Shown in pieces: positions 1 through 64,000 of a DNA stretch of 64,000 nt. The translations under genes were made by a program, and so were the position numbers. Under the pieces are notes generated by a model. That model made no database searches and was not told the DNA's origin. It saw only the letters and a list, made by a program, of their open reading frames with translations. The stretch lies in assembly GCF_031085175.1 (NCBI RefSeq), contig NZ_JAVHUY010000052.1, positions 1 through 64,000 on the forward strand, read 5' to 3'. The stretch's first letter is position 1. Each line of letters opens with the position of its first letter. This DNA comes from Phytohabitans maris. GTDB taxonomy: Bacteria > Actinomycetota > Actinomycetes > Mycobacteriales > Micromonosporaceae.

Positions 1-1917
1 CTAGGAAGGCGCTGAATATCGGCGTTCTTGAGGTTGGCGGTGGGGTGGGTGCCTGGGTTTGGCTGCCGGTGGGTTGGTTGGGTCGGGGGGGGGTGGTGGT
101 GCGGGTGTGGGCGCTGCGGGGGTCGCTTGGTGGGCTCTGTGGTGGTGTCTTCGGGCCCGGTGGTGGCTGGTCAGCTGGTGGCGAGGGTCCATCCGTTGGT
201 CCAGTGCAGGCCGCGGTTGATCAGGTTGCGGAGGTTGAGTGCGGCGGTGCGTTGTTTGAGCCAGGTGTGGTTGGCGTGGATGCCGTGGTAGCGCAGTTTG
301 AGTCGGCGTCGGCCGCGGCTGGCTACTTGGGCGATGACGCGTTCGATGTTGGGTCGGTGTCGGCGGTAGCGGTCGCGGAGGGTGGGGTCGGTTCGCCAGT
401 CGGCTCGGGCTTGGCGTAGTAGGGCGTCGTGTTCGTTGAGTACGATCTTGCGGCCGGTCTTGGATTTGGTGCACCGGGTCTGTAGTGGGCAGGTGCGGCA
501 CCGTGTGCCGAAGTCGGCGGTGCGGGTGGCCGGGCTGATCGGTCGGGTGTGTGCGGCTGGGCAGGTGACGGTCTGCTGGTCGGTGTTGACGGTGAAGTCG
601 TCGATGGTGAAGCCGCCCCGGATCGGGGATTGCGATGGTTTGGGTTTGATGATCGCGGTGTGTCCGGCCTGGTCGAGGGCGTTGCGTAGGTCGCCGGTGC
701 CGTAGGCGCAGTCGCCGTACCATTCCTGAGCGGTCTGGTCTGGGCGGCCGGTGGGCTGCTCGGGCCCGGTGTCGTCGTCGCCGACGCCGGCTGTGGTGTT
801 GGGTTCGCTGTCGCTGTCGCTGTTGGGTTCGCTGTTGGTGTTGGTGGGGCCGTTGGCGAGGAATTGTTGCGCGACGGCGGCGTCGGCGTTGTCAGGTCCG
901 CAGGCTTTGGTGAGTTGTTCGTCGGTGATGATGCCGGTGTCCGGCTCGGCGGCGATGTGGGCGCGGTAGCCGTCCCGGCGGGCCTGCGGCGACTTGCGGG
1001 TGTGTCGGGCCTGTGGGTCAACGGTGGAGATGACCCGGTCTTCGGCGACCTTGCGGGCGATCCGCCACCGCCCGTCAGTGCCATCGGAGCCGTCGGCCGG
1101 TTCCACGTCCTGCCCGGCCACCAACGCCAACAGCGCGACCGCCTGCTGCGCGGGCTCGTCGAGCTTCGCCTCGGCCAGCGCCGCGACCAGGTTGTTGGCG
1201 TCGTTGACCAGCGTCGAAACCAGGGCCTGTTTGGCATCCGGGTCGTCCCAGTCGATGTCCGGCTTTCCCGGCCGGCTGTAGTCGTGCCCGCCACACACGG
1301 CCGCGATCTGCTCCGCAGCGCCGGGCACCACCCGGGCCACCCGGCGGATCTGGGCGATCAGTTGGGTGATGGTGTCCTGGGTGGCGACCGCGTCGTCCAG
1401 GATCGTGGAATCGACCGCCCGCCGCCGCCGTCCGCGCAGAATCCCGGTCGCCTCGACCACCTGCCGGACCGCGTCGTTGACCCGGTACGGGCGATCCGAG
1501 TTCGCCAACCGGCGCCGCCAGTACGTCAACGTCGACGGGTGGAACCCCTTGTCGTCCAACGCCAGCCCGCAGGCGACCTTCCACCGCAGGTCACACCGGG
1601 CCGCCTCGGCAGCCTCCGCGTCGGAGTAGTCCAACAACGTCTGCAACGTCAAAATCGACGCCGCCACCGACCCCGGGATCGACCGCCGCCCCTTGGCCGA
1701 TGGGAACAGATCCGCGAACAACTCGTCCGGGAACACCCGACCCCGACAGTCCGCCAGAAACGCGTACATGCTCCCGGCCGGAACCAGATGACCGACCAGA
1801 GCGGCCGCGTCCAACAGCCGCCGGTCAGCACGCTCTACACCCTGCACCCAAACATCTTCACATATCAATACAGACCAGGACGGAAGACATGCCCACCATT
1901 ATTCAGTGGACTCCTAG
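1..1917 (-). mobile_element. IS1182-family insertion sequence, complete
   Basis: The element carries one transposase gene on the minus strand. Its ends are imperfect inverted repeats: bases 1-24 and the reverse complement of 1894-1917 share CTAGGA, then CTGAATA at the same offset, then GG. CTAG at 1-4 and 1914-1917 is either a 4-base target duplication or part of the ends; the two cannot be separated because CTAG is its own reverse complement. The right flank (1914-1941) is exactly the right half of a palindromic repeat found whole elsewhere in the window, so the element jumped into the loop of such a repeat. The left half should lie just before base 1. Bases 5-170 hold no gene. Confidence 0.85.
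171..1847 (-). CDS. IS1182-family DDE transposase
   Basis: This is the transposase that moves the surrounding element. The DDE triad can be placed: the first Asp in AVDSTILDDA, the second in WYGDCAYGTGD and the Glu in NIERVIAQ near the C-terminus. The N-terminal stretch HLVPAGSMYAFLADC is typical of the family. A cysteine cluster (TRCRTCPLQTRC) lies in the C-terminal third, and an acidic Ser/Asp/Pro-rich linker (about residues 330-355) separates the halves of the catalytic domain. The GTG at 1847 is chosen because the family normally begins a few residues before the LVPAGS motif; a TTG at 1868 would add seven residues. The frame is intact, so the element may be active. Confidence 0.85.
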   Translation of the reverse strand: MQGVERADRRLLDAAALVGHLVPAGSMYAFLADCRGRVFPDELFADLFPSAKGRRSIPGSVAASILTLQTLLDYSDAEAAEAARCDLRWKVACGLALDDKGFHPSTLTYWRRRLANSDRPYRVNDAVRQVVEATGILRGRRRRAVDSTILDDAVATQDTITQLIAQIRRVARVVPGAAEQIAAVCGGHDYSRPGKPDIDWDDPDAKQALVSTLVNDANNLVAALAEAKLDEPAQQAVALLALVAGQDVEPADGSDGTDGRWRIARKVAEDRVISTVDPQARHTRKSPQARRDGYRAHIAAEPDTGIITDEQLTKACGPDNADAAVAQQFLANGPTNTNSEPNSDSDSEPNTTAGVGDDDTGPEQPTGRPDQTAQEWYGDCAYGTGDLRNALDQAGHTAIIKPKPSQSPIRGGFTIDDFTVNTDQQTVTCPAAHTRPISPATRTADFGTRCRTCPLQTRCTKSKTGRKIVLNEHDALLRQARADWRTDPTLRDRYRRHRPNIERVIAQVASRGRRRLKLRYHGIHANHTWLKQRTAALNLRNLINRGLHWTNGWTLATS

Positions 1918-1941
1918 CGACTTCAAGGGAGCTTCGATCAC
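1914..1941. repeat. Right half of a 54-bp palindromic repeat, split by the IS
   Basis: CTAG followed by CGACTTCAAGGGAGCTTCG and ATCAC matches the right arm of the palindromes at 39606, 44099 and 46555, with one change and one missing base. The matching left arm is not present on the other side inside the window because the window starts at the IS edge. Confidence 0.8.
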
Positions 1942-2300
1942 CGGCGTGGGTCGGGCGCGCGTCCGGGCGGTTCCGCAAGCGGGTTTCCCCGGTCCGGGTC
2001 AGTTGTGGAGCGCATGCGCGGGGTCCCTGGGGAAGCGTGGAGCGCGGCGGAGCGTTTTCTTGGGGTGCTTCACCGCTGCGGCCGGCGGCGAGCTGGCGCT
2101 CGCCCGCACAGACGGGGCAGCTTGAGAGCTTCCCGCACAGACACATCCGTCCCGCCCGGCAGCGGCGCGGTGGTGAGATGTCGTGGACCCACGCCCCCGA
2201 ACGGGTGCCGGCTCCCCGCAGGGTCCGGGGTGAGATCGCCGGCCGCGGAGGGCGAGGCCGCGGGAGCGACGGTCCGGACCACGGCGGACGTCGCGGTAGC
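1942..2300. repeat. Long intergenic repeat (GAGCTACCGCGACG family), copy 1
   Basis: No credible gene is seen here. The last 60 bases, ending GCGGTAGC at 2300, match the ends of similar stretches at 33610 and 42220. Bases 2016-2073 (ACGCTCC, TTTTCTTGGGG and flanks) are an inverted copy of 33525-33577. The stop codon of the neighbouring pseudogene abuts the repeat edge. Confidence 0.6.
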
Positions 2301-2727
2301 TCAAAGTCTTTGGAAGTAAAGGGTGTGGGCGGTTCCACTGAGGACGGCGCCGGCCTCGGCGTCGGGGAGGGTGCGGACCGAGGCGCGGGCCAGCTCGACC
2401 ATTTCGGGGTAGGGCAGGCGGGTCTGGGTGATGTCGGAGCCCCACAGCACGCGGCGGGCGCCGAAGCGGGCGACCAGCCACTCGACGAGCTTGGCGGGGT
2501 CGCCGCCCCAGCGGCGGATCTGCACGCCGTTGAGGGTGGTGACCTTGAGGTGGAGGCGGGGCAGCTCGGCCAGGCGGATCAGCTCCTCGGCGCCGCCGCA
2601 CGAGCCGGCGGCGTTCCAGGTCGATGCTCGCCACGTGGTCGACCACCACGTCGACGCCGGGGAAGCGGCGCATCATGGCGCCGAGGGCGGTCAGGCTCTC
2701 CGCGTGCGCGTGCGCGTCCACGATCAC
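2301..2727 (-). pseudogene. Remnant of an amidohydrolase_2-family gene (internal deletion and frameshift)
   Basis: A GTG at 2727 overlaps the stop of the acyl-CoA dehydrogenase and begins MIVDAHAHAESL, a metal-site-like start. It runs into RRFPGVDVVVDHV after only 20 residues, where full-length relatives have more than 100 residues in between. After SIDLE (near 2612) the frame breaks; the expected continuation NAAGSCGGAEELIRL and then WGSDITQTRLPY reads in another frame to the stop at 2301. The product would be about a third of the usual 280-330 residues. It is the last member of the operon and is next to a repeat, so decay by deletion is plausible. Confidence 0.7.
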
Positions 2728-3887
2728 GCGAGGTGCCCCCCGATCTTCTCGTACCCGCGCAGCAGGTCGCGGGAGATGATCATGCGCTGGATCTCGTCGG
2801 TGCCCTCCAGGACGCGCAGCACCCGCACGGCCCGGTACCAGCCCTCGATGGGCAGGTCGCGGGTGTAGCCCATGCCGCCGAAGATCTGCAGCGTGCGGTC
2901 GACGACCCGGTTTACCATCCCCGCGCCGTACAGCTTCGCGACGGCGGCCGGGTGCCGGGCGGGCGCGCCCTGGTCGACGGCCCAGGCGCAGCGCAGGGTG
3001 AGCCACCGAGCCGCTTCGAGCTCCACTTCGGAGTCGGCGATCATCCACTGGATGGCCTGCCGCTCGCCGATCGGCCGGCCGAACGTGACGCGGGTGTTGG
3101 CGTGCTCGATCGCCATCCGCAGGCACCGCTCGGCCGTGCCGACCGCCTGCGAGGGGATCACGTACCGGCCGCGGACGATCCAGCGCATCGCGAGGTCGAA
3201 CCCGCCACCCACGTCACCGAGCACATTGGACGCCGGTACGCGTACGTCGTCGAAGGTGAGCAGGGCCGGTGTGTGCCAGCTCCCCATCGTGTCGATCGGT
3301 CGGGAGGTCCAGCCCATCGCGCGGTCGACCAGGAAGGCCGTCGCCTCGCGGGCGGAGGAGCCGGTGACCGCGATGACGATCGCGTAGTCGGCCTCGTCGC
3401 CGAACGTGATGAACGTCTTCTCCCCGCGCAGCACCCAGTCGCCGCCGTCCCGCCGGGCGCGCAGGCGGATGCCGGCCGCGTCGGAGCCCGCCTCCGGCTC
3501 GGTCAGCGCGAAGCAGCCCAGCCGCTCCCCCTCGATGGTGGGGAGCAGGTACGCGGCCCGCTGGGCGTCGCTCGCCTCGTACAGGATGTTGTCGGCCTCG
3601 CCGCCGAACCGGAACGGGACCGGTGTGCGCCCCAGCTCCGTCCAGAGTAGAGACTGGGTGACCGCCGGGAGCGCCATCCCGCCGTACTCCTCGGGCGTGC
3701 TCATCCCCCAGAAGCCGAACGCCCGCGCCCGTGCCTGCAGCTCGCGCAGCTCGTCGCGGCGCAGCCCGGGGGCACCGGACCGTTCGCGGCGCAGCATCTC
3801 CGCTTCGAGGGGCACCACCTCGCGGGTGACGAACGCGCGGGCGGTGTCCCGGACGGCGCGCTGCTCGTCGGTCAGCCCGAAGTCCAC
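2724..3887 (-). CDS. Acyl-CoA dehydrogenase family protein
   Basis: This is a 387-residue FAD enzyme expected to introduce a 2,3 double bond into an acyl-CoA. The N-terminal helical domain starts DFGLTDEQRAVRDTARAF, the FAD/substrate segment CFALTEPEAGSDAAG lies near residue 130, and the C-terminal LEGTDEIQRMIISRDLL holds the Glu in the position of the usual catalytic base. The length is normal. The GTG start at 3887 overlaps the TAG stop of the ligase-MaoC gene by one base (TAGTG), so translation is probably coupled. Together with the ligase and hydratase it makes a short beta-oxidation-like route. The acyl substrate is unknown. Confidence 0.9.
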   Translation of the reverse strand: MDFGLTDEQRAVRDTARAFVTREVVPLEAEMLRRERSGAPGLRRDELRELQARARAFGFWGMSTPEEYGGMALPAVTQSLLWTELGRTPVPFRFGGEADNILYEASDAQRAAYLLPTIEGERLGCFALTEPEAGSDAAGIRLRARRDGGDWVLRGEKTFITFGDEADYAIVIAVTGSSAREATAFLVDRAMGWTSRPIDTMGSWHTPALLTFDDVRVPASNVLGDVGGGFDLAMRWIVRGRYVIPSQAVGTAERCLRMAIEHANTRVTFGRPIGERQAIQWMIADSEVELEAARWLTLRCAWAVDQGAPARHPAAVAKLYGAGMVNRVVDRTLQIFGGMGYTRDLPIEGWYRAVRVLRVLEGTDEIQRMIISRDLLRGYEKIGGHLA

Positions 3888-5920
3888 TAGGGACCGACCT
3901 TCTCGTACTGCCGGACGACGATCGTGGCGACGCAGCTCGGCTTGGCCTGCCCCCGCACCTCGAACGTCAGCGTCATCGTGGTCTGCACCCCGCCCGGCAC
4001 GTCGGTGACCGCGTCGACCGCGGCGCCGCAGCGCAGCATCCCGCCGACCGGTACCGGTGCGGGGAAGCGCACCTTCTCGCAGCCGTAGTTGACGCCCATG
4101 CCGAAGCCCTCGAAGCGGATCAGCTGCGGCAGGAAGAACGTGGTGAGCGAGAGGGTGAGGAAGCCGTGCGCGATCGTGCCGCCGTACGGGCCGGTGGCCG
4201 CCCGCGCCGGGTCGACGTGGATCCACTGGTGGTCGCCGGTCGCGTCGGCGAAGAGGTCGACCCGCTCCTGGGTGACCTCGTGGTACGCGGTGTAGCCGAG
4301 GTGCTTGCCGGCCAGCGCCCGCACCCCGTCCGGACCGACCGCGACGGCCGGCGCCAGCGACGCGACCGAGCGCGCCCACCGTAGGTCGGCCTTGCCGGCC
4401 GGGCTGCGCCGGATGGACGGTACGAAGACGACGTCGCGCGGGCGCTTGTAGCCGGCCAGGTGCTCGCCGACGAAGGCACGCACCTCGTCGGCGGTCAGCA
4501 CGGAGGTGGCGGAGACGACCGCGACGATGCGGCTGCCCCACCGCTCGTCCGGCACCCCGACCACGACCGCGTCGCCGATCGCCGGGTGGCGGTGCAGCAC
4601 CTGCTCGACCTCCTCGGCGAAGACCTTCTCGCCGCCGGTGTTGATGACCCCGCTGCCCCGGCCGCGGAGCACGAGCGTGCCGTCCTCGTCCAATGTGGCC
4701 AGATCGCCGGGCATGCAGTACCGCTTGCCGTCCACCCGGCGGAACGTGCGGGCGGTGGCCTCCTCGTCGCCGTGGTAATGGATGAACTCGTCGGTGGGCG
4801 CGGCGAGCATGCCGACGCGGCCGGAGCCGGGCGGCACGTCCGCGCCGTCGTCGCCGATCAGCCGCGCGCCCGGGGCGAGCACGAAGCGGGAGGTGGTGAC
4901 CGGGTCGCCGCGGCGGGTGACGCGGAGCGCGAACGGGCCGCCCTCGGACGCGGCGATCGTGTCGTAGCAGGCGAAGTCGCCGTGCTCCAGCAGCCGCCGC
5001 TTCACCTCGGCGCTCCAGATCACCCCGACGCTGCGGACCCGGCGCAGGTGGGACAGGTCGTACGGGGTGCCGGCGGCCGCCGCGCGGTCGAGCTCGTCGG
5101 CGAGCGGGCGGGCGAAGACGTCGCCGACCATCCCCATGTCGGTGACCTTGTGCTCGGCGAGCAGCCGGGCGGTCTCGGCCGGGTCGTACGAGCGGGCGGT
5201 CAGGAAGACCACCGTGCCGCCGCCGAGCAGCGTGGCGAGCGTGTTGTAGACGCCGGCGCCGTGCATCAGCGGCGCCACGGCGAGGCAGACCAGTCCCGGC
5301 CCCTCGTCGCGGATCCGCCGGGTGACCTCGGCCAGCTCGGCGAGGTCCGTCGGGACCGGCCGGTCGAGGACCGCGTAGCTGCTCTGCACGCAGACCGTGA
5401 AGAGCCACGAGTGCCGGGAGACGACGCCGCGCGGGAGGCCGGTGGTGCCGCCGGTGTAGAGCTGCCACTCGTCGTTTCCCCGCTCGGCGCGGGGCAGCGG
5501 CGGGTGCGCCATCGCCTCCTCGTACGCCGAGAGCGGCAGGAGGGTGCGCAGGCCCGGGTACTCGCGCTGGACCGCGGCGACCCGCTCGGCCAGCGACGGG
5601 TCGAGGATCATCGCGCGGGCCCGCGCGTCCTCCAGCAGGTGGCGCAGCTCGGCCTCGCGGTAACGGTAGTTGACGTTCACCGGTACCGCCCGGAGCTTGA
5701 GCACGGCGAGGAGGCTCTCCACGTACTCGACGCCGTTGTAGAGCGCGATCGCCACCCGGTCGCCGGTGCCGATCCCGTGCGCGGCGAGGTGTCCGGCGAG
5801 GCGGGCGGCGCGCTCGTCCAGCTCGGCCCAGGACCGCCGCCGGTCGCCGTGCACGACGGCCGGTCGCTGCCCCATCTGGTCGGCCACGGTCTCGAGTACC
5901 GTCGCGAAGCTCTCGTTCAC
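3887..5920 (-). CDS. Acyl-CoA ligase fused to a MaoC/NodN-like hydratase
   Basis: The protein has 677 residues. About 1-510 is an AMP-forming acyl-CoA ligase: LYTGGTTGLPRGV near residue 155 is the phosphate-binding loop, with Arg in place of the usual Lys. INTGGEKVFAEEVE, and RSPAGKADL with the C-terminal catalytic Lys, follow. About 525-677 is a single hot-dog MaoC/NodN domain with DATGDHQWIHVDPARA and AHGFLTLS, keeping the Asp and His of the hydratase motif. Both domains are in one uninterrupted frame. Activation to a CoA ester and hydration of an enoyl-CoA would then be joined, with the next gene supplying the dehydrogenase. The GTG start overlaps the preceding stop (GTGA). Fusion is the unusual point; the domain calls are firm. 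Confidence 0.88.
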   Translation of the reverse strand: MNESFATVLETVADQMGQRPAVVHGDRRRSWAELDERAARLAGHLAAHGIGTGDRVAIALYNGVEYVESLLAVLKLRAVPVNVNYRYREAELRHLLEDARARAMILDPSLAERVAAVQREYPGLRTLLPLSAYEEAMAHPPLPRAERGNDEWQLYTGGTTGLPRGVVSRHSWLFTVCVQSSYAVLDRPVPTDLAELAEVTRRIRDEGPGLVCLAVAPLMHGAGVYNTLATLLGGGTVVFLTARSYDPAETARLLAEHKVTDMGMVGDVFARPLADELDRAAAAGTPYDLSHLRRVRSVGVIWSAEVKRRLLEHGDFACYDTIAASEGGPFALRVTRRGDPVTTSRFVLAPGARLIGDDGADVPPGSGRVGMLAAPTDEFIHYHGDEEATARTFRRVDGKRYCMPGDLATLDEDGTLVLRGRGSGVINTGGEKVFAEEVEQVLHRHPAIGDAVVVGVPDERWGSRIVAVVSATSVLTADEVRAFVGEHLAGYKRPRDVVFVPSIRRSPAGKADLRWARSVASLAPAVAVGPDGVRALAGKHLGYTAYHEVTQERVDLFADATGDHQWIHVDPARAATGPYGGTIAHGFLTLSLTTFFLPQLIRFEGFGMGVNYGCEKVRFPAPVPVGGMLRCGAAVDAVTDVPGGVQTTMTLTFEVRGQAKPSCVATIVVRQYEKVGP

Positions 5921-6825
5921 GGCGCCACCTCGACGCCCTCGGTGCCGCGCGCCGGCCCGGTGAGGCCCAGCAGCCGGGCCGCGTTCTCCTTGAGCAGCAA
6001 GGGTTTGACCTCCTCGCGGATGCCGATCGTGTCGAGGTCGGCGAGCCACCGCTCCGGCGTGATCATCGGGAAGTCGGTGCCGAAGAGCACCTTGTGCTTC
6101 AGCAGCGTGTTGGCGTACTGGACGAGCTGCGGCGGGAAGTACTTCGGCGACCAGCCGGAGAGGTCGATGTAGACGTCGGGCTTGTGCAGGGCCACCGAGA
6201 GCGCCTCGTCCTGCCACGGAAACGACGGGTGCGCCAGGATGATCCTCATGCCGGGGAAGTCGACGGCGACGTCGTCCACGTACATCGGGTTGCCGTACTT
6301 CAGGCGGATGCCGCCGCCGCCCGGCGTGCCCGCGCCCACCCCGGTGTGTCCGGTGTGGAAGAGCGCGATCAGGCCGTGCTCGGCGATCACCTCGTAAAGC
6401 GGGTACGCCATCCGGTCGTTGGGGTAGAACGCCTGGCTGCCGGGGTGAAACTTGACGCCGCGCACCGGGTGCTCGGCCACCAGCTTCCGCAGGGTCTCCA
6501 CGCCGGCCGGTCCGCGGGCCGGGTCGACGCTCACGAACGGCACCAGCACGTCGGCGTGCTCGGCGGCGAGCCGGGCCACTTCTTCGTTGGCCGGCACCGG
6601 GTCCCGGCCGCCGCTGTCCACAGTGAACACGACGCAGGCCATGCGCCGCTCGCGGTAGTAGGCGGCGATCTCCGGGACGGTGTACCCGTCGGTGGGCGCC
6701 GTGCGGAAGTACGCCGCCATTCCCTTCAGCGCCGCCTCGTCACCGGCCGGGCGGGCGTCCACCGAGCGGTGCGCGTGGACGTGCACGTCGATCGCGACGA
6801 GCGTGTCGAGGTCGAGCCCGCTCAC
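5917..6825 (-). CDS. Amidohydrolase_2-family metal-dependent hydrolase or decarboxylase
   Basis: A 302-residue TIM-barrel protein. DVHVHAH at residues 14-19 is the metal-binding HxH on strand 1. GVKFHPGSQ, LFHTGHTG and RIILAHPSFPW supply further barrel histidines, and LFGTDFPMITP carries the conserved Asp near the C-terminus. Relatives hydrolyse C-N or lactone bonds or decarboxylate aromatic acids, so the reaction cannot be fixed. The GTG start shares four bases (GTGA) with the stop of the SDR gene. Confidence 0.8.
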   Translation of the reverse strand: MSGLDLDTLVAIDVHVHAHRSVDARPAGDEAALKGMAAYFRTAPTDGYTVPEIAAYYRERRMACVVFTVDSGGRDPVPANEEVARLAAEHADVLVPFVSVDPARGPAGVETLRKLVAEHPVRGVKFHPGSQAFYPNDRMAYPLYEVIAEHGLIALFHTGHTGVGAGTPGGGGIRLKYGNPMYVDDVAVDFPGMRIILAHPSFPWQDEALSVALHKPDVYIDLSGWSPKYFPPQLVQYANTLLKHKVLFGTDFPMITPERWLADLDTIGIREEVKPLLLKENAARLLGLTGPARGTEGVEVAP

Positions 6826-7709
6826 CGGGCCACCTTGTGCCGCCGCAGGTGCGGGGCGAAGACCTGCGGGAAGGCGTCGGCGATCGCCTCGGCGCTCCAG
6901 CCCCCCTCGCGGTTGGCGGAGAAGACCTCACGCGGATGCCCCCACACGGTCAGCCGGTCGCCGCCGGCGCCCAGGTACTGGCCGGTGACCTCCGCCGACG
7001 CGTCGGAGGCGAGGAACACCACCAGCGGCGCCACGTCGTCCACGGTGCCCAGTCCGGAGCGGCGCATCGCGGCCGGTACCGGCCCGCCGGCCGCCACCGC
7101 GGCGACCGTCTCGGCGAGGCCGGGGATCGTCGCCGCCATCCGGGTCAGCGCCATCGGCACGACCGCGTTGACGGTGACGCCGGCCTTGGCGCACTCCACC
7201 GACCAGACCCGGACCAGGCCGATGATGGCGGCCTTCGCGGCGGCGTACGCGGTCTGGCCGAAGTCGCCGAGCTGGCCGGCCGGCGAGCCGACGAGGATGA
7301 GCCGCCCGCCGCCGCCCTGTTCGCGGAAGCGGAGCAGCGCCGACCGTCCACAGGTGAACGTGCCGCGCAGGTGGCTGCCGACCACCAGGTCGAACTCCTC
7401 GTCGGTGACCTTCGCGAGGGTGCGGTCGCGCAGCGCCCCGGCGTTGGTGCACATGACGTCGAGGCGGCCGAACTCGCGTACGGCGGTCTCCACCAGCGCG
7501 TCCGCCACCTCTGCGGTGCCGACCGCACCGACGAGCACCGCCGCCCGGCCGCCGGCATCGAGGATCTCCTCGCGTACCCCCTCGGCCGCGTCCGCGTCGA
7601 TGTCGTTGACGACGACCGCGGCGCCGGCGGCGGCCAGGGCGTGCGCGTAGGCCCGCCCGAGGCCCCGGCCGGAGCCGGTCACCACCGCCACCTTCGCGTC
7701 GAGTCGCAT
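6822..7709 (-). CDS. Short-chain dehydrogenase/reductase
   Basis: A 295-residue NAD(P)-dependent SDR. TGSGRGLGRA (11-20) is the nucleotide-binding loop and CTNAG (87-91) the NNAG-type motif. Ser142, Tyr155 and Lys159 (YAAAK) form the catalytic set. The tail after GQYLGAGGDRLTVWG extends about 40 residues beyond a classic SDR and resembles those of multifunctional beta-oxidation SDRs, which fits oxidation of a 3-hydroxyacyl-CoA. The ATG lies 8 bases downstream of the substrate-binding-protein stop. Substrate unknown. Confidence 0.85.
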   Translation of the reverse strand: MRLDAKVAVVTGSGRGLGRAYAHALAAAGAAVVVNDIDADAAEGVREEILDAGGRAAVLVGAVGTAEVADALVETAVREFGRLDVMCTNAGALRDRTLAKVTDEEFDLVVGSHLRGTFTCGRSALLRFREQGGGGRLILVGSPAGQLGDFGQTAYAAAKAAIIGLVRVWSVECAKAGVTVNAVVPMALTRMAATIPGLAETVAAVAAGGPVPAAMRRSGLGTVDDVAPLVVFLASDASAEVTGQYLGAGGDRLTVWGHPREVFSANREGGWSAEAIADAFPQVFAPHLRRHKVAR

Positions 7710-7717
7710 GTGCCACC

Positions 7718-9229
7718 TCACTTCGTGATGGTCAGGGCGCCGAACTCGTAGTCGCCCACGACCGGGACCTGGAAGCCGTCGACGCCGGACCGGAACGCGG
7801 CCACGTACTGGACGCCGCAGACCGGGATGACCGGCGGGCCGGCCTCGAACACGGTCTTGATGATCTGCCGGGTCGGGCCCTGCCGCTCGGCCACGTCGTC
7901 GGTCCGCCGCGACTGGGCGAGCAGGTCCGCGACGCCGGCCGCGGTGAAGCCGCCCGGGTTGTAGATGCCGCCGGGTGTGTAGAAGTCGGCGACGAACTGG
8001 CTGGGGTCGGGGCGGCCGGCCTGCACGAGCGACACGGTCGCGCTGAACCGGCCGGTGCGCCGGGCGTTGATGAGCTGGCTCGCCTCCAGCACGGTGATCC
8101 GCATCGTGATGCCGACCTGGGCGAGCTGGGCCTGCAGCGCCTGGGCGAGCTGCTGGTACGAGGTGTTCGGCCCGACGTTCATCTCGAACTCGAAGCCGTT
8201 CGGCAGCCCCGCCTCGGCCAGCAGCGACTTGGCCCGGGCGACGTCGTGGTACGCGTCGGTCCCGCCCAGCTCGGCGTCGTACGCCCAGAACCCGTCCTGG
8301 AACGGCTGGACGCTCGGCACGCACGCCCCGGCGTACAGGCTGTCGCTGATCGCCTTGCGGTCCACCGCGTACGAGATGGCCTGCCGCACCTTGGGGTTGC
8401 CGAACTCGGAGCTGCCGGTGTTGAGCAGCACGCCGTTGAACGTGGTGTTGGGTCCCTGTACGACGGTGAGGCCGGCGCTCCTGGCCTCGTTCACCTGGGA
8501 GGGGGTGATGGTGGAGCCGTCGGACTGGCCGGAGCGGACCGCGCGGAGCCGGGTGGCCTCGTCGGCGTAGACGGTCATGTCGATGCCGCCGATCCGGACC
8601 GCGCCCCTGTTCCAGTAGCCGTCCCAGGCCCGCATGCTCAGCCGGCCGTCGGCGATGTCGGTCAGCTCGAACGGCCCGGTGCCGACCGGCCGGGTCTTGA
8701 GGTCGGCGTTGCCCAGGGCCCTCGGGCTGATCATCATGCCGGCCTCGCCGGCCAGGACGTTGACGAGGTGGCCGCCGGGCCCGGAGAGGCGGAGCCGGAC
8801 CTGGGTCGGGCTGACCACCTCGACCGCGCTGACCGCCGTGAGCGCGCCGACCAGCAGGCTCGGCGGCTTCTTGGCCGCGTCGAGGTTGGCCTTCACGGCG
8901 GCGGCGTCGAACGGCGTGCCGTCCTGGAACGTGACGCCGGTGCGCAGGGTCAGGTCGAGCGCCGTGCCGTCCGGGGCGAACGTCCACTGTGTCGCCAGCC
9001 CCGGCTTCAGCTCGCCGCTGGGCACCCGGTCGACGAGCGTCTCGTAGAAGTTGTCGAGGAAGACCGGGTCGAGCGGGCCGGACTCGCGGGGGTCGAGCGA
9101 GGTGGGGTTGCCCGGGATGCCCCAGCGCAGGACCGCCGCCCCGTCGCCGCCCGAGCCCTCGCCGCTGCCGCCGCCGCACCCGGCGGCCAGCCCGACCGCC
9201 AGCAGCGCCGCGACCGCGCGCCGGAGCAT
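7718..9229 (-). CDS. ABC transporter substrate-binding lipoprotein, family 5 (peptide/nickel type)
   Basis: A 503-residue extracytoplasmic receptor. The signal peptide ends in the lipobox LAAGC (residues 14-18) and is followed by a Gly/Ser linker. LRWGIPGNPTSLDP, FYETLVDRV and LTLRTGVTFQDGTPFDAAAV are typical of the DppA/OppA family. It should deliver the imported compound to the two permeases encoded at 16934-18741. The gene is separated from the other transporter genes by four enzyme genes but lies in the same operon, coupled to its upstream neighbour through TGATG. Family 5 receptors also bind sugars, opines and other small solutes, so peptide transport is not assured. Confidence 0.9.
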   Translation of the reverse strand: MLRRAVAALLAVGLAAGCGGGSGEGSGGDGAAVLRWGIPGNPTSLDPRESGPLDPVFLDNFYETLVDRVPSGELKPGLATQWTFAPDGTALDLTLRTGVTFQDGTPFDAAAVKANLDAAKKPPSLLVGALTAVSAVEVVSPTQVRLRLSGPGGHLVNVLAGEAGMMISPRALGNADLKTRPVGTGPFELTDIADGRLSMRAWDGYWNRGAVRIGGIDMTVYADEATRLRAVRSGQSDGSTITPSQVNEARSAGLTVVQGPNTTFNGVLLNTGSSEFGNPKVRQAISYAVDRKAISDSLYAGACVPSVQPFQDGFWAYDAELGGTDAYHDVARAKSLLAEAGLPNGFEFEMNVGPNTSYQQLAQALQAQLAQVGITMRITVLEASQLINARRTGRFSATVSLVQAGRPDPSQFVADFYTPGGIYNPGGFTAAGVADLLAQSRRTDDVAERQGPTRQIIKTVFEAGPPVIPVCGVQYVAAFRSGVDGFQVPVVGDYEFGALTITK

Positions 9230-10431
9230 CACCGCCTCCAGAGGCGGTCGCTGGCGAGCGCGGCGCCGTCGCCCATGGCGCGCAGCTTGGCCCAGACGAT
9301 CTCCTGGTGGCCGACCCGGGAGCCGATGCCGCAGTCGGTGCCGGCCTGGATGTTCTCCCGGCCGACCACGCCGGCGTAGTTGACCAGGCGCTCGGCCACG
9401 AGCTCCGGGTGCTCGACCAGGTCGGTGGCGTGGCTGACCACGCCCGGCACGAGGATCTTGCCGTCCGGGAGCTTGACGTCCTCCCAGACCCGCCACTCGT
9501 GGGCGTGCCGCACGTTGCCGGCCTCGATCGCGTACGCCTGGGCGTTGATCTTGACGAGCAGGTCGGCGATGTACTTCAGCTCGATGTCGTTGGTGTGCGG
9601 GCGGTGGCCGCTGCCCCAGCACATGTGGAAGCGGATCCGCTCCTCGGGCAGCCCGGCCACCGCGTGGTTGACGATCTCGACGGCCCGCTCCAGGTACCGG
9701 CGGAGGTCGTCGACCGTCCACTGCGGATAGAAGGTCCACGTGGTGGCGAACTCGGGTTCGTCGATCTGCAGCACGAGCCCGGCGTCGGTGACCGCCTTGT
9801 ACTCCTCGCGCAGCGCCTCGGCGACGGCCGTCATGTACGCGTCCTCGTCCGGGTAGTACGCGTTGCGGGCGGCGGCGCCCAGGCTCAGCGGGCCGAGCGC
9901 GGCGATGAACCCGTCGACCTGCTTGCCGGCGATCCCCTCCCGCAGGGCGGCCACGTCCGCGCCGATCGCCTCCTGCCCGGTGTACCGGATCGCGCCGGTG
10001 CAGACCCGCTCGGTGGCCGGCAGGCGCGGCGCTCCGGGCGTGGCGAAGCCCGGGCGCTTCGGGCCGCCGGAGCCGGCCAGCCACAGCCCGGACTCGTAGA
10101 AGCCGGGGAAGTCGGCCTTGTCGCGCTCGGCCACGTACGCCCGCTTGGGCGGCACGGACGGGTCGATCGGCAGCACCTCCCAGCCGGTGACCCGGTCGTG
10201 GATGTAGCCGCGGTAGCCGGTGGCGTGGGCGGCCTTGACGTACTCGCCGTCGTTGACGACGTCCAGTCCACAGTCGACCTGCCGCTGGACCACCTCGGCC
10301 ACCGCGCCGGGCAGCCGGCGGGCGATCTCGTCGCGGGTCCCCGGCGCCCGGCCGATCAGCTCGTCCAGGTCTTCCGGCCGGGGCAGGTTGCCGCCGTGGG
10401 TGCTCAGGATCCGTTCGGTGCTACGCCTCAT
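9229..10431 (-). CDS. MetE-like zinc methyltransferase-family protein
   Basis: The 400-residue protein corresponds to the C-terminal barrel of cobalamin-independent methionine synthase without the N-terminal duplicate. The zinc ligands can be matched: His and Cys in RFHMCWGSGH, Glu in AYAIEAGN and Cys in AGTDCGIGS. LQIDEPEFA is also conserved. This family includes single-barrel methyltransferases and epoxyalkane:coenzyme M transferases, so the acceptor thiol or methyl donor is open. The ATG at 10431 overlaps the propeller gene by 11 bases; a more upstream start would add ten residues. In a catabolic operon it may remove a methyl group or transfer an alkyl group to a thiol, which is an inference. 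Confidence 0.8.
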   Translation of the reverse strand: MRRSTERILSTHGGNLPRPEDLDELIGRAPGTRDEIARRLPGAVAEVVQRQVDCGLDVVNDGEYVKAAHATGYRGYIHDRVTGWEVLPIDPSVPPKRAYVAERDKADFPGFYESGLWLAGSGGPKRPGFATPGAPRLPATERVCTGAIRYTGQEAIGADVAALREGIAGKQVDGFIAALGPLSLGAAARNAYYPDEDAYMTAVAEALREEYKAVTDAGLVLQIDEPEFATTWTFYPQWTVDDLRRYLERAVEIVNHAVAGLPEERIRFHMCWGSGHRPHTNDIELKYIADLLVKINAQAYAIEAGNVRHAHEWRVWEDVKLPDGKILVPGVVSHATDLVEHPELVAERLVNYAGVVGRENIQAGTDCGIGSRVGHQEIVWAKLRAMGDGAALASDRLWRR

Positions 10432-11422
10432 GTCCGAGTCCCTTCGCTGCCGTCTCCGCACGCACGAACTTCCGTAGCTGCTGGCCGGCCCGGTCGGCGG
10501 GAACGCGTCCGGGCCGGATGCCGAAGCTGTAGGTGACCTCCGCGACGTAGACGTCGCCGCGCGAGTCGACCGCGATCCCGTGCGGCGCGACGAAGCCGGC
10601 GCCGGTCCACCGGTCCAGCACCGCTCCCCCGCCGTCGAGCACGCTCACCCGGCCGGGCCGGTCCTGCTCGACCGGGCCGTCCACGAAGGAGCGGGTGCCG
10701 GCGGGGCGCCACAGCTCGGCCACGTACACCCTGCCGTCCGCGGCGACCGCGAGGTCGCACGGGCGCCGCACGCCGGTCCACTCCTCGATATAGCCGCCGT
10801 CCGGGTCGAAGACCTGGATCCGGTCGTTCTCCCGGTCGGCGACCAGGACCCGCCCGTCACCGGCCACCGCGATGCCGTGCGGCAGGTGGAACTGGCCGGG
10901 TCCGGTGCCGACCTCGCCCCACGACCCGCGCAGCCGGCCCGCCGGGTCGAAGCGGTGGACGCGGCAGTTGCCGTAGCCGTCGGCGACGTAGACGTCTCCG
11001 TCCGGGCCGAACGCGAGGTTGGTGCACCGGTTGAACGGCGGTCCCGGGTACCGGACCCGCTCGACGCCGTGCACCCGCACCGGTGCGGCGCCGTCGTAGC
11101 CGGTGTCGGAGGGGGTGCCCGGCACGCCGAGCGTCAGCCGGAGGTCGCCCTCGGGCGTGAACGCGCGCACGCTGTGGTCGCCCGCGTCCACGCACCACAC
11201 CCGCCCGTCCGGGCCGACCGTGAGCCCGTGCGGCGTGGTGAAGACGCCGGCGCCCCAGGCCCGGACGAACGTGCCGTCCGGCTCGTAGACGAGGACCTGA
11301 CCGTCGTACCGGGTGAACAGGTAGACCCGGTCGGCGGCGTCCACGTCGACCGCGGCCACGTCCCGGTGCTTCAGCGGGTCCGGCAGCCGCTCCCAGCCCG
11401 CCACCTCCGCGAAGCCGGTCAT
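10421..11422 (-). CDS. NHL-repeat six-bladed beta-propeller protein
   Basis: A 333-residue protein made of repeated NHL blades such as PHGLTVGPDGRVWCVD, NLAFGPDGDVYVADG, PHGIAVAGDGRVLVAD and PHGIAVDSRGDVYVAE. No signal peptide or membrane segment is seen from the chosen ATG at 11422, which overlaps the preceding stop (ATGA). Related propellers include peptidyl-alpha-hydroxyglycine amidating lyase and lactonases. A cyclic-ester or lyase role would suit its place between a metallohydrolase and a MetE-like gene. No catalytic residues can be assigned with confidence. Confidence 0.75.
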   Translation of the reverse strand: MTGFAEVAGWERLPDPLKHRDVAAVDVDAADRVYLFTRYDGQVLVYEPDGTFVRAWGAGVFTTPHGLTVGPDGRVWCVDAGDHSVRAFTPEGDLRLTLGVPGTPSDTGYDGAAPVRVHGVERVRYPGPPFNRCTNLAFGPDGDVYVADGYGNCRVHRFDPAGRLRGSWGEVGTGPGQFHLPHGIAVAGDGRVLVADRENDRIQVFDPDGGYIEEWTGVRRPCDLAVAADGRVYVAELWRPAGTRSFVDGPVEQDRPGRVSVLDGGGAVLDRWTGAGFVAPHGIAVDSRGDVYVAEVTYSFGIRPGRVPADRAGQQLRKFVRAETAAKGLGHEA

Positions 11423-12633
11423 GCCGGCTCCCGGGACGGCAGCCAGCCCCACGGGTGCGGGCCCCAGTGCGGGGCGAAGAGCTCACCGGCTCGCACCGCG
11501 TGTACCGGTGCGATGCCCCAACCGCCGGTGAACTCCACGCCGTCCGTGTCCTCGAACCGGAAGTCGCCCGCCACGACGTCGAGGATCGTGATGTCCGCCT
11601 CGCGGCCGGGCGCGATCGCTCCGATGTGGTCGGCCAGCCCGAGCGCCGCGGCCGCCGCGCTCGTCGTCATGCGGACCACCTCGGGCAGCGTGTACCCCAC
11701 CGCCATGAACTTGGCCATGCACTCGACGAGGCTGTGGAAGTCGCGCCCCAGCGCGGTCAGGTCGGTGCTGATCGTGTCCGGCGGCAGCCCGGCCTCCCGC
11801 TGCCGGCGGGCCGTCGCGAAGCCGAAGTTGCCCCGGCCGAGCGCCGCGTCGAGCACCACGCCCCGGGCCCGCGCCGCGCGCAGCAGGTCGTCGTCGCTCG
11901 CGCCGCCCACGTTCGGGGTGCAGAGGTGGGTGAGGATGTCGCCGGCGTCCAGGTTGGACAGCAGGAAGGCGGTCACCTCCGCGAAGCGGCGCGGGTCCGC
12001 GTCGCCGCGCCGGGTGGCACCCCGGTCTCCGATGTGGACCATCAGGGGTACGCCGTGCTGCCGCGCGACCTTCCGGGCGAGGGTGACCAGGTCTTCGCCG
12101 TGGCTCTCCACGACCGGCCCGACCAGCCGCAGCTTGATCCCCTCGACCACGCCCGGGTTCGCCGCCACGCCCTTGGCGATCGCGCCGGCGTCCACGTCGG
12201 ACAGGTCGTGCACGTCCAGCAGGCTCGGCATCGAGTGGGCGTGGCTGCCGAGGTTGAGGTAGCAGAGCACGCGGGTGCGGGCGTTCGGCTGGATGTACGC
12301 CGGGAAGGCGGCGAGGTTGGCCACCCCGACCGAGCCGGCGTCCACGACCGTGGTGACGCCGGAGCGGACGCCGATCTCGTCCGGGTCGCAGCCCTCCATG
12401 CCGACGCCGGGGGTGATCGCGCCGCGCGCGACGTGGGCGTGCACGTCGATCAGGCCGGGCACCACGACCCGGCCCGGCGCGACGGCGTCGATCACCCGGC
12501 TCGCCCCCGCGTGGTCCAGCCGCTCGCCCAGGGCGGCTATCCTCCCGTCCCGGATCCCGATGTCCAGGGGGCCGTCGATGCCCTGGCCGGGGTCGAGCAC
12601 CCGGCCAGCGCGGATCACCACGTCGAACGCCAT
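11419..12633 (-). CDS. Dihydroorotase-like amidohydrolase/deacetylase
   Basis: A 404-residue amidohydrolase of the cyclic-amidase/deacetylase group. VVPGLIDVHAHVA holds the HxH site, EGIKLRLVG provides the Lys that is usually carboxylated, HLCTP gives a further metal His and ISTDLTA the catalytic Asp. The N-terminal small beta-domain (VVIRAGRVLDPGQG) and the C-terminal GREADITILD strand are complete. A role in opening a cyclic amide, or deacylating the imported substrate, is likely. The ATG lies 7 bases downstream of the CoA-transferase stop. Confidence 0.82.
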   Translation of the reverse strand: MAFDVVIRAGRVLDPGQGIDGPLDIGIRDGRIAALGERLDHAGASRVIDAVAPGRVVVPGLIDVHAHVARGAITPGVGMEGCDPDEIGVRSGVTTVVDAGSVGVANLAAFPAYIQPNARTRVLCYLNLGSHAHSMPSLLDVHDLSDVDAGAIAKGVAANPGVVEGIKLRLVGPVVESHGEDLVTLARKVARQHGVPLMVHIGDRGATRRGDADPRRFAEVTAFLLSNLDAGDILTHLCTPNVGGASDDDLLRAARARGVVLDAALGRGNFGFATARRQREAGLPPDTISTDLTALGRDFHSLVECMAKFMAVGYTLPEVVRMTTSAAAAALGLADHIGAIAPGREADITILDVVAGDFRFEDTDGVEFTGGWGIAPVHAVRAGELFAPHWGPHPWGWLPSREPA

Positions 12634-12640
12634 GCCGCTC

Positions 12641-14884
12641 CTAGAAGTCGTCCCAGCCGCTGGGCAGCCCGGCGGTCTGCAGCACCCACCCGCGGGCCAG
12701 GTCCTCGATGTCGCGGTCGCCGTACCCGCCGGCGGCGAGCACCGCCGGGCCGTCCGCGCCGGGGCGCCGGACCGGGGCGCCGAGCCGGGCCGGGGTACGG
12801 GTCAGCCCGATCGCGATGCCCGGCATCACCACCTCGCCGGCCTCCTCCGAGCGCTGGGTCACCGCGAGGCCGCGGGCCCGTACCGCCGGGTCGGCCATGA
12901 GCTCGGCGAGCCCGACCACCTCGTGCGCGGCGATCCCGGCCGCGCGCAGCTTCGCGACCCACTCCGCGGCGGGCGCCGACCCGAAGTCGAGGTCGGGCGG
13001 GTCGCCGGGGGCCGCCACGAACAGCCAGCCGTCGGCGGCCCGGTGGAAGCGGTGCGCCGGGCCGGTGCCGAGGGCGTACGGGCCGCTCGGCTCGGTCGCC
13101 GGGCGCCGGTCCGCGCCGACCAGGTGTACGCCCTGGTGGTGGGTGGCCGCCTGGGTCAACGAGGTGTGCGCGTGCGCGCCCGCACCGGTGGTGGCCCGGC
13201 GGTAGAGGCCGAGCGCGGCGGCGAACGCGGCGAGCACGCCGGTGCCGTAGTCGAGCAGGTTGTACGGGCCGAGCACCCGGGGCGGGCCGTCGCCACCGGC
13301 CCGGCACATGATGCCGCTGGCCGCCTGCGCCTGGGTCTCGTAGCCGCGCCGCGACTCCCACGCCCCGCCGTACCCGTAGCAGCTGACCGAGACGTAGACC
13401 AGGTCCGGCCGGCGGGCCCTGACGTGCGCCCAGCTCAGCCCGTACCGCTCGGCGGTGCGCCGGGGGAAGTTCTGCAGCAGCACGTCCGCGCCGTCGAGCA
13501 GCCGCCACAGCACGTCCTGGCCGCGCGGCGACTCCACGTCGAGCAGCACGGTCCGCTTGCCGCGGTTGACGAAGCCGTGCGCGCCGACCTTCCGCTGTGG
13601 CGAGTTGATCTTCGTGACGTCGGCGCCGAGCTCGCCGAGGAGCCGCCCGGCGGTGGGGCCGGCGAGGATCTGGGTCAGGTCGACCACCCGCGTGCCGGCG
13701 AACGGAAGCTCGGCCGCCCCGGTGCCCGCCGGCTCCTCCACGCCGTCCACAAGGGACCGGAGCACCGCCGCGCGGTCGGCGTCCGGGAGGTGGCGCGGGG
13801 AGAGCGCCGCGGGCACGCCCTCCACACCGACCGCCGCCCCGGGCATCCAGAGTGGACCGAGGACCGGGTCGGCGAGCTGGACCACCTGGCCGGACTCGCG
13901 GGCGTGCGGGTCGGTCAGCCACTCGACCGTGGTACGGGTGCGGACCAGCGGTACGCCGGCGCTGGCGGCCAGGTCCTCCCACGCCTGCGCGGGGCGGGTC
14001 AGGAAGAGCGCGGCGAGCCGGTCCCGCAGCAGCCGGGCCAGGTGCGGCTCGCGGTCCATCCGGGCCCGGTCGGTGAGCCCGTCTGCGGCCCAGCCACCGG
14101 CGCCGGCCGCGTCCAGGAACCAGCGCAGGAAGCGGGTGCTCGCGCCGATCGGGTTGAACTGCACGTACCGCCCGTCGGCGCAGCGGTAGCCGCCGCTGCC
14201 GTTGCCGGCGAGCGGGCGTTCGGTGGTGAGACCGCGCGCGACCGGGTACGCTCCGGCGCCGCCGATCGCCTCGAACATCGCGCTGTAGAGCGGCACCTCG
14301 ATCCGCTCGCCGAGCCCGGTGCGGTGCCGGCCGACGAGGGCGGCGACGATCGCGTACGCGGCGGCGAACGCGGCGAAGTTGGAGGCCATCGGGATCGCCG
14401 AGTACGTCGGGCGGCTCGGGTCCCAACCGGGTGGCGCCTGCCCGGACCGGACCCGGCAGTTGCCGGTGGCCGCCGCGACGACGCCTTCCCAGCCGGCCAC
14501 GCCGGCGCGCGGGTCGTCGGCCGGGAAGCCGGGCAGCGAGCAGTACACCAGGGCCGGCCGGTCGAGGTCGGTCCAGCCCAGCCCGTACCGGTCGAGCACG
14601 CCCGGCCGGAAGTTCTCGATCACCACGTCGGCCCGGCCGGCGAGGCGGCGCGCCACGTCCCGGTCGGCGGGGTCGCGCAGGTCGAGGGTGATCCGGCGCT
14701 TGCCACGGTTGAGGTACGCGTCCGGCCACTGGTCGCCCGCTCCCCCGCCGGGCGGGTCCAGGGCACCGGGGCGGTCGACGTGTACGACGTCGGCGCCGTT
14801 GTCGGCGAGCAGCAGCGCGGCGAGCGGGCCCGCCACGTGGTGGCCGAAGTCGACCACCCGGATCCCGGCGAAGACACCGCTCAT
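12641..14884 (-). CDS. Tandem CaiB/BaiF-type CoA-transferase
   Basis: This 747-residue protein has two class III CoA-transferase domains (about 1-370 and 385-747), each starting with the family pattern (GIRVVDFGHHVAGP and GTRVVDLTQILAGP) and NRGKR. The second half keeps the Asp expected to carry the aspartyl-CoA intermediate (LLDYGTG). The equivalent place in the first half reads YSAIPMASNFAAF without an Asp, so probably only the second half is catalytic. It would move CoA from a donor thioester to the imported acid. The start overlaps the upstream stop as ATGA. The fused arrangement is known in the family; the donor and acceptor are unknown. Confidence 0.87.
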   Translation of the reverse strand: MSGVFAGIRVVDFGHHVAGPLAALLLADNGADVVHVDRPGALDPPGGGAGDQWPDAYLNRGKRRITLDLRDPADRDVARRLAGRADVVIENFRPGVLDRYGLGWTDLDRPALVYCSLPGFPADDPRAGVAGWEGVVAAATGNCRVRSGQAPPGWDPSRPTYSAIPMASNFAAFAAAYAIVAALVGRHRTGLGERIEVPLYSAMFEAIGGAGAYPVARGLTTERPLAGNGSGGYRCADGRYVQFNPIGASTRFLRWFLDAAGAGGWAADGLTDRARMDREPHLARLLRDRLAALFLTRPAQAWEDLAASAGVPLVRTRTTVEWLTDPHARESGQVVQLADPVLGPLWMPGAAVGVEGVPAALSPRHLPDADRAAVLRSLVDGVEEPAGTGAAELPFAGTRVVDLTQILAGPTAGRLLGELGADVTKINSPQRKVGAHGFVNRGKRTVLLDVESPRGQDVLWRLLDGADVLLQNFPRRTAERYGLSWAHVRARRPDLVYVSVSCYGYGGAWESRRGYETQAQAASGIMCRAGGDGPPRVLGPYNLLDYGTGVLAAFAAALGLYRRATTGAGAHAHTSLTQAATHHQGVHLVGADRRPATEPSGPYALGTGPAHRFHRAADGWLFVAAPGDPPDLDFGSAPAAEWVAKLRAAGIAAHEVVGLAELMADPAVRARGLAVTQRSEEAGEVVMPGIAIGLTRTPARLGAPVRRPGADGPAVLAAGGYGDRDIEDLARGWVLQTAGLPSGWDDF

Positions 14885-15915
14885 TTCGCCACCGCGATCC
14901 GGTTGGCCGCGGCCGGCATGGCCGGTGCCGGTTCGATGCCGGGGTGGCGCAGGCAGGCCACCGAGCGCTCCGCGCCGACCGGTACGAGCGGCGGGTCGAT
15001 CCGCGCGCACTCGTCCATCGCGACCGGGCAACGGGTGCGGAAGCGGCAGCCGCTCGGCGGGCGGGCCGGGTCGGGCAGGTCGCCGTGGAGCACGATGCGG
15101 GTGCGGCCGCGCTGCTCGTCCGGATCGGCCACGGGGACGGCGGAGAGCAGCGCCTCCGTGTACGGGTGCAGCGGCTCGCCGGCGACCAGCGCGGCCGGGC
15201 CCTCCTCGACCACCCGGCCCAGGTACATGACCACGATCCGGTGGGACAGGTGGCGGACCGTCGCGAAGTCGTGCGAGACCAGCACGATCGCCTGCCCGTT
15301 CTCCTTCTGCAGCCGCAGCAGCAGGTTGAGGATCTCGGAACGGGTGGAGAGGTCGAGGGCGGAGGTGGGCTCGTCGGCCACGAGGATGCGGGGTTCGAGC
15401 GCGAGCGCCCGGGCGATGCAGACCCGCTGCCGCTGGCCGCCGGAAAGCTCCTCCGGGTACCGGTGCACGAGCCCGGGGTCGAGCGTCACCCGGCTCAGCA
15501 GGTCGGCCGCCCGGTCGGTGAGCTCGCGCCGCCCGATCCGCCCGTGCACCAGCAGCGGCTCGGCGACCGCGTGGCCGACGGTCTTGGTGGGGTCGAGCGC
15601 CCCGTACGGGTCCTGGAAGATCATCTGGAGGCTGGCTCGCAGCGCCTTGAGCGCCCGGCCCCGGGCGGCGGTGACGTCGGCGCCGTCCACCTCGACCCGG
15701 CCACCGTCCACTGTGAGCAGTCGGGAGACGAGCCGGCTCACCGTGGTCTTGCCGGAGCCGGACTCGCCGACGATGCCGAGCGTCCGGCCGGCCGCCACGC
15801 TCAGGTCGACGCCGTCCACCGCGCGCACCCGGTCGACCACCCGGCCGAGGGCGGAGCGGCGCAGCGGAAACGACTTGGTCAGCCCGGTCGCGCGCAGCAC
15901 AGGGGTGTCGGTCAC
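14881..15915 (-). CDS. ABC transporter ATP-binding protein, DppF/OppF type
   Basis: A 344-residue ATPase. GESGSGKTT is Walker A, LSGGQRQR the signature and ILVADEPTSALD Walker B with its Glu. VSHDF contains the switch His. The C-terminal oligopeptide-transporter extension has four cysteines (about CRFRTRCPVAMDEC and VACLRHP), the pattern expected for an iron-sulfur site in this subfamily. It pairs with the ATPase encoded next to it. The GTG overlaps the preceding stop (GTGA). Confidence 0.92.
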   Translation of the reverse strand: MTDTPVLRATGLTKSFPLRRSALGRVVDRVRAVDGVDLSVAAGRTLGIVGESGSGKTTVSRLVSRLLTVDGGRVEVDGADVTAARGRALKALRASLQMIFQDPYGALDPTKTVGHAVAEPLLVHGRIGRRELTDRAADLLSRVTLDPGLVHRYPEELSGGQRQRVCIARALALEPRILVADEPTSALDLSTRSEILNLLLRLQKENGQAIVLVSHDFATVRHLSHRIVVMYLGRVVEEGPAALVAGEPLHPYTEALLSAVPVADPDEQRGRTRIVLHGDLPDPARPPSGCRFRTRCPVAMDECARIDPPLVPVGAERSVACLRHPGIEPAPAMPAAANRIAVAK

Positions 15916-16937
15916 AGCTCCCTCCCGGGCGTCAGGTCGCCGGCGGCGACGCGGCCGCAGCAGGTGTGGTGGCCGGCGGCCAGGACCGTGTCCGCCTGCG
16001 GCTCGCCGCACGAAGCGGCCGCGTGCCGGCAGCGCGGCCGGAACCGGCACCCGCCCGGGAACGAGCCGGCCGGCGGCACCCGCCCGCCGATCACCTCGAG
16101 CGGGGTGCGGGCCCGGTCGGAACGGGGCACCGAGCCGAGCAGCGCGCTGGTGTACGGGTGCGCCGGGGTCCGGAACGCCTCCCGCACCGGCGCCTTCTCC
16201 ACGACGTGGCCGGCGTACATGACCACCACCTCGTCGCAGAAGTCGGCGACCACGCCGAGGTCGTGGGTGACCAGCAGGACGGCGAGCCCGAGGTCGCGCC
16301 GCAGGTCGCGCAGGAGCTCCAGGATCTCGGCCTGGATCGTCACGTCGAGCGCGGTGGTCGGCTCGTCGGCGAGCACCAGCCGCGGCTCACCGGCGATCGC
16401 CGCGGCGATCATGACGCGCTGCTGCATGCCGCCGCTCATCTCGTGCGGGTACGAGTCGAGCCGCCGCTTCGCGTCCGGGATGCCGACCCGGTCGAGCAGC
16501 CCGCGGGCGTGCTCCCGGGCGGTCCGGCGCCCCTCCTTGAAGTGGATGCGCCGCGCCTCGGCGATCTGGTCGCCGACCGTCATCGTCGGGTCGAGGCTGC
16601 TCATCGGCTCCTGGAAGACCGCGCCGACCGGGCCGCCGCGGATCCGGCGCAGCTCGCGCGGGCCGCAGGTGAGCAGGTCGGTGCCGGCGAAGTCGATCTC
16701 GCCGGAGACCACCCGCACCGCGCGCGGCAGCAGCCCGAGGATCGCCATCGCGGTCAACGTCTTGCCGCACCCCGACTCGCCGATCAGCGCGACCGAGCGC
16801 CCCTTCGGCACGGTGAACTCGACGTCCTGTACCAGGCCGGGCTGCGTGGTGCCGAGGTCGAGGGTGAGGCCGCGGACCGACAGCAGGGCCTCGGCGGTGG
16901 CCGGCGCGGTGCCGGTGGCGAGCGGCGCGGCGGTCAT
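15912..16937 (-). CDS. ABC transporter ATP-binding protein, DppD/OppD type
   Basis: A 341-residue ATPase with Walker A GESGCGKTL, signature MSGGMQQR, Walker B LVLADEPTTALD and switch His in VTHDLGVV. The C-terminal extension again holds clustered cysteines (GGCRFRPRC, AASCGEP, HTCCG). It forms the second half of the ATPase dimer energising the importer. ATGA overlap with the upstream permease gene. Confidence 0.92.
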   Translation of the reverse strand: MTAAPLATGTAPATAEALLSVRGLTLDLGTTQPGLVQDVEFTVPKGRSVALIGESGCGKTLTAMAILGLLPRAVRVVSGEIDFAGTDLLTCGPRELRRIRGGPVGAVFQEPMSSLDPTMTVGDQIAEARRIHFKEGRRTAREHARGLLDRVGIPDAKRRLDSYPHEMSGGMQQRVMIAAAIAGEPRLVLADEPTTALDVTIQAEILELLRDLRRDLGLAVLLVTHDLGVVADFCDEVVVMYAGHVVEKAPVREAFRTPAHPYTSALLGSVPRSDRARTPLEVIGGRVPPAGSFPGGCRFRPRCRHAAASCGEPQADTVLAAGHHTCCGRVAAGDLTPGREL

Positions 16938-17797
16938 GAGGCCCTCCGGCCGGACAGGACGTCGCGGAGCGCGTCGCCGAGCGTGTTGAAGGTGAGGACG
17001 GTCAGCACCAGCGCGATGCCCGGCGGCACCACCGCGTACGGCGCGTCGTACTGGCTCCGGTAGGCGGCGCCGAGCATCGAGCCCCAGCTCGCGTCGGGCG
17101 GCTGCACGCCGAGCCCGATGAAGCTGAGGCTCGCCTCGGCCAGCAGCGCGACACCCATCAGGATCGTCACCTGTACCAGCAGCGGCGCCGCGATGTTGGG
17201 CAGGACGTGCACCCAGAGCGTGCGCCGGGTGGAGCAGCCGATCGCGGCGGCCGACTCGATGAACGTCTCCTCGGCGACCGCGAGCGTCGCGCCGCGGACC
17301 ACCCGGAAGACGGTCGGCGAGAAGATGATGCCGACCGCGATCATCGCGTTGGTCAGGCCCGGCCCGAGCACGGCGACGATCGCGAGCGCGCTGGCCAGGG
17401 CGGGCAGGCTGAGCAGCGTGTCGGCGAGCCGGCCGCTGACCGCGTCGACGACCCCGCGGCGCCGCCCCGCCCAGAGGCCGGCCGGGAGTCCGACGAGGAC
17501 GGCCACGCCGACCGAGATGAGCGGCGCGGTGACCGCGATCCGGGCCGCGTACAGCAGGCGGCTCAGCACGTCCCGGCCGAACTCGTCGGTGCCGGCGAGG
17601 TGGCTCAGGCTCACGCCGGCGAACCGGTTGCCGAGCTCCTGCGCGTCCGGGTCGTGCGGGGCGATCACCGGGGCGGCGATGGCCGACCCCACGAGCAGTA
17701 CCAGGAAGGCGAAGGCGACCGCGCTCGACGGGCGCCGCAGCACCGCGCGGAGCGGGCGGCGCCGCACCGGGGCGGGCAGGGTCGCGGCGGCGGTCAC
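16934..17797 (-). CDS. ABC transporter permease, DppC/OppC type
   Basis: A 287-residue inner-membrane permease. After a basic N-terminus comes the first membrane segment (VAFAFLVLLVGSAIAAPVIA), then the family motif HLAGTDEFGRDVLSRLLY, and several more hydrophobic segments. EAASLSFIGLG-like (EASLSFIGLGVQPPD) and SWGSML near the C-terminus are hallmarks. The ATPase-coupling loop is ESAAAIGCSTRRTLWVHVLP. The GTG start at 17797 overlaps the stop of the partner permease. Confidence 0.92.
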   Translation of the reverse strand: MTAAATLPAPVRRRPLRAVLRRPSSAVAFAFLVLLVGSAIAAPVIAPHDPDAQELGNRFAGVSLSHLAGTDEFGRDVLSRLLYAARIAVTAPLISVGVAVLVGLPAGLWAGRRRGVVDAVSGRLADTLLSLPALASALAIVAVLGPGLTNAMIAVGIIFSPTVFRVVRGATLAVAEETFIESAAAIGCSTRRTLWVHVLPNIAAPLLVQVTILMGVALLAEASLSFIGLGVQPPDASWGSMLGAAYRSQYDAPYAVVPPGIALVLTVLTFNTLGDALRDVLSGRRAS

Positions 17798-18741
17798 GCG
17801 ACACGCACCTTGGGGTTGATCCACCCGTAGGTGAGGTCGACGGCGAGGTTGACCAGCACCACGATGACGGCGCTGAAGAGCACGTAGCCCTGGATCACCG
17901 GGTAGTCCCGCTGGAGCACCGCGTTGATCGCGGTCGTGCCGAGCCCGGTGATGCCGGCGACCACCTCGACCACGATGGAGCCGCCGAGCAGCCGGCCGGC
18001 CTGCAGGCCGAGCACGGTGACGACCGGGATCGCGGCGTTGCGCAGCAGGTGGCGCCGGACCAGCCAGAAGCCGGAGGCGCCGCGGGCCCGGGCGGTGCGG
18101 ATGTAGGGCCGGACCAGGACGTCGCAGACGCTGCCCCGGGTGTGCCGGGCCAGCTCGGCCGCGGTGGCCAGGCCGAGCGCGGTGGCCGGCAGGATCAGGT
18201 GGGACAGCCACGGCCAGAGCCCTTCGCGCAGCGGCGCGTACCCGGTCGCCGGCAGCCACCGGTTGGAGAGCGCGAAGGCCGAGATCAGCAGCATCGCCAC
18301 CCAGAAGCTCGGCATCGCGATGCCGAGCGTGGCCACGGTCGAGACCGCCCGGTCGACCCAGCTGCCCTGCTTCAGGCCGGCGACCAGGCCGGCGCCGACG
18401 CCGACCACGACCGCGACCGCGATGGCGAGGCCGGTGATGGAGAGGGTGGCCGGTGCGGCCTGTGCGATGGTCTCGGCGACCGAGCGACCGCTGAAGAGCG
18501 AGTCGCCCAGGTCGCCGCGGAGCAGGTCACCGCACCAGCGCAGGTACTGCTCGACGACCGGGGCGTTCAGCCCGAGCTGCTCGCGGATGCGGGCGACGTC
18601 CTCGACGGTCGCGTTCTCACCGGCGATCAGCTCGGCCGGGTCCCCGGGGGTGAGCTGCACCAGCAGGAACGTCAGGACGGAGACGAGCCACAGCACGAGC
18701 ACCCCGGCGGCGAGCCGGCGCAGCACCATTCCAGCGGTCAT
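17794..18741 (-). CDS. ABC transporter permease, DppB/OppB type
   Basis: A 315-residue permease and the first gene of the long minus-strand operon. It begins MTAGMVLRRLAAGVLVLW; VSVLTFLLVQLTPGDPAE is the characteristic first segment and cap. YIRTARARGASGFWLVRRHLLRNA is the coupling loop, and about six membrane segments can be drawn. The ATG at 18741 is preceded by a strong ribosome site (GGAGGTGATC), stronger than for the alternative start 18 codons upstream. Confidence 0.92.
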   Translation of the reverse strand: MTAGMVLRRLAAGVLVLWLVSVLTFLLVQLTPGDPAELIAGENATVEDVARIREQLGLNAPVVEQYLRWCGDLLRGDLGDSLFSGRSVAETIAQAAPATLSITGLAIAVAVVVGVGAGLVAGLKQGSWVDRAVSTVATLGIAMPSFWVAMLLISAFALSNRWLPATGYAPLREGLWPWLSHLILPATALGLATAAELARHTRGSVCDVLVRPYIRTARARGASGFWLVRRHLLRNAAIPVVTVLGLQAGRLLGGSIVVEVVAGITGLGTTAINAVLQRDYPVIQGYVLFSAVIVVLVNLAVDLTYGWINPKVRVA

Positions 18742-18845
18742 GATCACCTCCAACTCGTGTGGGGTCCGAGCGGGCGGATACGGGGTTGCGTCCAAACAGG
18801 ACGTCCACGGGGGACGCCCAGGATGACGAAAGGAAACCGCAGCGA

Positions 18846-18884
18846 TGTCCGATAATTAAAACGCGCTTTTCACTATTGTTACAA
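18846..18884 (-). promoter_or_regulatory. Candidate promoter and operator half-site of the long minus-strand operon
   Basis: This is an AT-rich island in a GC-rich setting. On the minus strand TTGTAA (18884-18879), 17 bases and TTTTAA form a weak -35/-10 pair. On the plus strand TGTCCGATAATTAAAA (18846-18861) resembles half of the motif found at 23870 and 34695. The -35 overlaps the stop codon of the IclR gene. Confidence 0.4.
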
Positions 18885-19709
18885 GCGATGGTGCACCGGC
18901 GGCGGTCCCGCGTCAAGAGGCGACCGGATGCCGCCCAGCTCCGCCGTCAGCGCGTCCCCGGCCTCCCGAAGGGCGAGGACCTGGGGCGACTGCGCCTCCG
19001 CCGACACCAGCGTGCTGATGCCGAGCAGCGCGAGCGTCGCGCAGATTCCGTACTCGTTGAAGACCGGCACCGCCATGGCGGTGATGCCGCGCGAGGCCGA
19101 GCGGAGCACGGCCACGCCGGAGCGGCGGATCGCCTCGATCTGGCCGCGGATGCGGGTCTGGTCGGCGGCGGCCAGGTTGGCCAGCAGCCGGTCGACCTGG
19201 AGCTGGTCCCGGCGGTACGCGAGGAAGACCTGGGCCTGCGCGGTCTCCAGCGTGAGCTGGGTGCCGACCCGCACGGTCAGCAGCACGTCGCCGGTGGTGT
19301 CCTCCTCGACCCGGGACACGACGGGCCCGGCGCTGCCCCAGAGGCTGAGCACGGCGGTCAGGTGAGTACGCCCGGCGAGGCGCTGCATGTGTGGCGGCGC
19401 CAGGCGCATCACCTCCTGCCGGCGCAGCGCGGACGCGCCGAGCTGGAGCAGCACCGCCCCCGGCACGAACGCGCCGCCCCGCGGGGCGCGGTCGAGCAAC
19501 CCGGCCGCGACGAGCGAGACGCAGTACCGGTGGGCGGTCGTGCGGTTGAGGCCGATGCGGTCGGCGACCTCGGCCGCGGTGAGCGCGCCGGTCTCCGGAC
19601 CGAACAGCCGCAGCACCTGGCCGACCCGGCGGACCGCCTGGATGTCGGCCTGGACCGGCGACTCGTCACCGTTGCTCACGCGGCTCTCGTTCACATGCAT
19701 CCCGGCCAT
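18879..19709 (-). CDS. IclR-family transcriptional regulator
   Basis: A 276-residue regulator with an N-terminal winged helix (about 25-90: LTAAEVADRIGLNRTTAHRYCVSLVAAGLL) and an IclR effector domain from about 105 to 260. It sits upstream of, and in line with, the transporter/catabolic operon and divergent from the DUF6282 operon, so either may be its target. The exact start is uncertain: the ATG at 19709 touches a putative operator at 19710, and in-frame starts a few codons later would leave room for it. Confidence 0.85.
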   Translation of the reverse strand: MAGMHVNESRVSNGDESPVQADIQAVRRVGQVLRLFGPETGALTAAEVADRIGLNRTTAHRYCVSLVAAGLLDRAPRGGAFVPGAVLLQLGASALRRQEVMRLAPPHMQRLAGRTHLTAVLSLWGSAGPVVSRVEEDTTGDVLLTVRVGTQLTLETAQAQVFLAYRRDQLQVDRLLANLAAADQTRIRGQIEAIRRSGVAVLRSASRGITAMAVPVFNEYGICATLALLGISTLVSAEAQSPQVLALREAGDALTAELGGIRSPLDAGPPPVHHRL

Positions 19710-19723
19710 TTCACATCTTGAAC
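19710..19723. promoter_or_regulatory. Putative IclR operator, site 1
   Basis: TTCACATCTTGAAC, an inverted repeat with one mismatch, lies directly upstream of the IclR start and matches the perfect copy at 19849 at 13 of 14 positions. Confidence 0.5.
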
Positions 19724-19848
19724 TCGGCTGGACCGGACGCTAGCCTCTCGATCACCTGGCCACAACCCTTCGCCAGTGGATATCTGGGCCGGTTGACGTG
19801 CGGGCGCCTGCAAGCTCGCACGCTGGCATCCCACATTGCACGATCGCT

Positions 19849-19863
19849 GTTCACATCGTGAAC
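19849..19863. promoter_or_regulatory. Putative IclR operator, site 2
   Basis: GTTCACATCGTGAAC is a perfect 6-3-6 inverted repeat 23 bases upstream of the DUF6282 start. Being present twice in one divergent promoter region suggests autoregulation plus control of the plus-strand operon. The rest of 19724-19886 shows no gene. Confidence 0.55.
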
Positions 19864-19886
19864 GACCTCCGACCGAGGGAGTCTTC

Positions 19887-20783
19887 GTGACCGTCCCCTC
19901 CGCGATCCACAAGGTGCTGCACGGGCTGGTGGACCTGCACTGCCACTCCGGGCCCAACCCGTTCCCGCGGCGGTTCGACCACGCCGAGGCGGCGCGCGAC
20001 GGCGAACGCCTCCAGATGCGCGCGATCCTGGTCAAGTCGCACCACCACAACACCGTCATGGACCTGCTCGCGATGGGCGACCGGCTGCGGGCGGCGCGCA
20101 CCGAGGTGTTCGGCGGCATCGCGCTCAACAACCAGGTGGGCGGCGTCAACCCGTTCGCGGTGGAGCTGTCGCTGCGGATGGGCGGCAAGGCGGTGTGGTT
20201 TCCGACCGTCTCCTCGGCCCAGCACATCGCGTACCACCACGCCGGCGGCGGCTTCCCGAAGTCCACTGTGGAGCTGAGCACGGAGCTGGTGGAGATCCTC
20301 GGCGCGGACGGCGAGCTGGTACCGGCCGCGCGCCGGGTGCTCGACCTGGTCAAGGAGAGCGGCGCGCTGGTCACCGGCGGGCACATGGACGCCGAGCGGA
20401 TCCTGCGGCTCTTCACCGAGGCGCGGGCCCGGGGCGTGGAGCGGATGCTGGTCAGCCACCCCAACTTCGTCGTCGGCGCCGACCACGCGCGGTGCCTGGA
20501 GCTGGTCCGGCTCGGCGCGTACGTCGAGCACGAGACCAGCATGTACGACCCCGAGGTGCGCAACGTCCGCTGGGGGCCCGAGGTGCTGCTGGAGTGGATC
20601 GAGCGGATCGGGCCGGAGCACACCGTGCTCGCCTCCGACCTGGGCCAGGACGGGCGCCCGCTGCCGGCCGACTCGTTCGCCCGGGTCGGCGCCGCGCTGC
20701 TCGACCTCGGCCTGCCCGAGAAGGACCTGCGCCGGATGGTGCGCACCAACCCGGCGTACCTCCTGGGCCTGGACGACGACTGA
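19887..20783 (+). CDS. DUF6282-like metal-dependent hydrolase
   Basis: A 298-residue barrel protein beginning near VDLHCHSGPNPFPRRF, with HxH metal ligands and a further run KSHHHNT. GGHMDAERIL, MLVSHPNF and LASDLGQDGRPLPAD provide the late His and Asp of an amidohydrolase-like site. The match to DUF6282 is from memory of the HCHSGP pattern. The GTG at 19887 is preceded by GAGGGA; an upstream ATG at 19836 would add 17 residues and run through the putative operator. It is the first gene of a four-gene unit with a cupin, an aldolase and a lipocalin-like protein, and its substrate is unknown. Confidence 0.7.
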   Translation: MTVPSAIHKVLHGLVDLHCHSGPNPFPRRFDHAEAARDGERLQMRAILVKSHHHNTVMDLLAMGDRLRAARTEVFGGIALNNQVGGVNPFAVELSLRMGGKAVWFPTVSSAQHIAYHHAGGGFPKSTVELSTELVEILGADGELVPAARRVLDLVKESGALVTGGHMDAERILRLFTEARARGVERMLVSHPNFVVGADHARCLELVRLGAYVEHETSMYDPEVRNVRWGPEVLLEWIERIGPEHTVLASDLGQDGRPLPADSFARVGAALLDLGLPEKDLRRMVRTNPAYLLGLDDD

Positions 20784-20817
20784 CCGCATCCGGACGACGA
20801 CTGACCGAGGAGGTCGC

Positions 20818-21720
20818 ATGTACGACGCCACCGACCCGCGCGCTTCGCTCGCCACCGCGCCGCCGGCCGCCACCGGCGAAGGGATCGCCGCGCCCGAGTA
20901 CTTCGAGTTCGACACCATGGCGCCGGCCGAGGTCTCCCCGGCGGGCAGCCGCACCTGGCTGGTCCGCGGGCAGAACCTCGTCGTCGCGTTCACCCGGCTG
21001 CGGGGCGGCGACCCGCTCACCCGCACCGGGCAGCCGCACGAGTACCTGGTGCTGCTCACCGACCCGGCCGCCGTCGTACGGATCGAGGCCGGCGGCGAGG
21101 ACACGGCGGTGAACGGCGCGGCGGTCGTCGTGGTGCCGCCGGGCGACAGCGCGCTCACCGCCCGGGCGGACACCACCGTGGTACGCGCCTTCGACGCCCG
21201 CACCGCCGACCTGGCCGGCCGCTGCCACAACGCCGCCTCGTACGCCGAGCCGCACCCCCGGGTGGCCCCGCTGGAGCCCTGGCCGGAGCCGGTCGGCGGA
21301 TACCGCCTGCGGGTGTACCCGGTCGCCGACCACCCGCGCCGCGAGGGCTCGTTCGGCCGGATCTTCCGGACCAGCACGCTGATGGTGAACTTCGGCGACC
21401 CGGTCCACGGCCCCCGGGACACGAACCGGATGTCGCCGCACCACCACGACGACTTCGAGCAGATCTCGCTGACCTTCGCCGGCGACTACGTGCACCACAT
21501 CCGCACCCCGTGGACGCCCCGGCTCGGCCAGTGGCGCGCGGACGAGCACCGCGCGGTCGGCAGCCCCTCGGCGACCGTGATCCCGCCGCCGACCGTGCAC
21601 ACCTCGCAGGCCACCGGCACCGGCGCCAACCACCTGGTCGACCTGTTCAGCCCGCCGCGCGCGGACTTCTCGGCCAAGCCCGGCTGGGTCCGCAACGCCG
21701 ACGAGTACCCGGTCCCGTGA
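20818..21720 (+). CDS. Cupin-fold protein, function unknown
   Basis: A 300-residue protein with a probable double beta-barrel. The second half has the metal-cupin pattern MSPHHHDDFEQISLTF and a later His in TVIPPPTVHTSQ; the first half is less conserved and may be a non-metal barrel. AGGAGGTCGC precedes the ATG. It lies 34 bases after the DUF6282 gene and overlaps the aldolase gene by GTGA, so all three are probably made together. An isomerase or dioxygenase role is possible, but nothing in the sequence decides. Confidence 0.65.
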   Translation: MYDATDPRASLATAPPAATGEGIAAPEYFEFDTMAPAEVSPAGSRTWLVRGQNLVVAFTRLRGGDPLTRTGQPHEYLVLLTDPAAVVRIEAGGEDTAVNGAAVVVVPPGDSALTARADTTVVRAFDARTADLAGRCHNAASYAEPHPRVAPLEPWPEPVGGYRLRVYPVADHPRREGSFGRIFRTSTLMVNFGDPVHGPRDTNRMSPHHHDDFEQISLTFAGDYVHHIRTPWTPRLGQWRADEHRAVGSPSATVIPPPTVHTSQATGTGANHLVDLFSPPRADFSAKPGWVRNADEYPVP

Positions 21721-22469
21721 CGCTCTCGCTGGACGGGCCGGGTACGCCGATCGGGGCGTGGGTCAAGCTCTCCGTCGTGGAGAGCGTCGAGATCATGGCG
21801 CTCGCCGGCTTCGACTTCGTCGTCGTCGACATGGAGCACGGCGCGCTCGACCTGGCCGACGTGTCCCGCCTCGTCGCGGTCGCCGCCGCGCGCGGCCTCA
21901 CCCCGCTGGTCCGGGTCCCCGACCACGGCGCCACCACCATCCAGCGGGTACTGGACGCGGGCGCGCGGGGCGTGCTGGTGCCCCATGTGGACACTGCGGC
22001 CCAGGCCGAGTCGGTCGTGCGGGCGATGCGGTTTCCGCCGCGCGGCCACCGCGGCGCGGGCGGCACCGGGCGGGCCGGCCGCTGGGGGCTGCTCCCCCGC
22101 GACGAGTACGTGCGGCAGGGCGACACCGCCGTGCTCTGCGTACCGCAGCTGGAGAGCGCCGAGGCGATCGCGGACGCGCCGGCGATCCTCGCGGTCGACG
22201 GGGTGGACGCGGTCTTCGTCGGCGCCGCCGACCTTGCGCTCTCGCTCGGCGACAGCCGCCCGGTCCCGGCACTGGTCGACGCCGCCCTCGCCGCCGCCGC
22301 GCGGGCCGGCAAGCCGTGCGGCCTGGCCACCGTCACCGCGCGGCAGGCGGCGGACGCGGCCCGGCGCGGCGCCCGGTTCCTGCTGGTCGGCAACGACGCC
22401 GGCATGCTCGCCCGCACGGCGGACCGGATCGCCGGCGACGTACGGAAGGAGCTCGGCTCAGGTGCCTGA
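21717..22469 (+). CDS. HpcH/HpaI-family aldolase
   Basis: A 250-residue class II (metal-dependent) aldolase. FVVVDMEHGALDLADV, PLVRVPDHG, GARGVLVPHVDTAAQAE, CVPQLESAEAI and AVFVGAADLALSLG cover the metal and substrate motifs, with the metal Glu in PQLES and Asp in GAADL. Relatives split 4-hydroxy-2-oxo acids into pyruvate and an aldehyde. GTGA overlap with the cupin gene. The length is at the normal value for the family. Confidence 0.88.
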   Translation: MTLSLDGPGTPIGAWVKLSVVESVEIMALAGFDFVVVDMEHGALDLADVSRLVAVAAARGLTPLVRVPDHGATTIQRVLDAGARGVLVPHVDTAAQAESVVRAMRFPPRGHRGAGGTGRAGRWGLLPRDEYVRQGDTAVLCVPQLESAEAIADAPAILAVDGVDAVFVGAADLALSLGDSRPVPALVDAALAAAARAGKPCGLATVTARQAADAARRGARFLLVGNDAGMLARTADRIAGDVRKELGSGA

Positions 22470-22923
22470 CAACCCGCTGCCCGGCCGCTGGGAACTCGTC
22501 TCGTACGCGCTCGAGGACGGGAGCGTGCCGCTCGGGGACCAGCCGAGCGGCACACTCCTCTACACCCCGGACGGGTACGTGTCGGTGCACATCGCCGGCA
22601 CCGACCGCCCGCGCTTCGGCACCCGTACCGCCGCCGACGGCGACGCGCCGCACAAGGTCGCCGCGGCATCGACGTACATCGGTTACTGCGGATGGTACGA
22701 GTGGCTCGGCGACCGGGTCGCGCACCGGGTGACGGTGAGCTTCTTCCCCGACTACGTGGGCGCCGAGCTGGTCCGGGCGGCCGAGCTGGCGGGGGACCGG
22801 CTGACCCTGCGCGCGTACCCCGCACCGGTCCGCGCCCAGCGCCCCACGCCGGTGCTCGTCTGGCGCCGGGTGGGCCCGACACCCGCGGGGAGGCCGCCGG
22901 ATGGCGCCGGGCAGTGGGTATAG
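22462..22923 (+). CDS. Lipocalin-like domain protein
   Basis: A 153-residue protein with the pattern PLPGRWELVSYALEDGSV, then SGTLLYTPDGYVSVHI, TYIGYCGWYEW and HRVTVSFFPDYVG, as in the small lipocalin-like (Lipocalin_5) family. No signal peptide. The GTG at 22462 overlaps the aldolase by 8 bases. Members are often found in catabolic or biosynthetic operons as small-molecule binders; the role here is unknown. Confidence 0.7.
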   Translation: MPDNPLPGRWELVSYALEDGSVPLGDQPSGTLLYTPDGYVSVHIAGTDRPRFGTRTAADGDAPHKVAAASTYIGYCGWYEWLGDRVAHRVTVSFFPDYVGAELVRAAELAGDRLTLRAYPAPVRAQRPTPVLVWRRVGPTPAGRPPDGAGQWV

Positions 22924-22958
22924 TTCGGGCCCTTGGAGTGCGAAGCGGTTAGGCGGAC

Positions 22959-23657
22959 ATGGTCACGGAAGACGTAGGGACGGAGTCGACCTCCCGTCAC
23001 GGCGCCATGACCCTCGACCGTGGCCTCCAGGTGCTGGAGCTGCTCGCCGCCGAGGACCGCGACTTCACGGTGGCGGAGATCGCCAGCACGCTCGGCATGC
23101 ACCGGCAGGCCGTCTACCGGCTGCTCGCCACGCTGACCGCCCACCACCTCGCGGCGCCGGCCGGCTCCGGGCGGTACAGCCTGGGTCTGGGCATCCTGCG
23201 CCTCTCCCGGCTGGCCCACCCGCAGCTGCGCCGCGCGGCACAGCCCCAGCTGCGCCGGCTCGCCGAGGCGCTCGGCGCGACCGCGCAGTGCGTGGTGGCC
23301 GAGGGGTCCGAGGCGGTCACGCTGACCGTCGTCGAGCCGTCCGACGAGATCTTCCACCTCTCCCAGCGCCCCGGGGCCCGCCACCCGCTCGACCAGGGCG
23401 CGAGCGGCCTGGCCATCCTGGCCAGCCGGCCGCCGGTGCCGGGCGAGCCCGCCGTGGTGACCGAGGCCCGCGGCCGCGGGTACGTGGTGACGCACGGCCA
23501 GCTGACGCCGGGCGCGATCGGCATCGCCGCGCCGCTGCGCGACCGCACCGGGCGTTCCCTCGACGCGAGCATCAGCGTGATCGCGCTGCGCGAGCTGGAC
23601 ATCGAGCGCGCCGGCGAGCTGGTGGTCCAGGCCGCCGCCGCGGTCACCGCCGCCTAG
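22959..23657 (+). CDS. IclR-family transcriptional regulator
   Basis: A 232-residue regulator: winged helix at about 18-80 (MTLDRGLQVLELLAAEDRDF, EIASTLGMHRQAVYRLLATL) and a slightly short effector domain. It lies between the aldolase operon and the ring-cleavage-type operon, both on the same strand, and is a reasonable candidate to bind the 27-bp motif at 23870. Starts at 22959 and at the second Met (MTLDRGL) are both possible. Confidence 0.82.
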   Translation: MVTEDVGTESTSRHGAMTLDRGLQVLELLAAEDRDFTVAEIASTLGMHRQAVYRLLATLTAHHLAAPAGSGRYSLGLGILRLSRLAHPQLRRAAQPQLRRLAEALGATAQCVVAEGSEAVTLTVVEPSDEIFHLSQRPGARHPLDQGASGLAILASRPPVPGEPAVVTEARGRGYVVTHGQLTPGAIGIAAPLRDRTGRSLDASISVIALRELDIERAGELVVQAAAAVTAA

Positions 23658-23676
23658 ACCGTCCCCTTTCCCGCGG

Positions 23677-23739
23677 CCTGAGCCTTTCCGCGCCTGAGCC
23701 TTTCCGCGCCTGAGCCTTTCCGCGCCTGAGGCTTTCGCG
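23677..23739. repeat. 16-bp tandem repeat, about four copies
   Basis: CCTGAGCCTTTCCGCG occurs three times without change (23677-23724), followed by a degenerate fourth copy. It lies just after the IclR stop. The rest of 23658-23869 shows a run of GAGGCC-type short repeats and no gene. Confidence 0.8.
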
Positions 23740-23869
23740 CGGCTTGAGGCCGGACCCGGCTCGAAGGCCAACCCCAACCAAGACCGAACCCGGCTGAGGC
23801 CGAACCCACAACCCGTCCGCCGACGGTTGACAAGCCATGCCCGCGCGGGCGATTGTTGTTTCAAATTAC

Positions 23870-23896
23870 GGACTCAGTATCCGATATTTGTAAAAC
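23870..23896 (+). promoter_or_regulatory. 27-bp promoter/operator motif upstream of the ring-cleavage-type operon
   Basis: GGACTCAGTA joined to TCCGATATTTGTAAAAC ends 18 bases before the ATG at 23915. It is 23/27 identical to the motif at 34695-34721 on the minus strand. Inside, CGGA, seven bases, TCCG form an inverted repeat. Confidence 0.65.
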
Positions 23897-23914
23897 CGCA
23901 GTCGGGAGGGGATC

Positions 23915-24424
23915 ATGAGTGAACCACTGACACCGCCTCAGTCCTTGAACCACGTCGCGTACCCGACCTGGAGCTCCCAGGAGACGTACGACTTCTACAC
24001 CGGCGTGCTCAACTGCCGGTTCCTGGCGGCGATCCAGCTCGACCAGGTGCCGTCGACCGGCACGCCGACCCCGTTCCTGCACACGTTCTTCGGCTTCGAG
24101 TCCGGCGAGGCGATCGCGTTCTTCGAGGTCGACGGGATGGAGCGGCCCGGTTCCGACCCGATCCCCTCCTGGGTACGGCACCTCGCGCTCAACGTCGCGT
24201 CCACTGAGGACCTGCACCGCTGGATCGACCGGCTCAAGGCGGCCGGCGTCGAGACGCTCGGCGTGGTCGACCACGACGGCACCTGGGAGTCCGTGTACTT
24301 CTTCGACCCCAACGGCGTGCGCATCGAACTCACCGTGCAGCACCGGCCGCTGACCGACGCCGACCAGGCCGACGGGCTGGAGACGCTGCGCCGGTGGAAC
24401 GAGCGCCGGTCCGTCCGCGCATGA
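23915..24424 (+). CDS. VOC-superfamily protein (glyoxalase/dioxygenase fold)
   Basis: A 169-residue single-domain protein. LNHVAYPTWSSQETYDFYTGVL starts the first beta-alpha-beta module and SWVRHLALNVAS the second, and NGVRIELTV ends it. His in NHVAY, His in VRHLAL and Glu in RIELT are at the usual metal positions. It is the first gene of a nine-gene operon of oxygenase, hydrolase and CoA enzymes, so a ring-cleaving or isomerising role is plausible. GGGAGGGG precedes the ATG. The substrate is not known. Confidence 0.8.
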   Translation: MSEPLTPPQSLNHVAYPTWSSQETYDFYTGVLNCRFLAAIQLDQVPSTGTPTPFLHTFFGFESGEAIAFFEVDGMERPGSDPIPSWVRHLALNVASTEDLHRWIDRLKAAGVETLGVVDHDGTWESVYFFDPNGVRIELTVQHRPLTDADQADGLETLRRWNERRSVRA

Positions 24425-25572
24425 TCACGCGGGAGCTGCTCGCCATCCCGATGGCCGGCGGGGGGCGCATCGACATCAACTCGGGCGTGGCCCGGCTGAG
24501 CGGCACGATCTGGGCCACGCTGTGGCGCGACGACGCGGCGCCCCGGGGCACGGTCGTGCTCGTCACCCACCCGGCGTCCAACTTCCTCGGCCACTACGCG
24601 CTGCGCGACCTCGCCGAGCTCGGCGTCGCCGCGGCCGGGCTGGCCACCCGGTACGTCGGCAACGACACCACGCTCATCATGGAGAACTGCGTCCTGGACA
24701 TCGGCGCCGCGATCCGCCACCTGCGCGGGCTCGGCTACGAGCGGGTGGTGCTGGTCGGCAACTCCGGCGGCGGCGGGCTCGTGGCGCTGTACCAGAGCCA
24801 GGCCGAGCACCCGGACCTGACCGCCACCCCGGCCGGCGACCCGCCCGACCTGACCGCCGCCGACCTGCCGCCGGCCGACGCGCTGGTGCTCGCGATGGCC
24901 CACCCGGGGCGCGCGCAGGTCTACACCGAGGCGCTGGACGCGGCGATCGTCGACGAGGCCGAACCGTTCGCCCGCGACGCCGAGCTGGACATGTTCGCCG
25001 AGAAGAACGGGCCACCGTACACATCGGACTTCCTCGACCGGTACCGCCGGGCCCAGCTCGACCGGAACCGCCGCATCACCGCCTGGGTGCTGGGGCAGCT
25101 CGCCGCGCTCGCCGACCGCGGCCATCCCGCGTCCTCTTCGGAGGGTCCGAGCCCGGACGACCTCCCGTTCGTGGTGCACGGCACCGCCGCCGACCCGCGC
25201 TTCCTCGACCCGGCCGTCGACCCCTCGCGGCGGAAGCTGACCACGCTGTGGGGGCCGGCCTGGGCCGCGAACTTCCAGCCCGCCACGCTCGGCCACGTCA
25301 CCAGCCTGCGCTCCTGGCTGAGCCAGTGGAGCTACGACCACAGCCGGGCCAACGCGCCGCGCTGCCTGCCGAAGGTCTCCGTGCCGGTACAGGTCGTCTA
25401 CGGCGACGCCGACTGCGCCGCCTTCCCCAGCCACGCGCGGCAGATGTACGACGCGATCCCGCACGGCGACAGGGAGCTCGTGGAGATCCGCGGCGCCGAC
25501 CACTACTTCCAGGGCCGCCCCGACCTCGCCAGGCGGATGTGCGAGCACATCGTCGACTGGGCCTCTCGATGA
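24421..25572 (+). CDS. Alpha/beta-hydrolase fold protein
   Basis: A 383-residue hydrolase. VVLVTHPASNFLGHYALRDL forms the oxyanion strand region, VLVGNSGGGGLVALY carries the nucleophile Ser in GNSGG, VVYGDADCAAF the acid Asp and IRGADHYFQGR the His. It is longer than common members because of a cap of about 120 residues after the nucleophile. ATGA overlap with the VOC gene. Its place beside a monooxygenase suggests hydrolysis of a ring-opened or esterified intermediate. Confidence 0.8.
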   Translation: MITRELLAIPMAGGGRIDINSGVARLSGTIWATLWRDDAAPRGTVVLVTHPASNFLGHYALRDLAELGVAAAGLATRYVGNDTTLIMENCVLDIGAAIRHLRGLGYERVVLVGNSGGGGLVALYQSQAEHPDLTATPAGDPPDLTAADLPPADALVLAMAHPGRAQVYTEALDAAIVDEAEPFARDAELDMFAEKNGPPYTSDFLDRYRRAQLDRNRRITAWVLGQLAALADRGHPASSSEGPSPDDLPFVVHGTAADPRFLDPAVDPSRRKLTTLWGPAWAANFQPATLGHVTSLRSWLSQWSYDHSRANAPRCLPKVSVPVQVVYGDADCAAFPSHARQMYDAIPHGDRELVEIRGADHYFQGRPDLARRMCEHIVDWASR

Positions 25573-26810
25573 CTCCGGACCGGGAGCGGGACGTCATCGT
25601 CATCGGGGCCGGGCCGGTGGGGCTCACCGCCGCCCTCGCCCTGGCCCAGGAGGGGCTGCGGGTCGCGGTGCTGGAGAAGCTGCCCGAGCCGAGCACCGAG
25701 TGGCGCGCCTCCACGTTCCACCCGCCGACCCTGGAGATCGGGCTCGACCTCGGCGTCGCCGGTGAGATGCTGCGGCAGGGGCTGATCGCGCCGCGGTACC
25801 AGATCCGCGACCGCCGGGCCGGCGTGGTGGCCGAGTTCGACTTCAGCGCGCTCTCCGACGAGACGCCGTACCCGTTCCGGCTCCAGCTGGAGCAGTACAA
25901 GTACGTGCAGATCATCGAGCGGCGGCTCCGCGACCGCTACCCCGACTGCCCGGTCTGGTACGGCCAGGAGGTGACCGCGGTGTCCAACCGCGACGGTGGC
26001 GCCGAGGTCACCGTCCACGATGGATCCCGCTGGCGGGCCGGCTGGGTCGTGGCCGCCGACGGGGCGCGCAGCGTGACCCGCCGGGAGCTGGACATCCCGT
26101 TCGAGGGGCTCACCTACGAACACCGGTACCTCGTGCTCAGCATCGACCATCCGATGGACCAGCTGCTGCCCGGCATCTGCGAGGTGAACTACGTCGCCGA
26201 CCCGGACGAGCACCTGCTTCTGCTCCGCATCCCGGACCTGTGGCGGGTCGTGCTCTCCGTACCGACCGAGATCGGCAGCGACGAGGCGACCTCGCCGGCG
26301 TACGTGCGCAAGCGGCTCGCCCTGCTGATCGGCGACGGCCTCGACCTGCCGGTGCGGGAGAGCACGGTGTACGCGGTGCACCAGCGGGTCGCCGGACGGT
26401 TCCGGGACGGGCGGGTGCTGCTCGTCGGGGACGCCGCGCACATCAACAGCCCGATGGGCGGGATGGGCCTCAACAGCGGCATCCACGACGCGTACGACCT
26501 CGCCACCCATCTCACCGGCACCGTGCGCGGCGAGGAGGCGGACTCGGCGGTGGACGACTGGGCGGCCCGGCGCCGCCAGGTCGCGATCGAGGAGATCTAC
26601 CGACTGACCCATCAGACAACCACCGCGATGGCGGAGTCGGACGAAAACGAGCGGCTGGCGTTCCAGCGGCGGATGGCGGGCATCGCGGCGGACCGCGCGC
26701 TGGCCAAGGAGTGGATGCTGGAGGCTTCGATGATCTCGAACGTGCGGCGGCACGGCCTGCCGGAGCGGGCGGCCGCGCGTACGGTGCTGGGCCGCGTGGG
26801 CGAACGGTGA
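25569..26810 (+). CDS. FAD-dependent aromatic hydroxylase (class A monooxygenase)
   Basis: A 413-residue flavoprotein. VIVIGAGPVGLTAALALAQ is the dinucleotide loop, AADGARSVTRREL the DG motif that helps bind NAD(P)H, and VLLVGDAAHINSPMGGMGLNSGIHDAYDL the GD motif. EWRASTFHPPTLEIGLDLG matches the substrate-side helix of phenol and hydroxybenzoate hydroxylases. It should insert one oxygen atom into an aromatic or enol substrate. ATGA overlap with the hydrolase gene. This is the clearest sign that the operon handles a ring compound. Confidence 0.87.
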   Translation: MTPDRERDVIVIGAGPVGLTAALALAQEGLRVAVLEKLPEPSTEWRASTFHPPTLEIGLDLGVAGEMLRQGLIAPRYQIRDRRAGVVAEFDFSALSDETPYPFRLQLEQYKYVQIIERRLRDRYPDCPVWYGQEVTAVSNRDGGAEVTVHDGSRWRAGWVVAADGARSVTRRELDIPFEGLTYEHRYLVLSIDHPMDQLLPGICEVNYVADPDEHLLLLRIPDLWRVVLSVPTEIGSDEATSPAYVRKRLALLIGDGLDLPVRESTVYAVHQRVAGRFRDGRVLLVGDAAHINSPMGGMGLNSGIHDAYDLATHLTGTVRGEEADSAVDDWAARRRQVAIEEIYRLTHQTTTAMAESDENERLAFQRRMAGIAADRALAKEWMLEASMISNVRRHGLPERAAARTVLGRVGER

Positions 26811-26821
26811 GGAGTGGGCGG

Positions 26822-27604
26822 ATGCCGGATCGGTACAGCTGGGCGGAGATGATGGCGGTGGCCATCTCCCGGGAGATGCGCGACGGCTACTTCGGCGCGG
26901 TCGGCGCGGCCGCGCACATCCCGATGGCCGCGCTGCGGCTGGCGCAGCTCACGCACGCGCCCGACCTGTCGTTCATGTGCGGCGGCAGCGGCGGGCTCAA
27001 CCCGCACTTCGAGCGGCTGGCCGAGTCGTCCAGCGACTACCGCAACCTGGTCAACAGCGAGTTCCGGTACAGCCTGGAGGACGTGGTCGACCTGGAGACC
27101 GCGATGCGGCTGGACTTCGCGTTCGTCGGCGGCATGCAGATCGACCGGTACGGCAACGTGAACATGGCCGTCATCGGCGACTGGGCCCGGCCCAAGGTAC
27201 GCGGCCCGGGCACGGTCGGGCTCGTCTTCCTCGGCGGCTTCCGCCGCACGTACCTCTACACCGAGCACCACTCCCCCAAGGTGCTCGTGGAGAAGGTGGA
27301 CTTCGTCAGCGGCGCCGGCTGGCTCGGCGGCGGCGACGAGCGGTCGAAGGTCTTCCGGGAGGGCTCGGACGGGCCGCAGCGGGTCTTCACCCCGCTGGGC
27401 GTCTTCGACTTCGACCCGGTGAGCCGGCACATGCGGCTGCTGAGCGTCCACCCTGGACGGACCGTCGAGGACGTGCGGGCGGCGACCGGCTTCGAGCTGC
27501 CGGTGCCGGAGGGCGCCGGCGAGACACCCGCGCCGACGGACGAGGAGCTGGACGTCCTGCGCCGGCACGTGGACCGCGACGGCGTGCTGCGGGCGCTGCG
27601 ATGA
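26822..27604 (+). CDS. CoA-transferase family I, beta-subunit-like (IpdB-like)
   Basis: A 260-residue protein with RYSWAEMMAVAISREMRDG, the family pattern FVGGMQIDRYGNVNM and a C-terminal RLLSVHPGRTVEDVRAATGFEL. These resemble the beta subunit of the IpdAB group, which opens the last steroid ring as a CoA ester rather than moving CoA. Its alpha partner is not adjacent: it lies at 30707, after two hydrolases and a ligase. GAGGAG precedes the ATG. Hydrolytic ring opening of a cyclic beta-diketone-type CoA ester is a plausible reaction. Confidence 0.8.
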   Translation: MPDRYSWAEMMAVAISREMRDGYFGAVGAAAHIPMAALRLAQLTHAPDLSFMCGGSGGLNPHFERLAESSSDYRNLVNSEFRYSLEDVVDLETAMRLDFAFVGGMQIDRYGNVNMAVIGDWARPKVRGPGTVGLVFLGGFRRTYLYTEHHSPKVLVEKVDFVSGAGWLGGGDERSKVFREGSDGPQRVFTPLGVFDFDPVSRHMRLLSVHPGRTVEDVRAATGFELPVPEGAGETPAPTDEELDVLRRHVDRDGVLRALR

Positions 27605-28401
27605 GGAGCCGGCGGATCCGGGTCGACGGCGCGGTGACCCACTACCTGGAGGCCGGTGACGGGCCGCCGCTGGTGCTGCTGCACGGCGGCGAGTACGGCG
27701 CGGCGGCCGAGATCACCTGGGAACGCTGCATCCCCGCGCTCGCCGCCCACCACCGGGTGATCGCGCCCGACTTCCTCGGGTACGGGTACAGCGACAAGCT
27801 GCGCGACATGCGCGGGCAGCGGCGCCGGTTCGTGGCGCAGGTCGCCGGGCTCCTCGACACGCTCTGCCTCGGCCCGGCCCGGTTCGTCGGCACGTCGCTG
27901 AGCGCGCGGCTGCTGCTCGACCAGGCGGCGTCGGCGAGTCCACAGTGGCCGATAGAGGCGATGGTCGTGGTCGGCATCGGCCTGCACCCGCCGGACGGCG
28001 CGGCGGCCCGGGCGCTCGCCGAGTACGACGGCACCCTCGACGGCCTGCGCCCGCTGATGAAGCTCCTCTTCGCCGATTCGTCCTTCGCCGACGACGAGGA
28101 GTACCTGCGCCGCCGGTACGCGTTCTGCGACATCCCGGGCGCCTGGGAGTTCGGCGCGGCCAGCCGGATCCGGCGTCCCGGCGCCGCGCGACCCGCGGCG
28201 CCGCCGTCCTACGCCGCCATCTCGGTGCCCACGATGCTCGTCGTGGGCGAGCACGACGCGCTGGTGCCGGCCGGGAGCGCGGTCGCGCTCACCGACTCGA
28301 TCCCCGGGGTACGAGCGGTCACGATCGCCGGCGCCGGACACTACCCGCAGATCGAGCGAACCGACGAGTTCCTCGCCGCCGTGTCGGAGTTCCTCCGGTG
28401 A
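27601..28401 (+). CDS. Alpha/beta-hydrolase, meta-cleavage-product-hydrolase type
   Basis: A 266-residue hydrolase with HYLEAGDGPPLVLLHGGEYG, PDFLGYGYSDKL, the nucleophile motif GTSLSARLLLDQ, an acid Asp in VVGEHDALVP and His in AGAGHYPQIE. The overall spacing resembles hydrolases that split ring-cleavage products (BphD/HsaD-like). ATGA overlap with the IpdB-like gene. Confidence 0.82.
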   Translation: MRSRRIRVDGAVTHYLEAGDGPPLVLLHGGEYGAAAEITWERCIPALAAHHRVIAPDFLGYGYSDKLRDMRGQRRRFVAQVAGLLDTLCLGPARFVGTSLSARLLLDQAASASPQWPIEAMVVVGIGLHPPDGAAARALAEYDGTLDGLRPLMKLLFADSSFADDEEYLRRRYAFCDIPGAWEFGAASRIRRPGAARPAAPPSYAAISVPTMLVVGEHDALVPAGSAVALTDSIPGVRAVTIAGAGHYPQIERTDEFLAAVSEFLR

Positions 28402-29156
28402 GCGTGTTCGTGGAAGACGGCGGCAGCGGGGCGCCGACCGTCGTGCTGCTGCACGGGCAGGGCGCCTCCGCCGTGGTGTGGGACGGGGTCGTGGCCGCCC
28501 TGCCCGGGTACCGGTGCGTCGCCGTCGACCTGCCCGGCCACGGCCGCTCGGGGCGCCTGCCCGGGTATCCCCCGGACGCCTACGCGGCCGCGATCGCACC
28601 GGCCCTGCCGGCCGGACGGCTGACCCTCGTCGGGCACTCGCTCGGCGGCATGGCGGCGCTGGCCCTCGCCGACCCGGCGCTCGGCCTCGACGTCGACGCG
28701 GTGGTCGTCCTCGCCATGAAGGTGACCTGGACCGAGGAGGAGGCGGGCCGCCGGGCCGAGCGGGCCCGCCGGCCACCGGACCACTTCCCGGAGCGGGCTT
28801 TCGCGCTGCGGCGCTTCGCACGGCTCGCCGGTCTGCCGGGCACCACCGGCGACGACCGGCTCGGCAGCGGCGTCGCCCCGGACGGGGCGGGCTGGCGGCT
28901 CTCGCACGACCCCGCCACCGCGGCCGACCCGCCGGTGCCGCCCGGGGAGCTGCGGGCCCTCGCCGGCCGGGTCGTGGCCCCGCTCCACCTTGCCTGCGGC
29001 GACCGGGACCCGATGGTCGGCCCGGCCGACCTGGCGCTGCTCGGCCCGCCGGTGACCACGCTGCCCGGGGCCGGCCACAACGTCCACATCGAACAGCCCC
29101 GGGTCGTGGCGAAGCTGGTGCGGGCGGCCGCACCGGCGCCCCGGCCGGCGGCTTAG
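28398..29156 (+). CDS. Alpha/beta-hydrolase fold protein
   Basis: A 252-residue hydrolase: VVLLHGQGASAVVWDGV, AVDLPGHGRSGRLPG, nucleophile GHSLGGMAALAL, Asp in CGDRDPMVG and His in PGAGHNVHIEQP. It is the third hydrolase of this operon and is coupled to the previous one by GTGA. The substrate cannot be told apart from that of its neighbour; a thioesterase or ester hydrolase role is possible. Confidence 0.82.
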   Translation: MSVFVEDGGSGAPTVVLLHGQGASAVVWDGVVAALPGYRCVAVDLPGHGRSGRLPGYPPDAYAAAIAPALPAGRLTLVGHSLGGMAALALADPALGLDVDAVVVLAMKVTWTEEEAGRRAERARRPPDHFPERAFALRRFARLAGLPGTTGDDRLGSGVAPDGAGWRLSHDPATAADPPVPPGELRALAGRVVAPLHLACGDRDPMVGPADLALLGPPVTTLPGAGHNVHIEQPRVVAKLVRAAAPAPRPAA

Positions 29157-29170
29157 CGGCGGGAGGCGCG

Positions 29171-30706
29171 ATGCGCATCGAGGACCTGTTGCGCCGCAAC
29201 GCGGTCGGCCGGCCGGCCGATCCGGCGCTGATCTGCCAGGAGCGCACGATGACCTGGCGAGAGCTGGACGAGGCCGCCAACCGCCTCGCCAACGCGCTGC
29301 GCCAGCTCGGGTACCGGCCGCAGGAGCGGGTCGCGGTGGTGCTCTCCAACTGCCACCACATCCCGGTGTCGTACTTCGGGCTCTGGAAGTGCAACCTGGT
29401 CAACGTGGCGATCAGCCCGAAGCTCACCGAGCCGGAGATCCGCCGCATCCTCGTCCACAGTGGTGCGAGCGCGGTGATCTGCGAGGGGCCGGTCGCGGCC
29501 GCGGCGGCCGCCGGCGTGGAGACGGTCCGGCACGTGTTCGGTGTGGACGGTTCGGTGCCCGGCGCCACGCCGCTTTCCGAGCTGACCGCCGGCCTGTGCG
29601 CGGACGACCTCCCGGTGCTGGGCACGGGCGACGACCTGCGCTCGATCCGGTACACCAGCGGGACGACCGGCCGGCCCAAGGGCTGCATGGCCACCCACGC
29701 CCAGCAGCTGGCGAGCGTCGGCAACTTCCTCGTCGAGGTGCCGCCGCCGCGCGACGGCCCCACGTTCCTGTCGGTGCCGATGACGCTCGGCGTCGGCGCG
29801 TTCTACCTGACCGCCGCCAGCTACCTCGGCGTGCCGCTGCTGATCCGGCAGCGGTTCCGCCCCGAGGCGTTCCTCGACGACGTCGAGCGGCACGGCGTCG
29901 TGCACGCGTTCCTCGTACCGACGATGCTGGTGGACCTCGCCGCACATCTCGCCGGCCGCGGCGGGCGACCGGCGCGGACGCCGCGTCTGGTCGGCTACGG
30001 CGGCGCGCCGGTGTCGTGGGCGACCGTGCGCGCCGTCGCCGACGGGCTGGGATGCGAGCTGTACCAAGGGCTCGGCGCCACCGAGGCCGGCGGGTACGCG
30101 ACGCTGCTCACCCCGGAGGACCACCGGTGGCTGCTGGCCCGCGAGAACCCGTCGCCGGTGGTGCCGGTCGGGCGCCCGGCCGCGTACGCCCGCGCCCGGA
30201 TCGACGGCGAGGACGGGCGCGAGCTGCCGCCGGGCCAGACCGGCGAGCTGCGGCTCCGCTCGGCGAGCACGTTCTCCGGGTACTGGTGCCAGCCCGAGGA
30301 GACCCGGGAGGCGCTGCGCGACGGGTGGCTCTCCCTCGGCGACCTGGCCTGGCGGGACGAGCGCGGCTACATCTACCTCGTCGACCGCAAGCAGGGCGTG
30401 ATCCGGTCCGGCTCGCAGAACGTGTACGCCGCCGAGGTCGAGGCCGTGCTCCTGTCCTGCCCCGGCGTACGGCGGGCCGCGGCGGTCGGGGTGGCGGACG
30501 AACGCTTCGGCGAGTCGGTGAAGGCGCTCGTCGTCACCGACCCGGACACCGGCCCGAGCGAGGCCGAGCTGATCGCGTACTGCGCCGAGCGGCTGGCGAA
30601 CTACAAGCGTCCCCGGTCGGTGGAGTTCGTCGCCGACATCCCGGTCGACGAGGGCGGCAAGGTGCGGCGGGCCGTGCTGGCCGAGCTTTTGAAGGGCGGA
30701 CTCTGA
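29171..30706 (+). CDS. AMP-forming acyl-CoA ligase
   Basis: A 511-residue ligase. RYTSGTTGRPKGCM (about 160-173) is the phosphate loop, YQGLGATEAGGYATL the adenine site, LGDLAWRDERGYIYLVDRKQG the hinge and DEGGKVRRAVL the region with the catalytic Lys. All key residues are present, unlike the fused ligase at 3887. GGGAGG precedes the ATG. It probably activates the acid released by the hydrolases for the IpdAB-like step. Confidence 0.9.
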   Translation: MRIEDLLRRNAVGRPADPALICQERTMTWRELDEAANRLANALRQLGYRPQERVAVVLSNCHHIPVSYFGLWKCNLVNVAISPKLTEPEIRRILVHSGASAVICEGPVAAAAAAGVETVRHVFGVDGSVPGATPLSELTAGLCADDLPVLGTGDDLRSIRYTSGTTGRPKGCMATHAQQLASVGNFLVEVPPPRDGPTFLSVPMTLGVGAFYLTAASYLGVPLLIRQRFRPEAFLDDVERHGVVHAFLVPTMLVDLAAHLAGRGGRPARTPRLVGYGGAPVSWATVRAVADGLGCELYQGLGATEAGGYATLLTPEDHRWLLARENPSPVVPVGRPAAYARARIDGEDGRELPPGQTGELRLRSASTFSGYWCQPEETREALRDGWLSLGDLAWRDERGYIYLVDRKQGVIRSGSQNVYAAEVEAVLLSCPGVRRAAAVGVADERFGESVKALVVTDPDTGPSEAELIAYCAERLANYKRPRSVEFVADIPVDEGGKVRRAVLAELLKGGL

Positions 30707-31582
30707 ATGACCAAGGTAACCACCCCCGACGAGGCGGTCGCCGACATCCCGGACGGCGCCACGGTCGCGCTCGGCGGCGTCCACTCGCACAACGGGCCCC
30801 TCGCGCTGGTGCACGCGCTGATCCGCAAGGGGGTCCGCGACCTGACGCTGATCCCCACGCCGAGCGCCGGCCTCCCGGTCGACCTGCTCATCGCGGCCGG
30901 CTGCGTCGCCAAGCTCCACGTGTCCTATGTGGGCCTGGAGTTCCTCGGCCTCGCCCCGAACTTCCGCCGCGCCGCCGAGGCCGGCACCGTCGAGATCGTC
31001 GAAGGCGACGAGGCGTGGATCGTCTTCGGCATGCGGGCCGGCGCCGCCCGGCTGCCGTTCATGGCGCTCCCCCCGCTGTACGAGGGGACCGACCTGCCCA
31101 AGGTGAACCCGCTGATCCGCACCACCACCGACCCGTACACCGGCGCGACCGTCACCACGATCCCGCCGCTGCGGGCCGACGTCTGCCTGCTGCACGCCCA
31201 GGTCGCCGACGCCAAGGGAAACGCGCAGATCTGGGGCCAGCGCCGCTTCGAGGACGTGATGGCCAAGGCCTCCGACCGGGTCGTGGTCAGCGCCGACGAG
31301 ATCCTCGACCCGGCCGCGCCGCGCCCCGACCCGCGCCACGTCACCGTGCCCGCCCCGCTCGTGGACGTCGTGGCGCACGCCCCGTACGGCGCGCACCCCA
31401 CCTCGTCGCCGGGCCACTACCGGTACGACCGGGAGCGGCTGGTCGAGTACCGCGACCTCGCCCTCGCCGGGCGGACCGCCGACCACGTCGACCGCTACGT
31501 CACGGGCGTGAAGGACCACACCGGCTACCTGGAGAGGGTCGGCCTGGGCCGGTTGCTCGCGCTGCGCCAGACGATGGGCTGA
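30707..31582 (+). CDS. CoA-transferase family I, alpha-subunit-like (IpdA-like)
   Basis: A 291-residue protein: AVADIPDGATVALGGVHSHN, LIAAGCVAKLHVSYVGLEFLG and VEIVEGDEAWIVFGMRAGAARLPFMAL follow the alpha subunit of the family-I CoA-transferase/IpdA group. It begins immediately after the ligase stop. With the IpdB-like protein at 26822 it should form the heteromer, although the genes are 3.1 kb apart and in beta-before-alpha order. Confidence 0.82.
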   Translation: MTKVTTPDEAVADIPDGATVALGGVHSHNGPLALVHALIRKGVRDLTLIPTPSAGLPVDLLIAAGCVAKLHVSYVGLEFLGLAPNFRRAAEAGTVEIVEGDEAWIVFGMRAGAARLPFMALPPLYEGTDLPKVNPLIRTTTDPYTGATVTTIPPLRADVCLLHAQVADAKGNAQIWGQRRFEDVMAKASDRVVVSADEILDPAAPRPDPRHVTVPAPLVDVVAHAPYGAHPTSSPGHYRYDRERLVEYRDLALAGRTADHVDRYVTGVKDHTGYLERVGLGRLLALRQTMG

Positions 31583-31595
31583 AAGGGGGCCCCGC

Positions 31596-33098
31596 GTGTA
31601 CTTCTCCAGCCAGTTCGACCGCTCGTACGACGTGGTCGTCATCGGTGCCGGCACGGCCGGTGCCAGCGCCGCGATCAGCGCCCACGAGGCGGGCGCCGAG
31701 GTGCTCGTCGTCGACAAGCAGCCGGCCGAGGGGCGCCGCCCCAACAGCCGGTACGCCGCCGGCTACTTCGTCGTGCCGCGCGACGTGGACGGCGCCGCCG
31801 CCTACCTTCGCGCCATGTACGCCGTCAACGGCGAGCTCTCCGACGTGGACCCCGCGCTCGTCCGCACCTGGGCGGCGGAGACCGCGCTCAATCCACAGTG
31901 GCTGGCCCTCCAGGGTGCCCCGTCCGGCAAGGTCTTCGAGGGGGGCGAGCACACCACACTGGACGGTCACGAGTCGATCGACATCCATCGTGGAGAGTGG
32001 GCGCCGGGTACACCGGTCACCGGCTGTCCGGTTTTCACCGCGCTCGACCGGCGGATGGCCGCGCTCGGCATCGACGTGGCGTACGGCGCGACGGCCCGGT
32101 GGCTCCTCACCGACGCCGGCGGCACGGTGACCGGCGTACAGGTCTGCCTCGACGGCCAGACCCTGGCGATCCGGGCCGGGCGGGGCGTGGTGCTGGCGGC
32201 CGGCGGCTACGAGTTCGACGCCCGGCTCAAGCGCCAGTACCTGCCCATGACGCCGGTGCACTTCTACGGCAGCCCCGCCAACACCGGCGCCGGCGTGACC
32301 ATGGCGACCGAGGTCGGCGCCGAGCTGTGGCACATGAACACCTGGCCCGGCTACCTCGTCGCGCACCAGCCCGCGACCGGCTACCCCGGCGGTCTCCCCA
32401 TCGACCTGTGGGCCGCCGGCGGCTTCGCCGCCCCGCCCGGCGCCGACCTGGCCGGCGGCTTCTTCGCCGACGGGAGCGGCCGCCGCTTCACCCGCGAACC
32501 CGGCCGCCAGCACACCCTGCACCTGGAGGTCGCCGGGATGGACGCGCGCCGCCTGGTCCGCCCGAGGATCCCGGCCTGGTGGGTCTTCGACGAACGCCGC
32601 CGCGTCAAGGGCCCGCTCCTCTCCACCCGCATGGGCCCCGCCGGCCCGGTCGGCAACGTGGCGTGGAGCGGTGACAACCTCGCCGAGATCGACCGCCAGT
32701 GGGTCCGCCGCGCGCCGACGGTCCGCGCGCTGGCCGCGCTCTGCGGCATGGACCCGGACGCCCTGGAACGCACCGTCGCCGCGTACAACGCCGCCTGCGC
32801 GTCCGGTGTGGACGGTGACTTCGGCCGCCCCGCGCACACCCTCACCCCGCTCGCCGACCCGCCGTACTACGCGCTCGCCCTCTGGCCCGGCGGCTCCAAC
32901 ACCAACGGCGGCCCGCGCCGCGACCCCGACGCCCGCGTCTGGTCGGTGCGCGGCGCGCCGATCCCCGGCCTGTACTCCGCCGGCGAGCTCGGCTCGATGT
33001 ACGGCCTGCTCTACCCGGCCGGCGGCGGCAGCATCGCCGAATGCCTCGCCTTCGGCCGCATCGCCGGCCGCAACGCCGCCACCCGCAAACCCGACTAG
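31596..33098 (+). CDS. FAD-binding dehydrogenase, KstD/fumarate-reductase flavoprotein family
   Basis: A 500-residue flavoprotein. YDVVVIGAGTAGASAAISAHEAGAEVLVVDK is the FAD site (about 10-42); GVVLAAGGYEFD and the C-terminal IPGLYSAGELGSMYGLLYPAGGGSIAECLAFGRIAGR complete it. The central domain resembles ketosteroid-dehydrogenase-like enzymes that desaturate rings or CoA esters. GTG start at 31596, 13 bases after the IpdA-like gene. It is the last gene of the operon. Confidence 0.82.
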   Translation: MYFSSQFDRSYDVVVIGAGTAGASAAISAHEAGAEVLVVDKQPAEGRRPNSRYAAGYFVVPRDVDGAAAYLRAMYAVNGELSDVDPALVRTWAAETALNPQWLALQGAPSGKVFEGGEHTTLDGHESIDIHRGEWAPGTPVTGCPVFTALDRRMAALGIDVAYGATARWLLTDAGGTVTGVQVCLDGQTLAIRAGRGVVLAAGGYEFDARLKRQYLPMTPVHFYGSPANTGAGVTMATEVGAELWHMNTWPGYLVAHQPATGYPGGLPIDLWAAGGFAAPPGADLAGGFFADGSGRRFTREPGRQHTLHLEVAGMDARRLVRPRIPAWWVFDERRRVKGPLLSTRMGPAGPVGNVAWSGDNLAEIDRQWVRRAPTVRALAALCGMDPDALERTVAAYNAACASGVDGDFGRPAHTLTPLADPPYYALALWPGGSNTNGGPRRDPDARVWSVRGAPIPGLYSAGELGSMYGLLYPAGGGSIAECLAFGRIAGRNAATRKPD

Positions 33099-33304
33099 CC
33101 GCCGTCCGTGGGCGGGGGCCTCCACTGCCGGCCCCGCGGGCCAAGCCCACCCCCGGCGCCGCCCGCGCGACGCGCGTCGCGCCCTCGACCGCGGTGTCCG
33201 GCCGATGCGACCCCGCGGAAGCGACCGAGCTGCGCGCACAGACGGGGCAGCCAGGCGGGCCCGGGCCGGGCCGCGACCGATCAAGGACGCCCGGGCGGCC
33301 GTCG

Positions 33305-33610
33305 AGATCGTGGTATGCAACCGCCCCTGTGCGGGCGGATCCGTACCACGATCTGCTGGGACGGCCCGCTCTCGAGCGGTGAGCTCGGGTCGAGGCCCGC
33401 GCGCCCTGCCCCTCGGCAGAGCCCAGTCCATGATCGGCTCGGAGTCGGCTGGCCCGCCCGGACGGGGCCTGTCGGGGCCGGGTGGGTTGCGGTTGCCAGG
33501 CGCGGAGAGTGAGGCCGCGGGAACGCACCCCAAGAAAACGCTCCACTGCGCTCCACGTTTCCCCGGGGACCCCGCGCAACGGTCCGGACCACGACGGGCA
33601 TCGCGGTAGC
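33305..33610. repeat. Long intergenic repeat (GAGCTACCGCGACG family), copy 2, with hairpin
   Basis: The 579-base gap 33099-33677 has no credible gene. Bases 33305-33315 and 33344-33354 (AGATCGTGGTA/TACCACGATCT) pair, with a second paired layer CCGCCC/GGGCGG inside. Bases 33525-33577 are an inverted copy of 2016-2073, and 33580-33610 match the ends of the copies at 2300 and 42220. The left boundary is unclear; similarity to copy 1 (GCACAGACGGGGCAGC) begins near 33237. Confidence 0.6.
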
Positions 33611-33677
33611 TCATGCCTTGGAATGGGTCCTCTGGCACGAGAGCGGGCGCGGACGGCGTGGTGGCGCGGGCGAAGTG

Positions 33678-34679
33678 TTACCAGGAGTAGGCCTCGGGGG
33701 CTGGGCCGGGGCCGGGGAAGATGTCGTCGAGGCGGGCCAGCAGGGCGGCGTCCAGGCGGACCTTGAGCGCGCGGGTCGAGGCCTCGAGCTGCTCGACGGT
33801 GCGCGGGCCGATGATGGGGGCGGTCACGCCGGGGCGGGTGAGCAGCCAGGCGAGCGCGACGTCGGCCGGGTCGTCGCCGGCCTCGGCGCAGAGGTCCTCG
33901 TAGGCGGCGATCGCGTCGCGGTGCCTGGCCAGCTTCTCGAAGCGCTCGCGCCGGTGCCGGGCGATCTGCGCGCCGGGCAGCGGGGTGCCGACCCGCGACT
34001 CGCGTTCCTTGCGCAGGACGCCGCCGAGCAGCCCGGCGTCCAAAGGGGACCAGGGCATCATGCCGATGCCGTAGTCCTGGCAGGCTGGCAGCACTTCGAG
34101 CTCGGCCGTCCGTTCCAACAGGTTGTAGATGGTCTGCTCGCTCACGATGCCGGTGAAGTTGCGCCGCCGGGCCGCCTCCTGTGCCTTGGCCAGGTGCCAG
34201 CCGGCGTGGTTGGAGGAGCCGACGTAGACGATTTTGCCCTGCCGCTGGAGCAGCTCCATCGCCTCCCAGATCTCGTCCCAGGGGGTCGTCCGGTCGACGT
34301 GGTGCATCTGGTAGAGGTCGATGTGGTCGGTGCCGAGCCGGCGCAGGGAGTCCTCGCAGGCGCGGCGGATGTGCAGCGCGGAGAGGTGGCTGTTGTTGGG
34401 CCAGGGGTCCATCGCGCCGTACAGCTTGGTGGCCAGCACGGTCCGCTCGCGCCGGCCGCCGCCCTTGGCGAGCCAGCGGCCGATGATCCGCTCGGTATAG
34501 CCCTCGCCCGGCCGCCAACCGTACACATTGGACGTGTCGATGACGTTGACGCCCAGCTCGTGCGCGCGGTCCATGACCGCGTGGGCCTCGTCCTCGTCGG
34601 TCTGGGTGCCGAAGTTGTCGGTGCCGAGGACGAGCCGGCTGACCGTCAGTCCGCTGCGCCCGAGATGGGTGTACTCCAT
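33678..34679 (-). CDS. Aldo/keto reductase
   Basis: A 333-residue NADPH-dependent barrel reductase. NVIDTSNVYGWRPGEG holds the Asp and Tyr, TVLATKLYG the Lys and DLYQMHHVD the His of the catalytic tetrad. GLLGGVLRKE and GVTAPIIGPRTVEQLEA are the usual C-terminal cofactor segments. It is divergent from the aldehyde dehydrogenase gene across a 67-base promoter that carries the 27-bp motif, so the two are probably switched on together. Confidence 0.9.
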   Translation of the reverse strand: MEYTHLGRSGLTVSRLVLGTDNFGTQTDEDEAHAVMDRAHELGVNVIDTSNVYGWRPGEGYTERIIGRWLAKGGGRRERTVLATKLYGAMDPWPNNSHLSALHIRRACEDSLRRLGTDHIDLYQMHHVDRTTPWDEIWEAMELLQRQGKIVYVGSSNHAGWHLAKAQEAARRRNFTGIVSEQTIYNLLERTAELEVLPACQDYGIGMMPWSPLDAGLLGGVLRKERESRVGTPLPGAQIARHRRERFEKLARHRDAIAAYEDLCAEAGDDPADVALAWLLTRPGVTAPIIGPRTVEQLEASTRALKVRLDAALLARLDDIFPGPGPAPEAYSW

Positions 34680-34694
34680 CGCCCGCCCCTCTGA

Positions 34695-34721
34695 GATTTA
34701 CAACTATCGGACACCGAGTCC
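34695..34721 (-). promoter_or_regulatory. 27-bp promoter/operator motif between the divergent reductase and dehydrogenase genes
   Basis: Read on the minus strand, GGACTCGGTG joined to TCCGATAGTTGTAAATC ends 15 bases before the reductase ATG. It matches the motif at 23870 at 23 of 27 positions and sits at nearly the same distance from its start codon. GGAC, five bases, GTCC form the palindromic core, so a dimeric regulator could serve both directions. Confidence 0.65.
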
Positions 34722-34746
34722 TATATCTGATGGTAACATCCTCGGC

Positions 34747-36252
34747 ATGTCCGATGATCTCGCGCCGTGGGTCGAAAAGGCCAGGCTGCCGGCCGCCCAC
34801 TGCTTCCTCGACGGGCGGCTGCGCGGCGGTGGCGGCGCGCGGTTCGTGACCCGGCATCCGGGCAACGGCGCCGCGCTCGCCGAGGTCGAGGCGACCGGAC
34901 CGGCGGAGCTCGGGCGGGCGGTGGCGGCGGCCGCGGCGGCGCAGGGCGACTGGGCGCGCACCTCGCCGCACGCGCGGGCCGCGGTCCTGCGCTCCGCCGC
35001 CGACCGGCTGGAGGCCGCCGCCGACCGGCTCGCCTGCCTGGTGGCGCTCGACAACGGCAAGACCCTCGCCGAGGGGCGCGGCGACGTCACGGTGGCCGCC
35101 GCGCTCCTGCGTACGGCGGCCGGCTGGGCACCGACCCTGGAGGGCTCGACCTACCCGGCCGACGGGGGCACGCTGCGGATGAGCTGGCGCGAGCCGGTCG
35201 GCGTGGTGGCGGCGGTGATCCCGTTCAACGCGCCGCTGATGTTCACCGCGCAGAAGGCCGGGCCGGCGCTCGCCGCCGGCAACGCGATGGTGCTCAAGGC
35301 ACCGGAGCAGGCACCCCTCGCCGCACCCGTGCTCGCCCAGGTCCTCGGCGAGGCCGCGCTGCCGCCGGGCGTACTGCAGGTGGTGCAGGGCGACGGCGAG
35401 GTGGGGCGGCTGCTGGTCGAGCACGAGCGGGTGGACATGGTCTCGTTCACCGGCAGCACCCGGGTCGGTCAGCGGGTGATGACCGCGGCCGCCGCCGGGA
35501 TGAAGCGGCTGCTGCTGGAGCTGGGCGGCAAGTCGGCCAACATCGTGTACGGCGACGCCGACCTCGAACCGGCCCTGCACGCCACCCTCGCCGGCATCTT
35601 CCGCAACGCCGGCCAGCGCTGCTTCTCCGGCTCCCGCCTGCTGGTCCAGGAGGAGGTCGCCGACGAGGTGCTCGACCGGTTGACCGCCCGCGCGGAGAAG
35701 ATCCGGGCCGGCGACCCGTTCGACCCGGCGAGCCAGATCGGCGCGCTCATCTCCACCGCCGAGGCCGAGCGGGTGCTCGGCATGGTCGGCGCGGCGGCGG
35801 CCGCCGGTGCCCGCGTCCGCTGCGGCGGCACCCGGCCGGCCGGCACCCACCCGGGCGGGGCGTTCGTCGCGCCGACCGTCGTCGAGGTGCCGCGTGGCCT
35901 CCCCGCCGACCTGCCGCTGCTGCGCGAGGAGGTCTTCGGGCCGGTGCTCGCGGTGCAGCGGTTCGCGGACGAGGCGGACGCCGTCGCGCTCGCCAACGAC
36001 TCGCCCTTCGGGCTCGCCGGCGGCTGCTGGACCCGCGACCTCGACCGCGCGCTGCGCACCGCCCGCGCGGTCCGCACCGGATACTTCTGGATCAACTCGT
36101 ACGGCGCGCTCGCCCTCGACGCGCCCATCGGCGGGTACAAGTCGTCGGGCTTCGGGCGCGAGCTGGGCCGGCCCGGCCACGAGGCGTACACCGAGGTCAA
36201 GACCGTCGTCGTCGACACCGAGGCGGCCGCCGCGCCGCCCTGGTTCGGTTAG
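34747..36252 (+). CDS. Aldehyde dehydrogenase
   Basis: A 501-residue NAD(P)-dependent dehydrogenase. EPVGVVAAVIPFNAPLM is the cofactor region, FTGSTRVGQRV the nucleotide loop, LELGGKSANIV holds the general-base Glu and NAGQRCFSGSRL the nucleophile Cys (about residue 292). EEVFGPVLAV and GGYKSSGFGRELG finish the fold. It would oxidise an aldehyde produced by the catabolic genes. The next gene follows after 10 bases. Confidence 0.92.
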   Translation: MSDDLAPWVEKARLPAAHCFLDGRLRGGGGARFVTRHPGNGAALAEVEATGPAELGRAVAAAAAAQGDWARTSPHARAAVLRSAADRLEAAADRLACLVALDNGKTLAEGRGDVTVAAALLRTAAGWAPTLEGSTYPADGGTLRMSWREPVGVVAAVIPFNAPLMFTAQKAGPALAAGNAMVLKAPEQAPLAAPVLAQVLGEAALPPGVLQVVQGDGEVGRLLVEHERVDMVSFTGSTRVGQRVMTAAAAGMKRLLLELGGKSANIVYGDADLEPALHATLAGIFRNAGQRCFSGSRLLVQEEVADEVLDRLTARAEKIRAGDPFDPASQIGALISTAEAERVLGMVGAAAAAGARVRCGGTRPAGTHPGGAFVAPTVVEVPRGLPADLPLLREEVFGPVLAVQRFADEADAVALANDSPFGLAGGCWTRDLDRALRTARAVRTGYFWINSYGALALDAPIGGYKSSGFGRELGRPGHEAYTEVKTVVVDTEAAAAPPWFG

Positions 36253-36262
36253 GAGCTTGCGC

Positions 36263-37345
36263 ATGGCAGCAGCCACCTTCCGCGCCGCCGTGGTACGGGC
36301 GGCCGGCGCACCGCTGCGCGTCGAGCCGGTGACGTTCGACGAGCCGGCGGGCGGGAACGCGCTCGTCCGGGTGACCGCGTGCGGGCTCTGCCACAGTGAC
36401 CTGCACTTCATGGCCGGCACCTCCGGCCGCGACTTCCCGTACCTGGTGGGGCACGAGGTCACCGGCGTGGTCGAGCGGGTCGGCCCGGACGTCACCGGCC
36501 TCTCCCCCGGCGACACCGTGGTCGTCGCGCCGATGGTGGCCTGCGGGACGTGCCGCCAGTGCCGGGCCGGGCGGGCCGCCGCGTGCCCGGCGAAGCTGCC
36601 GCGCAACCCCGCCGGGCGGCTCGCCGACGGCGCCGCAGCCAACCGGGTGCTCGGCATCGGCGGGCTCGCCGAGCGGGTGGTGCTCCCCGCCCGCCAGCTC
36701 GTACCCGTGGACCCGCGGCTGCCACCCGCGATCGCGGCGCTGCTCGGCTGCGCCGTACCCAGTGGGTTTGGCGCGGCCGTGCACACGGCGCGGGTCGGCC
36801 CGGCGGACGACGTCGTGGTGATCGGGTGTGGCGGGGTCGGGGTGGCCGCCGTCGCGGGTGCGGCGCATGCCGGCGCCCGGCGGGTCGTCGCGGTCGACGC
36901 CAACCCGCGCAAGCTCCCCGCTGCCAAGCGCTTCGGCGCCACGGACGTGGTCGACGCGGGCGCGGTGGACGCCGCCGAGGCGGTACGCGAGCTGACCGGC
37001 GGCGCCGGCGCCGACGTGGTCATCGACGCGGTCGGCGGGGCGCGCACGTTCACCGCCGCGCTCGCGATGCGCGGGCCGGGCAGCCGCGTCGTCGTGGTGG
37101 GCGCGCCGCAGCCGGGCGAGGTGGCGGAGCTGGGGCTGCGCCCACTCTTCCTGACCGGCGGCCGCATCCAGGTCTCGATCTGGGGCGACTGCGTGGCCAG
37201 CCGGGACATCCCGCTCCTGGCCGGCCTCTACCTGAGCGGCAAGCTCCCCCTCGAAGTCGGCGAGACGTTCGGCCTCGACGCGGCCGGCGACGGCTACCAC
37301 AGCCTGGAGGCCGGCGAGACGCTCCGCCCCGTCGTGGTGTTCTGA
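36263..37345 (+). CDS. Zinc-dependent alcohol dehydrogenase family protein
   Basis: A 360-residue MDR enzyme. ACGLCHSDLHF and VGHEVTGVVERVG supply the catalytic zinc ligands, and ACGTCRQCRAGRAAAC gives the four structural-zinc cysteines. VVVIGCGGVGVAAVAGAAHAGA is the NAD site and AVDANPRK carries the acidic residue favouring NAD. It is paired with the aldehyde dehydrogenase for a two-step alcohol-to-acid oxidation. AGGAG precedes the ATG. Confidence 0.9.
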   Translation: MAAATFRAAVVRAAGAPLRVEPVTFDEPAGGNALVRVTACGLCHSDLHFMAGTSGRDFPYLVGHEVTGVVERVGPDVTGLSPGDTVVVAPMVACGTCRQCRAGRAAACPAKLPRNPAGRLADGAAANRVLGIGGLAERVVLPARQLVPVDPRLPPAIAALLGCAVPSGFGAAVHTARVGPADDVVVIGCGGVGVAAVAGAAHAGARRVVAVDANPRKLPAAKRFGATDVVDAGAVDAAEAVRELTGGAGADVVIDAVGGARTFTAALAMRGPGSRVVVVGAPQPGEVAELGLRPLFLTGGRIQVSIWGDCVASRDIPLLAGLYLSGKLPLEVGETFGLDAAGDGYHSLEAGETLRPVVVF

Positions 37346-38172
37346 TGCCCAGGATCGGGTACGTGGGCGTGCGGTCCGCGGCCCACCCGGAGTGGAAACG
37401 GTTCGGGCCGCGGGTGTTCGGCTTCGAGTGCGGGCAGCGGGCCGACGGCACGGTGCGGGTACGGTGGGACGACCGCGCGTTCCGGCTGGCCGTCCACCCT
37501 GGACGGAGCAACGGCCTGTGCTACCTCGGCTGGGAGGTCGACGCGGACGAGTCGCTCGACGAGATCGCCGCCGCGCTGGCCGGCCGGGGGCACCCGCCGC
37601 GCGAAGGGTCGCCCCGGCTCGCGGCCGAGCGGGCGGCCGGGCGGGCGGTGTGGTTCGAGGACCCGTTCGGGCTGCGGCACGAGCTGGTCGAGGGGCAGGC
37701 GCGGTGGCCCGGCCCGTACCGGGGGCACCGGAAGACGTCGGGGGCGGTCACCGGCGAGTTCGGCATGGGCGACGTGGTGCTCGACGTGCCCGACCTCGAC
37801 CGCGCGCTCACGTTCTATCTCGACGTGCTCGGCATGAAGGTCTCCGACGCCATCCACCTGGGACCGCCGCTGGGCGAGATGTGGATCCTGCGCTACCACC
37901 CGCGGCAGCACAGCCTCCGTCTACTGGAGACACCCGGCCGGCACGGCCTGCGCCACCTGGTCGTGGAGGCGCGGCATCTGTCCGATGTGGAGACCGCGTG
38001 GGACGTGGCCCGGCGCGAGACGGACTCGTTCATGAGCCCGGGGCGGCGGGCGTCGGACAACATGCTGCTGTTCCGGGTACGGACGCCGGCCGGCTTCGAC
38101 ATGTGCTACGGCTGGGGCGCGGTCCGGGCCCGCAACGACGACGGTTGGGCGCCGCGCTATCTGGTCCGCTGA
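37345..38172 (+). CDS. Extradiol-dioxygenase-like protein lacking two metal ligands
   Basis: A 275-residue two-domain VOC protein with the layout of type I extradiol dioxygenases. In the catalytic C-terminal domain the first metal His is replaced by Asp143 (FGMGDVVLDVPD), the second His is kept (His189, RQHSLRLLE) and the metal Glu is replaced by Cys254 in GFDMCYGWG, where GFDVEYGWG is usual. RTPAGFD and the rest of the fold are well kept. It therefore either does not cleave catechols or binds metal differently. TGATG overlap with the alcohol dehydrogenase gene. Confidence 0.8.
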   Translation: MPRIGYVGVRSAAHPEWKRFGPRVFGFECGQRADGTVRVRWDDRAFRLAVHPGRSNGLCYLGWEVDADESLDEIAAALAGRGHPPREGSPRLAAERAAGRAVWFEDPFGLRHELVEGQARWPGPYRGHRKTSGAVTGEFGMGDVVLDVPDLDRALTFYLDVLGMKVSDAIHLGPPLGEMWILRYHPRQHSLRLLETPGRHGLRHLVVEARHLSDVETAWDVARRETDSFMSPGRRASDNMLLFRVRTPAGFDMCYGWGAVRARNDDGWAPRYLVR

Positions 38173-38213
38173 CCCGCGCCGTCGCCGAGCGCCGTGGCCC
38201 GAGGGCCGGCCCG

Positions 38214-39572
38214 TCAGGGCAGGTCGCCGAGTGCTTCGAGGATCTCCAGGGCGACCTGCATGGCGAGCCGGTCGCGGTAGCTGTCGAGGTCGTGCCCGGT
38301 CAGCTCGGCGACGCGGCGGATGCGGTAGTTGACGGTGTTGGGGTGGACGTGCAGGATGCGCGAGGCGCGCTGCGGGCTGTTGTTCTCCCGGAAGTAGGTG
38401 CGCAGCGTGGTCAGGTACTCCTCGCCGAGGCCGCCGAGCACCTCCCGGGCGAAGCGGCGCAGCTGCCCCACGTCCGGCACCTGGAAGAGCAGCCGGCGCA
38501 CGCCCAGCTCGTCGAAGACCACGACCGCGCCGTGCCGGCCGAGCCGCTGGGTCGCCTCGGCGGTGCGGCGCGCCTCCTCGTACGAGCCGGCGATCTGGAC
38601 CGGCTGCCGGCAGACGCCGCCGACCCCCACCGTCACCGCGACGCCGGGGAAGAGCGCGCCGATCCGCTGCACGCACATCCCGCCGAGCTGGCTGGCCCGG
38701 CCCTCGCTCCGCTCGCGCACAGCCGGGCCGGCAGGGCTGGGCGCCGGCGGCCGTCGGCCCGGGGAACCGGGCGGCGTCGCGGGATCCGGCGAACGCCGGC
38801 CAGGGGAGGACGGCGCCGGGCCGCCCGGCTCGGCGAGGACCGCGACCACCTCCGCGTCGCGTACCGAGATGATGCTCCCCGGCGCCTGCGCCCCGAAGAA
38901 CCGCCCGGTGGCGACGGCGGCCCGCTGCACGAGCGCCCGCCCCTGCTCGGTGTCGCCCGGCGGCCCGGCCAGTGCCACGAAGACCGCGCGGTGGTCCACG
39001 TCCCGGTCGTAGCCGAGGTGCTGGGCCCAGCGGTTGGTCTCCTCCTCGCTCCGCGCCGACCCGGACAGCACCCCTTCGACCAGGTCGTCGCGGACCTCGC
39101 TGGCCGCCGCCGCGACCACCCGGTCCCGGCCGAGGATGACGCCGCAGATCGTGGCGGCGTGCTCGGTCAGCTCCTCGCCGCGCCCGTCGCCCTCGGGGAC
39201 GAGCACCAGCAGGTACGCGGTGACCTGCTCCCCCACCACGACCGGCGCGACCATGAGCGCGCGCCGGTCGGCGGGGTGCGGCGCGCGGACGACCCGGCGG
39301 GTGCTGGCCGCCTCGGCGAGGGCCGGGGTGAGCCGGGGGTGGATGAGGTTGTCCTGGGCGTACCGGGCGGTCTCCGGGTACGACTCGCCGGGCGCCGCCG
39401 CGGCCAGGATGCCCATCTTCTGGCTGATGACCACGGCGGTGGCGGCGGCCCGCTCGGCGACGAGCTGGGTCACCGTGCCGAGGTCGGCGTCCTGCGCGGC
39501 CAGGCCGGAGAGCTGGCGGTAGATGGCCACGAGGCTGCGCAGCGCGCGGTTCTCCTCGCTGATCTCAGCCAT
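38214..39572 (-). CDS. PucR-family transcriptional regulator
   Basis: A 452-residue regulator: a GAF-like N-terminal half (about 15-165), a GGDEF-like PucR middle part interrupted by a Pro/Ser/Arg-rich linker (about 255-290), and a C-terminal helix-turn-helix (YFRENNSPQRASRILHVHPNTVNYRIRRVAEL). It converges on the ring-compound genes and may sense an intermediate of that pathway. The 41-base gap to the dioxygenase-like gene is GC-rich and could form a hairpin. Confidence 0.85.
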   Translation of the reverse strand: MAEISEENRALRSLVAIYRQLSGLAAQDADLGTVTQLVAERAAATAVVISQKMGILAAAAPGESYPETARYAQDNLIHPRLTPALAEAASTRRVVRAPHPADRRALMVAPVVVGEQVTAYLLVLVPEGDGRGEELTEHAATICGVILGRDRVVAAAASEVRDDLVEGVLSGSARSEEETNRWAQHLGYDRDVDHRAVFVALAGPPGDTEQGRALVQRAAVATGRFFGAQAPGSIISVRDAEVVAVLAEPGGPAPSSPGRRSPDPATPPGSPGRRPPAPSPAGPAVRERSEGRASQLGGMCVQRIGALFPGVAVTVGVGGVCRQPVQIAGSYEEARRTAEATQRLGRHGAVVVFDELGVRRLLFQVPDVGQLRRFAREVLGGLGEEYLTTLRTYFRENNSPQRASRILHVHPNTVNYRIRRVAELTGHDLDSYRDRLAMQVALEILEALGDLP

Positions 39573-39605
39573 GATCAGATCCTACGGGCGCTTCCCCGCT
39601 CGCGG

Positions 39606-39659
39606 GTGATCGAAGCTCCCCTCAAGGTGTTCTAGCGACTTGAGGGGAGCTTCGATCAC
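39606..39659. repeat. 54-bp palindrome, CTAG loop
   Basis: Two perfect 21-base arms (GTGATCGAAGCTCCC and CTCAAG, and their complement) surround GTGTTCTAGCGA. It lies between the PucR start and the end of the oxidoreductase pseudogene, 16 bases after the latter's stop, so it may also stop transcription. Confidence 0.85.
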
Positions 39660-39675
39660 GGCCAGGCGCGAGCTC

Positions 39676-41696
39676 CTACGGGGTGGTGAGCACCCAGCGG
39701 GCCGCGTCGGCGATGACGTACCCGTCGGTGGCCTCGGTGCGGATCAGCAGGCTGCCGGCGCCGCCCGCGGCGAACGCGTACGAGCCCATCGGGACCCACT
39801 GCCCGCCGTTCGACTGCTGGTCCACCACCAGGCTGGCGATGCCTCCACTGTGGACGATGTCGACCGGCACGTTGGTGGCCCGGTTGGGGTCGGCCGTCCA
39901 TCGTAGATAGACCTGGTACGTGCCGGCGGTGGGCAGCGCCGGCGTGAAGCGCAACCGGTTGACCCCCTTGGCCGTGTTGCCGTCGTGCTCGTAGTCCACC
40001 CCGTAGTAGCCGCCGGTCGACGTGCTCGACACCCACGTACCGTCCCGGGTCACGCCGGCGTCCCGGCCGTCCACGATGTACTCGCCGGGCCCGGGCGGCG
40101 GCGGCCACTGGAGCAGCTGGCCGTCGGCGAGCAGGCGGGCGCGGAGCCTCGCGTACGGCACCCGTTGCACCGCCGAGCACGCCTGGAGCGCCAGCACCGC
40201 CGCGGTCGCCGCGGACTGCCCGAGGATCATGAAGACCGGCTCCATGCGGATCGACCCGTACGCGATGTGGCTCGCCGACAGGCAGACCGGCACGAGCAGG
40301 TTGGCGCACTGGGCCTCCAGCGGCACGATCGCGCGGAAGCTGATCCCGTACGGCGCGGGCACGCCCACCTGCACGTCGCCCTCGTTGCGCACCAGGCCGG
40401 AGACGACCACGCGCTGGCAGTTGTGCGAGTCCATCGTGTAGCTGGCGAGCCCCACCGGATCGGGCGCGACGGCCTGTCCCCGGCAGTCCCGCTCGGTCAT
40501 CACGTACCCGGCGCGCATGCGGCGCGCCTCCCGCACGTAGAGCTGCGGCGGCCACCCGCCGGTCGCCGTGAACTCGTCCGCGGCCAGACCCCACGACGCC
40601 GTCGCGGAGCGGATCGACTCGGGCAGCCGCGGGTCGTTGGCCAGAAACCACATCAACCCCTGCTGGTACGCGGCGTGGTCGGCGGCGATGCTCTCCCGGG
40701 CCGGGTAGGAGGCGGTGGGGTACGCGTAGTTGGCGCCGATGAAGTCGGTCGAGAAGGCGCCGTTGTTGTTGGAGTCGGTCTTGCCCCCGCCGACCCCGTG
40801 CGTGGTGAAGAACGGCCCGGTCGCGCCCGCCTGGATGTAGCGCGCCAGCAGCTCGTACCGGACGGGGTCGTAGCCGTCCGGGCGCGGGAACGGGATACGG
40901 TCGGCCGCCCGGGTGAGGCACATCCGGTAGTTGTAGGCCTGATGAGGTCGTCGCCGGAGCCGGTGGGCGCGAGCGGCCGGGCGGAGACGCCGGGGAGCAG
41001 TCCGCTGGCCGGGTCGCCGTCCACCACGTACGGGGAGACCGGCAGCGTGAACTGGTGGCCGCCGCGCAGCTGCACGCCGTTGAGGGTCTCGCCGTAGGTG
41101 GCGTTCCCCTCCCGCCCCACCGCCCAGGCGACCCCGGCCCGGTGCATCAGGTCCCCCTCGTACGACGCGTCGACCCACATCCGGCCGCGGAACGCCTGCC
41201 CGTTGCTCGCGGCGGCCAACACGATGCGGTTGCCCGCCTTCGCCACGCGGGTCAGCCGGACTCCGAAGTAGACGGTCACGCCCGCCTCGGCGAGCAGGTC
41301 GTCGAAGACCGCGCGCGCCACGTGCGGTTCGAACGTCATCCGCGTGGGCGAGGTCGGCGTGACGGCGGTGCCGTTGTACTTCGCGTAGATCCGCCGGTAG
41401 AACTCGCCGGCAATCCCTTTGATCGAGCTCGCGGTGCCGCTGTCGGTCTGGCCGAGCCCGCCGGTGGTGAGCCCGCCGAGGTGGCGCGACGGCTCCAGCA
41501 CGACGGCGGTGCGCCCCATCCGCCGGGCCTGGATCGCCGCGACCAGCCCACCGGCGGTGGCGCCGTAGACGACGAGGTCGGCGGTGACGAGCGGTGCCGC
41601 CAGGGCGGCCGGCGCGAAGCCGGACACGCCGGCGGTGGTGACGACGACGGCACCGCCGACGCGCAGCAGCGTGCGGCGGGACAGGGACGAAGGCAT
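39676..41696 (-). pseudogene. Secreted FAD-dependent oxidoreductase with a golvesin-like C-terminal domain, frameshifted
   Basis: The first part starts MPSSLSRRTLLRVGG, a twin-arginine signal, followed by LVVYGATAGGLVAAIQARRMG (FAD site) and continues to LAPTGSGDDLI. There, near 40940, the frame shifts: QAYNYRMCLTRAADRIPFP in another frame carries on without loss to the stop at 39676. Restoring one C (ATCAGG to ATCCAGG on the coding strand) joins the two parts into a protein of about 673 residues. The last 130 residues (EYIVDGRDAGVTRDG to the end) resemble the golvesin/xanthan-lyase carbohydrate-associated domain. Both parts look conserved, so the damage is recent or is a sequencing error. 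Confidence 0.8.
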
Positions 41697-41831
41697 GCGG
41701 CGCTCCTCGCACAGCCGGACAGGGACCCGGGAGCGCGCCGCCGCACCCATCGATAATTTTAATCGCGTTTCCCGGTCGAGGCGAGACCCCGGCCGCTTTC
41801 GCTGGTGCGGATCCAGAGCGTCGACTCTTGG

Positions 41832-42220
41832 GCTACCGCGACGTCCGCGGTGGTCCGGACCGTCGCGCGGGGTCCCCATCCGCGGTCCCACAACCCACCG
41901 GCCGTCCGGCCGCCGAGACGACCAGCGGTACCACAAGTACGTTATGCGGGTCCCATAAGGTATCTGGGGTACCGCTGGCCAAGGCTCAGCCCCCGATCGA
42001 CGGCGACCGGCCGGGCGCGTCGGCGGCTTGTCCGGCCGCGGGGCTTCCGGCCCAGAAGCTCGCTCGTCGCGGTGACGCCCGACCCACCTCGCCGGTCGTG
42101 CGGGCCCGGGACGGGTGGGGTCGTGAAACGGCGGAGGGTGAGGCCGCGGGAACCCAAGCGCTCCAGGTCTCCCCGGGGATCCCGCGCGACGGTCGGGACC
42201 ACCGCGGACGTCGCGGTAGC
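41832..42220. repeat. 389-bp element with 45-bp terminal inverted repeats (MITE-like), copy 3
   Basis: The ends 41832-41876 and 42176-42220 are reverse complements at 43 of 45 positions (GCTACCGCGACGTCCGCGG and onwards). Inside, CCAGCGGTACC (41922-41932) pairs with GGTACCGCTGG (41969-41979). The right half shares the GAGGCCGCGGGAAC and GTCGCGGTAGC blocks with copies 1 and 2. It encodes no transposase. The flanking parts of the 744-base gap 41697-42440 hold promoter-like AT-rich sequence near 41755 and a LacI-type operator at 42390. Confidence 0.7.
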
Positions 42221-42389
42221 TCATGTCGTGGTGGGCAGGCGTAGATCCGCGGGCGACTTTCCGTTGTCGGCGGCGTGGGTGGGGCGTCTACCAGGGTGCC
42301 GGGTCTGTTCCGGCACTCTCCCACGTGCCGCCGCCACGCCGCGCGCCCATCGAGACACCGCGACCCCCTGGGGCGTCACGGGCTTCGCT

Positions 42390-42403
42390 GGCAAGCGCTT
42401 TCC
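42390..42403. promoter_or_regulatory. LacI-family-type operator
   Basis: GGCAAGCGCTTTCC is a near-perfect palindrome around AAGCGCTT, the core typical of LacI-family operators in front of actinomycete polysaccharide-degradation genes. It lies 37 bases upstream of the secreted lyase start. Confidence 0.6.
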
Positions 42404-42440
42404 CTGGCGGCGGCCCCCCACGATCCAGGAGGTCAGAGGG

Positions 42441-44090
42441 ATGGCACAGCACAACCGGACCGCCGGCCGGGCCGGCACCGGCTGGCGGTTGGCGGCCGCG
42501 GCGACGGTCGCGATTGCCGCGGCGGGCGCCGGCGTGGTCGGCGCGGTGTCGGCGCAGGCCGCCGCCGGCTGCCAGGTCACGTACGCGATCGGGTCGTCGT
42601 GGTCGGGCGGGTTCGGCGCCAGCATCGCGATCACCAACTACGGCGCGCCGATCAACGGCTGGACGCTGACCTGGACCTTCACCGCCGGCCAGGCGGTCAC
42701 CCAGTCCTGGGGCTTCACCGCCAGCCCGGCCAGCGGCGCCGTGACCGCGCGCAACGCCGACTACACCGCGGCCATCCCCACCGGCGGGACGGTCAGCGGC
42801 GGCTTCAACGGCACGTGGAACAACGCGTCCAACCCGGTGCCGGCGAGCTTCACGCTCAACGGCACGGTCTGCGCCGGCCAGGTCGACCCGACCACGGCAC
42901 CGCCGACCGGCCAGCCGCCGACGACCGCCCCACCGACGACCGCGCCGCCCACCACGGCACCGCCCACGACCGCGCCGCCGCCGGCCAACTCGCTGATCGT
43001 CGCGCCCAACGGCAACGACGCGAACCCCGGTACGCTCGGCGCGCCGCTCGCCTCCCTCGCCCGCGCGGTCGAACTCGCCACGCCGGGCACCACGATCGCG
43101 CTGCGGGCCGGCACCTACCAGTTCAGCACCAACGTACGGATCATGAAAGACGGGACCGCCGCCAGCCCGTACACGGTCACGAACTACAACGGCGAGCGGG
43201 TCGTCCTGGACGGCGAAAACCTGCCGCACACTCCGGCACCGGTCGGCGGCAGCATCCCCAACCTCGAACGCGGCGTGCTGCACATCGAGGCGGACCACTG
43301 GCGCTTCCGCGGCCTGGAGATCGTCCACGGGCCGTACGCGATCTTCTGCCGGGACTGCAACAACAACGTCTTCGACCGCCTGGTCACCCGGGACAACTAC
43401 GAGTCGGGGCTGCAGATCCAGAGCGCGTCCAGCAACAACCAGGTGCTCGACCTCGACTCGTACGGCAACCGCGACCCGCGCAAGAACGGCGAGAGCGCCG
43501 ACGGGCTGGCCATCAAGGAGGGCTCCGGCACCGGCAACGTCGTGCGCGGCGCCCGCCTCTGGAACAACTCCGACGACGGCTTCGACGCCTGGCTGTTCAC
43601 CTCCCCGATCCTGATCGAAAGCTCAGCCGCGTGGGGCAACGGGGTCAACCGGTGGAACCTGCCGGACTACGTGGGCGACGGCAACGGCTTCAAGATGGGC
43701 GGCGGCGACCCGGACCCGCCGGCCAACCACACCATCCGCAACAGCTTCGCCTTCGACAACGCGGTGGGCGGGTTCATCGACAACGGCAACCCGGGCACCA
43801 TCACCGTCGACCGCAACAGCGCCTGGCGCAACGGTGACGGCGGCTTCAAGTTCGCCAACTCCACCTCGCGGCTGACCGGCAACCTCGCGGTGGCCAACGG
43901 CGCCGGCGTCTCCCTCGGCAACTCCACCAACACCGGCAACTCCTGGAACATCAAGAGCTCCTGGAGCGCCGCCGACCTCGCCAGCACCAGCTTCACGACG
44001 CTGACCGGACCGCGCGACGGGAACGGCGGCATCCGCTCCTCGAACTTCCTGCAACCGACCGCCTACCCCAACCTCGGCGCCCGCATCTAG
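42441..44090 (+). CDS. Secreted pectate-lyase-like beta-helix protein with CBM2
   Basis: A 549-residue exported protein. Residues 1-40 form a signal peptide with a twin basic N-region and a cut after AQA. Residues 42-140 are a cellulose-binding CBM2 (CQVTYAIGSSWSGGFGASI, NGWTLTWTFTAGQ), followed by a Thr/Pro linker with PPTTA repeats. From about residue 184 comes a right-handed beta-helix like family 9 polysaccharide lyases: NGNDANPGTLGAPLASLARAV, ADGLAIKEGSGTGNVV, DGFDAWLF and GNGFKMGGGD. It would bind plant cell wall and cleave pectin or a related uronan. CAGGAGG precedes the ATG, and a LacI-type operator lies upstream. Confidence 0.87.
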   Translation: MAQHNRTAGRAGTGWRLAAAATVAIAAAGAGVVGAVSAQAAAGCQVTYAIGSSWSGGFGASIAITNYGAPINGWTLTWTFTAGQAVTQSWGFTASPASGAVTARNADYTAAIPTGGTVSGGFNGTWNNASNPVPASFTLNGTVCAGQVDPTTAPPTGQPPTTAPPTTAPPTTAPPTTAPPPANSLIVAPNGNDANPGTLGAPLASLARAVELATPGTTIALRAGTYQFSTNVRIMKDGTAASPYTVTNYNGERVVLDGENLPHTPAPVGGSIPNLERGVLHIEADHWRFRGLEIVHGPYAIFCRDCNNNVFDRLVTRDNYESGLQIQSASSNNQVLDLDSYGNRDPRKNGESADGLAIKEGSGTGNVVRGARLWNNSDDGFDAWLFTSPILIESSAAWGNGVNRWNLPDYVGDGNGFKMGGGDPDPPANHTIRNSFAFDNAVGGFIDNGNPGTITVDRNSAWRNGDGGFKFANSTSRLTGNLAVANGAGVSLGNSTNTGNSWNIKSSWSAADLASTSFTTLTGPRDGNGGIRSSNFLQPTAYPNLGARI

Positions 44091-44098
44091 TGATCTGT

Positions 44099-44152
44099 GT
44101 GATCGAAGTTCCCCTCAAGTCGTTCTAGCGACTTGAGGGGAGCTTCGATCAC
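44099..44152. repeat. 54-bp palindrome, CTAG loop
   Basis: Arms of 24 bases with one mismatch enclose TTCTAG. It begins 8 bases after the lyase stop codon, the position expected of a terminator, and has no T-run. Confidence 0.85.
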
Positions 44153-44306
44153 CGGGGCATCACGCTCGGAATTCTCGCTATCGGCAGGATCGTGCAAGGG
44201 TCCGCGAGCATCGGTCTACGGCTCGGGCCGGCGCGCTGGTGTACTTGGATCATCAGGCGCCACCGGGTGCCGATCCACATTCCACTGTCGATACAGGAGG
44301 GTCGCC

Positions 44307-44621
44307 ATGAAGGCCACCTACGGCTTCCGGGCCACGATGACGGCGAAGCCCGGCAAGGGGGACGAGCTCGTCGACCTGCTGCTCAGCGGGCCGACCGAGG
44401 GGCCGGCCGCGGACGACGCGTGCGTCGTGTTCCTGGTCACCCGTTCCACGTCCAACCCCGACGTCGTGCACCTCGTCGAGGGGTGGGCGAGCGAGGAGGC
44501 GCACCAGAAGGTGTTCGAGAGCGAGGCGGCCAAGGCGTACACGGCGCGGTTCGGGCCGCTGCTCGACGGCGAGTCCCAGTACGGCGACGAGGTCCCGGTC
44601 GGTGGAAAGGCGAACCTCTGA
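44307..44621 (+). CDS. Antibiotic-biosynthesis-monooxygenase (ABM) domain protein
   Basis: A 104-residue small protein with the ABM ferredoxin-like fold: YGFRATMTAKPGKGDELVDLLL, ACVVFLVTRSTSNPDVVHLVEGWASEEAHQKVFES. Such proteins act as cofactor-free monooxygenases or dimeric binding proteins. CAGGAGGG precedes the ATG. It overlaps the esterase gene by TGATG, so the two act as a pair. Confidence 0.82.
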   Translation: MKATYGFRATMTAKPGKGDELVDLLLSGPTEGPAADDACVVFLVTRSTSNPDVVHLVEGWASEEAHQKVFESEAAKAYTARFGPLLDGESQYGDEVPVGGKANL

Positions 44622-45583
44622 TGGCCGCCCGACCCGGCGTCGACCCCGAGCTCGGCGCGCTGCTGGCCGCCATGCCGCTCGGCGGCACGCTCAGCACCGA
44701 GCTCCTCGCGCAGATCCGCCCGCTCGCCACGGTACCGGCGCAGACCGCCCTTGACGGCCGCGCGGTCGAGCGGCGCGACGTCACCGCGCCCGGCCCGGAC
44801 GGCGCGGAGATCCCGCTCACCATCCTCAGCCCGGCCGGCGCCGACCCCGCCACGCCAGCGCCGCTGGTCTACTGGGCCCACGGCGGCGGGATGGTCATGG
44901 GCGACCGCTTCTCGCAGATCGACATCCCGCTCGACTGGCTCGACCTCTTCGGCGCGATCGTGGTCACCGTGGACTACCGGCTGGCGCCCGAGGTCGGCGG
45001 CGCCACGCTCGTCGAGGACTGCTACCACGGCCTGCTCTGGGCCGCCGGGCACGCCAAGGAGCTCGGCGCCGACCCGGACCGGATCGTCGTGGCGGGCGCC
45101 AGCGCGGGCGGCGGCCTCACCGCCGGGCTCACGCTGATGGCCCGTGACCTGGGTACCCCGGCGATCGCCGCCCAGGTGCTGATCTGCCCCATGCTCGACC
45201 ACCGGGGCGTCACCGCGTCCAGCCACCAGTTCTCCGGCGAGCCGGGCGTCTGGACCCGGGAGATGAACGAGTTCGGCTGGCGCTCGGTCCTCGGCGACCG
45301 CACCGGCGGCGACGTGCCCGCGTACGTCTCCCCCGCGCTCGCCGACGACCTCTCCGGGCTCCCCACCACGTACGTCGACGCCGGCTCGGCCGAGGTCTTC
45401 CGGGACGAGGACGTCACGTACGCCACCCGGATCTGGGCGGCCGGCGGCCAGGCCGAGCTGCACGTGTGGGCGGGCGGCGTGCACGGGTTCGACGCGCTCT
45501 TCCCGGCGGCGCGGATCTCGACCGCCGCGCGGGCCGCGCGCAACGCCTGGCTGGCCCGGGTCCTGAACCACCAGGATCGGTGA
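44621..45583 (+). CDS. Alpha/beta-hydrolase fold-3 (HSL-type) esterase
   Basis: A 320-residue esterase. VYWAHGGGMVMGD is the oxyanion motif, VVAGASAGGGLTAGLTL holds the nucleophile Ser, a Glu or Asp near YVDAGSAEVFRDEDV is the acid and GGVHGFDAL has the His. The N-terminal cap is present. It is coupled to the ABM gene. Short acyl esters are the usual substrates of the family. Confidence 0.87.
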   Translation: MAARPGVDPELGALLAAMPLGGTLSTELLAQIRPLATVPAQTALDGRAVERRDVTAPGPDGAEIPLTILSPAGADPATPAPLVYWAHGGGMVMGDRFSQIDIPLDWLDLFGAIVVTVDYRLAPEVGGATLVEDCYHGLLWAAGHAKELGADPDRIVVAGASAGGGLTAGLTLMARDLGTPAIAAQVLICPMLDHRGVTASSHQFSGEPGVWTREMNEFGWRSVLGDRTGGDVPAYVSPALADDLSGLPTTYVDAGSAEVFRDEDVTYATRIWAAGGQAELHVWAGGVHGFDALFPAARISTAARAARNAWLARVLNHQDR

Positions 45584-45679
45584 CGGTCACTTTGTCCTGA
45601 TAACGACAGTCGCCCTGCTTGCCGCGAGCACTCGGATTGGATGTGATTGGTCCGATCTGTTCACATCGCGGAGGATGGG

Positions 45680-46519
45680 ATGAAGGCCTCGCGGCGCTAC
45701 CTGCCGTCGCTGCTCTCGGCGGTGGCGCTGGCGGCCTGCGGCTCCGGCGGCGCACCCCCGCGCGGGACCAACCTGGCCACCCTGGTCAGCTCGAACAGCT
45801 GTACGGTGCGCGCCGCGGCTGGTGGCACGGCGGTCGACGTGGAGTTCGGCGTGCTGTACGTCAGCCCGGAGCCGGACCCGCCGCGGGTCGAGATCGAGGT
45901 CGCGGCGACCGGCGAGGTGAGCGCCACCAGCACGGCCACGCTCGACCAGGGCATCACGCGGGTCACCGTCCGGCTGCCGCTGACGGGGGCCGGGACCGCG
46001 CGCACGTACCAGCAGCGGATCGCGATCGACGCGGGCGAGGCGGTGGCCGAGTTCGACGAGAGCGAACGCGACAACGGCCTCGTCGTCCTCGTACCGGTGC
46101 CGGCCGCGCCACGGGCGGACACCGAGGTGCCCTGCCGCTTCGTCCACCCCGGCGACCCGACGCCGCCACCGGTCGAGCCGGCCAACCCGGTCGTCCTCGA
46201 CCTCGCGTCCAGCCTGGCCCCCGCGATACCCGCGCCCGGCGCCCGGTTCACCGTGCGGCTGGCGTTCACCAACCGCAGCACGCTGGCCGCGGGCCCGGTC
46301 ACCGCCGTCGTCACGATCCAGCGGACGGACGGCCGGGGCCCGCGCGAGGCGTTCCGGGACACGCTGGCGATCGGCGGCCTCGCCCGGAGCACGGTGGCCG
46401 AGACGGCCGTCGAGCGGGGCCTGCCCACCGGCGGCTACTCGCTGCACGTCGAGATCCGCCCGGCCGCCGGCTCGAACGTCCGCCCCCGCACCTACCCCGA
46501 CCGCCCCTTCGCCATCTAA
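45680..46519 (+). CDS. Lipoprotein with immunoglobulin-like (CARDB-like) repeats, unknown function
   Basis: A 279-residue lipoprotein: MKASRRYLPSLLSAVALAAC has a basic start, a hydrophobic core and the lipobox LAAC. Two beta-rich segments resemble CARDB/Ig-like modules; the second starts NPVVLDLASSLAPAIPAPGARFTVRLAF. It has no catalytic motif. GGAGGATGGG precedes the ATG. A GTGACGGTCAC palindrome overlaps the previous gene's stop. Confidence 0.6.
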   Translation: MKASRRYLPSLLSAVALAACGSGGAPPRGTNLATLVSSNSCTVRAAAGGTAVDVEFGVLYVSPEPDPPRVEIEVAATGEVSATSTATLDQGITRVTVRLPLTGAGTARTYQQRIAIDAGEAVAEFDESERDNGLVVLVPVPAAPRADTEVPCRFVHPGDPTPPPVEPANPVVLDLASSLAPAIPAPGARFTVRLAFTNRSTLAAGPVTAVVTIQRTDGRGPREAFRDTLAIGGLARSTVAETAVERGLPTGGYSLHVEIRPAAGSNVRPRTYPDRPFAI

Positions 46520-46554
46520 GCCCGAAAGAGCACCGGCGGCGCTCCCCCACAGCG

Positions 46555-46608
46555 GTGATCGAAGCTCCCGTCAAGTCGTTCTAGCGACGTGACGGGAGCT
46601 TCGATCAC
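46555..46608. repeat. 54-bp palindrome, CTAG loop, with compensatory arm changes
   Basis: The arm reads CTCCCGTCA where the other copies have CTCCCCTCA, and the opposite arm changes to match (TGACGGGAG). Pairing is therefore kept while the sequence differs. One mismatch remains next to the loop TTCTAG. Confidence 0.85.
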
Positions 46609-46660
46609 CGGGCCATGCGCGGGCTCTCGGGTGCGGCGGCGGGTGCGTCTCTATGGTGGG

Positions 46661-47782
46661 GTGGTGGCACCGCTGCCGCTGCCGGCCAACACGCCGCGGT
46701 CGTTCTACCGCGGCGCGGGGCGCCTGCACGCCTTCCGGGGGATCGCGGCGCCGGACGACCCCTACTACCCGGAGGACTGGATCGGCTCGACCACCAGCCG
46801 CTTCGGGCAGGCGCCGGCCGGGTTGACGGTTCTGCCGGGCGGGGAGTCGCTGGCCGCGGCGGTCGCCGCCCGGCCCGGGTGGTGGCTGGGCGAGGAGCAC
46901 GTGGCCGCGCACGGCGCCGACCCGACCGTCCTGGTCAAGCTGCTCGACGCCGGCCAGCGGCTGCCGCTGCACGTCCACCCGGACCGGCGGTTCGCGGGTG
47001 CGCACCTCGCCTCGCCGTACGGCAAGACCGAGGCGTGGGTGGTCCTCGAGGCGGGGCCGGACGCGTTCGTCCACCTGGGCTTCGCGCGGGACGTCTCCGC
47101 GGCGGAGCTCGCCGGCTGGGTGGCCGGCCAGCGGATCGGCGAGATGCTCGCCGCGACCAACCGGGTGCCGGTCCGGGCCGGCGACGCCATCCTCTGCCCG
47201 GCCGGGCTGCCGCACGCGATCGGCGAGGGCGTCCTGCTCGTGGAGGTGCAGGAGCCGACCGACTTCTCGGTGCTGCTGGAGTGGGAGGGCTTCACCAGCG
47301 GCCCGGACGCCGGCCACCTCGGCCTCGGCTACGACCTGGCGCTGTCCTGTGTGGACCGTCGAGAGTGGACGCCGGAGCGGCTGCGTGGGCTGTGGGGGTC
47401 GGGCGGGGCGCGTCCACTGCCGGCGGCGGCCGACCCGTTCTTCACCGTCGAGCGCCTCCGCCCGGCCGCGACAAGCCCGCCGGAGCCGGCGAACGCGCCA
47501 GTGCGGCCGAGCCCGACCGAGCCGCCGGGCGCGCCAGGACGGCCGAGCCCGACCGAGCCGGCGGGCGCGCCGGAGGCGGTGAGCGTGCTGGAGGCGGTGA
47601 GCGTGCTGGAGGCGGGGTTCTCGATCCTGGTGGTGACCGCCGGCGCGGGCTCGCTGGAGGCGGAGCACGGGGCGCCGCTGACCGTCCGGGCCGGCGACAC
47701 GGTGCTCGTACCGTTCGGCGCGGGACGCTGCGCCCTGCGCGGCCCGGTCGAGGCCGTCCGCTGCGCGCCGTCCCGGGCGTGA
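46661..47782 (+). CDS. Class I mannose-6-phosphate-isomerase-like cupin protein
   Basis: About 373 residues. NTPRSFYRGAGRL and EDWIGSTT open the protein. LPLHVHPDRRFA carries zinc-ligand histidines, GKTEAWVVLEA the Glu, and AGLPHAIGEGVLLVEVQEPTDFS a later His, as in type I phosphomannose isomerases and related sugar isomerases. A Pro-rich linker with internal duplications (RPSPTEP twice, EAVSVL twice) precedes the final cupin strand block. The GTG at 46661 or 46664 is the start. It may interconvert mannose- and fructose-6-phosphate, or a related sugar. Confidence 0.75.
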   Translation: MVAPLPLPANTPRSFYRGAGRLHAFRGIAAPDDPYYPEDWIGSTTSRFGQAPAGLTVLPGGESLAAAVAARPGWWLGEEHVAAHGADPTVLVKLLDAGQRLPLHVHPDRRFAGAHLASPYGKTEAWVVLEAGPDAFVHLGFARDVSAAELAGWVAGQRIGEMLAATNRVPVRAGDAILCPAGLPHAIGEGVLLVEVQEPTDFSVLLEWEGFTSGPDAGHLGLGYDLALSCVDRREWTPERLRGLWGSGGARPLPAAADPFFTVERLRPAATSPPEPANAPVRPSPTEPPGAPGRPSPTEPAGAPEAVSVLEAVSVLEAGFSILVVTAGAGSLEAEHGAPLTVRAGDTVLVPFGAGRCALRGPVEAVRCAPSRA

Positions 47783-47890
47783 CCCGGGCGTCCCTGGTGG
47801 ACGGCCGCACCGGCGGCCCCCGGACCGGGGCGCGGCGGCCCGTGGCGGCCCGCCGACCGGGTGCCGGGGAGCGCTCCACCATGGATGATC

Positions 47891-47919
47891 TTGTTCGGAG
47901 TGCGGGCATTGGGTAGTGT
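47891..47919 (+). promoter_or_regulatory. Candidate vegetative promoter
   Basis: TTGTTC, 17 bases, TAGTGT lies 37 bases upstream of the membrane-protein start and fits the consensus for the housekeeping sigma factor. It would drive the three-gene unit 47956-51512. Confidence 0.5.
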
Positions 47920-47955
47920 CGCCTCACCCTTGGGGAAACACGGGTGGGAGGGCGG

Positions 47956-49020
47956 ATGCGGTCGTTGCAGCTTGCCCGGTTCGTCCGCGCGCTGCGCTGG
48001 ATGGTCCGCCGCCCCGGGTGGCTCCTGGTGACCGGGCTCGGCCTGGCGACCGCCCTCGCGCTGCTGGTCTACGGGGCCGCCGGCACCGGCGACGGCGTGC
48101 CCAACGCGGCGCTCAACCTCGGCACCAGCATGCTCGGCGCCCTCATCACCGTCGCCGTGATCGGGCCGATCATCCGGTACGTGCAGGAGGGGACGGTCCG
48201 CGAGCACGGGCGGCTCGACTACACGTGGTTCAGCGACCAGGTCACCGACGCCACCCAGCAGGTGCAGATCCTCACCACGTTCTCCAACGTGCTGGACCAC
48301 CCGGCGACCGACCGGTTCCTGCGCGGGCTGCGCGCCGCGCTCGGCCGCGAGGCGCAGGTGCGGATCCTGCTGCTCAACCCCACCTCGCTCGCCGCCGACC
48401 TGCGCCAGCAGGAGCTGGCCGGCGGCCACGTGCGCCTCTCGGTGCAGCGCGAGATCATGCGCAACCTGCGCCGCCTCGCCCCCTTCGAGGCCGAGCTGGG
48501 CGAGCGCGACCGGACCCGCTTCCACGTCCGGCTCTACGACGCCTCCGCCTCGATCACCCTGTACCGCTGGGACGACCGCGCGCTCGTCTCGTTCCTGCCG
48601 ATCGGGCGCTTCTCCGAGTTCGGGGCGCAGCTCGAGGTGACCATGCGCTCGCCGCTGGGCGAGTTCATCGAGCAGCGCTTCGAGGAGCTGTGGGACGACC
48701 GGGCCACCATCACGATGGCCGACTTCCTCCACCTCGGCGTGACGCTGGTCGAGGAGGACCACACCGCCCGGCACCTCCAGGCCCGGTACGTGGAGCACGA
48801 GGAGGTCTGCTATGTGGTGCACAGCGAGGTGCTCGCGGCGATGGCCCGGCGCCCGCCGAGCCTGCGGGCCTTCCTGCGTGGCGACCCGTCGGTGTTGCAT
48901 GATCTGGTTATCGTGGACAGCCAGGATCCGGAGCTACACGAGGCTCTGGACATGGCCTTCGTGGAGAAGTACGACGTACACGCACACTCCTTCGTGGGCC
49001 TGCTTCCGCTGCCGGCGTGA
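47956..49020 (+). CDS. Membrane-anchored protein with a PLD-like cytoplasmic domain, unknown function
   Basis: A 354-residue protein with two N-terminal membrane helices (about 25-45 and 55-75) and a soluble part of about 270 residues. VRILLLNPTSLAADLRQQEL and FHVRLYDASASITLYRWDDRALVSFLPIG, followed by SPLGEFIEQRFEELWDD, resemble phospholipase-D-fold sensor domains, but the catalytic HxK motifs are not seen. It starts a unit of three genes with gaps of 12 and 29 bases. The ATG is preceded by GGGAGGGCGG. The function is not recognised. Confidence 0.6.
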   Translation: MRSLQLARFVRALRWMVRRPGWLLVTGLGLATALALLVYGAAGTGDGVPNAALNLGTSMLGALITVAVIGPIIRYVQEGTVREHGRLDYTWFSDQVTDATQQVQILTTFSNVLDHPATDRFLRGLRAALGREAQVRILLLNPTSLAADLRQQELAGGHVRLSVQREIMRNLRRLAPFEAELGERDRTRFHVRLYDASASITLYRWDDRALVSFLPIGRFSEFGAQLEVTMRSPLGEFIEQRFEELWDDRATITMADFLHLGVTLVEEDHTARHLQARYVEHEEVCYVVHSEVLAAMARRPPSLRAFLRGDPSVLHDLVIVDSQDPELHEALDMAFVEKYDVHAHSFVGLLPLPA

Positions 49021-49032
49021 CCGGGCCGCGAC

Positions 49033-50106
49033 GTGATCCTCGCCGTCGTGGGCAGCGGGTCGCTCGCCCGGGCCACCTGCCTCGCACTGTCCACAGCGGA
49101 CACTTCGGCCGGCTTGTCGGTGGTCCTGCTCGCCCGCGACGGCAAGGCCGCCGCCGGCATCTGTCACATCGCGGGGGTACGCGCGGCGCTGTCCCGGCGG
49201 CCGGTGCGCTTCACCGCGGTACCCGTCGATCCGACCGACCCCGCCGCGGTGGGTGCGGCGCTCGCGGCGGCGGCGCCCGACGGCGTCCTGGTCTGCGCCT
49301 CCACCCAGTCGCCGTGGGAGCCCGCCGACCGCCCCTCGGCCTGGACCGCGCTGCTGCGCCGCGCCGGTTTCGGGCTGACCCTGCCGTTCCAGGCGCAGGT
49401 GGCGCTCGCGGTCGGCGCGGCCCTGCGCCGCTCCCACCCGGCCGCGTTCCTGGTCAACGCCGCCTTCCCGGACGCGGTCAACCCGCTGCTCACCGCCTGT
49501 GACGTGCCGGTGGTCTCCGGGGTGGGCAACGTCGCCATCCTCGCGGCCGCCCTGCAGGCCGCGCTGGGCCTGCCCGACCAGGCGCGGCTGCACGTGATCG
49601 GCCACCACCTGCACCTGCACGCCCCCGCCGACCCGGGCGACGAGGCGCTGGTCTGGCTCGACGGCACCCGGCTCGACGGCGTCACGGACCTGCTCGCCGC
49701 GGACCGCTCGACGGGCGACGGGCGCGGCCGCAACGACGTCACCGGCCTGCTCGCCGCGGAGCTGGTCACCACCCTGCTCACCGGCGCGACGCGGGACACC
49801 CATCTGCCCGGTGTCGCGGGGCTCCCCGGCGGGTACCCTGTGCGGATCACCGCGGGCGAGGTCGCGCTGCGCCTGCCCCCTGGCGTCGACCGGGACCAGG
49901 CGGTCGAGGCCAACAGGAGGTGGGCCCTGCGGGACGGCGCGCTCGTCGAGGACGGCCGGGTGCGGTTCGGGCCGTCGGTCGCGGGCGCGCTCGCGCCGCT
50001 GCTGCCGGCGTACGCGGAGGGCTTCGCCGCCGGCGAGGTCGCCGAGGCCACCGCGGCGTTCCAGGCCCTGCGCGAGCGGCTGCGGTCACAGCCGGTGACG
50101 AGTTGA
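49033..50106 (+). CDS. Rossmann-fold protein resembling lactate/malate dehydrogenases
   Basis: A 357-residue protein. VVGSGSLARATCLALS is a nucleotide-binding loop, FLVNAAFPDAVNPLLTACDVPVVSGVGN matches the NP-containing stretch of lactate/malate dehydrogenases, and VIGHHLHLHAP lies where their catalytic His is found. The C-terminus is diverged and helical. Reaction unknown. It is encoded between the membrane protein and the PLP-enzyme-like gene and probably works on the same small molecule. Confidence 0.55.
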   Translation: MILAVVGSGSLARATCLALSTADTSAGLSVVLLARDGKAAAGICHIAGVRAALSRRPVRFTAVPVDPTDPAAVGAALAAAAPDGVLVCASTQSPWEPADRPSAWTALLRRAGFGLTLPFQAQVALAVGAALRRSHPAAFLVNAAFPDAVNPLLTACDVPVVSGVGNVAILAAALQAALGLPDQARLHVIGHHLHLHAPADPGDEALVWLDGTRLDGVTDLLAADRSTGDGRGRNDVTGLLAAELVTTLLTGATRDTHLPGVAGLPGGYPVRITAGEVALRLPPGVDRDQAVEANRRWALRDGALVEDGRVRFGPSVAGALAPLLPAYAEGFAAGEVAEATAAFQALRERLRSQPVTS

Positions 50107-50135
50107 GCCCCGGACCATCGGAGAGGAACCAGCCC

Positions 50136-51512
50136 GTGCGTAACCCCACCGTGCCGCCGATGACCTCCGGCAACCTGCTGCTCGACTTCTACGACCGGCT
50201 GCCCGAGGTGGTCGCGCACTGCGTACCCGACCCGGCGCCGGTCGCCGACCCGGTCGTCTTCTCGCCCGGTTTCGCCCTCCCCGAGCTCGACGACGCGGTC
50301 CGCGCCTTCCTCTCCGCCGCCACCGCGCGCTGGCAGCCGGTCGGCGAGTACCGGGGGCACCGGGTCACGCTGCTCGACCTCACCGGCAACCCCGGCACCC
50401 ACACCACCAAGACGTACGCCTCGCTGCTGATCGTGGCCCGGGCGGTGGCGCACATCCGGCGCACCGGACGGTCCCTGATGATCGTCTCGCCGACCTCGGC
50501 CAACAAGGGCGTGGCCCTGCGCGACGCGGTGCTGCGGGCGCTCGACGCCGGCCTGGTCGGCCCCGAGGAGCTGCGGGTGGTCACGCTCGCCCCGCAGTCC
50601 GGCCGGCACAAGCTGCGCGCCAGCCGGCTCTCCACCGACCCGGCGCTGCGCGCGCTCAACCCCCAGCTGCTCTACACCGGCAAGGAGCCGGAGGCGGTCA
50701 AGTCGCTCGCCCGCGACTACGTGCGCGAGCACGCCGCCGCGTGGCACGCCCGCGGTGTGGACGTGTGGTTCTCGCTCGAACTGAGCAACTACATGGTGGC
50801 AGACGCCAGCCGGGCCCTCTTCGAGCAGCGGGTCGACCCGATCGACGCGGCCGCCCGGCCGCGGCTGCACGCGCACGCGGTCTCGTCCGCGTTCGGCCTG
50901 CTCGGGTACCACGCCGGGCGGTCGCTGCTGGAGGCCTCGGGCGCGGCGAGCGAGGCCAGCCGCCCGGCCAGCCTGCTCGTGCAGCACCTCGCCACGGCTG
51001 ACATGGTGCTCTCGCTGCGCGCTGCGGCGGGCGCGGCTCCCACCCCGCCGGCGTACCCGCTGGACCCGGCGACCGGCCTCTTCCGCCAGGCCGGCGACGA
51101 CCCGCGCTTCCCGGCGACGACGTACGACCCGGGCGAGGTGCTCGACGCCACGTTCTACACCCACCGGCCGGTCACGTCCGGCCCGATGAACGAGATCATC
51201 GCCCGCTTCGGCGGCGACGGGATCGTCGTCTCGCTCGCCGAGTGCGTCGCCCGCTACCCGTACCTGCGTACCTGGCTCGGCGCGGCGCTGCCGCTGCTGC
51301 CGGCCGACTTCCGGACGTTGCGGGAGTGGTCGACGGTGATGGCGTTCACCGGCGTGACCAACGCGATCGACCGCGGCCTCGTGGCGCCCGGCCGCGACGT
51401 CGTGGTGCACGGCACCGGCTGCTACGCCGACGCCAACCTCGAACCGCTCTGCGGCGACGGCCTCGTCGAGGTGGCGGACCCGGCCGACATCGCCGCCGCC
51501 GTCCGCCCCTGA
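50136..51512 (+). CDS. DUF6002-like protein, possibly a fold-type II PLP enzyme
   Basis: A 458-residue protein beginning near MTSGNLLLDFYDRLP. The stretch LTGNPGTHTTKTYASLL carries a Lys where fold-type II PLP enzymes (threonine synthase group) hold the cofactor, and IVSPTSANKGVALRDAVLRA resembles their phosphate/substrate loop. HAVSSAFGLLGYHAG and VVVHGTGCYAD may bind the cofactor phosphate. The DUF6002 assignment is from memory. GTG at 50136 with GGAGAGGAA before it. It ends the unit that starts at 47956. Confidence 0.5.
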   Translation: MRNPTVPPMTSGNLLLDFYDRLPEVVAHCVPDPAPVADPVVFSPGFALPELDDAVRAFLSAATARWQPVGEYRGHRVTLLDLTGNPGTHTTKTYASLLIVARAVAHIRRTGRSLMIVSPTSANKGVALRDAVLRALDAGLVGPEELRVVTLAPQSGRHKLRASRLSTDPALRALNPQLLYTGKEPEAVKSLARDYVREHAAAWHARGVDVWFSLELSNYMVADASRALFEQRVDPIDAAARPRLHAHAVSSAFGLLGYHAGRSLLEASGAASEASRPASLLVQHLATADMVLSLRAAAGAAPTPPAYPLDPATGLFRQAGDDPRFPATTYDPGEVLDATFYTHRPVTSGPMNEIIARFGGDGIVVSLAECVARYPYLRTWLGAALPLLPADFRTLREWSTVMAFTGVTNAIDRGLVAPGRDVVVHGTGCYADANLEPLCGDGLVEVADPADIAAAVRP

Positions 51513-51539
51513 CCCCAGCCTGGCGGGCCGGGTCGGGGG

Positions 51540-52013
51540 TCAGGATGCCTGGAGCTCCGGGTAGCCGTAGAGGTCGAGCAGGCGGGTGCGGGTGGCCTGG
51601 AGGCGGTCGAGCATGACGGCCATGAAGCGGCCGGTGAGCTCGTACCCGAGCTCGGGGTCGTCGGCCATGAGGTGGCGGACGCCGGCGGCGTTGAACTCGA
51701 TCGCCCGGACCGGCTCGACGGCGACCGCGCCGAACTGCCACTGCCGGGGCGGGAAGAGCCAGGACCAGCCGAGGACCGAGCCGGGTTCGAGCGTCTCGAT
51801 GACCACGTCACCGCGGCCCGGGGTGTTCAGGTCGAGCGCGACCCGCCCGGTGCGCAGCAGCCAGAAGCGCAGCGCCGGCCGGCCGGCCGTGAAGAGCCGG
51901 TGGCCGAGGTTGCGGTAGACGGGGTGCGCCCAGGCGGTGAGCCGGTCCAACGAGGACGGCGCCAGGCCGTCGAGGAACGGATGCTCGGCGAGCAGGGTGC
52001 GCGTGCTGGTCAT
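51540..52013 (-). CDS. Cyclic-nucleotide-binding-domain protein without a DNA-binding domain
   Basis: A 157-residue protein made of one CNMP-binding barrel: FLDGLAPSSLDRLTAWAHPV, RNLGHRLFTAGRPALRFWLLRTGRVAL, GDVVIETLEPGSVLGWSWLF and FNAAGVRHLMADDPELGYEL. The Crp-type helix-turn-helix is missing. It lies downstream of GAPDH in the hypoxia island. The conserved Arg contacting cyclic AMP is not obvious, so the ligand may differ. Confidence 0.75.
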   Translation of the reverse strand: MTSTRTLLAEHPFLDGLAPSSLDRLTAWAHPVYRNLGHRLFTAGRPALRFWLLRTGRVALDLNTPGRGDVVIETLEPGSVLGWSWLFPPRQWQFGAVAVEPVRAIEFNAAGVRHLMADDPELGYELTGRFMAVMLDRLQATRTRLLDLYGYPELQAS

Positions 52014-52038
52014 GGCTGGTTCCCTTCCTGAGTACGCC

Positions 52039-52068
52039 GTCGGGCTCGGCGATGGGGCCGAGCCCGAC
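52039..52068 (-). terminator. Hairpin between GAPDH and the cyclic-nucleotide-domain gene
   Basis: GTCGGGCTCGGC, six bases, and GCCGAGCCCGAC form a perfect 12-bp stem 60 bases after the GAPDH stop. There is no T-run, as is common for actinomycete terminators. Some read-through into the next gene is possible. Confidence 0.6.
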
Positions 52069-52130
52069 TCGCCTGGCGCCGGCGGTTGGTTCGTCTTGGC
52101 CGCTCCCCCGGGTGATCGGGATGGTGGTCG

Positions 52131-53141
52131 TCAGCCCTTGCCGGCGATCAGTGTGGTGAGGTCGATGAGGCGGTTGGTGTAGCCCCACTCGTTGTCGTAC
52201 CAGCCGAAGACCTTGACCAGCGTCCCCGACGACTGGGTCAGCGCGGCGTCGAAGACGCACGAGGCCGGGTCGCCGACGATGTCGCGGGAGACCAGTGGCC
52301 GGTCCGCGTAGCGCAGCACGCCGGTGAGGGCCCCGCTGGCCGCCGCCGCGAACGCCTCGTTGATCTCGGCGACCGTGGCCGGGACGGCGAGCTCGGCGGT
52401 CAGGTCGACGATCGAGCCGTCCTCCACCGGCACCCGCAGCGCGACGCCGTCCAGCCGCCCGGCCGCCAGCGGCAGTACCAGGCCGATCGCCTTGGCCGCG
52501 CCGGTGCTGGTCGGGATGATGTTGACGGCCGCCGAGCGGGCCCGGCGCAGGTCCTTGTGCGGGGTGTCGAGCACGGCCTGGTCGTTCGTGTACGCGTGCA
52601 CGGTGGTCAGGTAGCCGCGGGAGAGGCCGAACGCGTCCTGCAGCACCTTCACCATCGGCGCGGCGCAGTTGGTGGTGCAGGAGGCGGCGGAGATCACCTG
52701 CTGCGCCGGGTCGTAGTCGGAGTCGTTGACCCCGAGCACGATCGTCGCGTCCACGTTCTTGCCCGGTGCGGAGATCAGCACCCGCCGCGCACCGGCCTTG
52801 AGGTGCCCGGCCGCCGCGTCCCGGGTACGCAGCTTGCCGGTCGCCTCGATCACGAGGTCGACGCCGATCCGCGCCCAGGGCAGCCGCTCCGGCTCGCGCT
52901 CGCGGAACGTCGCGATCCGGCGGCCGTCGACCACGATGTTCGTGTCCTCGAGGCTCACCTCGGCGTCGAGCGGGCCGAACGTCGAGTCGTACGCCAGCAG
53001 GTGCGCCAGGGTCGCCGGTTCCCACAGGTCGTTGACGGCGACGACCTCGTACCCCTCTTCGACGAGCCTCCGGTCGAGCAGCCCGCGAAGGTAGTTGCGA
53101 CCGATCCGGCCGAACCCGTTGATCGCGATGCGGTAGTTCAT
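52131..53141 (-). CDS. gap: Glyceraldehyde-3-phosphate dehydrogenase, type I
   Basis: A 336-residue enzyme that oxidises glyceraldehyde-3-phosphate with phosphate. INGFGRIGRNYLRG (7-20) and AVNDLW (35-40, Asp38 favouring NAD) bind the cofactor; Cys155 (SAASCTTNC) and His182 are catalytic; WYDNEWGYTNR is at the C-terminus. It follows the Rv1738-like gene after 18 bases, so it shares that gene's DevR-type promoter. This suggests a glycolytic isoform used under low oxygen. Confidence 0.92.
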   Translation of the reverse strand: MNYRIAINGFGRIGRNYLRGLLDRRLVEEGYEVVAVNDLWEPATLAHLLAYDSTFGPLDAEVSLEDTNIVVDGRRIATFREREPERLPWARIGVDLVIEATGKLRTRDAAAGHLKAGARRVLISAPGKNVDATIVLGVNDSDYDPAQQVISAASCTTNCAAPMVKVLQDAFGLSRGYLTTVHAYTNDQAVLDTPHKDLRRARSAAVNIIPTSTGAAKAIGLVLPLAAGRLDGVALRVPVEDGSIVDLTAELAVPATVAEINEAFAAAASGALTGVLRYADRPLVSRDIVGDPASCVFDAALTQSSGTLVKVFGWYDNEWGYTNRLIDLTTLIAGKG

Positions 53142-53159
53142 CTTCGTGCCTCCGGTGTC

Positions 53160-53435
53160 TCAGTAGGGCTGGTGCGCGCCCCTCCGCGTGATCTGCTCGA
53201 TGTCGCCGGCCGCCGCGTCCAGCAGGCGGTGGGCGAGGTCGGACAGCGCCCGGGAGACGGCCAGCTCGTCGCCGATCTCCGGCACCTCCGGATCCACCGG
53301 GTTGCGCCGTGCGACACCCGAGCCGGTCAGGCCGACCCGGTCCGGCGTGTGCAGCCGCGCCTCCGCGCGCGTGCGCCGTTCGTCGTCGTGCTCGTCGATG
53401 AAGATGTCGACGGTCCATCGCTTCGCGCGGGTCAT
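53160..53435 (-). CDS. DUF1876 protein, Rv1738-like dormancy protein
   Basis: A 91-residue protein: RWTVDIFIDEHDDERRTRAE, GSGVARRNPVDPEVPEIGDE and AVSRALSDLAHRLLDAAAGD match the mycobacterial Rv1738 family, small dimers strongly induced by DosR in hypoxia and related in fold to ribosome-hibernation factors. GGAGGTGG precedes the ATG. A DevR-type box lies 50 bases upstream of the start. Confidence 0.87.
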   Translation of the reverse strand: MTRAKRWTVDIFIDEHDDERRTRAEARLHTPDRVGLTGSGVARRNPVDPEVPEIGDELAVSRALSDLAHRLLDAAAGDIEQITRRGAHQPY

Positions 53436-53484
53436 CGTGACCACCTCCACGTACAGCGTGTCGACCGCCGGTGCGCTGCTCACA

Positions 53485-53498
53485 GGGTCGAAGGTCCC
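53485..53498. promoter_or_regulatory. DevR/DosR-type box
   Basis: GGGTCGAAGGTCCC fits the palindromic core GGGnC-n4-GnCCC. It lies in the 291-base divergent region 53436-53726, 50 bases before the Rv1738-like start and 229 before the transhydrogenase start. The rest of that region shows no gene. Confidence 0.65.
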
Positions 53499-53726
53499 GC
53501 TGACACGTTGCACTGGGCCCTGCCGGACCCGCCGTGCCGGGAGCAGCGTGTGGGGTGTGACGCCCGCCGGGAAAGGGGCGGAACCCCGGCACCGGGGTGG
53601 TAGCGCGTGGTTCCTCGAACCACCAGACCCACCGTCGCCAAGACGGACTACCCGATGCCGGGGACCGGAACGCAGGGCCCGGCGGGCGTCGCCGACTGAT
53701 GGGCCACTGACGGAGGAGTGCGGGCG

Positions 53727-54893
53727 ATGGGCGGTCTGACCGTAGCGGTTCCGCATGAGGCGGCGGTGGGCGAGCGCCGGGTGGCGCTCGTTCCCGACGG
53801 TGTACGCGAGCTCCGGGCCGCCGGGCTCACGGTCCTGGTGGAGTCCGGGGCGGGCGCGGCGGCGTTCTTCGCCGACGACGCGTACGCGGCGGCCGGCGCG
53901 CAGATCGTGACCGCCGCCGAGGCGTACGGACGGGCGGATGTCGTGGTCAGCGTCGGGCGCCCGGCCGACCGCCTGCGCGGCGGGCAGACCGTGCTCGGCC
54001 TGCTGGCCGCCACCGGCGACCCGCCGTACCTGCGGCGCCTGGCCGACCTCGGGGTCACCGCGGTCTCCTTCGAAGGGCTGCCCCGCCGGCTCAGCCGGGC
54101 CCAGCCGATGGACGCGCTCACCTCGCAGGCGAACGTCTCCGGGTACAAGGCGGTGCTGGTGGCCGCGAACGCGTACGGCGGCTACTTCCCGATGCTCGTC
54201 ACCGCGGCCGGCACGGTACGCCCCGCGCGGGTGCTCGTGCTCGGGGCCGGCGTCGCCGGACTGCAGGCCATGGCGACCGCGCGGCGGCTCGGCGCGGTCG
54301 TCTCCGCGCACGACATCCGCCCCGAGTCGCGCGACGAGGTCACCTCGGTCGGCGCGACGTTCCTGGACCTGACCGCGCCCCCCGCTCGGGGCCGGGCGGC
54401 CGGGGCCGGCGAGGGCGGGCCGGTGCCCGACGGCGCCGGCGAAGGCGGCTACGCCCGCGCGCTGACCTCCGGCGAGGAGCGGGCCGAACGGGCCGCCCTG
54501 GCGGCGCACCTGGCCCGGCACGACGTGGTCATCGCGACCGCGCTGGTACCCGGGCGCCGCCCGCCGCTGCTGGTCGACGAGGAGTCGGTCAAGGCGATGG
54601 CACCGGGCTCGGTGATCGTCGACACCGCGTGCGGCCCGCTGGGCGGCAACGTGGAGGTGGCCCGGCCGGACACCACGCTGCTGACCGACGAGGGTGTCAC
54701 GGTGATCGGTGCCGGAAACCTGGCCGCGACCGTCCCCACCGCGGCGTCGCTGGCCTACTCGCGCAACGTCAGCGCCCTGCTGCGGCACCTGGTCCGCGAC
54801 GGCGCGCTGGCGATCGACCCGACCGACGAGATCCAGGCCGGCGTGGTGCTGACCCACGGCGGCCGTACCGTCCACGAAGGAGCACCGTCGTGA
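53727..54893 (+). CDS. pntAA: NAD(P) transhydrogenase, alpha subunit part 1 (NAD-binding)
   Basis: A 388-residue soluble subunit. AVPHEAAVGERRVALVPDGV starts it, MDALTSQANVSGYKAV is the domain hinge and ARVLVLGAGVAGLQAMATARRLGA is the NAD site. GGYARALTSGEE holds the mobile-loop Tyr. A Gly/Pro insertion of about 20 residues before that loop is unusual. It transfers hydride between NADH and NADP with the subunits encoded next. GGAGGAG favours the ATG at 53727 over the GTG at 53718. Confidence 0.9.
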   Translation: MGGLTVAVPHEAAVGERRVALVPDGVRELRAAGLTVLVESGAGAAAFFADDAYAAAGAQIVTAAEAYGRADVVVSVGRPADRLRGGQTVLGLLAATGDPPYLRRLADLGVTAVSFEGLPRRLSRAQPMDALTSQANVSGYKAVLVAANAYGGYFPMLVTAAGTVRPARVLVLGAGVAGLQAMATARRLGAVVSAHDIRPESRDEVTSVGATFLDLTAPPARGRAAGAGEGGPVPDGAGEGGYARALTSGEERAERAALAAHLARHDVVIATALVPGRRPPLLVDEESVKAMAPGSVIVDTACGPLGGNVEVARPDTTLLTDEGVTVIGAGNLAATVPTAASLAYSRNVSALLRHLVRDGALAIDPTDEIQAGVVLTHGGRTVHEGAPS

Positions 54894-55201
54894 GTGCCGA
54901 GCTGCTCGCCACGCTGAGCATTTTCCTGCTGGCCCTGCTGGTCGGCTTCGAGGTGATCGGCAAGGTGCCGGCCACCCTGCACACCCCGCTGATGTCCGCG
55001 ACCAACGCCATCCACGGCGTCATCCTGGTCGGCGCGATGCTCGTCGCCAGCGTCGCGGACACGGCCGCCGACTACGCGCTCGGCTTCGTCGTGGCGGCGT
55101 TCGCGGCGATGAACGTGGTCGGCGGGTACGTGGTCACCGACCGCATGCTCGGCATGTTCCAGCCGCCGAGCAAGGCAGTGAGCGAGGCGAGCAAGCGATG
55201 A
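54890..55201 (+). CDS. pntAB: NAD(P) transhydrogenase, alpha subunit part 2 (membrane)
   Basis: A 103-residue membrane subunit with about three helices: LLATLSIFLLALLVGFEVIG, TPLMSATNAIHGVILVGAML and YALGFVVAAFAAMNVVGGYVV. SATNAIHG is the family signature. GTGA and ATGA overlaps on both sides give the three-gene pntAA-pntAB-pntB layout seen in many actinobacteria. Confidence 0.92.
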   Translation: MSAELLATLSIFLLALLVGFEVIGKVPATLHTPLMSATNAIHGVILVGAMLVASVADTAADYALGFVVAAFAAMNVVGGYVVTDRMLGMFQPPSKAVSEASKR

Positions 55202-56598
55202 GCACGGTCGAGACCCTGGTACGGCTGGCCTACCTCGCCGCCGCCACCTGCTTCGTGCTGGGCCTGCACCAGATGAACGCACCGTCGACCGCCCGGCGCG
55301 GCAACCGGCTCTCGATCGCCGGCATGCTGCTCGCGGTCGCCGCCACCCTCGTGCTGCTGGTCGACTCCGGCGGGACCACGGCGGCCGGCTGGGCGGTCCT
55401 CTCCGCCGGGGCGGTGGTCGGTACCGTCGCCGGGCTCTGGGCCGCCCGGGCCGTCCCGATGACCGCGATGCCGCAGCTGGTCAGCCTCTTCAACGCGGTC
55501 GGCGGCGGCGCCGCGGCACTGGTCGCGATACCCGAGCTGGCGCCGCCCGCCGACGCCGCGTCGGTGCGCGTACCGGCCGCCCTGGACATCGTCATCGGCG
55601 CGGTCACGTTCGCCGGCTCGCTGGTCGCGGCCGGCAAGCTCCAGGGTCTCGTTCCCGGCCGTCCGGTCGTCTTCCCCGGGGCCCGCGTGGTCGGCGGCGG
55701 CCTCGCGCTCGCGGCCGCGGTGGCCGCCGGCGTGCTGATCCGCGGGTACGGCGGGGGCGCGGCGGTCGCCGTCCTGGCGGCCGCGGCCCTCGCCCTGGGC
55801 GTCGCGCTGGTGCTGCCCATCGGCGGCGCGGACATGCCGGTTGTGATCTCACTGCTCAACGCCTTCACCGGTACCGCCGTGGCGATGGCCGGCTTCGTCA
55901 CCGACAACAGCGTCCTCGTGGTGGCCGGCGCGCTCGTCGGCGCCTCGGGTGCCATCCTCACCGCGCTCATGGCCGCCGCGATGAACCGCTCCCTGGCCGC
56001 GATCCTGGTCGGCGGGTACGGCACCGGCGACGGGGGCGGCGGCCCGGCCGGCTCCGCCGGGGCCCCGGTGCGGGCGGTCACGGCCGACGACGCGGCGATC
56101 CAGCTCGCGTACGCCCGCCGGGTCGTGGTGGTGCCCGGCTACGGGCTCGCCGCCGCCCAGGCACAGCACGCGCTGCACGAGCTCGCCACCGTGCTGGCGT
56201 CCCGGGGCACCGAGGTGACGTACGCGATCCACCCGGTCGCCGGGCGCATGCCGGGCCACATGAACGTGCTGCTGGCCGAGGCGAACGTGCCGTACTCGCA
56301 GATGCAGGAGCTGGACGCGGCGAACGCCACGCTCCCCCTCGCCGACGTGGCCCTCGTCGTCGGCGCGAACGACGTGACCAACCCGGCCGCCCGCCGCCCC
56401 GGCAACGCCATCTCCGGCATGCCGATCCTCGACGTGGACCGGGCCGCCGCCGTCATCGTCATCAAGCGGTCGATGGGGCACGGGTACGCCGGCATCGACA
56501 ACGAGCTGTACACCGACCCGAAGACCGGCATGCTCTTCGCCGACGCCCGGGCCGGCCTGACCGCCCTGACCGCCGCGGTCAAGACGCTGGTCGGCTGA
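55198..56598 (+). CDS. pntB: NAD(P) transhydrogenase, beta subunit
   Basis: A 466-residue subunit. About eight or nine membrane helices (1-270) form the proton channel (MPQLVSLFNAVGGGAAAL, MPVVISLLNAFTGTAVAMAGF). The C-terminal NADP domain has VVVPGYGLAAAQAQHALHEL, HPVAGRMPGHMNVLLAEANVPY and VGANDVTNPAA, all diagnostic. It couples proton flow to NADPH formation. It is followed after 10 bases by the oxidoreductase genes. Confidence 0.94.
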   Translation: MSTVETLVRLAYLAAATCFVLGLHQMNAPSTARRGNRLSIAGMLLAVAATLVLLVDSGGTTAAGWAVLSAGAVVGTVAGLWAARAVPMTAMPQLVSLFNAVGGGAAALVAIPELAPPADAASVRVPAALDIVIGAVTFAGSLVAAGKLQGLVPGRPVVFPGARVVGGGLALAAAVAAGVLIRGYGGGAAVAVLAAAALALGVALVLPIGGADMPVVISLLNAFTGTAVAMAGFVTDNSVLVVAGALVGASGAILTALMAAAMNRSLAAILVGGYGTGDGGGGPAGSAGAPVRAVTADDAAIQLAYARRVVVVPGYGLAAAQAQHALHELATVLASRGTEVTYAIHPVAGRMPGHMNVLLAEANVPYSQMQELDAANATLPLADVALVVGANDVTNPAARRPGNAISGMPILDVDRAAAVIVIKRSMGHGYAGIDNELYTDPKTGMLFADARAGLTALTAAVKTLVG

Positions 56599-56608
56599 GG
56601 AGGCCGTC

Positions 56609-57166
56609 ATGTTCGAGGTACGCATCCACGGCCGCGGCGGCCAGGGCGTGGTCACCGCCGCCGAGCTGCTGGCCGCCGCCGCGTTCGCCGAGGGGCGCTC
56701 CGCGCAGGCGTTCCCCAGCTTCGGCTCGGAACGGACCGGCGCGCCGGTGGTCGCGTTCTGCCGGATCGCCGAGCGGCCGATCCGGCTGCGCGAGCCGATC
56801 CTGCGGCCGGACGCGCTGATCGTGCAGGACGCCACGCTGCTGCGCCGGACGGACGTGCTGGCCGGGCTCGCCGACGGCGGGTTCGTGCTGGTCAACTCGA
56901 CCCGGACGGCGGCCGACCTCGGCCTGCCCGGCCGGGTCGTCACGGTGCCCGCGTCCCGGCTGGCCCGCGAACACCTCGGCCGCCCGCTGCCCAACGCCGC
57001 GCTGCTCGGCGGCTTCGCCGCGCTCTGCGCCCTGATCCGCCTCGAGTCGGTGACCGCGGCGATCCGGGCCCGGTTCGCCGGGCCGCTCGGCGACGCCAAC
57101 GCGGCCGCCGCGGCCGCGGCGTACGACCTCGTCCACGCCGGCCGGAAGGAGCCAACCCGTGCTTAG
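56609..57166 (+). CDS. 2-oxoacid:ferredoxin oxidoreductase, gamma subunit
   Basis: A 185-residue subunit with EVRIHGRGGQGVVTAAELLA, AFPSFGSERTGAPVVAFCRI and DALIVQDATLL, the usual gamma-subunit pattern. It forms part of the CoA/thiamine enzyme with the next two genes. GTG of the alpha gene overlaps its end by 8 bases. Confidence 0.92.
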   Translation: MFEVRIHGRGGQGVVTAAELLAAAAFAEGRSAQAFPSFGSERTGAPVVAFCRIAERPIRLREPILRPDALIVQDATLLRRTDVLAGLADGGFVLVNSTRTAADLGLPGRVVTVPASRLAREHLGRPLPNAALLGGFAALCALIRLESVTAAIRARFAGPLGDANAAAAAAAYDLVHAGRKEPTRA

Positions 57167-58334
57167 CCAGATCGAGGGTTCCCGGGCGGTCGCCGAGACG
57201 GTCGCGCGCTGCCGGCCGCAGGTGATCTGCGCGTACCCGATCTCCCCGCAGACGCACATCGTCGAGGCGCTCTCCGCGCTCGTGAAGTCCGGACGGCTCG
57301 CCGGGTGCGAGTTCGTCAACGTGGAAAGCGAGTTCGCGGCGATGTCCGTCGCGATCGGCGCGAGCGCGGCCGGCGCCCGGGCGTACACCGCGACCGCCAG
57401 CCAGGGCCTGCTCTACATGGCCGAGGCGCTCTACAACGCCTCCGGGCTGGGGCTGCCGATCGTGATGACCGTCGCCAACCGGGCCATCGGCGCGCCGATC
57501 AACATCTGGAACGACCACAGCGACGCGATGAGCCAGCGCGACTCCGGCTGGATCCAGCTCTACGCCGAGGACAACCAGGCCGCCGCCGACCTGCACGTGC
57601 TCGCCTTCCGGCTGGCCGAGGAGCTCTCCACGCCGGTGATGGTCTGCATGGACGGCTTCGTGCTCACCCACGCGGTGGAGGCCGTCGACGTACCGGGCCA
57701 GGCGGCGGCGGACCGCTTCCTGCCGCCGTTCCAGCCGCGCCAGGTCCTCGACCCGGACGCGCCGGTCACCATCGGCGCGATGGTGGGGCCGGAGGCGTTC
57801 ACCGAGGTCCGGTACCTGGCCCACGTCAACCAGCTCGCCGCGCTGGCCCGGATGTCGGAGCTGGCCCGGGAGTTCACGGCCACCTTCGACCGGCCGCTCG
57901 CCCCGCTCGTGTCGCCGTACCGGTGCGCGGACGCGGAGACCGTCGTCGTGGCGCTCGGCTCGGTGCTCGGCACCCTCAAGGACACGGTGGACGACCTGCG
58001 CGCCGCAGGCGTACCGGTGGGGGTGCTCGGCCTGACCGCGTTCCGGCCGTTCCCGGTCGAGGCGATCCGGGCGGCGATCGGGCCGGCGCGCCGGGTCGTG
58101 GTGCTGGAGCGGGCCTTCGCCGCGGGCGTGGGCGGCATCGTCGCCGCCGACCTGGCCGGCGCGCTGCCCGACCGGGAGATGCACACCGTCGTCGCCGGCC
58201 TCGGCGGCCGCCCGGTGACCCGCGACTCGCTGCGCGAGGCGCTCGCCGCGGCGTTCTCCGGGAAGCTGGCCCCGCTGACCTTCCTCGACCTGGACGAGCG
58301 GCTGTTGCGGGCCGCCGAGGAGGTGCCCTCATGA
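57159..58334 (+). CDS. 2-oxoacid:ferredoxin oxidoreductase, alpha subunit
   Basis: A 391-residue subunit: VICAYPISPQTHIVEALS, FVNVESEFAAMSVAIGASAAGARAYTATASQGLLYMAE and PINIWNDHSDAMSQRDSGWIQLYAED follow pyruvate/2-oxoacid:ferredoxin oxidoreductases. The TPP-binding part is in the beta subunit. Its stop originally overlapped an ATG (ATGA at 58331-58334); two copies of an 80-bp unit now separate it from the beta gene. Confidence 0.92.
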   Translation: MLSQIEGSRAVAETVARCRPQVICAYPISPQTHIVEALSALVKSGRLAGCEFVNVESEFAAMSVAIGASAAGARAYTATASQGLLYMAEALYNASGLGLPIVMTVANRAIGAPINIWNDHSDAMSQRDSGWIQLYAEDNQAAADLHVLAFRLAEELSTPVMVCMDGFVLTHAVEAVDVPGQAAADRFLPPFQPRQVLDPDAPVTIGAMVGPEAFTEVRYLAHVNQLAALARMSELAREFTATFDRPLAPLVSPYRCADAETVVVALGSVLGTLKDTVDDLRAAGVPVGVLGLTAFRPFPVEAIRAAIGPARRVVVLERAFAAGVGGIVAADLAGALPDREMHTVVAGLGGRPVTRDSLREALAAAFSGKLAPLTFLDLDERLLRAAEEVPS

Positions 58335-58501
58335 GCGAGCGGAGCGAGCGAATCATCGGGCGCAGTGCGGTCGGAGCCTCGTGGCCGCCCGCAGCGAAGC
58401 GAGGACGGCCATGAGCGAGCGGAGCGAGCGAATCATCGGGCGCAGTGCGGTCGGAGCCTCGTGGCCGCCCGCAGCGAAGCGAGGACGGCCATGAGCGAGC
58501 G
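58331..58501. repeat. Perfect tandem duplication of an 80-bp unit between the alpha and beta genes
   Basis: 58331-58410 and 58411-58490 are identical, and the first 11 bases of the unit (ATGAGCGAGCG) recur at 58491 as the start codon of the beta gene. The unit contains GAGCGGAGCGAGCGAATC and GCAGCGAAGCGAGGACGG. Since 80 is not a multiple of 3, the earlier ATGs are out of frame with the beta gene. Confidence 0.9.
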
Positions 58502-59516
58502 GGTTCGGTTCTTCCAGACCGGGAGCTTCGCGGTCGGCAACCGGCTGCTGCCGCTGGACGCCCGCACCGTGCAGTCGGACCCCAGCCGGAGCAACTCGCT
58601 CACCTCGGGGCACCGGGCCTGCCGCGGGTGCGGTGAGGCGCTCGGCGCCCGGTACGTGCTGGACGCGGCGATGCGGGCGACCGGCGGCCGGCTGGTCACC
58701 GTCAACGCCACCGGCTGCCTGGAGGTCTTCTCCACGCCGTATCCGGAGACGTCGTGGCGGGTGCCCTGGCTGCACTCCCTCTTCGGCAACGCCCCGGCGG
58801 TCGCCAGCGGGGTCGCCACCGCCCTCAAGGCGCGCGGCCGCACCGACATCCGGGTGCTCGGGCAGGGCGGCGACGGCGGCACCGTGGACATCGGCTTCGG
58901 CTGCCTCTCCGGCATGTTCGAGCGCGGCGACGACGTGCTGTTCGTCTGCTACGACAACCAGGGGTACATGAACACCGGCGTGCAGCGGTCGGGCGCGACC
59001 CCGCCGGCCGCCCGTACCTCCACGACCCAGGCGGTCGGGCCGGAGCCGGGCAACGTCTTCGGGCAGGGCAAGAGCGCGCCGCTCATCGCGATGGCGCACG
59101 AGATCCCGTACGTCGCCACCGCCACCATCGCCGACCTGCACGACCTGGAGTCCAAAGTGGAGCGGGCGATGGGCTTCCACGGGGCGCGCTACCTGCACGT
59201 GCTCGTACCCTGCCCGCTGGGGTGGGGCGGCGACGCCGCGCAGACGGTCCGGATCGCCCGGCTCGCCGTCGAGAGTGGACTGTTTCCGGTCTTCGAGGCC
59301 GAGCGGGGCGAGGTGACCGCGGTGTCGCCGATCCGGCACCGGGTGCCGGTCGAGGAGTACCTGCGGCCGCAGGCCCGCTTCCGGCACCTGTTCGAGCCGG
59401 AGCGCCGGGCCGACGTCATCGACCGCCTGCAGGCCGGCGCCGACCGCAACATCGAACGCTTCGGGCTGCTCCGCGCGGAGGAGCGCTTCGGGCCGCCACT
59501 CGGGGAGGGATCGTGA
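58491..59516 (+). CDS. 2-oxoacid:ferredoxin oxidoreductase, beta subunit (TPP-binding)
   Basis: A 341-residue subunit. GHRACRGCGEALGARYVLDA and VNATGCLEVFSTPYP hold three cysteines of a 4Fe-4S site, with another in VPCPLGWGG. VLGQGGDGGTVDIGFGCLSG and FVCYDNQGYMNTGVQRSG bind thiamine diphosphate and Mg. The ATG at 58491 is inside the 80-bp repeat context and is the only start in frame with a sensible N-terminus. Confidence 0.9.
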   Translation: MSERVRFFQTGSFAVGNRLLPLDARTVQSDPSRSNSLTSGHRACRGCGEALGARYVLDAAMRATGGRLVTVNATGCLEVFSTPYPETSWRVPWLHSLFGNAPAVASGVATALKARGRTDIRVLGQGGDGGTVDIGFGCLSGMFERGDDVLFVCYDNQGYMNTGVQRSGATPPAARTSTTQAVGPEPGNVFGQGKSAPLIAMAHEIPYVATATIADLHDLESKVERAMGFHGARYLHVLVPCPLGWGGDAAQTVRIARLAVESGLFPVFEAERGEVTAVSPIRHRVPVEEYLRPQARFRHLFEPERRADVIDRLQAGADRNIERFGLLRAEERFGPPLGEGS

Positions 59517-61132
59517 AAGCACCGTTCGCCATCACGCTGCGGGTCGGCAGCAGCCTGGCCAACAAGACCGGCGCCTGGCGCACCGAGCGCCCCGTCTACG
59601 TGGACCGCCTCCCGCCCTGTAACGACGCCTGCCCCGCCGGTGAGAACGTGCAGCGCTGGCTCTACCACGCCGAGTCCGGCGAATACGAGACGGCCTGGCG
59701 CGAACTGATGCGGGACAACCCGTTCCCGGCCGTCATGGGGCGGGTCTGCTACCACCCGTGCCAGACCGCCTGCAACCGCGGAAAGCTGGACGAGGAGGTC
59801 GGCATCAACGCGGTCGAGCGGTTCCTCGGCGACGAGGCGATCCGCCGCGGCTGGACGGTGTCGGTGACCGCGCCGCCCACCGGCAAGCGGGTGCTGGTCG
59901 TCGGCGCCGGCCCGTCCGGCCTGGCCGCCGCGTACCACCTGCGGCTGCTCGGCCACGAGGTCACCGTCCGGGACGCGGCGCCCAGGGCCGGCGGCATGAT
60001 GCGGTACGGCATTCCCGCGTACCGGCTGGCCCGGGACGTGCTGGACGCCGAGGTCGACCGGATCGCCGCGATGGGCGTCACGATCGAGCTGTCCAGCCCG
60101 GTGCCGGACGCCGCCGCGGCCCTGCGCGACTTCGACGCCGTCTTCCTCGCCGTCGGCGCGCAACTGAGCCGCCGTACCGAGATCCCGGCCGGCGACTCGG
60201 CCCGGATCCTCGACGCGCTCGGCGTGCTGCGCGACGTGTCCGAGGGCGAGCCTCCGCTGCTCGGCCGCCGGGTGGTCGTCTACGGCGGCGGCAACACCGC
60301 GATGGACGTGGCCCGCACCGCCCGCCGGCTCGGCGCGACCGACGCCGTCGTGGTGTACCGGCGCACCCGCGAGCGCATGCCGGCCCAGCCCTTCGAGGTG
60401 GCCGAGGCCGAGCAGGAGGGCGTGCGGATGCGCTGGCTCTCCACCATCGCGGCCGCCGACGGCGGGACCGTCACGGTGGAGCGGATGCGGCTGGACGAGA
60501 CCGGCTTCCCCCGGCCCACCGGCGAGTACGAGGAGCTGGCCGCCGACTCGGTCGTCCTCGCCATCGGGCAGGACGTGGACCGCTCGGTCGTGGCCACGCT
60601 GCCGCGGGTCTCGGTGGCGGACGGCGTGGTCCAGGTCGGCGCCGACATGATGACCGGGCAGCCGGGCGTCTTCGCCGGCGGCGACATGGTGCCCTCCCCG
60701 CGCACGGTCACCGCCGCCGTCGGGCACGGCAAGCAGGCCGCGCGGTACATCGACGGCTGGCTGCGCGGCGAGCCGTACGCGCCGCCGCCGCGGCACCCGC
60801 TGGCCACCTTCGAGCGCCTCAACACCTGGTACTACAGCGACGCGCCGGCCACGGTGCGCCCCACGCTGGACGCCGCCCGGCGGGTCTCCACCTTCGCCGA
60901 GGTGGTCGGCGGGCTGGACGAGGGCTCCGCGCTGTTCGAGGCGCGCCGCTGCATGTCCTGCGGCAACTGCTTCGAGTGCGACAACTGCTTCGGCGTCTGC
61001 CCGGACAACGCCGTGGTGAAGCTGGGGCCGGGTGAGCGGTACGCGATCGACCTGGACTTCTGCAAGGGCTGTGGCATCTGCGTCACCGAGTGCCCGTGCG
61101 GCGCCATCGACCTGGTCCCCGAGGAAACCTGA
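59513..61132 (+). CDS. GltD-like NAD(P)-binding flavoprotein with N-terminal Fe-S and C-terminal polyferredoxin domains
   Basis: A 539-residue protein. PPCNDACPAGENVQRWL and GRVCYHPCQTACNRG form the N-terminal Fe-S domain of glutamate-synthase-beta-like proteins. RVLVVGAGPSGLAAAYHLRLLG (FAD) and VVVYGGGNTAMDVARTARRLGA (NADPH) follow. The C-terminus has CMSCGNCFECDNCFGVCPDNAV and CKGCGICVTECPCGAIDL, two ferredoxin-type clusters. No separate delta ferredoxin subunit is encoded with the oxidoreductase, so this protein probably takes its electrons and reduces NADP, or works in reverse. GTGA overlap with the beta gene. Confidence 0.9.
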   Translation: MKAPFAITLRVGSSLANKTGAWRTERPVYVDRLPPCNDACPAGENVQRWLYHAESGEYETAWRELMRDNPFPAVMGRVCYHPCQTACNRGKLDEEVGINAVERFLGDEAIRRGWTVSVTAPPTGKRVLVVGAGPSGLAAAYHLRLLGHEVTVRDAAPRAGGMMRYGIPAYRLARDVLDAEVDRIAAMGVTIELSSPVPDAAAALRDFDAVFLAVGAQLSRRTEIPAGDSARILDALGVLRDVSEGEPPLLGRRVVVYGGGNTAMDVARTARRLGATDAVVVYRRTRERMPAQPFEVAEAEQEGVRMRWLSTIAAADGGTVTVERMRLDETGFPRPTGEYEELAADSVVLAIGQDVDRSVVATLPRVSVADGVVQVGADMMTGQPGVFAGGDMVPSPRTVTAAVGHGKQAARYIDGWLRGEPYAPPPRHPLATFERLNTWYYSDAPATVRPTLDAARRVSTFAEVVGGLDEGSALFEARRCMSCGNCFECDNCFGVCPDNAVVKLGPGERYAIDLDFCKGCGICVTECPCGAIDLVPEET

Positions 61133-61170
61133 CGAAGGACCCGGGGAAAGACCTGAGGAAGGGATCGGCA

Positions 61171-61404
61171 ATGCCACAGGCGCTTCTGGACGACCGGGAG
61201 CGGGAACATCTCCTCTCCCGCCTCGCCGCCCGGTACGCGGGCGTCTACAGCCCTGAGCGGGTGCGCGAGGCGGTCGCCGAGGTGTACGCGCGCTTCGACG
61301 GCGCCAAGGTGCACACGTACGTGCCACTGCTCGCCGAGCGCGCCGTACGCGAGCTGCTGGAGACCTCCGGCGGGACGGGCCCGGACCTCGTGACTGGCGG
61401 GTGA
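61171..61404 (+). CDS. Small three-helix-bundle dimerisation-type protein
   Basis: A 77-residue protein: LLSRLAARYAGVYSPERVREAVAEVYARFDGAKVHTYVPLLAERAVRELL. The helices and the VPLLAERxVRELL ending match a small actinobacterial family often encoded beside stress genes. GAGGAAGGG precedes the ATG. Partner and function are unknown. Confidence 0.65.
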   Translation: MPQALLDDREREHLLSRLAARYAGVYSPERVREAVAEVYARFDGAKVHTYVPLLAERAVRELLETSGGTGPDLVTGG

Positions 61405-61425
61405 GCGCCCCGGTACGATCCGAGC

Positions 61426-63135
61426 GTGGCTGGCCGGGATGAGCAGGACGAAGAGGCGTGGGCGTCGCCGTCGCTGGGGTTGAGCCCGCTGTCCCGGGTC
61501 CGGCTGGACGAGCTGTTGCAGGAGCTGCTCGACCGGGTCGGTGAGGTCGTCGCCAGCCGGGAGCGGCTGCGCTCGCTGCTGGACGCGGTGGTCGGCATCG
61601 GCAGCGGCCTGGAGCTGCGCGGCGTGCTGACCCGGATCGTCGAGGCGGCCAGCGCCCTGGTCGGCGCCCGTTACGGGGCATTGGGCGTGATCGGTCCGGA
61701 CCGCACGCTCGTGGAGTTCATCACGCACGGCGTCTCCACGGAGGTGCACGCCCAGATCGGCGACCTGCCGCGCGGCCGGGGCGTGCTGGGCCTGCTGATC
61801 GAAGACCCGCGCCCGGTCCGGCTCCCCGACATCACCAAACACCCCAACTCATACGGCTTCCCCCCGAACCACCCACCGATGCACAGCTTCCTCGGCACCC
61901 CGATCCGGATCCGGGACCAGGTCTTCGGCAACCTGTACCTGGCCGAGAAGCAGGGCGCGACGCAGTTCACCCAGGACGACGAGGAGATCGCCGTCGCGCT
62001 GGCCGCGGCGGCCGGCGTCGCGATCGAAAACGCCCGGCTGTACGCGACGGCGCACCGCCGCGAGCGCTGGCTGGCCGCCACCGCCGAGATCACCAACGTG
62101 CTGCTCGGCCAGGTCAACCGCACCAGCGCCCTGCAGCTCGTCGCCCGCCGCGCCCGCGAGGTCGCCGAGGCCCAGATCGTCCTGGTGCTGCTCGCCGACG
62201 AGGACACCGGCCACCTCACGGTCGAGGTGGTCGACGGCGACGCCCCCGACCTGTCCAGCGCGGTCGTGTCGCTGAGCGACACCGTCTTCGCCCAGGCGAT
62301 CGGCGACGCCGGCCACGTGCTCGTCGACGACCTCGGCAAGGCCGCCCCCTGGCCCGGCCCGGTCAGCACCGGACCGGCCCTGATCACCCCGCTCGCGGCC
62401 GCCGACACCCTGCACGGCGTGCTCGTCGTCGCCCACCCCGCCGGGGCCTCCAGCCAGCCGGAGGACCTGCCCATGCTGCGCACCTTCGCCGGCCAGGCCG
62501 CCCTCGCCCTCGAGCGGGCCCGGGCCCAGGACGAGCGCGAGCAGATCCTCGTCCTCGAAGACCGCGAGCGGATCGCCCGCGACCTGCACGACGTGGTCAT
62601 CCAGCGGCTCTTCGCCACCGGCCTGCACCTGCAGACCACCGCGCAGCTCGCCACCCGCCCCGAGCTCGGTCAGCGGATCAGCACCGCGGTCGACGACCTC
62701 GACACCACGATCCGCGACATCCGCACCGCGATCTTCGAGCTCCGTACCCCGGTGAACGCCACCCTGCGCACCGAGATCCGCGACCTGATCGCGGAGGCCG
62801 CCCAGACGCTCGGTTTCCGTCCTGACCTGCGGCTCTCCGGCCCGATCGACAGCGCTGTCCCCGACCAGATCCGCCCCGACCTGCTGGCGGTCATCCGCGA
62901 GACGCTCTCCAACACCGCCCGCCACGCGCGCGCCACGACCGCGCACATCACCATCGAGGCGACCGGCGGCCAGCTCACCGTCACGGTCGCCGACAACGGC
63001 GTCGGCGTCGCCGACACCCAGCCCCGCGGCGGCCTGGTCAACCTCCGCGAGCGCGCCACCCTGCGCGGCGGCGCCTTCACCATCGCCCCGAACACCCCGA
63101 CCGGCACCGCGATCGTCTGGTCCGTCCCGATCTAG
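61426..63135 (+). CDS. devS: DevS/DosS-type two-GAF sensor histidine kinase
   Basis: A 569-residue kinase. PLSRVRLDELLQELLDRVGEVV leads into GAF-A (about 60-205), where His149 in PPNHPPMHSFLGTPIRIRD lines up with the heme ligand of mycobacterial DosS. GAF-B spans about 225-365. The dimerisation helix has RIARDLHDVVIQRLFATG (His388 phosphorylated), and the ATPase domain has ETLSNTARHA and DNGVGV. It should sense oxygen, NO or CO through heme and phosphorylate the DevR-type protein at 63224. The GTG at 61426 is the start. Confidence 0.9.
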   Translation: MAGRDEQDEEAWASPSLGLSPLSRVRLDELLQELLDRVGEVVASRERLRSLLDAVVGIGSGLELRGVLTRIVEAASALVGARYGALGVIGPDRTLVEFITHGVSTEVHAQIGDLPRGRGVLGLLIEDPRPVRLPDITKHPNSYGFPPNHPPMHSFLGTPIRIRDQVFGNLYLAEKQGATQFTQDDEEIAVALAAAAGVAIENARLYATAHRRERWLAATAEITNVLLGQVNRTSALQLVARRAREVAEAQIVLVLLADEDTGHLTVEVVDGDAPDLSSAVVSLSDTVFAQAIGDAGHVLVDDLGKAAPWPGPVSTGPALITPLAAADTLHGVLVVAHPAGASSQPEDLPMLRTFAGQAALALERARAQDEREQILVLEDRERIARDLHDVVIQRLFATGLHLQTTAQLATRPELGQRISTAVDDLDTTIRDIRTAIFELRTPVNATLRTEIRDLIAEAAQTLGFRPDLRLSGPIDSAVPDQIRPDLLAVIRETLSNTARHARATTAHITIEATGGQLTVTVADNGVGVADTQPRGGLVNLRERATLRGGAFTIAPNTPTGTAIVWSVPI

Positions 63136-63153
63136 AGCCGCCCTCCGGCGTCC

Positions 63154-63207
63154 GTGATCGAAGCTCCCCTCACGTCGCTAGAACGGCATGAGGGGAGCTT
63201 CGATCAC
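63154..63207. repeat. 54-bp palindrome, CTAG loop inverted
   Basis: The arms share GTGATCGAAGCTCCCCTCA with the other copies; the loop reads CTAGAA instead of TTCTAG, so the centre is reversed. It lies between the convergent ends of devS and devR and may stop both transcripts. Confidence 0.85.
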
Positions 63208-63223
63208 GTTTGCCGCGGGTGGC

Positions 63224-63865
63224 TCAGGGCTTGTGCTCGCCGAGCAGTCGGGTGGCGAGCACCGCGGCCTGGGTGCGGCGCTCCAGGCCGAGCTTGGCCA
63301 GGAGGCTGGAGACGTAGTTCTTCACCGTCTTCTCGGCCAGGAACATCCGGCCGGCGATCTCGCGGTTGGTCAGGCCCTCCGCGACGTACTCCAGGATGCG
63401 CCGCTCCTGCTCGGTCAGCGACTTCAGCTCGCGTGGCTCCTCGACGCCGTGCCGGATGCGCTCCAGCACGCGGGCGGTGACCGCCGGGTCGAGCAGCGAC
63501 TGGCCGGCCGCCACCCGGCGCACGGCGTCGACCAGGTCGGTGCCGCGGATCTGCTTCAGCACGTATCCCGCGGCGCCGGCCATGATGGCCGCGAAGAGCG
63601 CCTCGTCGTCCTCGTACGACGTCAGGATCAAGCCCTTGATGGAGGAGTCGACGGCGCGCACGTCCCGGCACACGTCGATGCCGCTGCCGTCGGGCAGCCG
63701 GCCGTCGAGGATCGCCACGTCGGGGCGGAGCGCCGGGATCCGGCGGGCCGCCTCCTGCGCCGAGCCGGACTCCCCGACCACCTCGATGTCACCTTCGGCC
63801 TGCAGCAGGTCGGCCAGGCCGCGCCGGACCACCTCATGGTCGTCGAGGAGGAAGACTCTGATCAC
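63224..63865 (-). CDS. devR: DevR/DosR-type NarL-family response regulator
   Basis: A 213-residue regulator. MIRVFLLDDHEVVRRGLADLL opens the receiver; Asp54, Thr82 and Lys104 are at the same numbers as in mycobacterial DosR. The LuxR-type DNA-binding domain is LTEQERRILEYVAEGLTNREIAGRMFLAEKTVKNYVSSLLAKLG, nearly identical to DosR in the recognition helix. It is convergent with devS rather than in one operon with it. A matching box lies 60 bases upstream of its start, which suggests autoregulation. Confidence 0.92.
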   Translation of the reverse strand: MIRVFLLDDHEVVRRGLADLLQAEGDIEVVGESGSAQEAARRIPALRPDVAILDGRLPDGSGIDVCRDVRAVDSSIKGLILTSYEDDEALFAAIMAGAAGYVLKQIRGTDLVDAVRRVAAGQSLLDPAVTARVLERIRHGVEEPRELKSLTEQERRILEYVAEGLTNREIAGRMFLAEKTVKNYVSSLLAKLGLERRTQAAVLATRLLGEHKP

Positions 63866-63924
63866 CCCTCCTTTGTACCGAGTCGATCGCCACTTGTCAC
63901 AGGGCCGGCCGGTGTGGGTGCTGC

Positions 63925-63938
63925 GGGACTAAGGTCCC
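63925..63938. promoter_or_regulatory. DevR/DosR-type box upstream of devR
   Basis: GGGACTAAGGTCCC matches the mycobacterial core GGGACTWWAGTCCC at 13 of 14 positions and lies 60-73 bases before the devR start codon. Confidence 0.75.
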
Positions 63939-64000
63939 GTGCTGCTGAACGGGTGTGAGCGGTACCACTCGGAGCCGGACAGCTCGGTGTCGTCCAGCTC
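63929..64000 (-). CDS. Possible C-terminal end of a gene running off the window
   Basis: On the minus strand an open frame enters from the window edge and reads ELDDTELSGSEWYRSHPF and a few more residues to a TAG at 63929. The composition looks coding but only 23 codons are visible. It would overlap the DevR-type box. Confidence 0.3.
   Translation of the reverse strand, partial: ELDDTELSGSEWYRSHPFSSTGP

Follow-up and report, generated by a model that had tools for sequence, protein, structure and literature searches.

Target choice by insertion sequences

The window, meaning the whole stretch of 64,000 nucleotides analyzed here, opens with an insertion sequence whose right end abuts half of a palindrome that recurs elsewhere in the genome. 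This raised the question of whether the element enters the palindrome by its hairpin shape, by the sequence of its arms, or simply by the CTAG found at the insertion point. How some transposases pick hairpins is an unsolved question, and this genome offers occupied sites alongside intact ones, with duplications that match the loop exactly. We propose, with a probability of roughly 0.7, that this element (IS-A) and a second one from the same genome (IS-B) enter hairpin loops, duplicate the CTAG (IS-A) or the loop (IS-B) and keep the arms, the hairpin or its axis being captured at the apex.

Structure and family of the window element

The left end of the window comprised the following features.

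1..4, no strand: CTAG, left copy of the 4-bp target duplication (start of contig C48; in other copies a palindrome arm and CTAG stand there)
5..1913, minus strand: IS-A, IS1182-family insertion sequence of 1909 bp (inverted ends; identical copies with different flanks)
5..18, no strand: left terminal inverted repeat GAAGGCGCTGAATA (inverted-repeat comparison, 14/18 complementary counting CTAG)
171..1868, minus strand: IS1182 transposase gene, 565 aa from TTG, start codon uncertain (NCBIfam NF033551, Pfam)
1900..1913, no strand: right terminal inverted repeat TATTCAGTGGACTC (inverted-repeat comparison)
1914..1917, no strand: CTAG, right copy of the target duplication (sequence)
1918..1941, no strand: right arm of the interrupted family-A palindrome (sequence and palindrome comparison)

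The transposase scored 292.5 bits against NCBIfam NF033551 (IS1182, cut-off 270), the sole cut-off passed, IS5 models falling far under their own, and matched DDE_Tnp_1_6, DUF772 and DDE_Tnp_1 in Pfam. The terminal repeats were identical at 10 of 14 positions (14 of 18 with CTAG included), the ends CTAG-GAAGGCGCTGAATA and TATTCAGTGGACTC-CTAG forming inverted repeats. IS1182 members have terminal inverted repeats, a single transposase gene and about 1.7-2.0 kb, and IS-A agreed with this in its 1909 bp and in the one open reading frame covering most of it. Judged from these sequence features, IS-A belongs to the DDE insertion sequences of the IS1182 family, and its target duplication is the 4-bp CTAG. 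The entry of the initial annotation spanned 1-1941; the boundaries of the element needed correction, since the CTAG copies (1-4 and 1914-1917) and the arm (1918-1941) lie outside the element proper (5-1913), while the CTAG and right arm that it had described at the right flank were found at just these positions.

Copies and junctions of IS-A

Base 1 of the window is base 1 of contig C48 (9.87-Mb genome in 95 contigs), the left flank being absent from the window. Copies 100% identical to IS-A were found at the ends of contigs C44 and C52 and at the far end of C48, and the end of C78 consisted of the left 211 bp of IS-A with a one-base difference in a G run. Five junctions were thus recovered, three left and two right. 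The left junctions read GTGATCGAAGCTCCCCTCAAGTCGTT-CTAG and then the element on C44 and C78, and GTGATCGAAGCTCCCGCCAAGTCG-CTAG and then the element on C52. At the two ends of C48 the element was followed by CTAG-CGACTTCAAGGGAGCTTCGATCAC and by CTAG-CGACTTGACGGGAGCTTCGATCAC, the former being the right flank in the window, where CGACTTCAAGGGAGCTTCGATCAC is the right arm of the 54-bp palindrome. All five junctions corresponded to a family-A palindrome broken at its loop CTAG, which confirmed an insertion in the apex, and the left flank expected from the initial annotation, an arm ending in the loop, was present at all three left junctions. The sites were distinct, as the DNA beyond the arms differed between junctions, and none of the recovered junctions placed an identical copy outside a family-A palindrome in this genome.

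The arm was followed by TT-CTAG on C44 and C78 and directly by CTAG on C52, indicating that IS-A inserted both ways round with respect to the TTCTAG/CTAGAA loop. Arm sequence could not match the three left flanks to the two right ones, arm bases 16-18 being variable, and the right junction partner of C52, expected as CTAGAACGAC, was not found in the assembly. The inverted copies at 1-1917 and 67794-69710 of C48 stand at the two extremes of this 69.7-kb contig, their right ends facing inward, which explains the contig break; recombination between them could invert the 69.7-kb segment.

The family-A palindromes

Four intact copies were present in the window.

39606..39659, no strand: family-A palindrome, loop TTCTAG (palindrome comparison)
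44099..44152, no strand: family-A palindrome, loop TTCTAG (palindrome comparison)
46555..46608, no strand: family-A palindrome, loop TTCTAG (palindrome comparison and folding)
63154..63207, no strand: family-A palindrome, loop CTAGAA (palindrome comparison)

The 9.87-Mb genome contained 219 full copies at up to two mismatches, and a reversed control pattern gave 0. Loops, gene context and CTAG were counted in a 1.25-Mb sample of the genome, where CTAG was present in 33 of 48 copies. Most loops were TTCTAG or CTAGAA. Folding of a family-A copy gave a z of about -10 and the arms covaried (e.g., at position 7, 36 copies had G-C and eight had A-T). According to a simple gene caller, copies were intergenic, directly 3' of genes and typically about 12 bp from the stop codon, and convergent genes flanked 22 of 46. 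Overlap with the stop codon, apparently via the TGA of GTGATC, was seen in several. From sequence, these palindromes have the appearance of bidirectional terminators in many copies or of REP-like elements; the window contained no Rfam match.

No family-A palindrome was found in the five congeners examined. Two loci of another genus of the family (L090 and L091, genomes G084 and G090) displayed a few palindromes sharing the outer arms GATCGAAGCTCCC, with a different core and loop. This presence, together with the absence from the five congeners, suggests that the repeat has spread patchily or horizontally. The possibility that family-A palindromes are terminal repeats of a longer element was rejected in the sample, where the unpaired halves were degenerate copies, matches by chance or junctions of IS-A.

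CTAG as a target of IS-A

IS-A might recognize CTAG only, a motif that is rare at 74% GC, with hairpin loops at gene ends as a large and harmless supply of it; landing in palindromes would then follow from supply and selection. Relatives of IS-A found elsewhere among the actinobacteria agreed with this explanation, nearly all having CTAG at both ends (the exception, L059, apparently had CTTG), mostly without a palindrome, and so did a 73% relative on contig C16 of this genome, which sits at a plain CTAG. Palindromy around CTAG at 33 relatives' sites with CTAG at both ends (32 from other genomes and the one on C16) averaged 4.03 of 8, against 3.68 for shuffled sequences, a marginal excess only, and a second scoring of 26 sites displayed no difference. 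A search for palindromes in general by the IS-A subgroup was not upheld by this test on relatives. The expectation that other copies would share the target therefore held for identical copies, none of which lay off a palindrome, and not for the C16 relative or those at ordinary CTAG sites in other genomes, from which it follows that the IS-A subgroup needs CTAG but no palindrome around it. The subgroup targets CTAG in general, and since the sites of the relatives were barely palindromic, CTAG supply combined with gene-end location is a serious null for IS-A.

Under that null, the supply itself can be counted. In the 1.25-Mb sample, 33 of about 296 non-coding CTAGs (11%) fell in family-A loops, a share rising to 20% among CTAGs near gene 3' ends, which favors recognition of CTAG only. 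Even so, finding 3 of 3 IS-A copies in palindromes would be unlikely (P 0.001-0.008), with P about 0.0014 under a null of non-coding CTAGs and P = 0.008 when the null was the CTAGs lying no more than 60 bp from the 3' end of a gene. Taken from the window element alone (n = 3 copies), a hairpin preference beyond CTAG is suggestive, not conclusive.

Some relatives of IS-A had recurrent targets. L053 and L169, from two genera, had CTAG beside the same sequence, CCTAACAAAG[C/T]ACTA-CTAG; L162 and L165, from one genome, had it beside the same repeated 30-mer; and that of L057 lay in a short tandem repeat. These targets are possibly ends of other mobile elements.

A second element in family-B hairpins

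Searching the same genome with the IS1182 model revealed IS-B (about 309.7-309.8 bits, NF033551 cut-off 270), whose transposase was 28% identical to that of IS-A. IS-B occurred at eight contig ends, and all eight flanks carried GATCNTGGTA and then GCCC, directly before the element end GACTCTGCTGGCGAATT. Matching 6-bp duplications (CGATAG, TTGTAG, ACGCAG and CTGGAG) paired the flanks into four copies, with the empty sites TGCCC[CGATAG]GGGCA, TGCCC[TTGTAG]GGGCA, GGCCC[ACGCAG]GGGCG and TGCCC[CTGGAG]GGGCA and outer arms near GATCGTGGTAC / GTACCACGATC. The duplications differed from site to site and always equaled the 6-nt loop (4 of 4 copies). An intact twin of one target (C1:365137), with near-identical flanks, had a single TTGTAG, and this paralogous empty site indicates that the loop is what was duplicated.

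The window held one intact member of this repeat family.

33306..33353, no strand: family-B palindrome, 48 bp, 6-nt loop (palindrome comparison and folding)

Family B had 29 copies in 1.25 Mb, 21 of them between convergent genes. These hairpins were often nested in a longer inverted repeat, CCTTGATCG...CGATCAAGG, and at times occurred as pairs.

The use of a repeat family as a landing site, raised as a possibility in the initial annotation, was strongly supported by this second IS1182 element. Recognition of CTAG only leaves IS-B unexplained, with duplications that vary per site yet always match the loop, and we regard that explanation of the IS-A insertions as possible but doubtful.

Hairpins entered by relatives of IS-B

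For relatives of IS-B carried by complete Streptomyces and Rhodococcus plasmids, the boundaries were set from the terminal repeats, and 10 external sites were scored, the B-clade plasmid loci L218, L221-L223 and L225 being left out of the statistics as they had no terminal repeats by the method used. With the axis set on a 6-nt loop, 6.9 of the first 10 arm positions were paired (6.6 when a spurious second boundary in L219 was counted), against 2.9 in shuffled and 3.4 in cross-paired flanks. The target duplication was exactly 6 bp at five of the ten sites and 9 bp at one; four sites had no exact duplication of at least 6 bp, which counts against duplication of the loop as a rule. The hairpins had no sequence in common with family B (e.g., AGTCCCCGTCA[GCAAAC]TGACGGGGACT and TCCCCCTC[GTGAAC]GAGGGGGA), which favors structure rather than sequence as the guide in the IS-B lineage. 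On two Streptomyces plasmids (L212 and L216), two different B-clade elements were in the same hairpin, TCCCCCTC-loop-GAGGGGGA, which suggests a Streptomyces repeat family as a landing site.

These sites bear on whether it is the arm sequence of the repeats that the transposases read, as site-specific elements do, and not the hairpin shape. In this genome each element was restricted to a single family of repeats whose outer arms are conserved, as such reading would predict; yet relatives of IS-B used hairpins without common arm sequence, and relatives of IS-A occurred in genomes devoid of family-A palindromes, such as the congener G321, making arm reading improbable. The complete plasmids bear equally on the assembly. 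All IS-A and IS-B copies lie at contig ends and one IS-A right junction is missing, as would happen if the junctions were artefacts at collapsed repeats, but unique DNA flanked each arm, the 6-bp duplications of IS-B matched in reciprocal pairs and relatives on complete plasmids displayed the same geometry. An assembly artefact is accordingly very improbable.

Proposed mode of insertion

Capture of a hairpin at its apex, the preferred reading, can be put as a sequence of steps. At five junctions, the ends of IS-A were joined across the loop CTAG of a dispersed hairpin, with 4 bp duplicated and both arms in place. The transposase would capture the extruded hairpin, or a symmetric target, at the apex, and strand transfer would take place at the two loop edges. 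The IS-B lineage appears to be guided mainly by structure and the IS-A lineage chiefly by CTAG, CTAG-bearing hairpin loops appearing to be favored in this genome. As the hairpins are at gene ends, insertions would be tolerated there, and post-insertion selection may be part of the enrichment at these hairpins. This offers a reason for mobile elements to gather in REP-like palindromes at gene ends. In a broader form, for which we see even odds, IS1182 transposases would pick targets by DNA shape, joining to an extruded hairpin at the loop edges and duplicating the loop exactly, with two lineages having split two REP-like families between them as safe havens at gene ends. The occurrence of two IS1182 lineages in two dispersed hairpin families makes the question of structure versus sequence directly testable.

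Comparison with known systems

CTAG-targeting elements are known in the IS5 superfamily; a short CTAG-like duplication is common to them and IS-A, whereas the IS-A transposase was above the IS1182 cut-off only. The literature search returned no paper on extragenic palindromes in Micromonosporaceae and no IS1182 paper describing a CTAG duplication.

REP-targeting has been reported for IS1397, ISKpn1, ISPsy8, ISPa11, ISPpu9/10 and ISRm19/22, from the families IS3, IS110, IS4, IS256 and IS5 (PMC1525189). IS-A and IS-B resemble them in that their copies are in dispersed extragenic palindromes of the host (5 of 5 and 8 of 8 junctions, respectively), but IS1182 is not among the reported families, and the repeats and hosts differ (PMC1525189).

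Some IS1182 members target palindromes, according to Siguier et al. 2015 as cited in PMC5678879 and PMC4923244. IS1272 and TnSha1, IS1182-family elements of staphylococci, target inverted repeats with loops of 4-6 nt and no common sequence, including transcription terminators, and delete the stem-loop or part of it without target duplication (PMC5678879, PMC4923244); duplication of the loop only was drawn by Wan et al. as a hypothetical 'pathway c'. IS-A and IS-B share with these two elements the transposase family and the inverted-repeat target, found at all their junctions. They differ in that their targets are dispersed REP-like repeat families and that no stem-loop was deleted, both arms being kept with the CTAG or the 6-bp loop on both sides, in contrast with the stem-deleting mode of IS1272. 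The duplication of CTAG or loop with intact arms, in two REP-like families and by two IS1182 lineages of one genome, is new with respect to the published stem deletion.
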